A DNA stretch of 23,134 nucleotides. Source: a virus. Shown one piece after another: positions 1-23,134 of this stretch. The translations under genes were made by a program, and so were the position numbers. Numbering within the stretch: the first letter of the stretch is position 1; each line of letters begins with the position of its first letter. The notes below the pieces were generated by a model that saw only the letters and a program-made list of their open reading frames with translations, did no database searches and had not been told where the DNA came from. Location of the stretch: positions 1 through 23,134 of IMG/VR virus record IMGVR_UViG_3300021368_000617; one strand, 5' to 3'.

Positions 1-67
1 CCATAGCCCTACAAAGATAATGTAAGGCGTGCCCATCTACTTCAAAGTTAAAGGTGTAATCAGACAT
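1..67 (-). CDS. hypothetical protein, N-terminal fragment
   Basis: Only the first 22 codons are inside the window; the gene runs off the left edge. It starts with ATG five bases after the stop of the DNA polymerase gene, in the same direction, so it is probably the next gene of the replication operon. The visible start reads MSDYTFNFEVDGHALHYLCR, with no signal peptide or membrane segment. I do not recognise a family from this fragment. Confidence 0.55.
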   Translation of the reverse strand, partial: MSDYTFNFEVDGHALHYLCRAM

Positions 68-72
68 CTGCT

Positions 73-1374
73 TTAGTGTGTTTCTGCCCAGGTTTGTCCG
101 ATTGAGGCTGCAGCAGTAATTGGTACTCTGAATGAGTAATAGTTACCGGCATCAGGTGCTGCTCGCACCAAGAGTTCTGCAACTCGATCTGCCTCTGTAG
201 GGACCACGCTGAATTGTTGTTCGTCATGTACATATGCACAACGTGTATAGTCAATATTGTATGTAAGTCCTGAATTATTAATTAATTCTTGACTAATTAC
301 CACCCAACGCTTGCTGAGGATTGCCCCAGCTGATTGTAATAAATAGTTGAGTGCTGCGTGCTCTGCGCGGCAGAAAATAGGACGGCCATCAAGGCCCCGA
401 AGGCGACCGCGAGAGCGTACTTTTTGTTTAACTGCTTCAATTAATGGCTCCAAACCTGGGATTGCATCAAGGAATTTGCGACGTAGCTCTCCACCAAGCT
501 TTTTCTTCTGTGCGTCGCTAAGCTCTGGGTGAAGACTGTGACCTAGCTTTTGGTCTCCAGCTCCATAGATGAAGGCGTAGGTAATGGTCTTTACGTCACG
601 CCTGCTGCATCCAACACGGTCAGCGTTTTGCTGGTGTATGTCGCCGTTAATAACGACATCAGCAAATTCGCCTTCATCAAAAGGTGATAGGTAATGACCT
701 AACGCCCTGAGCTCTAAGCCTTCTAAGTCAGCACCCACCATCACCATTCCAGGATGCGGAACAAACAGCTCACGTGCCCACGGTGCAGATACAACTTGCC
801 CGAGGTTGGGGCCACGGTGTGCGTTACGCCCAGTCTGTGTAGCCAGTGTGCAACTGTGATGGATGCAGTTGTCCTCCTCAATGGTGTTAAACCACGAGTT
901 AGACCCCTCAGAGAGCTGCCCTAGATGCTTCTGTAGCGTCAACAGCTTGATAAACATCTCGCACTCTTCGTGGAGCTGCTCGTTGCCTTGCTGTAGGGCA
1001 ATGTCACGCATCTCAGAGAGCGTGGCTTCATCAACTTTAGGTTTACCTGTGTCAGTAACTTTGGTAAAGCGTGCACCACGGTGGTTCTGTAGAGCCCAAG
1101 CAATGTGCTGACGTGAAGTTGGATTGAACTCTGTCAGCTTTGTCATAGGTGCGCCAGAGACATACCCATTCTTTTTATCTGTACGCTTGGGTGTAAAGAC
1201 TTTGCCTGGAACCCAGCGATAGCGCTGCTTGATAGTTGTTTGTATTTGCTCGACCTCCTCGTTAAGAGAGTTGCGAACACGCTCAGCAGCGTCTTTATCA
1301 AAGCGGAACCCAGATGCCTCTTGTGTGGCCATAATCTGAGCCATTGTCATCTCAAGTTCTACGCAATCAATCAT
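73..1374 (-). CDS. T7-like family A DNA polymerase, polymerase domain only
   Basis: A 433-residue protein matching the palm, fingers and thumb of T7 gp5 but without the 3'-5' exonuclease domain, which is a separate gene at 2172-2696. Motif A is DLEGLELRALGH with catalytic Asp216. The fingers helix R258-x3-K262-x3-Y266-x3-Y270-GAGD matches T7 R518/K522/Y526/Y530. Motif C is VHDE at 382-385 with Asp384. The residue equivalent to E. coli Pol I 762 is Tyr, as in T7. The segment matching the T7 thioredoxin-binding loop, between YRWVPG (52-57) and FNPTSR (83-88), is only about 25 residues, far shorter than in T7. The start overlaps the stop of the preceding gene by 8 bases, which suggests translational coupling. 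Replicative role is near certain; the split arrangement is the odd feature. Confidence 0.95.
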   Translation of the reverse strand: MIDCVELEMTMAQIMATQEASGFRFDKDAAERVRNSLNEEVEQIQTTIKQRYRWVPGKVFTPKRTDKKNGYVSGAPMTKLTEFNPTSRQHIAWALQNHRGARFTKVTDTGKPKVDEATLSEMRDIALQQGNEQLHEECEMFIKLLTLQKHLGQLSEGSNSWFNTIEEDNCIHHSCTLATQTGRNAHRGPNLGQVVSAPWARELFVPHPGMVMVGADLEGLELRALGHYLSPFDEGEFADVVINGDIHQQNADRVGCSRRDVKTITYAFIYGAGDQKLGHSLHPELSDAQKKKLGGELRRKFLDAIPGLEPLIEAVKQKVRSRGRLRGLDGRPIFCRAEHAALNYLLQSAGAILSKRWVVISQELINNSGLTYNIDYTRCAYVHDEQQFSVVPTEADRVAELLVRAAPDAGNYYSFRVPITAAASIGQTWAETH

Positions 1375-1600
1375 CGGCTACCTCTTTCTTGTTAAATCCA
1401 AATGTCTCTGATTTTTCTTCGAGCAGTTTTTCTGCTCTGAGTTTGTGCCCTAGTTTGGCAACGCTTTCCATAACCTTGAGTGCATCCTCGGTCGAAGCAC
1501 CTTTTGGCATACGGTTATTAACTTCATTAAACAACGGAAAGAAAATTTCCGATGCTGCTGTCATTTCCTCAACAGTGAGGGGGTCATTTTTCTTAGGCAT
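1367..1600 (-). CDS. hypothetical protein between exonuclease and polymerase genes
   Basis: A 77-residue, charged, probably helical protein starting MPKKNDPLTVEEM. I chose this ATG because it forms a TAATG stop-start overlap with the 191-residue gene upstream; an in-frame start 21 bases earlier would lengthen the overlap. Its own stop overlaps the polymerase start. No family recognised. Its position, tightly coupled between the two halves of the polymerase, suggests a replication role, for example as an assembly factor, but this is inference from context only. Confidence 0.75.
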   Translation of the reverse strand: MPKKNDPLTVEEMTAASEIFFPLFNEVNNRMPKGASTEDALKVMESVAKLGHKLRAEKLLEEKSETFGFNKKEVADD

Positions 1601-2175
1601 TAGTAAATCCGTTCTAAACAATCATTCTCGAAAACATAGTAATCAGAACCTTTTCCGTCTGTATCACCTTCCATATAGATGTCAATGTCACCGTATGTTG
1701 CGCCATTGACGATGAACATCTCATCAGCAACCGACACAACATCGACCTTTAATTTTGACGGGTCAAAGGGTTCATCAGCCGGAAGAGTAAGTTCACCACC
1801 ATATCCTCCTTTCTCGGTTAAGCAGCCGACAAGGTGCTTACCTTTTTGGTTGGAGGGTAAGTGGTGAGTGTAGTTAACTTTCTCCTCATCCATCATTTCT
1901 TCAATGTCGAGCAGACAAATAGTATTCTCCTCGTCACCAGTAATAACTACACCTAGCATCTGGTCAGTGTATGCACCCCAGCCAACGCACCCATCTTCCA
2001 ACTCTTGCTTGAGTGGGTCATCCCAATCAATAACTTTGTCGGCAAGTGTGTCGTTGTCAAGTTCAGCAAGCTCACCTGTCAAAGGCGTTGTCTGAAGTTC
2101 AGCTAAGTAGCAACGTCCCCAAGGATGGTCGCCACCAATCCAAATTGTGTAAGTAATCTCAGCCATAGTTGTCAT
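1600..2175 (-). CDS. acidic hypothetical protein between exonuclease and polymerase genes
   Basis: A 191-residue, strongly acidic protein. The ATG at 2175 overlaps the exonuclease stop (ATGA); a second ATG at 2166 (MAEITYTIWIGG) is an equally good start. No membrane segment, signal peptide or catalytic motif is visible and I do not recognise the family. With the 77-residue gene it separates the exonuclease and polymerase cistrons, and both junctions are overlaps of a few bases. Co-expression with the polymerase halves is therefore likely; the function is unknown. Confidence 0.75.
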   Translation of the reverse strand: MTTMAEITYTIWIGGDHPWGRCYLAELQTTPLTGELAELDNDTLADKVIDWDDPLKQELEDGCVGWGAYTDQMLGVVITGDEENTICLLDIEEMMDEEKVNYTHHLPSNQKGKHLVGCLTEKGGYGGELTLPADEPFDPSKLKVDVVSVADEMFIVNGATYGDIDIYMEGDTDGKGSDYYVFENDCLERIY

Positions 2176-2696
2176 TGGTAATCGTTCATTCTCCGCATCA
2201 TTAGTTCATATACTTTGAGGGTTACAAGGGTGTCTTGCTCGCAGTAGTTCAGCATCTCGGGTGTATAAACATCCCAAGCAGCTTCGTGCTTACCGTAGTC
2301 ACCTTTAAAGCACTTGAGGCGATAGCCCCAGGCTTCTAGGCTATGTCGTCCGTACAGCTTTTGTGGCATTCCTGTAGGACGCCTTTCATAATCACGGTCA
2401 AGAATATGGGGGTAAAACAGACGAGAGAGCACAAGAGTATCAACCACCTCTCCGTCGAAGTCAAAGTCGTATGTTTCACGTATCAGAGGAATATCATAGC
2501 CAGCTATATTGTGACCGATTAGTACATTAGCACGGCGAAGTTGTTCGATACCGGCATCAATCGGACGGTCGTCACGATTATCAAACACAATCGTTTCGTC
2601 AGGATTACTCAAGTCACGAGCGACAACACAATGAATACGCGAGCCTTGACGTAACAATCCAGTACTCTCAAGGTCAAAGATTAAAGTTTGCTTCAT
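2172..2696 (-). CDS. T7-like DNA polymerase 3'-5' proofreading exonuclease domain as a separate gene
   Basis: A 174-residue DEDD-type exonuclease corresponding to the N-terminal domain of T7 gp5. Exo I is FDLESTG (Asp8, Glu10), Exo II is IGHNIAGYD, and Exo III is YCEQD. The blocks DTLVLSRL and LEAWGYRL match T7 polymerase almost exactly. The start MKQTLIFDLESTG was chosen because the family begins a few residues before Exo I; a longer in-frame extension to 2855 would lie inside the upstream gene. The protein ends where the T7 exonuclease domain ends, so this looks like a clean domain split rather than a truncation. It probably proofreads together with the polymerase encoded at 73-1374. Confidence 0.92.
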   Translation of the reverse strand: MKQTLIFDLESTGLLRQGSRIHCVVARDLSNPDETIVFDNRDDRPIDAGIEQLRRANVLIGHNIAGYDIPLIRETYDFDFDGEVVDTLVLSRLFYPHILDRDYERRPTGMPQKLYGRHSLEAWGYRLKCFKGDYGKHEAAWDVYTPEMLNYCEQDTLVTLKVYELMMRRMNDYQ

Positions 2697-3255
2697 CGTC
2701 TGCTGTTGTATATTTTGCAATGTCGAAACTGTCTGTTTCAACCGGGTTTGTCGTGTAGAGGTCCTTGTTTTGGAACTGCTCTTCACGGTCGTCATATCTT
2801 GGCGCTTGCGTATTTGTTGTGAAACGTTCATCTTCAGTTTCGTGGATAGGTTCAATAGATATACACAGTTCTCTTGCTAGCCTTGCTGCTCGTCGGAACT
2901 CATCTTTGTAATAAGCTTCCCACTCGTGAGCTAGTACAAAAATCTTTCGAACACCCATAAGGTGTAACTGAAAGACGGAAGCAGAGAACGGGTAACGGGT
3001 GGTATAAACAACGGCACCGGATAGCGGTGTACCACGCTTTGAAGCAGTGGCTATGGCATAGGTTACACAGTCAATCTCAACTTTGCAATGAGCGAGGATA
3101 CTGCGCCCATCGCCAACAATTTCACGGTCACGTACTACAACGCAACCACCTGGTGCTAACGGATGAGTTGAGCCTTTACAGACTTGCTTAGCAATATCCA
3201 TAAAGTAGTTGTCTTTATTTGCAAGGTAAGTTGGGTCTCCTTCTACAATCGGCAT
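2674..3255 (-). CDS. dCMP/cytidine deaminase-fold protein lacking the zinc and catalytic residues
   Basis: A 193-residue protein whose first 110 residues follow the dCMP deaminase pattern: MDIAKQVCKGSTHPLAPGG, then a beta hairpin, GAVVYTTRYPFSASVFQL and the helix-strand LMGVRKIFVL. Aligned without gaps to T4 dCMP deaminase, the HAE motif reads D62-C63-V64 and the PCxxC motif reads P89-F90-S-A-S93. The zinc ligands (His, Cys, Cys) and the catalytic Glu are all absent, so deamination is not expected. The C-terminal 80 residues are polar and acidic with no recognised domain. It overlaps the exonuclease start by 23 bases and is the first minus-strand gene after a 48-bp divergent intergenic region. 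A regulatory or nucleotide-binding role is possible but unproven. Confidence 0.8.
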   Translation of the reverse strand: MPIVEGDPTYLANKDNYFMDIAKQVCKGSTHPLAPGGCVVVRDREIVGDGRSILAHCKVEIDCVTYAIATASKRGTPLSGAVVYTTRYPFSASVFQLHLMGVRKIFVLAHEWEAYYKDEFRRAARLARELCISIEPIHETEDERFTTNTQAPRYDDREEQFQNKDLYTTNPVETDSFDIAKYTTADDEANFNL

Positions 3256-3303
3256 CTCACATATTGATATTTTCTTTCCTATATTAAGTAGTGAAGCCGA
3301 TAG

Positions 3304-3663
3304 ATGCGACTACATATGGACTACGAAAAGTTTAGAAAAGAACTCGATCAAATGCGTAAGGACGAACTCGCAGACAAGAAGTTTGAATGTGATGTTCTCC
3401 AATTCAATGCACCTATTCGCTCTGATAGGGTCAACAGTCCCAGCCATTACACAAATGGTAAGGTCGAAGCTATCGAAGTAATTGAAGACGCCATTCAAGG
3501 TGCTAACAGTATTACTACAGGAATGCTGCAAGCACAAGTGCTTAAATATTTGCTGCGTCTTTGGTATAAAGATGACCCTGCAGAGGACGCAAAGAAAGCA
3601 CAGTGGTACCTCAGCCGCCTGGTAGACAAGCTGGAAGAGGAATTCAAAGGAACTGAGTGGTAA
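3304..3663 (+). CDS. DUF3310 protein (T7 gp1.7-like)
   Basis: A 119-residue protein on the otherwise empty plus strand. The signature DRVNSPSHYTNGKVEAIEVI, followed by QVLKYLLRLWYKDD and a final DAKKAQWYLSRLVDKL helix, is the DUF3310 pattern found in T7 gp1.7, a nucleotide kinase, and in many phage proteins. A second ATG at 3316 (MDYEKFRKEL) could be the real start. It is divergent from the deaminase-like gene (48 bp between starts) and ends directly against the stop of the convergent gene at 3664. A terminator for it lies inside that neighbour. A role in nucleotide metabolism is likely from the family; the exact reaction here is inferred. Confidence 0.88.
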   Translation: MRLHMDYEKFRKELDQMRKDELADKKFECDVLQFNAPIRSDRVNSPSHYTNGKVEAIEVIEDAIQGANSITTGMLQAQVLKYLLRLWYKDDPAEDAKKAQWYLSRLVDKLEEEFKGTEW

Positions 3664-4077
3664 TCAGCAACGTCTAAAGAACAAGAAGTAATCTCTAATC
3701 TCAAGCGCCTCGTGATCCATGAGGTGCTTTTTTAGTTGTTGATAGACGCGCTCGTTACTGTAAAGTGTGTGATAAAAGTACAAAGATATTCCCTCGCTAA
3801 GTTCAGGCTCGCGTGGATCGTACCAAAGGTAAGGCATAAGACATTCCCAAGGTTCAAGTCCTTGAGAAACCCAGCTATTAAGCTCTTCAATTCGTTGGGC
3901 AGTCTTCACAATATGTGCTTCGTGTGCTTTAGTTTGCGGTAAGCAGACAAGCTGATTGTGCTGTAGCAAGGCGTGCTTCCACATAAGTGAGCCATCTCTC
4001 TGTATCAACCTGCAAGGATGGACGCTAGAACCTGACGGCAGGTTATACAGATGTTCTGATGCGAGGTGCTTGGACAT
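3664..4077 (-). CDS. hypothetical protein
   Basis: A 137-residue protein with many aromatic residues (LMPYLWYDP, LYFYHTLYSN) and a basic end. It starts through a TAATG overlap with the Dam-like gene, so the two are probably translated together. Its stop abuts the stop of the plus-strand DUF3310 gene with no spacer, and its last codons carry that gene's terminator on the opposite strand. No family, membrane segment or catalytic motif recognised. Confidence 0.7.
   Translation of the reverse strand: MSKHLASEHLYNLPSGSSVHPCRLIQRDGSLMWKHALLQHNQLVCLPQTKAHEAHIVKTAQRIEELNSWVSQGLEPWECLMPYLWYDPREPELSEGISLYFYHTLYSNERVYQQLKKHLMDHEALEIRDYFLFFRRC
3704..3733 (+). terminator. intrinsic terminator of the DUF3310 gene, inside a convergent gene
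   Basis: An 8-bp stem (AGCGCCTC with GAGGTGCT, one G-T pair) with a 9-base loop runs straight into six T residues on the plus strand, 40 bases after the DUF3310 stop. The same bases encode residues near the C-terminus of the minus-strand protein at 3664-4077. Confidence 0.75.
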
Positions 4078-4748
4078 TAGACCGCACCCTTGTTGTCTTG
4101 ATAGTACTCAAGGTCTTTTGCCCAGTTATCACCTGCAAACTCGTTAAAGCACATACGTCCAATATCACGGAAGGTGTTATAGAACAACGTAACTTTGTCG
4201 ATATTCTGCATTGCCTGATCTAAAGGTGGACCGTAGACAATAATGTTCCACGTTGAAGGTGCTACTGGCTCAAAGCCATTTGATGTAGCACGCAGCTGTT
4301 TCACACGTTTGAATGGAATGCAGAATGGGTAATCAAAAATAGCAGGTGCTGCTCTTAATAGCTCAGAAGCACTGGTAAAAAAGATGAAGCTATCAATGTA
4401 GTTATTGCGATACTCAGAAATAGTCTTGTTAAACCAAATACGATTATTCCTTACAGCCCCTTTAGGTGATACAAAAACATTACCGTGCCAATGTTCTTGC
4501 AGTGGATTAACTTCAATAGAGGGGACAGTAGTCGCATCCACAAGTACTTGCTGTACTGGATCAGAAGTTGGATCGAAATCAATACTTCCCATCACCTGCC
4601 TAGCACGCTCAATGATTTGAGGTGTTGGATACAGCGGCAGCTTCAGACCTTGAGCTTTAAGTTTATCCGCTAAATTCTGCTGCGATCGCTCGGAGGCTTT
4701 CTTGGCTCCCACCTGCTTCGACAGTAAATGTTCTTGTTCCAGCATCAC
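4077..4748 (-). CDS. phage Dam-like (N6-adenine methyltransferase family) protein with altered catalytic motif
   Basis: A 223-residue protein that follows the phage DNA N-6-adenine-methyltransferase family: YPTPQIIERARQVMG (40-54), IDFDPTSDP (56-64), the W-x-GNVF strand (87-92), a long helix with WFNK, a hydrophobic strand, and the PFCIPFKRVK segment. The family's N/D-PP-Y/F catalytic motif, which should follow VFV, reads S-P-K-G here (94-97), so adenine methylation looks doubtful. The start overlaps the preceding gene by 86 bases. No later ATG precedes the conserved region, although a GTG at 4712 does. It is followed by a TAATG-coupled gene. It may be a SAM- or DNA-binding remnant with a new role, or a divergent enzyme. 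Confidence 0.7.
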   Translation of the reverse strand: MMLEQEHLLSKQVGAKKASERSQQNLADKLKAQGLKLPLYPTPQIIERARQVMGSIDFDPTSDPVQQVLVDATTVPSIEVNPLQEHWHGNVFVSPKGAVRNNRIWFNKTISEYRNNYIDSFIFFTSASELLRAAPAIFDYPFCIPFKRVKQLRATSNGFEPVAPSTWNIIVYGPPLDQAMQNIDKVTLFYNTFRDIGRMCFNEFAGDNWAKDLEYYQDNKGAV

Positions 4749-5085
4749 TAATCAATGTAATTAATACGTTTTTTGACCAGTCATTCTCATCAACTTCAGC
4801 GATCAATTTACGCAGGAACTCAACCACTTCACTATCTTCTTCTCGCTCTGCGACGACGATGTCTTTCTCGATATCGTGCCCGCTCATGAAGGTAGATGAG
4901 TCGTTCTGTAGGTTGATGATTAACGACCCTGCGCCGTGGCGCTGGACACCGTTCATCGCTACACCGATCAAGTCGGTAAGGATAAGCTCTGCTGTTGCAA
5001 CCAAGAACTTCTGTTCGTTGTCTTTCTCCTCTCCGAACTTGTCGGAACGGATTAATTGCTGCAATAAATCTGTGCGTCGTGACAT
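4663..5085 (-). CDS. hypothetical acidic protein
   Basis: A 140-residue protein starting MSRRTDLLQQLIRS. A helical first half is followed by an acidic middle (VAEREEDSEVVEFLRKLIAE) and a strand-rich end (NVLITLISDAGTRTFTVEAG). No family recognised. Its last 86 bases overlap the Dam-like gene in another frame. Both frames look protein-like in the overlap, which is unusually long for this compact genome. The start lies 33 bases downstream of the HNH-like gene. Confidence 0.65.
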   Translation of the reverse strand: MSRRTDLLQQLIRSDKFGEEKDNEQKFLVATAELILTDLIGVAMNGVQRHGAGSLIINLQNDSSTFMSGHDIEKDIVVAEREEDSEVVEFLRKLIAEVDENDWSKNVLITLISDAGTRTFTVEAGGSQESLRAIAAEFSG

Positions 5086-5117
5086 AACTAAATGACTTCT
5101 TAATAAGGATAAGTAAT

Positions 5118-5933
5118 TTAAAAATCTTTCGTGGGCTCATTGTCATCTTCTCCGTGGTCAATTGGTTCACGGTACAGACCTGGATCTTCAGGTGAGATCT
5201 GAGTTGTATGCCTACCCTTTAATAGGTCAGTCATTACAGCTTCAAACCGCTCACCAAAGTCAGTATCAGGATTAAGAAGTAAGTCTTCACGAGCATCGAT
5301 TTCAATGCTTTCGTCAATCTTAGCTTGTTCTTTCATAGCTTCTTCAACAACGTACTCAGCAACCTGCTGCTTGAGCGTATGTATTTGACAAGCTAATTCA
5401 AAGCTTTCAAGATAACTATCGTGGTCTACAAAGACCCCAATATTTTGCGGGATAAGATGAAAAGGATTACAGCAATACTTATTACCGCAAGTAGTCTTAA
5501 CACCGGTAAACCCAAGGTCGCCCCAAGTAAACCACATAGCAACACGTTGGGGATGATGCTGAGTGGAAGTCGAAATCCCATTGCGCCTCCAAGCAAATTG
5601 AGGTTGTTTAGTTCTAGGGTTGATGCATCCGTTCCAATTCCAACACTCGTCTGGTGCGCCAATATCAACTTGGCTCCAGAACTTGAGTGCTTTGATACGA
5701 TTCTTCTTCATTAATCGGTCAATGTCAAATGACATACGACCTTCACGGGCAGCAGCTACACACCGAGTACAAGCTTGGTGGCTGTCGTATCTCATCGAGT
5801 GGGACGAGAAACGGCCTAGTGAATGGCCTGTATACAAACAGAGTTCACCCTGTTCTGCAGTATTAGACAACTGCAGATTACGTCTACCGTATGCGTGACC
5901 GCCACGCTTTTTACTGGGCTTAGCTTCAGCCAT
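5118..5933 (-). CDS. HNH-like protein with N-terminal zinc finger; catalytic His missing
   Basis: A 271-residue protein. Residues 32-58 hold a C-x4-H ... C-x2-C zinc-binding set (C32, H37, C55, C58). Residues 96-160 resemble a phage HNH endonuclease core: ECWNWNG, then QRVAMWFTWG, then TTCGNKYCCNPFHL. In the usual core the second part reads HxCDNxxCxNPxHL. Here the first His is Thr147, the Asp is Gly, and the usual AHR reads PQR. The structural cysteines and the NPxHL end are kept, so it may bind DNA but cleave poorly or not at all. The C-terminal 70 residues are acidic and end PTKDF. The start forms a TAATG overlap with the upstream 78-residue gene. Confidence 0.72.
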   Translation of the reverse strand: MAEAKPSKKRGGHAYGRRNLQLSNTAEQGELCLYTGHSLGRFSSHSMRYDSHQACTRCVAAAREGRMSFDIDRLMKKNRIKALKFWSQVDIGAPDECWNWNGCINPRTKQPQFAWRRNGISTSTQHHPQRVAMWFTWGDLGFTGVKTTCGNKYCCNPFHLIPQNIGVFVDHDSYLESFELACQIHTLKQQVAEYVVEEAMKEQAKIDESIEIDAREDLLLNPDTDFGERFEAVMTDLLKGRHTTQISPEDPGLYREPIDHGEDDNEPTKDF

Positions 5934-6169
5934 TAAAAATCTCCTTCAGGTTTCACATAAGAACCACCGAGTGCTGGGTACTGCTCTTCAGTAGGCAGTG
6001 CCTCAAGCTGATGGTTAATCATGTATTCATAGCGAGTGCTGTTTTCGTACTTAATACGCACAAGCTTGGCTCGTGGTGTGTAGTACTCAGGTCGACCTAC
6101 GACCAAAGCAGTCAACTGATTAGGCAGAACTTGCACGCGCTGCCCAATCTGAATGTCAGATGATTTCAT
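5933..6169 (-). CDS. small beta-rich hypothetical protein
   Basis: A 78-residue protein, MKSSDIQIGQRVQVLPNQ..., with alternating hydrophobic strands (IQIGQRVQVL, LTALVVGRPEYY, AKLVRIKY) that suggest a small SH3/KOW-like barrel. This is a shape guess, not a family match. The C-terminal codons GGA GAT TTT TAA TG include a purine-rich ribosome site for the HNH-like gene and give the C-terminus PEGDF. It lies 38 bases after the primase-helicase stop. Confidence 0.7.
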   Translation of the reverse strand: MKSSDIQIGQRVQVLPNQLTALVVGRPEYYTPRAKLVRIKYENSTRYEYMINHQLEALPTEEQYPALGGSYVKPEGDF

Positions 6170-6207
6170 ATTAATAGTTATAGTTTTCTACTATGAGTTA
6201 AGTGTAA

Positions 6208-8439
6208 TCAGAAGTCCTTTAAGATGTGGTCTTCTGGCAGCGGGTCATCTTTAGGTCGAGCCCAGATACGAACAGACTTAGATTTACCGGTAATCTTATC
6301 TTTGCGTGTAGTAACCCGACGACGCCAGTTTAAAGTCTGCAGACAATCGGCAACTCTTCGTGCTTCTCTTCGTGCTTGCTGACGAGGGTCAAGGTCAAGC
6401 GCTTCGGTAAGAACTTCAGACGCAGTAACTTCTTCTTTGGTAGAAACAAAATTACTAATCTTTTCCATCCAAGGATCGGGGTCTCCAAACTCTTGAATGT
6501 AATCAGCAATCTGCGCAATCTCACCACTATTGAACTCGTATGGCTCACCATTTCGGTAAGCCTGCACGGCAGCAGCCCACAACATGTCACGCTCTTCAGC
6601 TAACTGCTTCCAAGGAATAAGGAAGCCAGCGCCGATTTCAAGCGGAACAAAACGTCGGTTACCTGTACTATCAACCAAAAATTGGTTACGGTTTGTCGTC
6701 CCAATCATCACGAAACGACGGGTAAGACGCTCAGGCAGACTGGCATAAGGACGACGCACTTCATCACAACGGGTAGTAATCAAGTTCTTGAAGTTCTCGA
6801 TATTCCGTGTATTGAAGAAGTGATCGATCTCAGGCAGCTCAAGCAACCAAGCGACGTGTAGTCGATACTGCTCTTTCATCAACGTCTCAAGAGGTGTAGT
6901 CACCTCAGAGAACAGCTTGTCGGGTACCAGGCTGCGAGAGAACATCGACTTACCTACACCTTGAGCGCCGACAAGAATCGGCAACCAGCTCATAGAGCAG
7001 CCAGGGTTGTAAGCACGAGCGACTGCACCAATCATCATTCGCTGCATCGCGAGTGTTGCAAGTGAGTTGCGGTTACCTAGAAAAATTTCTCCAACACGTC
7101 CCCACTCAGGGTGAGGAGTAGCATTCTCAGAGCACTTATCTAAGTAGCTACGGATAGGACAGTAGGAGTTACGACCTGCTGCGTACTGAACGGCAGACTT
7201 AACACGCATCTCAGGAATGAAAACACCGTGCTCACAACTGAGCTTGGTAGTCATCAAGTCAAGGTCATTACCTTGTAACTCGACAGCTTTACCAGTTGCA
7301 TCGGTATATTCAATCGCACCAGTCAACTGGTTTTTACGCAGGTCGCAGAGGATTTCTTTAACCTTGCGTACATCTTCTTCTCTTTCTTTAGCGGCGTCAT
7401 CCGATGATTTCTTAGGACGACCACGCTTTTTTGTCGCGACCTGAGTGTCAGGTAGAGGTTCAAATTCAATGACATTATCTTGATTCATTAGTGGGACATT
7501 ATTTAGGACAGCATCGAAGTTCGGCAATGCGTCGAACTCTGTGTAGCCAACAGCTGTGCCGGCTGCACCAAACCTCAAGTCAGAAGGCAACTGACTTGTC
7601 CAAGCAGGGTCTTGCTTCTTAGCAAGCGAATACAGTGTAGTGTGACCGGCATAGTTACCGAGACCACGCCACTTAAATGGTCGGATATTTTCATTTTTAT
7701 GACCGTGATGACCACGTAAAACCCACTCAACCCAGTCATCAAAGATGACCTCACCAACGCCAGCACAAGCTGCCATAACCGGTGTGAAGTAACTGTCGTA
7801 CTCACCGTCTTCTGTTGGGCGTAGGAACTCACGCAGAAGCCACTGACAGCGTTTTACATCTACATCAGTGACGTCAGAGTGAACAAAGTTGATTGTCTCT
7901 TCGTAGTCAATATCCTTAAGCAAGAACTCAGGTACTGGCTCTGCTTCATTATTGATTTGCCATTCAGCATTAGTATTACCAAACCACAGTCGCTCAGGCT
8001 TTTGACCGCTATTGTCCTCCAGTTTTTCAAGACCAAGGTCAGCAAGCAGACGGTCAACAACTAGCCAATAAGCACCACGATGCTGCTGAGTTGAACCCAG
8101 CTGCATAGATAGAGGGAAAATAGCCCTAAAGCGATGCTCTTGCTCTGAATGGCTAGAGCTCGTGTAAGTAGCAATACACCAGTTACGCGCTGTATCAGTA
8201 GCCCAGAAACGGGCTAACGTTGTATCTCCATCGATATCAATAGCAATAAGATTACTGCCGCGAGCATTGTCAGCACGACGGTAACGGTCAACAAAATGTG
8301 TGGCGCACCATCCATACCCTGAAGATACCCAGCCTTGTAACCACTCAAGACTTTCATTAATGTTGAGCCAACCACTAGCTGTCTCCCGAGGGTTCGCTTT
8401 GTTCAGGCAGTTCTTGTTTACTGCTATCCGGAGTTTCAT
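6208..8439 (-). CDS. primase-helicase: archaeo-eukaryotic-type primase fused to a VirE/D5-like P-loop ATPase
   Basis: A 743-residue protein from the chosen ATG (MKLRIAVNKN). The open frame extends upstream to 8550, but that part lies inside the exonuclease gene. The N-terminal part has the primase signatures IAIDIDGD (Asp68, Asp70) and SSSHSEQEHRFR (His97). The C-terminal part is a VirE-type ATPase: Walker A GAQGVGKS (491-498), Walker B WLLELPEID (ending near 539), sensor GTTN (580-583) and TGNRRF (592-597). Between them, at about 337-344, is KKRGRPKK, an AT-hook-like basic patch. It should prime and unwind DNA for the T7-like polymerase, replacing T7 gp4. The C-terminus is acidic-aromatic (PEDHILKDF). 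The start overlaps the exonuclease gene by 65 bases. Confidence 0.9.
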   Translation of the reverse strand: MKLRIAVNKNCLNKANPRETASGWLNINESLEWLQGWVSSGYGWCATHFVDRYRRADNARGSNLIAIDIDGDTTLARFWATDTARNWCIATYTSSSHSEQEHRFRAIFPLSMQLGSTQQHRGAYWLVVDRLLADLGLEKLEDNSGQKPERLWFGNTNAEWQINNEAEPVPEFLLKDIDYEETINFVHSDVTDVDVKRCQWLLREFLRPTEDGEYDSYFTPVMAACAGVGEVIFDDWVEWVLRGHHGHKNENIRPFKWRGLGNYAGHTTLYSLAKKQDPAWTSQLPSDLRFGAAGTAVGYTEFDALPNFDAVLNNVPLMNQDNVIEFEPLPDTQVATKKRGRPKKSSDDAAKEREEDVRKVKEILCDLRKNQLTGAIEYTDATGKAVELQGNDLDLMTTKLSCEHGVFIPEMRVKSAVQYAAGRNSYCPIRSYLDKCSENATPHPEWGRVGEIFLGNRNSLATLAMQRMMIGAVARAYNPGCSMSWLPILVGAQGVGKSMFSRSLVPDKLFSEVTTPLETLMKEQYRLHVAWLLELPEIDHFFNTRNIENFKNLITTRCDEVRRPYASLPERLTRRFVMIGTTNRNQFLVDSTGNRRFVPLEIGAGFLIPWKQLAEERDMLWAAAVQAYRNGEPYEFNSGEIAQIADYIQEFGDPDPWMEKISNFVSTKEEVTASEVLTEALDLDPRQQARREARRVADCLQTLNWRRRVTTRKDKITGKSKSVRIWARPKDDPLPEDHILKDF

Positions 8440-9166
8440 TATCATCCATATCGTGAAATTGTTTTGCGCGTTTGAGGAACCTGGATTCATATAAATCCAT
8501 CTGGTCGCCATCAATGAAGATGCCTTGAGTTGTTTCCGGAGTGGTAACAATAATCAAAGCAACATCACACTTAAAACCCGTGCGTTCTTCGAGAGCAAGC
8601 CGATAGGCAGCCATCTGTTGAGCACACTTCTGATATTTACGGAAGCCGCCAAAACCAACACGATCCCCTCGTTCGGGGAAAGTATTCATATATGGTGCGT
8701 TACTTGTCTTGAAGTCGGCGATGACTTTAACGCCACCGATTTCTCCAATCAAGTCAGGACAGCCAGCATACTTATGTTCAGTACTCCAAACAAAAGCTAC
8801 TTCCTTATCATCAGATCTCAAGTGATACCAGTCGGGACGCAGAGGGCGCTCCGACCAATGAAGTATATCAAACCAGTCAAGATATTGAGTTATACCATTC
8901 CAAAATTCTTGGTATTCAGCAGGCACATTAGGATCTAGCCCACGTAAATAGTTCTCACATCCGAGGTGGATGGCAGAACCTCGCTTACTTGCTTCTTCTA
9001 GAGCACCAGGATTATTTTTCTGCCACGTCTTAAGACCTGCTTTGGACTTAGCGCTTTCGGTTGCGGACAACACTGTTGTCACCGAAGGCAGATACATACC
9101 TGAGCACAGGTACTTGCGGTGCCCCGCCGGGGTTTGAATCCGGAAGGGCATTGATTGTTCTGTCAT
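8375..9166 (-). CDS. RecB/Cas4-like PD-(D/E)XK exonuclease
   Basis: A 263-residue nuclease. After an N-terminal LPSVTTVLSAT block and the helix SKRGSAIHLGCENYL come the catalytic strands YAGCPDLIGEIGG (Asp) and VKVIADFKTS (D-x-K), then the QMAAYRLALEE helix with the conserved Gln. This order is typical of the RecB/Cas4-type exonucleases found in cyanophage replication modules, where they probably take the place of T7 gp6 in degrading host DNA and in recombination. The C-terminal 25 residues are polar and acidic. It begins one base after the stop of the gene downstream in sequence (9168) would be read, that is, the 112-residue gene ends TGATATG into its start. It overlaps the primase-helicase start. 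Confidence 0.85.
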   Translation of the reverse strand: MTEQSMPFRIQTPAGHRKYLCSGMYLPSVTTVLSATESAKSKAGLKTWQKNNPGALEEASKRGSAIHLGCENYLRGLDPNVPAEYQEFWNGITQYLDWFDILHWSERPLRPDWYHLRSDDKEVAFVWSTEHKYAGCPDLIGEIGGVKVIADFKTSNAPYMNTFPERGDRVGFGGFRKYQKCAQQMAAYRLALEERTGFKCDVALIIVTTPETTQGIFIDGDQMDLYESRFLKRAKQFHDMDDNETPDSSKQELPEQSEPSGDS

Positions 9167-9167
9167 A

Positions 9168-9506
9168 TCAGTAATCTGATTCGTCTACCGACTGTTGAAA
9201 ATTTTCGCTATACGACGAGCCTTGAGCAGACTGCCCGGCTGACGGTTGAAACATGGCATACATCTGACCCACAGCTTGACCTACTGCTTCAGTAACTTGA
9301 GCAGAAGCCTGCACTTGTTGGGACAGCATTGCTACTTCTTGACGCAGCGCAATGACGTGATCCATCAGTGAAGGCGGGCGAACTGGCGGTGGTGTGGGTG
9401 GCCGTTCAGTCGTGGGGGCTTGTGCTTGCTGCTGAGCACCAGACACAATGTCATTGATGCGAGCTTGAAGCTCAGGCGGCAGGTTTTGAATATTAGGAGC
9501 AGACAT
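9168..9506 (-). CDS. proline-rich hypothetical protein of the replication cluster
   Basis: A 112-residue protein with three parts: a short helix (NLPPELQARINDIVSG), a proline-rich linker (TERPPTPPPVRPPSL), and a Gln/Ala-rich amphipathic helix likely to form a coiled coil (LRQEVAMLSQQVQASAQVTE). It ends in an acidic-aromatic tail, SVDESDY. It starts through a TGATG overlap with the 61-residue gene and ends two bases before the exonuclease start. The layout suits a small adaptor or scaffold that oligomerises and docks to a replication partner, but no family is recognised. Confidence 0.75.
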   Translation of the reverse strand: MSAPNIQNLPPELQARINDIVSGAQQQAQAPTTERPPTPPPVRPPSLMDHVIALRQEVAMLSQQVQASAQVTEAVGQAVGQMYAMFQPSAGQSAQGSSYSENFQQSVDESDY

Positions 9507-9691
9507 CAGAATTCATCCTTGAGTTGTTTGGTTGCAATTTCGCCAACAATTTCTTCGAAGGCACGGCGGAGTTCGTATTCCAAGTCATCACGGTCAGCCT
9601 TAGCGCGGGTAACAGTGATGGCAGGAATGGTCAGTGTTGCGGTTGCTTCGTGCAGACCGCATTCGTTTTTAGATACAGAAAGTTCAAGCAT
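9506..9691 (-). CDS. small hypothetical protein
   Basis: A 61-residue protein. A beta-rich first half (LELSVSKNECGLHEATATLTIPAITV) is followed by an acidic helix (DRDDLEYELRRAFEEIVGEIA) and the end KQLKDEF. Both junctions are short overlaps with its neighbours. The last codons AAG GAT GAA TTC TGA TG provide a purine-rich ribosome site for the next gene. No family recognised. Confidence 0.7.
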   Translation of the reverse strand: MLELSVSKNECGLHEATATLTIPAITVTRAKADRDDLEYELRRAFEEIVGEIATKQLKDEF

Positions 9692-9878
9692 TGTTTAGTT
9701 TGTCTTGTAGTGTTTCATCAGATACGTTTACGACTTCATAGTCAGGCCAGATCTGTTTGCCTTTTACATGGGCTCCCATTGAACCCATAAAGCTTCTGAC
9801 ATTAACGTAGACAACTTTATTTTCGTTATCCACGTAATGACTGAATGGAAAATCTTTAGAACTCAGTTTCTTCGTCAT
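9684..9878 (-). CDS. small hypothetical protein
   Basis: A 64-residue protein starting MTKKLSSKDFPFSHYV. This start was chosen because it overlaps the previous gene by only 23 bases; the open frame itself extends to 9989. The central part (NKVVYVNVRSFMGSMG) looks beta-rich. The stop overlaps the next start by 8 bases. Function unknown; position suggests replication. Confidence 0.65.
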   Translation of the reverse strand: MTKKLSSKDFPFSHYVDNENKVVYVNVRSFMGSMGAHVKGKQIWPDYEVVNVSDETLQDKLNNA

Positions 9879-10599
9879 CAGATTTTGTCTCTCCTTGTGG
9901 TAGTACAGTTGCTCCACGCTTATCGACGCCACCAGCAGGCAACCCTTTGGCATCCGTTTGCTTACCATCAAAGGGATCTTTGCCTTCAAAGAAATTAGGT
10001 AGCCAAATGGTTTCCTTTTCAGTCTTCCATTGATCGATAATCTTGGCAGGTACTTTACGTACCTTAGGCAGAATGCTGTAGGAAGTCTCTAAGCCAGAGC
10101 CTTTGCGTGTAATCTTAATTGAGAAGTTGGCAAGTCCTTCAGGCGTCCAGGTATAGTCTTCAATTTCTTGAAGAATTTCTGTAAGCTGTTCACGCAATCC
10201 TTTCTGCGTAATAAATAAAACTTCCAGACGACCACGGGCAGCACTGGTAGCTACCCACGCAAGAAATTTCTGAGGCTTTACATAGGTCCCATCGATTTTA
10301 CGTCGGTCGGGAGTGGTCCAATCTGTTTCTCGCGCAAGGTCCTCGGGTTGTCCAGGATGAGAACGAGTAACAACGTAGCCATTGAAACGCAGCTCACCAG
10401 TCTTAGCATCACGTACTTCGGATGCGTACTGCCAACCCATAATGGCGTGCCCAGTTTCGTAGCAGCCGAGCAATCGGAACTCTTCGCTTTCTCCATCTTT
10501 AAGCGTGCCAGGTTTCCAATAAGGTTGAGGTTCAGTTTTTTCAATAGTATCTTTTTGTCCTTCACCGAGAAGCTCAGGAGGTAAAACTTGTAAGGTCAT
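9856..10599 (-). CDS. probable second single-stranded-DNA-binding-like protein (uncertain)
   Basis: A 247-residue protein with a mixed beta-rich core (EEFRLLGCYETGHAIMGWQY, RLEVLFITQKG, ANFSIKITRKG) and a disordered tail that becomes acidic and ends DDEETEF. The terminal Phe behind acidic residues is a hallmark of phage and bacterial SSB proteins such as T7 gp2.5. Together with its place between the SSB gene and the exonuclease, this suggests DNA binding or replisome docking. I cannot confirm an OB fold by eye. The start codon lies at the edge of a perfect 10-bp inverted repeat (10588-10622), so expression may be controlled there. Function is inferred. Confidence 0.65.
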   Translation of the reverse strand: MTLQVLPPELLGEGQKDTIEKTEPQPYWKPGTLKDGESEEFRLLGCYETGHAIMGWQYASEVRDAKTGELRFNGYVVTRSHPGQPEDLARETDWTTPDRRKIDGTYVKPQKFLAWVATSAARGRLEVLFITQKGLREQLTEILQEIEDYTWTPEGLANFSIKITRKGSGLETSYSILPKVRKVPAKIIDQWKTEKETIWLPNFFEGKDPFDGKQTDAKGLPAGGVDKRGATVLPQGETKSDDEETEF

Positions 10600-10622
10600 A
10601 TTTATTATTTAAGACCTTACAA
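10588..10622. promoter_or_regulatory. perfect 10-bp inverted repeat over the divergent start region
   Basis: The arms TTGTAAGGTC and GACCTTACAA pair without mismatch around a 15-base all-A/T loop. The left arm covers the first codons of the minus-strand gene at 9856-10599. Just past the right arm is TATAAT (10624-10629), a possible -10 box for the plus-strand frame at 10661. It could be a DNA operator or, in the minus-strand mRNA, a hairpin holding the start codon at the base of its loop. Confidence 0.55.
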
Positions 10623-10660
10623 ATATAATTAATACTATGGATAAATGTGGGATTTAAGTT

Positions 10661-10831
10661 ATGCGATTAGCAGGCAATTTACCGGTAGAAATAATCGAAT
10701 TAATAGCTGTTGACACTAGTAATTGGCCGTCAATCAAAGATGCAAAGAGAGGTGCCCCTACAAATTACAGATATGACGAACATATGAAAGAGTTAGTGCC
10801 AAGCATCCCTGCTCGAATCAGAAAGGTTTAA
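10661..10831 (+). CDS. 56-residue plus-strand protein
   Basis: ATG to TAA on the plus strand encodes 56 residues, MRLAGNLPVEIIELIAVDTS and onward, ending PSIPARIRKV. The composition looks like a small soluble basic helical protein. It lies in a divergent position, 61 bases from the start of the minus-strand gene, with a TATAAT box and an inverted repeat between them. That arrangement is common for small regulators. There is no clear Shine-Dalgarno sequence. No family recognised. Confidence 0.5.
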   Translation: MRLAGNLPVEIIELIAVDTSNWPSIKDAKRGAPTNYRYDEHMKELVPSIPARIRKV

Positions 10832-10952
10832 CTTTAGATCCTCGAATGACTAATGAGTCTTGATAAATCGGCAACTCGTACCAAAATGGACCTTTAGTTC
10901 TGTAATAACAAAACAGAGGTTTAGTAATCTGGAGTCGGGTCAACTTCCGCAT
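10818..10952 (-). CDS. 44-residue hypothetical protein after the SSB gene
   Basis: Reads MRKLTRLQITKPLFCYYRTK, then an aromatic-rich segment and the basic end IRGSKVKPF. It overlaps the SSB gene by 32 bases and the plus-strand 56-residue frame by 14 bases at its 3' end. It fills the only minus-strand gap between the SSB gene and the divergent region. The same open frame extends into SSB coding, where it is probably a shadow. Support is the coupled position and protein-like composition only. Confidence 0.4.
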   Translation of the reverse strand: MRKLTRLQITKPLFCYYRTKGPFWYELPIYQDSLVIRGSKVKPF

Positions 10953-11580
10953 ATCCTGACGCGCTACCTCTCGTCTTACTACCGCCCTTAGTGTTTCTCT
11001 CTTCCTTACGAGTGCTGAAGTCAGAAGCGACAATGGCCCGATAGGGACTGTCACTATCATCCTTGCGATATTCGCGGAGATAACCTTGGACGCAGATAGC
11101 ACGTCCTTTACGAATTCGTTCGTCAAGTTTCTTTTTACGTGATTCATGTGTTTCAAGATATAGCCAAGTTGTTGTGCTTGAGTTATCGAGTGTCGAACCA
11201 ATCTTGACTGCTAATTGACCGTTCTTACGCTCCTTGATTTCATCACTGCCAAAGAACGCATTGCCCAGTACTACTTGATTACAGTACATATCCTGGGGAA
11301 TGTTGGGTTCAATGGTAGTGACAATCAAATCAAGCGGTTGGCTTGTATCATCACTGAAAACAATGTTGCCAGTGATGAGAGCACGGGTGCCTTGCTTCCA
11401 ATCTTGGAATGCAGTTAGCTTTGCACCCTCGCGGTTGTAACACAGCAGACGGAATTTGACCTCTCCAGAGCTATTACCAGCGGGCACAACAGCATTAGCA
11501 CCGCGATACTCAAGCCCAAAAGCGCTGACGGTATCATCGACAAAGGATTTGAGTTCAACAGTTGCTGCTATAAAGTTCAT
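10921..11580 (-). CDS. single-stranded-DNA-binding protein with two OB-like segments
   Basis: A 219-residue protein. Residues 1-90 look like an SSB OB fold: the family-typical GEVKFRLLCYNREG strand pair is followed by DWKQGTRALITGNIVFSD. A second similar unit follows (MYCNQVVLGNAFFGSDEIKE ... GRAICVQGYLREYRKD), so it may be a tandem OB protein. The C-terminus is a low-complexity linker (EERNTKGGSKTRGSASG) ending EVDPTPDY, which is mildly acidic with an aromatic end, as in SSB tails. It would coat single-stranded DNA at the phage replication fork. It lies 36 bases after thyX; a short hairpin at 11587-11601 sits in that gap. Confidence 0.72.
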   Translation of the reverse strand: MNFIAATVELKSFVDDTVSAFGLEYRGANAVVPAGNSSGEVKFRLLCYNREGAKLTAFQDWKQGTRALITGNIVFSDDTSQPLDLIVTTIEPNIPQDMYCNQVVLGNAFFGSDEIKERKNGQLAVKIGSTLDNSSTTTWLYLETHESRKKKLDERIRKGRAICVQGYLREYRKDDSDSPYRAIVASDFSTRKEERNTKGGSKTRGSASGYAEVDPTPDY

Positions 11581-11616
11581 TTATGACTGAAAATCTTTCA
11601 GCCTTTATATTAGCCG

Positions 11617-12240
11617 CTAATCCCACATTGCGCGGGCAATAGTTGGTACTTCATCAGCAAGAATATCACCGATAGATCGGGCAATAGACATATGCTCTCG
11701 TTGAGTACCATTATCACCACGCAGGTCTACATAGTGCAACCAGCTGCGTAATGTACCAGACATATACAATCTGGTGACAGTATTCAATGGTAACACTGCT
11801 CGGGCACACTCTTTAGCAACACCACGGTCAAGCATTGTGTTGTATAGATCCATAGCAGAATTGAAGTGCTGCTCGATTTTGTTGGTAAGCAGCGTCTGAG
11901 ACCAAGTATCTAGGTCATCAATTGAGTTCTGCCTGTTCTTAGTGTCTTGCGTGCGGAGATGCGGCAATGATGTTTCAGTGGCGACGGCATAGCGCTGACT
12001 GAACTCTTGAAAGGAGAAACTCCTGTGTCGGAGTATTTGCGGGCTAATAGCTCTTGTAGTTGTAATCTCGACGCACATACTTGCCATCTCAAAGGGAGAC
12101 CAGTGCTTGTGCTTGATGAGGTATTTGAGGAGTTTTTCAACGTTAGGGTTGTCTTCGTTTGCGGGATTAGAAACTCGGGCGATCTTACCTATTAATTTTT
12201 CAGCGTCAGGTGTAATCCAGATTAATTTCGCTGTATTCAT
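11617..12240 (-). CDS. thyX: flavin-dependent thymidylate synthase ThyX
   Basis: A 207-residue protein with the ThyX signature RHRSFSFQEFSQRY (RHR 71-73, Ser81, Arg83) and the upstream HWSPFE block (46-51). It makes dTMP from dUMP using FAD, NADPH and methylenetetrahydrofolate. The C-terminal LRSWLHYVDLR segment is also typical. Length is normal for phage ThyX. The start overlaps the 34-residue frame upstream (ATGA), placing it in one transcript with the ribonucleotide reductase genes, which supply its substrate pathway. Confidence 0.96.
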   Translation of the reverse strand: MNTAKLIWITPDAEKLIGKIARVSNPANEDNPNVEKLLKYLIKHKHWSPFEMASMCVEITTTRAISPQILRHRSFSFQEFSQRYAVATETSLPHLRTQDTKNRQNSIDDLDTWSQTLLTNKIEQHFNSAMDLYNTMLDRGVAKECARAVLPLNTVTRLYMSGTLRSWLHYVDLRGDNGTQREHMSIARSIGDILADEVPTIARAMWD

Positions 12241-12341
12241 TTATTTTTGTTTATCAAAGTCTTTAGTTGCTCAATAGTGAGCAAATCAACTTTAGCCTGA
12301 ATAATGCGTAAGAGGCGATCTTGATAATCACTCTTCTTCAT
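12237..12341 (-). CDS. 34-residue protein coupled to thyX
   Basis: ATG to TGA encodes 34 residues (MKKSDYQDRLLRIIQAKVDL ... LINKNK), a basic amphipathic helix. Its start overlaps the end of the 89-residue gene by 14 bases, and its stop overlaps the thyX start (ATGA). A 7-bp perfect hairpin with a 4-base loop (12267-12284) lies inside the coding part. Either a real microprotein or a coupling leader for thyX. Confidence 0.5.
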   Translation of the reverse strand: MKKSDYQDRLLRIIQAKVDLLTIEQLKTLINKNK

Positions 12342-12597
12342 TCGCTTTGATTTTGCCATATAACTTCGGTTTAATGCGTCCGTAACCGGACTTAATCGAG
12401 TGAATAGGATTATCTTTCCCTAACTTGTCGTAGTACTCATCAAAGATATCAACCATTGAATAAGCGCGTACGGCATCGAACTGACGCTCACCATCCTTGG
12501 TAAAAGTAATAATATGAACGTCAGTAGGTAATTGAGTGTCGTCAAAGGTATCTGGACAGATACCTTTTTCAACAACTTGAATTTTACTTGTCGGCAT
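12328..12597 (-). CDS. hypothetical protein after nrdB
   Basis: An 89-residue protein. The first half has strands around TDVHIITFTKDGERQFDAVR, followed by the helix YSMVDIFDEYYDKLG and a basic loop (IKSGYGRIKPKLYGKI). It begins through a TAATG overlap with nrdB, so it is translated with the reductase. No family recognised. The position suggests a role in nucleotide supply, but nothing in the sequence proves it. Confidence 0.75.
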   Translation of the reverse strand: MPTSKIQVVEKGICPDTFDDTQLPTDVHIITFTKDGERQFDAVRAYSMVDIFDEYYDKLGKDNPIHSIKSGYGRIKPKLYGKIKANEEE

Positions 12598-13328
12598 TAA
12601 GCGTACTGCGGAAGGTTAACGTTATTAGTTTCAAAGAAAGCAGGCATACGAGAAGCGCGGGTGCTCATAAGCCCCTCTGCCTTGCCTCGGGTGTACAAGC
12701 TATCTGAACTTGCCATCCAGAAGTTTGACGAGAGATGCTTTTGAGTATTCTCCCCTTTGAGGGATTGAAGCACCCAAGCAACCGTAGCTCGCCTAAGCTT
12801 ATTGAGCTCTTTGTCAGACTTAAGTCCGAGCTCTTCACAGACAAGCGTGTTAGCTGCGACGTGAGTTTGTTCGTCTCGGCTGATATCGGCACTCGTGGTG
12901 CGCAGTCCAGTGTCTCCAAGAAAGCGGAAGATCGGCAAGAGCACGAAAAACACGGATCTTTCAAGGACCACAGCCTTGAGGACAGGGTGCCGATCAAGTT
13001 CAAGCCATGCGTTCTTAATTCGCTCAGCTTCTTTCTCAAACCGAACGGGGATTTGATGTGCTTTAGCAGCATAATTTAGTGCAATATCGTGGTTCTCTTC
13101 ATCAATTACATTACTAGCAAGAAGCTCCTTGCAACCTTTGATGTCAGGCAGGTCACCTTTCATAGCGTCTGCAATGAAATCACCTACAGGAATTTCAAGA
13201 CAACGTAAGGCAAGTGCCCGTTGAATGACTTCTTCGCCACCATCCAACAGTGTGCCAGCGGTAACCTCGACAGGTGTCCAGGTACGCTTGCGCTGGTGAA
13301 GGTGGATGTAAGGAGTTTCTGCTTTCAT
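12597..13328 (-). CDS. nrdB: class I ribonucleotide reductase small subunit, tyrosine-less
   Basis: A 243-residue protein, much shorter than typical NrdB (about 320-375). Metal ligands in order: probable Glu45, Glu77-x2-His80 (in DEENH), Glu123 (VLERS) and Glu153-x2-His156 (DEQTH). The residue four after His80, where E. coli NrdB carries the radical Tyr122, is Leu84, so a stable tyrosyl radical cannot form there. Tyrosine-less small subunits have been described for cyanophage RNRs once thought to be class II. It works with the large subunit directly upstream (18-bp gap). Confidence 0.88.
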   Translation of the reverse strand: MKAETPYIHLHQRKRTWTPVEVTAGTLLDGGEEVIQRALALRCLEIPVGDFIADAMKGDLPDIKGCKELLASNVIDEENHDIALNYAAKAHQIPVRFEKEAERIKNAWLELDRHPVLKAVVLERSVFFVLLPIFRFLGDTGLRTTSADISRDEQTHVAANTLVCEELGLKSDKELNKLRRATVAWVLQSLKGENTQKHLSSNFWMASSDSLYTRGKAEGLMSTRASRMPAFFETNNVNLPQYA

Positions 13329-13346
13329 TGGTATAAATAATTGGGT

Positions 13347-14774
13347 TTACTCAGCGCAACCAACGCAGGCTGCTGGGTCATTGAACATATTGATGGGTTC
13401 AGTATCTCCATCGTCAGCGATATCATCAAAACCAAACATAGTTCCGAAGTCGCCGTCCAATGCAGCTAAAGCGTCATCCTTGGCTTGAGTGTTTTGCATT
13501 ACTTGAAGTGAGTAATACAAAGATGTTTGAGGTGAACGCAGCCAACGAGCTACGAACTCATCATCATATTGAACAACGTCACTCCAAGAATTAAAACTAT
13601 AGCCGTGGAATAATTGAGTGCGATGCAGCATCTCACAGATGCCATCAACAACTCTGGTGTAACTGTCCCAGCCAACTTGCTCAGCTGTTTCAACTTCACC
13701 GTAGTCGAAGGTCTCGACACCAAAGGTAGAGCTGTCCCTATCAACAGTGCGCCCGATGGGTGGTGCCAATTCGGGGGCAGTTGTATAGCCTGCTCGGTCT
13801 GTATAACGATAGGAGCAAGAGGCAGTAGGAGCAATTGCAAATGCTCGGTCCATATTGGCTGAACGTGCAATCTTTGCTGCTGCGTCAATTCCTTGTTGAA
13901 GTGCTTTTACAATTTTACGAGCCTCGGGAGTCACGATTGTATCGGTCTCTTCGTACAAATGCTGGTTTAATGCTTCACCAAACTCAGCATACGTAACCCC
14001 TTCCAGCGCAAGGAGATTAGCTAAACCGAGAATACCTAAACCAACTTGGCGATCTTCCTCTTGAGTTAGATATTCACCTGTGCCTTCAACACCAGTTTTA
14101 GCGTGGAGCTCAATCAATTCAGTCATACCAGCGGTAAATGCGCCAAGCAAATCCTCGGGGCGGCAGGCACCCACGTTGATATGCTCTAGCAAACAAGTGC
14201 CGCGACTCCGTAAGAAAACTTCTAAGCAGACATTGCCGTAGATACGCTGGCCGTATTGGTCGTACCTAATTTTTGTTAGCCAGATATCACCACGAGAGAT
14301 ACCTTTAAGGATGGCATCTTTTACGGTGTCGTCTGTTGCGTTCCAGAGCTCTTGGTTGACGTTGATGCAACGCTTTGCCCAGGGGAGTTCATGTCGAGGG
14401 GTGTTAACGAACTCAAGGATGTCTGGGTGGGAAACATCCAGGTGGAGCACAACTGCTCCATTCTTGTAGACGCCGCCTCGTCGGAGTTGCTCGTTAAGAC
14501 AGCTATAGATTTTGCCAAACGAAACAGGCCCCGACGCAACGAGTCCTTTGCCGTTGTCAGTTCCTGCGGCTCTGAGTTTACTGAGATGGACTGCAACGCC
14601 AGCTCCATATCGTAGAGCGTGGCTAACAAATCGCCATGATGCTTCAATTCCATTAGAACCCTCCATACTATCTTCAACAACAAACACGGTGCAGCTCACC
14701 GGTAAACGTGACGTAGGGTCGTCAATCCAGGATTGAACACGACCAGTACGTGCAATAACTTGATTATTTTCCAT
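13347..14774 (-). CDS. nrdA: class I ribonucleotide reductase large subunit, compact form
   Basis: A 475-residue protein that reduces ribonucleotides to deoxyribonucleotides. Active-site residues: Cys28 (VSCTVF), Asn181-x-Cys183-x-Glu185 (GNVCLEV), and Cys204 or Cys194 as second redox cysteine. Tyr420-Tyr421 (SLYYSL) match the radical-transfer tyrosines of class I. The C-terminal CVGC pair (Cys470, Cys473) is the shuttle reduced by thioredoxin or glutaredoxin. It lacks the N-terminal ATP cone and about 200 residues of E. coli NrdA, so dATP inhibition is not expected. Both the tyrosines and the neighbouring nrdB argue for class I rather than B12-dependent class II. The start overlaps mazG by 11 bases. 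Confidence 0.93.
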   Translation of the reverse strand: MENNQVIARTGRVQSWIDDPTSRLPVSCTVFVVEDSMEGSNGIEASWRFVSHALRYGAGVAVHLSKLRAAGTDNGKGLVASGPVSFGKIYSCLNEQLRRGGVYKNGAVVLHLDVSHPDILEFVNTPRHELPWAKRCINVNQELWNATDDTVKDAILKGISRGDIWLTKIRYDQYGQRIYGNVCLEVFLRSRGTCLLEHINVGACRPEDLLGAFTAGMTELIELHAKTGVEGTGEYLTQEEDRQVGLGILGLANLLALEGVTYAEFGEALNQHLYEETDTIVTPEARKIVKALQQGIDAAAKIARSANMDRAFAIAPTASCSYRYTDRAGYTTAPELAPPIGRTVDRDSSTFGVETFDYGEVETAEQVGWDSYTRVVDGICEMLHRTQLFHGYSFNSWSDVVQYDDEFVARWLRSPQTSLYYSLQVMQNTQAKDDALAALDGDFGTMFGFDDIADDGDTEPINMFNDPAACVGCAE

Positions 14775-15201
14775 GAGTATCGTAATGCAGATTGGGCATA
14801 GGAGCGCAGTATGTAAGGTCAGGTTCTACATAATTTGGACCTTTCAAGACTTTGCCATCTGCGCGAAAGATGGGATTGCCGTCATCATCTAGCTTACTCA
14901 TATTTGATTGGAATGTGAGCTCCATAGCTCTATCTAAGTCAATATTTAATGAGGCTGCTTTTTGAAAGCAAACGAATACTAGGTCAGTTAACTCTTTGAC
15001 GAAATCAATGCGCCTATCGTGATTTTCAGGATCGGCGTAAAGTTCATCAGCAGCAAGCATTACTTCGTTGTATTCTTCAGTGATGAGCCTTAGCTGCATC
15101 TCCCAAAGGTCTTTATCGATAATGCCATAACGTGAAATATTGTCGAGACATTTTTGTTGAAAGGTCTCTCGGAAAACCTTTGCTTGTTCTCCTAATGTCA
15201 T
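14764..15201 (-). CDS. mazG: MazG-like nucleotide pyrophosphohydrolase
   Basis: A 145-residue protein from ATG (MTLGEQAKVFRETF). The helices LITEEYNEVM (E-E-x-x-E) and VKELTDLVFVC (E-x-x-D) carry the magnesium-binding acids of the all-alpha MazG fold. The end, SNMSKLDDDGNPIF then GKVLKGPNY, is typical of phage MazG-like proteins. A GTG at 15243 in the same frame overlaps the IF-1 stop and could add 14 residues, but those look unlike the family. Likely hydrolyses nucleoside triphosphates or alarmones; substrate unknown. Directly upstream of nrdA. Confidence 0.88.
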   Translation of the reverse strand: MTLGEQAKVFRETFQQKCLDNISRYGIIDKDLWEMQLRLITEEYNEVMLAADELYADPENHDRRIDFVKELTDLVFVCFQKAASLNIDLDRAMELTFQSNMSKLDDDGNPIFRADGKVLKGPNYVEPDLTYCAPMPNLHYDTHGK

Positions 15202-15239
15202 GTTTAAACTTATGCAGTTATACCAGTTTAGTGTTTTGT

Positions 15240-15467
15240 TCACTTATCGCGAAGGATAATTCGACCTCTATCTAGGTCATACGGAGAAAGTTCAACAGTA
15301 ACTTTATCTCCTACAAGCAGTTGAATTTTGCGAGTGATGAGCTTACCTGAAGCACGGCATAAACATTGATGTCCTTCAGGTTGCTCTAGCTCAACATTGA
15401 AATATCCGTTGCCACTTTCTTTGTAAATTATCCCTTTTGCTTCGATTACGTTGGCCTTTTTACTCAT
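15240..15467 (-). CDS. infA: translation initiation factor IF-1
   Basis: A 75-residue protein that matches bacterial IF-1 along its length: KKANVIEAKGIIY at the start, NVELEQPEGHQCLCRASGKL in the middle, then LLVGDKVTVELSPYDLDRGR close to the C-terminus. The OB-fold core and the SPYDL-x-RGRI block are nearly canonical. The loop after the third strand differs from cellular IF-1 (GHQCLCRASG in place of the usual V-x-AHISG). IF-1 binds the ribosomal A site on 30S and assists IF-2 and IF-3. It sits between a thioredoxin-like gene (ATGA overlap) and mazG, so it is a native part of the operon. Confidence 0.92.
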   Translation of the reverse strand: MSKKANVIEAKGIIYKESGNGYFNVELEQPEGHQCLCRASGKLITRKIQLLVGDKVTVELSPYDLDRGRIILRDK

Positions 15468-15814
15468 TCTGGATGTGCGTATGTGTATGCGTCAAGTGTT
15501 GCGTCAAGGTGCTCGATAATATTATTAGCACCCACAAAGCGTTCTACGCTTTCTTCTTCGAGGTCGCAAATTTCGATACCTTGGTCGTCAATTTGGCAAG
15601 CAACTGTTTCGTGGACGACGACCAATGTCGGTGATAGTTCCACAGAAAGCTCCTCCGCAAGCGCCGTACGCTGGCCAGAGGGTGTTTTAAGAGGTACGAA
15701 GTCAAGCTCTGCCCTCTCGTTATCGGTAAGTACGTTACTGACATGGTTTTTAAGGCGAATGCAGGGAGGACAAGCCTCTTGCGTGAAGACATACAGGTGA
15801 TACTGTTTCATCAT
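15464..15814 (-). CDS. thioredoxin/glutaredoxin-like protein
   Basis: A 116-residue protein with a redox motif C15-P-P-C18 after the strand HLYVFTQEA, and a Ser-Pro62 that suits the cis-proline of the thioredoxin fold, before strand TLVVV. The C-terminal extension is acidic. The start may be the second Met. It could reduce the NrdA C-terminal cysteines, or act as a processivity partner of the T7-like polymerase as E. coli thioredoxin does for T7; both roles are inferred. TAATG overlap upstream and ATGA overlap with infA downstream. Confidence 0.85.
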   Translation of the reverse strand: MMKQYHLYVFTQEACPPCIRLKNHVSNVLTDNERAELDFVPLKTPSGQRTALAEELSVELSPTLVVVHETVACQIDDQGIEICDLEEESVERFVGANNIIEHLDATLDAYTYAHPE

Positions 15815-15957
15815 TAAGCAGTCAATTTATGCAGTTGATCTCGAAGCTTTAGTGTCAGCTTCTGATATTCAGTTTTGTTTGAGACGATTGTGTAATTAGT
15901 CTGACTGGCATCAATCAGACGGAGTAAAGCGGTAAGTTCTTCTTTGTTTAAGCTCAT
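15814..15957 (-). CDS. 47-residue hypothetical protein
   Basis: ATG to TAA encodes MSLNKEELTALLRLIDASQT and onward, ending LRDQLHKLTA: two charged helices. Start and stop overlap the neighbouring genes by four and one bases, the normal pattern here, which supports it as real. No family recognised. Confidence 0.65.
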   Translation of the reverse strand: MSLNKEELTALLRLIDASQTNYTIVSNKTEYQKLTLKLRDQLHKLTA

Positions 15958-16262
15958 GCTTCCGTACCATCAGTGTAATAAAAACCACCAATACAATTGT
16001 CGCAACTTGATACAGAAACGTGGCGACTATGTTGGTAACAACGCATACCAGAGTGATAAGAAATCATCACTGGTTCACCTTGACGTACGTGATCAAGTGA
16101 AGAGCACATAATCAAACGCACTTGATTTTCTTTGCGCTTGTATTGCACTTCGGCGTCATAGCCAAGGTGCTCGTCCTCTTCAAGCGTTACAGGATTGAAG
16201 ACTGTACGCATCGTTGGAGCAGTCACAGCGATTGCTTCCATTTCAGTTTGATTGTGTTTCAT
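15954..16262 (-). CDS. hypothetical protein with C-terminal cysteines
   Basis: A 102-residue protein with a beta-rich middle (VRLIMCSSLDHVRQGEPVMI) and a C-terminal part rich in His and Cys (CYQHSRHVSVSSCDNCIGG), which may bind a metal. Stop and start overlap the neighbours. No family recognised. Confidence 0.7.
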   Translation of the reverse strand: MKHNQTEMEAIAVTAPTMRTVFNPVTLEEDEHLGYDAEVQYKRKENQVRLIMCSSLDHVRQGEPVMISYHSGMRCYQHSRHVSVSSCDNCIGGFYYTDGTEA

Positions 16263-16440
16263 TGTTGAGAAGATGAGGATAGTAGTTGTTGACTTCTTCG
16301 ATTAATTCATTAGTTGAGTAATCATCTAACGTGCAGCTAATACTGTCATATACAAAAGCGCAAAGAGTTTTTAAATCCATGTCATCTACTATTTGATTTA
16401 CATAATCATCTTGTAGTTGATCTCGCTGTTCAGGGGTCAT
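16243..16440 (-). CDS. small acidic helical protein
   Basis: A 65-residue protein starting MTPEQRDQLQDDYVNQIVDD. The pattern DDMDLKTLCAFVYDSI ... YSTNELIEEVNNYYPHLL recalls a short acidic protein often seen in cyanophage genomes; this is from memory and its function is unknown to me. The start at 16440 was chosen over the open-frame start at 16509, which lies deep in the upstream gene. Confidence 0.65.
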   Translation of the reverse strand: MTPEQRDQLQDDYVNQIVDDMDLKTLCAFVYDSISCTLDDYSTNELIEEVNNYYPHLLNNETQSN

Positions 16441-16570
16441 TGGACATTTGTTTGAGTAGTTCTTTTTCTTTGGAGTACGGAGGCTCAACAATGACTTGAC
16501 AAGCATCACGTACCCCTAATTGCAACCACTGAGTATCAGACCAGCAGTTCTGCCAGTTAGATGGATGCAT
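16430..16570 (-). CDS. 46-residue hypothetical protein
   Basis: ATG at 16570 gives MHPSNWQNCWSDTQWLQLGV and onward, ending LLKQMSNDP, with four Trp in a short chain. Its stop overlaps the next start by 11 bases. A longer reading through upstream bases would need a non-ATG start. No family recognised. Confidence 0.5.
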   Translation of the reverse strand: MHPSNWQNCWSDTQWLQLGVRDACQVIVEPPYSKEKELLKQMSNDP

Positions 16571-16610
16571 ACAATTCACAATGACTGTGAAGAAAAAAGC
16601 TTTTATGTAT

Positions 16611-16784
16611 TCAAGTATCACCTTCGTTATCGAACATAGGTTTAGGTACGCAACGTATAACTCGTCTTGCGTCAGGGCAGAAATACAGGACTTGATTGAT
16701 TGCTTCAGTTACTGAATTAGCATCAACTACAAAGTCCTGCATATCTCCTTCTTTATCTACATACACCGCATCGTACTTAATCAT
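16611..16784 (-). CDS. 57-residue hypothetical protein
   Basis: ATG to TGA encodes MIKYDAVYVDKEGDMQDFVV, a helix VTEAINQVLYF and RRVIRCVPKPMF, a compact beta-alpha-beta-like pattern. Its start overlaps the upstream stop (ATGA), which supports it. No family recognised. Confidence 0.65.
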   Translation of the reverse strand: MIKYDAVYVDKEGDMQDFVVDANSVTEAINQVLYFCPDARRVIRCVPKPMFDNEGDT

Positions 16785-16996
16785 TTTGCGATTTCAATAT
16801 TAACTGGTGGCAGATACTTCTTCTCAGCAAGGTATTCGTCAACCTCTCGTCGTTGTTCAGCAGTAAGGTAACCAAACATAAGGTTGAGTATTTGGTTGAG
16901 ATAAAACTCAGGAGGGTTTGGTGAATCTTGGGCCATTCCTGCGTGACACAGGCATACGACATCGATTGCATCCCAGTCAAGAATTTTGTCGGTCAT
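16781..16996 (-). CDS. 71-residue hypothetical protein
   Basis: Starts MTDKILDWDAIDVVCLCHAG. A later helix reads FYLNQILNLMFGYLTAEQRR. The start chosen overlaps the upstream gene by 20 bases, whereas the longer open frame to 17041 would overlap by 65. No family recognised. Confidence 0.6.
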   Translation of the reverse strand: MTDKILDWDAIDVVCLCHAGMAQDSPNPPEFYLNQILNLMFGYLTAEQRREVDEYLAEKKYLPPVNIEIAK

Positions 16997-17159
16997 TGAT
17001 AATCTCTTTGTATTTAGTTGGGTGTTCACAGAAGTCATCAAGCAGCGTCATTAGCGTGCCGACTGTCATCTCCTGTGCTGGTATAGGAATGTTTAGAAGA
17101 AAGGCGGTAAGGTACCGCCGTGTAGCGCGTAGCTGAGCTACGTCACTCATCTTCGTCAT
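16977..17159 (-). CDS. 60-residue hypothetical protein
   Basis: Starts MTKMSDVAQLRATRRYLTAF; the second Met at 17150 is an alternative start that would leave an 8-base overlap with the upstream stop. Probably all helical (VGTLMTLLDDFCEH). No family recognised. Confidence 0.6.
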   Translation of the reverse strand: MTKMSDVAQLRATRRYLTAFLLNIPIPAQEMTVGTLMTLLDDFCEHPTKYKEIINDRQNS

Positions 17160-17370
17160 CATTCTCCTCTGGGTCGCGATAACCAATTTGTTCAATTGCG
17201 TAGTTAGCGACAACGTCATCAACTACTTCTTCAAGTCCTTCTTCGTCAAGCTCTTGAAGGGCAAGAAAGCAGATAGACCTGCGTGTGGCCATATTCATTT
17301 TTGGATACGCTTCAATCAAGTAAGCGTCGATATCAAAGAAAAACTCTTTGTCGTATTCAGTATTCATCAT
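17143..17370 (-). CDS. small acidic protein
   Basis: A 75-residue protein, MMNTEYDKEFFFDIDAYLIE and onward, strongly acidic with the end EENDDEDE. It resembles the 65-residue protein at 16243-16440 in size, charge and helix content, so the two may be distant relatives, though I cannot align them with confidence. It starts three bases after the stop of the 215-residue gene. Confidence 0.7.
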   Translation of the reverse strand: MMNTEYDKEFFFDIDAYLIEAYPKMNMATRRSICFLALQELDEEGLEEVVDDVVANYAIEQIGYRDPEENDDEDE

Positions 17371-17372
17371 AA

Positions 17373-18020
17373 TCAGAACAGCTCCGCAGCTTGAGCGTCA
17401 ACCTCGGTCACATCAGCAACGACTGCTGGTACGCCTGTGAGGATTTCAGAGATGGCAGAGACACAGTCGCGCATAATGCGCTCTTGAGCTTCTTTGTCGC
17501 GGTTACCGCGAGCTTCTGCGAGCATCTCGTAGATTTCGTTGCTCGTCTGCTTGACACCGTTGTTGCGGATAGCAGCAAAGCAAGGCTTCATCTTGGAAGT
17601 ACCTTTCCAAGTGTCGATAGCAATCAATGAAGACAATGCGCCGTTGTCAGCAAGACCCATCAAGCCAGTGATGACACACTGAGACCAGATGGTTTGAAGA
17701 CCAGACGTCAGCATCACAGTGCGACCAGACTGGGTCTCGACAAAGATGTTGAGCTTGGTAGCGTTGAACTCACCAATGCCGTCAGCAACACCAATGCCAG
17801 TCAGCATCACCGGAGCGATGCGAGTGACGGGCTTACCGTTGTCACGGACAAGAGCTTGAGAGTTACCGTCTTCACCTACGTACTGGAAGAAGACAGCTTC
17901 ACTGTCTTTGACAAGACCGATACCAATCATAATATCAACTTGATTGGAAGAACTACCGCCACATTCAGCAACGAGAGCAGCAGTGTCAGCAGTGATATTG
18001 GCAGTAGAAACGAGTGTCAT
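17373..18020 (-). CDS. hypothetical protein with a structured 5' leader
   Basis: A 215-residue protein starting MTLVSTANITADTAALVAEC. A Gly/Ser-rich N-terminal half with many strands (VDIMIGIGLVKD, RIAPVMLTGIGVADG, LNIFVETQSGRTVML) is followed by a helical C-terminal third (IYEMLAEARGNRDKEAQERI), ending AQAAELF. No membrane segment is clear. The open frame extends to 18083 only because the upstream hairpin happens to read as codons, so I use the ATG at 18020. No Shine-Dalgarno sequence is visible. Base use is more G/C-rich than its small neighbours. Function unknown. Confidence 0.8.
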   Translation of the reverse strand: MTLVSTANITADTAALVAECGGSSSNQVDIMIGIGLVKDSEAVFFQYVGEDGNSQALVRDNGKPVTRIAPVMLTGIGVADGIGEFNATKLNIFVETQSGRTVMLTSGLQTIWSQCVITGLMGLADNGALSSLIAIDTWKGTSKMKPCFAAIRNNGVKQTSNEIYEMLAEARGNRDKEAQERIMRDCVSAISEILTGVPAVVADVTEVDAQAAELF

Positions 18021-18087
18021 AAGATTGAAATGTAAATGAACTGCCCGAAGGCACAAAAACCCATAGCCGGCGGTAGCCGGCATTGGT
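18021..18087 (-). promoter_or_regulatory. two-hairpin leader of the 215-residue gene
   Basis: In the minus-strand transcript the stop of the 54-residue gene is followed at once by a hairpin with a GCCGGC/GCCGGC stem and UACC loop, then a GGGTTTTTG run. Next is a second hairpin, UGCC-UUCG-GGCA, a very stable tetraloop form, about 25 bases before the start codon. The first hairpin plus T-run could terminate or slow transcription, or protect a processed 5' end. Confidence 0.5.
18063..18084. repeat. 22-bp hairpin repeat, copy 1
   Basis: Exact match to 18465-18486. The core is GCCGGC, four bases, GCCGGC, so each copy forms a 6-bp all-G/C stem. This copy lies between the 54-residue and 215-residue genes. 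Confidence 0.85.
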
Positions 18088-18252
18088 TTATCGATTACGT
18101 AGTGGATCTAGATTACGTATACGTGCTGTTTCAGCAGAGCACAGTAATGTCAGCCGTTCATAAACAGCTAATGGGTCTGCGTGATGATCATTAATCAGAG
18201 CACGAATGAAGGTCATGCAGCCCTCGGCTACATTATCCGTTTTGTCTTTCAT
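18088..18252 (-). CDS. 54-residue hypothetical protein
   Basis: ATG to TAA encodes MKDKTDNVAEGCMTFIRALI, then DPLAVYERLTLLCSAETARI, ending DPLRNR: helical and soluble. The start overlaps the upstream stop (ATGA). The stop is followed directly by the hairpin repeat. No family recognised. Confidence 0.65.
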   Translation of the reverse strand: MKDKTDNVAEGCMTFIRALINDHHADPLAVYERLTLLCSAETARIRNLDPLRNR

Positions 18253-18416
18253 ACAGGAGAGAGCTCTCCTTTGAGTTCAGCCAGTTTTGCTGTGGCTAGG
18301 CATTCAACAACAGTCCAAGTAAGCTCACCAGAGACTTGTTCTTTGTCACAGAAGTACTCAATTGTATCTTCAATGACTTCAGTCAGCTCCGTAAGCTGAG
18401 GACCAGATATTTCCAT
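18249..18416 (-). CDS. 55-residue hypothetical protein
   Basis: Starts MEISGPQLTELTEVIEDTIE; acidic and helical, ending AELKGELSPV. The open frame runs up to 18485, but that extension would begin inside the hairpin repeat and read the same seven residues (MPATAGY) as the other copy, so I prefer 18416. If 18485 is used the protein has 78 residues. No Shine-Dalgarno sequence at either start. Confidence 0.65.
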   Translation of the reverse strand: MEISGPQLTELTEVIEDTIEYFCDKEQVSGELTWTVVECLATAKLAELKGELSPV

Positions 18417-18464
18417 TGTGTTTGAGATATAAACTTCAGGCCCATCGCCGGGCACATCAATAAT

Positions 18465-18486
18465 ATAGCCGGCGGTAGCCGGCATT
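18465..18486. repeat. 22-bp hairpin repeat, copy 2
   Basis: Exact copy of 18063-18084, 402 bp away and in the same orientation. It lies between the basic protein gene and the 55-residue gene. As in copy 1, a second hairpin follows in the minus-strand RNA (GCCC, six-base loop, GGGC, at about 18430-18446) before the start codon. Confidence 0.85.
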
Positions 18487-18503
18487 GCAAGGGTTATTTG
18501 ATA

Positions 18504-18522
18504 CTAATTCCGAAGAAATTAG
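18504..18522 (-). promoter_or_regulatory. hairpin after the basic protein gene
   Basis: CTAATTT pairs with GAATTAG (one T-G) around CTTCG in the minus-strand RNA, five bases after the stop at 18528. There is no T-run, so it is more likely an RNA-stability or processing element than a terminator; weak evidence. Confidence 0.35.
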
Positions 18523-18527
18523 GTCAA

Positions 18528-19055
18528 TCAACGACGCATCCGACGACGCATTCCACGGCGCATGGTGCGTTTCGGGGTACGGCGTGAAGGACGGCTGCCG
18601 GGAGCAGACCTTCGTTGAGTGAGTGAACGCTTAGGACGATCAAAAGAAGATTTTTTGGTAGGACGAGATCGTCTGGTCGTTTTGGGTTTCCCTCCAAGGG
18701 ATTTACGCTTACCGAGGTAGTAATCGTTAGAACGTTTAGAGCCTCCTCTATACATCACACGGTCCTTTGAATCGGATGATGACTTTCGACCACGACGTTT
18801 AGATGCTTCAGAGCCACGACGCTCCATCTGTTCAGCACGTTTCGCCATACGCTCAGACCGTGCCTTTTGCTTAGCAGCCTTTGCTTTTAAACGTTCGGCG
18901 CGTTCGGCTTTACCTTTAGAAGCAGCGCGTTCAGAACGACGCGTAGAGCGAGCAGACCGTTTAGCCATGCGTTCAGACCGTGCTTGCTTCTGAGCAGCAG
19001 TCATACGTACACGGCGACGTCCGCCAGATTTACGTTTAATAGGAGTTGCAGCCAT
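18528..19055 (-). CDS. extremely basic, repeat-containing protein (histone-like in composition)
   Basis: A 175-residue protein dominated by Arg, Lys and Ser, with no Trp and almost no hydrophobic core. Two near-identical units lie at about 22-33 and 63-74, sharing the core ARSERMAKR. The first 90 residues suit a charged helix; the middle is Ser/Gly-rich, and the end is an Arg-rich tail (TMRRGMRRRMRR). It should bind nucleic acid strongly, like histone H1-like or packaging/condensing proteins, but no family is recognised. It could condense phage DNA or bind host RNA or DNA. The start ATGGCTGCAACTCC lies 35 bases after the 28-residue membrane peptide gene. Confidence 0.8.
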   Translation of the reverse strand: MAATPIKRKSGGRRRVRMTAAQKQARSERMAKRSARSTRRSERAASKGKAERAERLKAKAAKQKARSERMAKRAEQMERRGSEASKRRGRKSSSDSKDRVMYRGGSKRSNDYYLGKRKSLGGKPKTTRRSRPTKKSSFDRPKRSLTQRRSAPGSRPSRRTPKRTMRRGMRRRMRR

Positions 19056-19090
19056 CGTAGGTATAAACTAATCCACTACGATTGTATCAA

Positions 19091-19177
19091 TCAATAAGTA
19101 TCACAAACTTTCTCTACTGAATAAGCAAGTAAGACAAAGAATGCGATGGCTGTAGGTAAGAAAATGACAGAAGCCAT
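19091..19177 (-). CDS. 28-residue single-membrane-span peptide after hli
   Basis: ATG to TGA encodes a hydrophobic stretch (VIFLPTAIAFFVLLAY) flanked by a short start and a polar end (VEKVCDTY). It begins two bases after the hli stop, so it is probably translated with hli. Size and shape recall small thylakoid membrane subunits, but no specific family matches. It could equally be a lysis-related peptide. Confidence 0.55.
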   Translation of the reverse strand: MASVIFLPTAIAFFVLLAYSVEKVCDTY

Positions 19178-19179
19178 TA

Positions 19180-19371
19180 TCACCAGATGCCGGGGATAAT
19201 TTGACCTGTCAATGCGTAAGCGCCCAGCGCGGCAATAACACCGAGCATTGCGAAGCGTCCGTTAAGCATTTCGGCTTTTTCGTTGTGAGTCACGGTAATC
19301 TCCTGTGCGTACATACGGGGTTCTTTAGCGAAGACGTTTTGACGTCCACGGTCTTCAGTGGTAATTGTCAT
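19180..19371 (-). CDS. hli: high-light-inducible protein (Hli)
   Basis: A 63-residue protein with the chlorophyll-binding helix signature EMLNGRFAMLG followed by VIAALGAYALTGQ and the end PGIW. Hli proteins sit in the thylakoid membrane, bind chlorophyll and carotenoid, and protect photosystems; cyanophages carry them with psbA to sustain photosynthesis. Inside the gene a strong Shine-Dalgarno AGGAG (19300-19304) lies six bases before a GTG at 19293, which would give a 37-residue form close to the minimal Hli unit. The ATG at 19371 has no visible ribosome site, so the shorter form may be made instead of, or alongside, the longer one. Confidence 0.93.
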   Translation of the reverse strand: MTITTEDRGRQNVFAKEPRMYAQEITVTHNEKAEMLNGRFAMLGVIAALGAYALTGQIIPGIW

Positions 19372-19408
19372 TGTATCTTTTTGAATATTACTAATTGTAA
19401 CGATAGAT

Positions 19409-19636
19409 TTATCGATACGTGAGTTTGTCGAGTTTGTTTTCTAAGCGAATAAGATGACCCTCGACCCGGTCAAGCATTCCTTCTAAGTCAGCTTTACTAA
19501 CATACTGCTCGGCAACACGAAGTTCGACAGCATCTACACGCTTATCGAGTTCATTGATGCGATTGTAAAGTCTGTTAGTCAAAGCAGCAATACCAGTAAC
19601 GGCCGCCAGACTGATGGGTATGACAGCCTCTAGCAT
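19409..19636 (-). CDS. membrane-anchored coiled-coil protein (possible lysis protein)
   Basis: A 75-residue protein with an N-terminal hydrophobic segment (AVIPISLAAVTGIAAL) followed by heptad-like helices (RINELDKRVDAVELRV, then LDRVEGHLIRLENKLDKL). One membrane span plus a coiled coil resembles inner-membrane spanins or accessory holin-type proteins. It lies two genes downstream of a lipoprotein that could be the outer partner. Function inferred from shape and context only. Confidence 0.72.
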   Translation of the reverse strand: MLEAVIPISLAAVTGIAALTNRLYNRINELDKRVDAVELRVAEQYVSKADLEGMLDRVEGHLIRLENKLDKLTYR

Positions 19637-19642
19637 TAGTCA

Positions 19643-19783
19643 TTAGCTTGTTAATCCTTTTGTTATTTTATCAAGGATCGAATTAATGTCAGACCACTGC
19701 GGGTTCCTAGCAGACATATGTCTGTTCTGGTAAAACAGGATAATTTTGCGTATGAGCTGATACTCACTGGTTGTTAGTTCCAT
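19643..19783 (-). CDS. 46-residue hypothetical protein
   Basis: ATG to TAA encodes MELTTSEYQLIRKIILFYQN, then a basic turn and WSDINSILDKITKG. It begins through a TAATG overlap with the lipoprotein gene. The next gene starts seven bases after its stop. No family recognised. Confidence 0.65.
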   Translation of the reverse strand: MELTTSEYQLIRKIILFYQNRHMSARNPQWSDINSILDKITKGLTS

Positions 19784-20127
19784 TAGCAGGGCTCCAATCC
19801 TGTCCAAATATTGATATCAGTGTCATCTAAGACACGTATGCCAGACAAGGATGAATAAATTTCCAGACGTACACGTCCAGGTGAGTTCTCAACCTTACCT
19901 GCAATGCACTCATAAATCTTACCGCCCAAGCTAATGTCAATACCATCAATTGCTCGGACGGATGGATCAAAAGGGATTACTTCAATCTCCTTAATCTCAG
20001 GTGCTTTGATTTCTGGCACATCTAACTCAGGTACCTCAGGCAGCTCCGGAATATCAGGAATTTCCGGAAGCTTAGGCATACATCCTACAAGAGTAGTTAG
20101 TGCTAATAGCAATAAAAACTTCTTCAT
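19783..20127 (-). CDS. lipoprotein with Pro/Glu repeat (possible outer spanin)
   Basis: A 114-residue protein. Residues 1-16 (MKKFLLLLALTTLVGC) are a lipoprotein signal with lipobox LVGC and Cys16 as the lipidated residue. Residues 18-50 repeat P-E-I/L/V at short intervals (PEIPDIPELPEVPEL), an extended rod likely to cross the periplasm. The rest is a small beta-rich domain with two Cys. Proline-rich lipoproteins beside membrane coiled-coil proteins recall outer-membrane spanins, but this one is longer than Rz1 and has a folded end. An envelope role is likely; spanin function is inference. Confidence 0.78.
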   Translation of the reverse strand: MKKFLLLLALTTLVGCMPKLPEIPDIPELPEVPELDVPEIKAPEIKEIEVIPFDPSVRAIDGIDISLGGKIYECIAGKVENSPGRVRLEIYSSLSGIRVLDDTDINIWTGLEPC

Positions 20128-20222
20128 AATATAAACCTATGCGGTTGTATTACTACATATGATGCTATCAAAGTTGAAAGAAGGAACGAAATAATCCAGT
20201 AGATAAAGATGCGCTCAGACAT
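20124..20222 (-). CDS. 32-residue membrane peptide before the lipoprotein
   Basis: ATG to TGA encodes MSERIFIYWIISFLLSTLIA, continuing SYVVIQPHRFIL: one membrane span with a positive N-terminus. Its stop overlaps the lipoprotein start (ATGA), the coupling seen throughout this genome. It begins 12 bases downstream of the T-run of the psbA terminator. It may be a small holin-like or accessory lysis peptide; unproven. Confidence 0.55.
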   Translation of the reverse strand: MSERIFIYWIISFLLSTLIASYVVIQPHRFIL

Positions 20223-20233
20223 AATTTGACAAT

Positions 20234-20259
20234 AAAAAAAGCCCTACATATGTAGAGCT
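20234..20259 (-). terminator. intrinsic terminator of psbA
   Basis: In the minus-strand RNA an 8-bp stem (AGCTCTAC with GTAGGGCT, one T-G pair) and an ATAT loop lead into seven T residues, 23 bases after the psbA stop. Confidence 0.88.
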
Positions 20260-20282
20260 TAGATCCATCCCGAAACTAAAGT

Positions 20283-21359
20283 TTAACCGATAGACGGTGC
20301 AATCAAAGCAACGGGTGTTGTATCTGCAGCGGCAAGATCAAGGGGGAAGTTGTGAGCGTTGCGCTCGTGCATTACCTCTAAACCGAGGTTGGCGCGGTTC
20401 AAGACGTCAGCCCAAGTATTGACGACGTGACCTTGGCTTTCAACAATCGATTGATTGAAGTTAAAACCGTTGAGGTTAAAAGCCATAGTAGAAACACCAA
20501 GGCTTGTAAACCAGATACCAAGGACCGGCCACGCAGCGAGGAAGAAGTGCAGGCTACGGCTGTTGTTGAAAGAAGCATATTGGAAAATCAGACGACCGAA
20601 GTAACCGTGAGCGGCAACAATGTTATAAGTCTCTTCTTCTTGACCGAATTTGTAGCCATAGTTTTGGCTAACTTCTTCAGTTGTTTCACGAATAAGCGAA
20701 GAGGTAACGAGGCTGCCGTGCATAGCACTGAACAGCGCACCGCCAAACACTCCAGCAACGCCGAGCATATGGAACGGGTGCATAAGAATGTTGTGCTCTG
20801 CTTGGAACACCAACATAAAGTTGAAAGTGCCCGAGATGCCAAGGGGCATACCATCCGAGAAAGATCCCTGCCCAAATGGGTACACCAGGAATACAGCAGA
20901 AGCAGCAGCAACAGGTGCTGAGTAAGCGACGAAAATCCATGGCCTCATTCCCAGTCGATAGCTGAGTTCCCACTCCCGACCCATGTAGCAGAAGATGCCA
21001 ATGAGGAAGTGAAACACGACCAACTGGTAAGGGCCGCCGTTATAAAGCCATTCGTCCAGCGAACCGGCTTCCCACACTGGGTACAGGTGTAACCCAATTG
21101 CGTTCGAGCTGGGTACCACGGCTCCAGAGATGATGTTGTTGCCCCACATAAGGGAGCCAGAGACAGGTTCTCGGATGCCATCGATATCTACAGGTGGTGC
21201 CGCGACGAACGCGGTGATAAAACAGATAGCTGCAGCAAGCAGCGTCGGGATCATCAGTACGCCGAACCAGCCGACGTACAGACGATTGTTTGTGCTGGTT
21301 ACCCAGTCACAAAAAACATCCCAGTTGGACTGGGACTTAGTTGAAATAGTGGTTTGCAT
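20283..21359 (-). CDS. psbA: photosystem II reaction centre protein D1
   Basis: A 358-residue D1 protein, full length and without intron. It has the family's opening ([15 protein letters not shown]), the five-helix core, and the C-terminal manganese-binding residues in [13 protein letters not shown], followed by a 15-residue extension that D1 processing protease would remove after the Ala. The residue matching position 130 is Glu (GREWEL), the form linked to high-light D1 isoforms in cyanobacteria, rather than Gln. The phage copy replaces the rapidly damaged host D1 in infected thylakoids. It appears to be a unit of its own, with a 108-bp leader upstream and a strong terminator downstream. 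Confidence 0.99.
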
Positions 21360-21467
21360 TTAATTTATGAGTGCGATGTTTGAGTTGTGGACTGTATGTA
21401 ACTCGGCTAATCGCCTACATAAAGTATTGTAAAGTGTGTAATCGCTAACAAACGTGAGTGTTAATAC
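21360..21467 (-). promoter_or_regulatory. psbA upstream region
   Basis: A 108-bp gap holding a small hairpin at the end of the preceding gene (TGAGT/ACTCA, 21455-21470) and two direct copies of GCGATTA (in minus-strand sense) at 21439-21445 and 21408-21414, 31 bp apart, about three helical turns. TACAAT near 21430 could be a -10 box, but no well-spaced -35 is seen. A promoter here is expected from the isolated gene and its terminator but is not shown by sequence alone. Confidence 0.35.
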
Positions 21468-21617
21468 TCAAATCTCAGCAGCGGGGATCATATTGTCATC
21501 CCAATCGAGGAAGACTTCATCTGCTTTGAGCTCTCGTAAAACTTTGCGTGTCTTTCGTTGCGTTGCAAGCTTGTCGAGCCAGCCTTTTGTCTTTTCGTTG
21601 CGAATAGTGTGTGACAT
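21468..21617 (-). CDS. 49-residue basic hypothetical protein
   Basis: ATG to TGA encodes MSHTIRNEKTKGWLDKLATQ, a basic helix (RKTRKVLRELKADE) and an acidic end (FLDWDDNMIPAAEI). A good Shine-Dalgarno (AGGAG) stands seven bases before the ATG, one of the clearest in the window, which strongly supports the gene. It lies between the RlpA-like gene and psbA. No family recognised. Confidence 0.72.
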   Translation of the reverse strand: MSHTIRNEKTKGWLDKLATQRKTRKVLRELKADEVFLDWDDNMIPAAEI

Positions 21618-21642
21618 ATGTACTCCTATGTAACTACAGTTA

Positions 21643-21665
21643 GGAGCAGTTGGCTGCTCCCAACT
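21643..21665 (-). promoter_or_regulatory. two overlapping, mutually exclusive hairpins
   Basis: In the minus-strand RNA GGAGCAG-CCAA-CTGCTCC forms a 7-bp stem, while AGTTGG-GAGCAG-CCAACT forms a 6-bp stem from overlapping bases. The two cannot form together. They lie between the RlpA-like stop and the ribosome site of the 49-residue gene. Neither is followed by a T-run. Confidence 0.4.
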
Positions 21666-21669
21666 TGTC

Positions 21670-22053
21670 TTAACTATATCGTGGAAACATAACTTGTGGA
21701 GGCCAATTATTGGAAAGATATGTAACGGATACCTCGGCTACCCCCGGCTCGATAAGTCCAATTGACTTAGCAACACCGTAAGAGACATCAAGCTCACGAT
21801 TGCCAATGAACGGACCGCGATCGTTAATACGGACGGTGGCACAACCTTTGTAGCAAACACGTAGCTTTGTCCCAAAGGGGAGTGTTTTGTGGGCAGCTGT
21901 GTAAGCTTCTTGGTCATACACTTCTCCGTTCGCAGTGAGATTTCCGTGGAAACCAGGTCCGTACCAACTGGTGAGCATAGTGCCAGCAGAGGTGACGGCT
22001 GAAGAACCAGCCAAAAGAACGGCGCTAACAGCACCAAATACTTGAGATAACAT
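21670..22053 (-). CDS. secreted RlpA-like double-psi beta-barrel protein (possible lytic enzyme)
   Basis: A 127-residue protein with an N-terminal hydrophobic segment (VFGAVSAVLLAGSSAVTSAG) that looks like a signal peptide. The RlpA barrel follows: TSWYGPGFHGNLTANGE, YTAAHKTLPFGTKLRV, VRINDRGPF, and RELDVSYGVAKSIGL. The Glu of NGE, His of AAH and Asp of NDRGPF, all proposed to matter in bacterial RlpA transglycosylases, are present. RlpA cleaves bare peptidoglycan glycan strands; a phage copy could weaken the host wall at lysis or entry. There is no SPOR domain. No other endolysin is seen in the window. Confidence 0.85.
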   Translation of the reverse strand: MLSQVFGAVSAVLLAGSSAVTSAGTMLTSWYGPGFHGNLTANGEVYDQEAYTAAHKTLPFGTKLRVCYKGCATVRINDRGPFIGNRELDVSYGVAKSIGLIEPGVAEVSVTYLSNNWPPQVMFPRYS

Positions 22054-22088
22054 AATTGGTTATACATAAACAACTTGTGTGCGAATAA

Positions 22089-22132
22089 AGCACGGGAGAC
22101 ATTCTAAAAGAAAGATGAATGAGACCCGTGCT
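22089..22132 (-). terminator. hairpin terminator after the DUF932 gene
   Basis: AGCACGGG pairs with CCCGTGCT (8 bp), and inside it CATTC pairs with GAATG (5 bp) across a 3-by-3 internal loop, in the minus-strand RNA just after the DUF932 stop. The following T-tract is short (TTATT), so termination may be incomplete. Confidence 0.55.
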
Positions 22133-22140
22133 AATTACAC

Positions 22141-23115
22141 TTAAGCGGCTACTAAATCACGAGCAATAGCAAAAGCTTTCTTGCTGATTTGAGAGCCGGG
22201 GCCAAATGTGCCACGAGCAAACTGACGACGAGCTCCAGCAGACGTTTGGTTACGTGTGCTTGTCTCTACCTCTGTAATGGCATTGAAGCCCGTCCAGAGG
22301 CTAAATGGAGCATATTCATTACCGAAGCCCATTCGGAAAGCACGTTCGAGTTTTTCGCGTTTGCGGAAGGTCTTGCCTTCCTCAACGTTGTAAACCTCGT
22401 CAACGAACTCATTGAAACTAGAGACAGTCATATGAGTACGGCTGAACTCCCGCATCAGGTCGCACTCAGTGACGAAGTCCTGACGAGCTACGTCAATGCT
22501 GCTGATAAGAGCGTCAAAGTTGCCGTTGGCTCCGTTTTTGTGTGTAATAGTGGAATGAGAACCATTATCACGGAGTGCGGCAGTCAGTGTGTTTTGACAG
22601 ACGACGCGAATGTTCGTGAACTTGGCACCGCAGCCAGTCTTACCGTCGTGTCCGAGGTACCCAACCAGACGACGCTTCACTGTATCGCCAGGGACGATGT
22701 CCGTCTCCGCACCACGGAGTGTGGCGGTAAAGCAGACTTTGGCCCCGTCTGCAAGTACGACGACGCTGTCCATGTCCGCCTCTTCGCGGATGAACTCTGC
22801 CATCCGAAGGAGCGAATCGTTCTGGACGATTTCGTATTGCTTACTGACGACACCAAGCAGTTGTTCTGTGTCAGTTCGGATAACTCCGAAAGCACCTGAG
22901 GGCTTTGTACCCTGCTCTTTAAAAGCAAAGGTTCCATCATTCTGCTCTTCGGCAGTGAAGGTGTTGTAGAAAAGCTCTCGCTTCTCGACAGTAAAGAGTG
23001 CGTCTGCTGTTTCAAACGCTTCTCGCGCTGGGAGTGTTCCGTCAGTGACGACACCCATTCCGTGCCAAGCACGTTCTCCGTTGCCGAGCCAGCCAGATGT
23101 GAAATTTGCAGGCAT
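22141..23115 (-). CDS. DUF932 phage/plasmid-like protein
   Basis: A 324-residue protein with the DUF932 (phage/plasmid-like) pattern: an opening WHGMGV, then a block GVVSKQYEIVQNDSLLRMAE, the strand ADGAKVCFTATL, and TNIRVVCQNTLTAALRD followed by THKNG. The C-terminal part holds a helix with a basic KTFRKREKLERAF and a WTGFNAITEVET segment. Members occur in phages and plasmids; their biochemical role is not settled as far as I know. The length is normal, so it is probably complete. It is followed by a hairpin terminator. Confidence 0.88.
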   Translation of the reverse strand: MPANFTSGWLGNGERAWHGMGVVTDGTLPAREAFETADALFTVEKRELFYNTFTAEEQNDGTFAFKEQGTKPSGAFGVIRTDTEQLLGVVSKQYEIVQNDSLLRMAEFIREEADMDSVVVLADGAKVCFTATLRGAETDIVPGDTVKRRLVGYLGHDGKTGCGAKFTNIRVVCQNTLTAALRDNGSHSTITHKNGANGNFDALISSIDVARQDFVTECDLMREFSRTHMTVSSFNEFVDEVYNVEEGKTFRKREKLERAFRMGFGNEYAPFSLWTGFNAITEVETSTRNQTSAGARRQFARGTFGPGSQISKKAFAIARDLVAA

Positions 23116-23134
23116 TTTGAAGCCATATATTGAA

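Follow-up and report, generated by a model that had tools for sequence, protein, structure and literature searches.

The window, a 23 kb stretch (23,134 nucleotides) that constitutes IMG/VR record IMGVR_UViG_3300021368_000617, carries psbA, hli, thyX, nrd and mazG genes together with genes for a VapE-type helicase and PolA, and no tRNA genes were found in it. An ORF for 75 residues, running from position 15467 down to 15240 (ATG...TGA), had been predicted to encode translation initiation factor IF-1, and lies in a nucleotide-metabolism operon that holds no other translation genes. The genes of interest, all on the minus strand, are the following.

20283-21359, minus strand: psbA (photosystem II D1), a cyanophage marker with 77-79% DNA identity to cyanophage psbA
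19180-19371, minus strand: hli (high-light-inducible protein), Pfam Chloroa_b-bind E 1.6e-4, barely above the cut-off
15464-15814, minus strand: thioredoxin-like gene, 116 aa, Pfam Thioredoxin_2 E 1e-4, below the cut-off
15240-15467, minus strand: IF-1 gene, 75 aa (TIGR00008, PF01176, AlphaFold2 model compared with 30S-bound IF1)
14764-15243, minus strand: MazG-like nucleotide pyrophosphohydrolase, PHROG 671 E 1.7e-25, likely true start ATG 15201
13347-14774, minus strand: ribonucleotide reductase large subunit (NrdA), short, 475 aa, PF02867 E 2.1e-21, PHROG 367 E 2.8e-43
12597-13328, minus strand: ribonucleotide reductase small subunit (NrdB), 243 aa, PHROG 6799 (class Ia beta subunit) E 2.8e-101
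11617-12240, minus strand: ThyX, flavin-dependent thymidylate synthase, Pfam Thy1 E 6.2e-46, end of the conserved nucleotide block

The thioredoxin label of the gene upstream of IF-1 is weak, with a Pfam score of 23 bits for a cut-off of 27. According to the original prediction IF-1 overlaps both of its neighbours. This is correct upstream, where the stop of the thioredoxin-like gene and the start of IF-1 share GAATGAG and overlap by 4 bases (ATGA), but doubtful downstream, where an overlap arises only if the mechanical GTG start of mazG is taken. The ATG at 15201, 38 bases past the IF-1 stop, is the likelier start because MazG of the related phages begins with the same MTLG/MSLG. The ribonucleotide reductase pair (12597-14774) is short, at 475 plus 243 aa, and its small subunit is recognised by PHROGs only.

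By profile, predicted fold and tree the product of the ORF was confirmed as a bacterial-type IF-1, as had been claimed. The NCBIfam infA equivalog TIGR00008 scores it at 68 bits (cut-off 61.15), with residues 4-73 aligned to profile positions 1-68, and Pfam eIF-1a (PF01176) at 58.6 bits (E 4.9e-16, cut-off 30.2); the GDKVTVELSPYDL-x-RGRI block pointed out earlier is present. An AlphaFold2 model (pLDDT 87), for which phage and host sequences had been aligned, predicts a five-stranded OB-fold barrel that superposes on 30S-bound IF1, with Z 14.3 over 70 residues (1.4 Å) for E. coli IF1 in 9fco (9fco_I) and Z 13.2 over 71 residues for 1hr0 (1hr0_W). When the model was searched with Foldseek the top ranks were all IF-1. 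The profile search did not place the protein in a non-IF-1 OB-fold family: RsgA_N is a weaker second Pfam match (32.9 bits vs 58.6 for IF-1), and the N-terminal OB domain of RsgA was rejected on this score and on the length of 75 aa without a GTPase domain. Other OB-fold families were ruled out by the Pfam and NCBIfam profiles, Foldseek and the structure alignment, and a chance ORF by the profiles together with the related viral contigs, gene order and dN/dS values described below.

The same IF-1 is encoded by about 60 viral contigs at 72-91% identity, in the common gene order g15954, Trx-like, IF-1, MazG, NrdA, NrdB, ThyX, SSB, VapE. The Trx-like gene lies upstream of IF-1 in 55 of the 61 loci and MazG downstream in 59, and NrdA is found in 60 of them. 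The phage gene is under purifying selection, with a median dN/dS of about 0.095 and a maximum of 0.16 among the 44 pairs whose dS could be measured. So that the census would not be limited to contigs picked by IF-1, the clade was fetched again with an alignment of NrdB as an IF-1-independent probe, which was used in place of a single NrdA protein that had returned only 3 loci in an earlier census. IF-1 was present in 58 of 58 NrdB-fetched contigs that extend 2.5 kb or more upstream of nrdB, although the alignment was drawn from IF-1-bearing loci and a sister clade devoid of IF-1 could be missed by it, as cyanophage S-EIV1 is. The median distance from IF-1 to nrdB in the fetched contigs was 2.1 kb. 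IF-1 is thus a core, syntenic gene of a lineage of marine cyanophages of ~80 kb related to S-EIV1.

The lineage was identified as marine and S-EIV1-related because the terminase of a 106 kb contig (G008) matches that of S-EIV1 with 54.8% identity over 97%, all others being below 25%; the window carries no terminase, and its own assignment is via synteny. This terminase in a long syntenic relative, together with the psbA, hli, thyX and nrd neighbours in the window, bears out the claim that the IF-1 is phage-encoded. The terminase gene and a DUF932/RlpA stretch are each present twice in G008, ~82 kb apart, and the record (IMGVR_UViG_3300050343_000255; L331:1967-3505, L335:4192-5478, L336:4994-6355) resembles an ~82 kb genome that is terminally redundant or permuted. 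S-EIV1 (KJ410740), reportedly the subject of a study by Chenard et al. in 2015, also resembles the present phages in ThyX (53%), PolA (35%) and genome size. In contrast to them it is of freshwater source and has no annotated psbA or nrd genes, and a tblastn search of S-EIV1 for IF-1 gave no match at E 10. The S-EIV1 terminase gene (L338:14080-16620) corresponds to about 846 aa, compared with 512 aa in the marine relative, and matches in two pieces; an insert such as an intein is possible. From psbA, hli, IF-1 itself and the kinship with S-EIV1, picocyanobacteria (Prochlorococcus, Synechococcus and relatives) are the probable hosts.

The nearest cellular proteins to the phage IF-1 are those of Prochlorococcus, Synechococcus and Aphanocapsa feldmannii. 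Picocyanobacteria have a single IF-1: this holds for all 61 genomes of the family and for all 61 sampled from the order, and the protein is 91-100% identical across 61 genomes. Its infA model score is ~65 bits, versus ~125 for nearly all other cyanobacteria listed, and it is 44% identical to the canonical cyanobacterial IF-1, which is itself 69% identical to the E. coli protein. Five picocyanobacterial operons that were read (loci L313-L317) run adk-rpmJ-rpsM-rpsK with infA absent, whereas the order in other cyanobacteria is adk-infA-rpmJ-rpsM. In the copies read, the picocyanobacterial gene is convergent to the thioredoxin reductase gene, trxB (loci L199-L228, L077, L112 and L151 show the divergent form beside trxB). 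Across a whole order of cyanobacteria, IF-1 thus appears to have been exchanged for a divergent form with a viral sister, the most striking result outside the phages themselves; no earlier report of such a swap was found in the literature searched. An extra host paralogue as the source of the phage gene is ruled out by the single IF-1 of picocyanobacteria. Second IF-1 copies occur in three large cyanobacteria, and the one read is of canonical and not picocyanobacterial type.

Phage and picocyanobacterial IF-1 are 57-70% identical (about 62%) and have in common a two-residue insert (VELEQPEGH), the CLCRA loop and a GKL...I.LL.GDKV.VE.SPYDL core. They differ in the N-terminal MSKKAN, found only in the phage protein, in a Gly/Arg-rich C-terminal tail (~18 residues, 5 charges more), found only in the picocyanobacterial one, and in the loop, where the phage Ile-Thr-Arg-Lys-Ile-Gln takes the place of Thr-Lys-Phe-Arg-Ile-Lys. 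With canonical IF-1 (E. coli infA, spc-operon cyanobacterial infA, TIGR00008) the phage protein shares the OB-fold, full-length alignment, the C-terminal SPYDL-RGRI and the final arginine, but the identity is 42-54%, and the phage form has the two-residue insert and has replaced the arginines of the loop facing helix 44 (h44).

The GHQCLCRASG loop, with its two additional cysteines, was thought to be altered in the phage. It is not a phage novelty, because the probable hosts carry the same CLCRA in their sole IF-1, and we therefore discarded the idea of a phage-made Cys loop. One of the two cysteines is also present in Clostridioides IF-1, and the first is lost once among the phage sequences (L056).

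What the earlier reading of the loop missed are traits specific to the phages, namely the absent basic tail and a fixed Gln/His in place of Lys/Arg. The motif LCRASG[KR]L[IV]TRKI[QH]LLVGD is shared by 50 distinct phage IF-1s with no exception. The position of Tth Arg46 is occupied in these by Gln (47 sequences) or His (3), versus Lys or Arg in picocyanobacteria, other cyanobacteria and the other bacteria aligned, and that of Tth Arg41 by Ile or Val in all 50; picocyanobacterial IF-1 has Thr and Lys at the Arg41 and Arg46 positions. The phage protein thus lacks the basic pair in the h44-facing loop, which is a trait of the canonical subgroup and not of the family, the helix 44 contacts being predicted by alignment to known IF1 complexes. 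The basic Gly/Arg/Lys-rich tail is also missing, as the phage proteins end in RDK or REK, except for L041 with a polar tail of 13 residues. The phage IF-1 is accordingly a sister form and no plain copy of the host protein.

As had been proposed, phage and cyanobacterial proteins were searched and a tree was built, in which the phage IF-1 is sister to that of picocyanobacteria (100/99). The two form one clade in both of the trees made (support 100/98 and 100/99), with the phage side and the picocyanobacterial side each monophyletic. A grouping of picocyanobacterial and canonical cyanobacterial IF-1 that leaves out the phages was rejected (p 0.010), while a single clade of all three was not (p 0.249). 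The stem leading to the phage and host clade is very long, about 0.8 changes per site, and the alignment has only ~75 columns, 70 residues being too few to root this clade. Three other viral IF-1s (L061, L062, L070) join the clade with support 98/87, which may be long-branch attraction. The IF-1s of the large viral contigs L061, L062, L064, L070 and L074 (up to 355 kb) share a GSGFFTV turn, and the position of such sequences at the base of the clade (98/87) is possibly due to convergence.

We lean slightly towards acquisition of IF-1 by a phage ancestor from an early picocyanobacterium in whose lineage IF-1 had itself been altered or exchanged. This is in line with the well-supported clade of two monophyletic sides (100/99) and with the non-rejected clade that includes canonical cyanobacterial IF-1 (p 0.249). 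Cyanophage genes such as psbA usually follow the path from host to phage, which also speaks for this direction. It is, however, difficult to reconcile a host IF-1 that is nearly frozen (91-100% in 61 genomes) with a stem of ~0.8 changes per site, and the host gene sits at a new locus beside trxB with infA gone from the old operon in the five genomes read. The opposite course is rather unlikely: the only IF-1 of picocyanobacteria would be viral in origin, introduced into the founder of the order by an ancestral S-EIV1-like phage whose own copy had evolved fast, with the newcomer taking up its place next to trxB and supplanting the infA of the spc operon. If true, a viral translation factor would run initiation in an entire bacterial order that contains the most numerous photosynthetic organisms.

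As to function, the gene, a core component of S-EIV1-related marine cyanophages, probably encodes a working IF-1. During infection this protein would bind the 30S A site together with host IF-2 and IF-3, supplementing or replacing the host factor, and initiation would thereby match the burst of phage mRNA while host transcripts fall. The setting in a nucleotide-metabolism operon, apart from other translation genes, speaks against this reading, and binding to 30S could be weak or altered, because two h44-facing arginines have been lost and at one of these sites the phages carry a non-basic residue absent from host-type IF-1s. We would nevertheless expect the changes in this loop and the absent basic tail to tune affinity or off-rate and not to abolish binding, because C-terminal basic residues stay invariant: R69 and R73 are found in all 50 distinct phage sequences. 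R73 aligns with the C-terminal Arg69 of E. coli IF1, which is reported to be indispensable for binding to 30S (PMC4611024). A phage hand on initiation factors has precedent in the T7 kinase, which phosphorylates IF1, IF2 and IF3 (PMC6375957).

Alternatively, the altered IF-1 might displace that of the host and favour phage mRNAs or start sites. The same fixed residues in the h44-facing loop and the lost tail would also fit an altered kinetic checkpoint, and the fidelity of initiation depends on IF1 together with IF3 (PMC4611024). Such reprogramming seems improbable to us. Shine-Dalgarno signals are weak in the phages with IF-1, but equally so in S-EIV1, where IF-1 is missing, and poorer still in picocyanobacterial contigs, a comparison made on small samples with heuristic ORF calls and ATG starts. 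The idea that IF-1 favours Shine-Dalgarno-poor phage mRNAs thus found no support, and the link to such genes was dropped; the leaders of the phage genes showed no other feature in common.

That the protein works mainly away from the ribosome, with its OB-fold serving as RNA chaperone or antiterminator on phage transcripts, is the least probable reading. E. coli IF1 has side activities of this kind, and the OB-fold, the positive net charge of the phage proteins (mean +3.4), the changed ribosome-facing loop and the early-type nucleotide operon would all be compatible with it. The invariant block is, however, the face that IF-1 presents to the ribosome and no generic OB surface, and the profile scores suit IF-1 and not cold-shock proteins.

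Translation factors are unusual phage cargo, as the original prediction rightly stated. IF1 genes are known in huge phages, including Lak phages, Sinorhizobium phage Phosso and contigs of up to 673 kb (Al-Shayeb et al. 2020, PMC7162821). Like the cyanophage protein these are phage-encoded and presumed to act on host ribosomes, but they belong to jumbo or megaphage genomes, where they occur among many translation genes, and their sequences are unrelated or distant. Phage IF-1 had previously been noted in huge phages only, whereas here it is a fixed, strongly conserved core gene of mid-sized (~80 kb) marine cyanophages. No IF-1 was found in the annotated cyanophage isolates of the collection searched, nor any report of one in cyanophages in the literature searched, although an earlier mention is possible. 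Because the window copy has no tRNA or translation gene nearby, the role of IF-1 can be tested in isolation. An essential translation factor seems to have been swapped between virus and host, and both the swap and its direction are directly testable. The results suggest that a widespread group of marine phages may help run the start of protein synthesis in infected cells of the commonest photosynthetic bacteria.

The infA gene attributed to Acinetobacter phage MD-2021a (L229, CAKLQF020000005.1) was set aside, since its neighbours ansA, truA, leuB and leuD suggest that the stretch is host chromosome. The same is suspected of short unannotated 'phage' records with infA from Listeria, Staphylococcus and Enterococcus. 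Elsewhere in the window, a 175-aa protein without a PHROG match (18528-19055) has an extreme Arg/Lys/Ser content, with a composition like that of histone tails, and a 236-aa protein without a Pfam or PHROG match (17373-18083) is kept in 47 of the 61 related loci.
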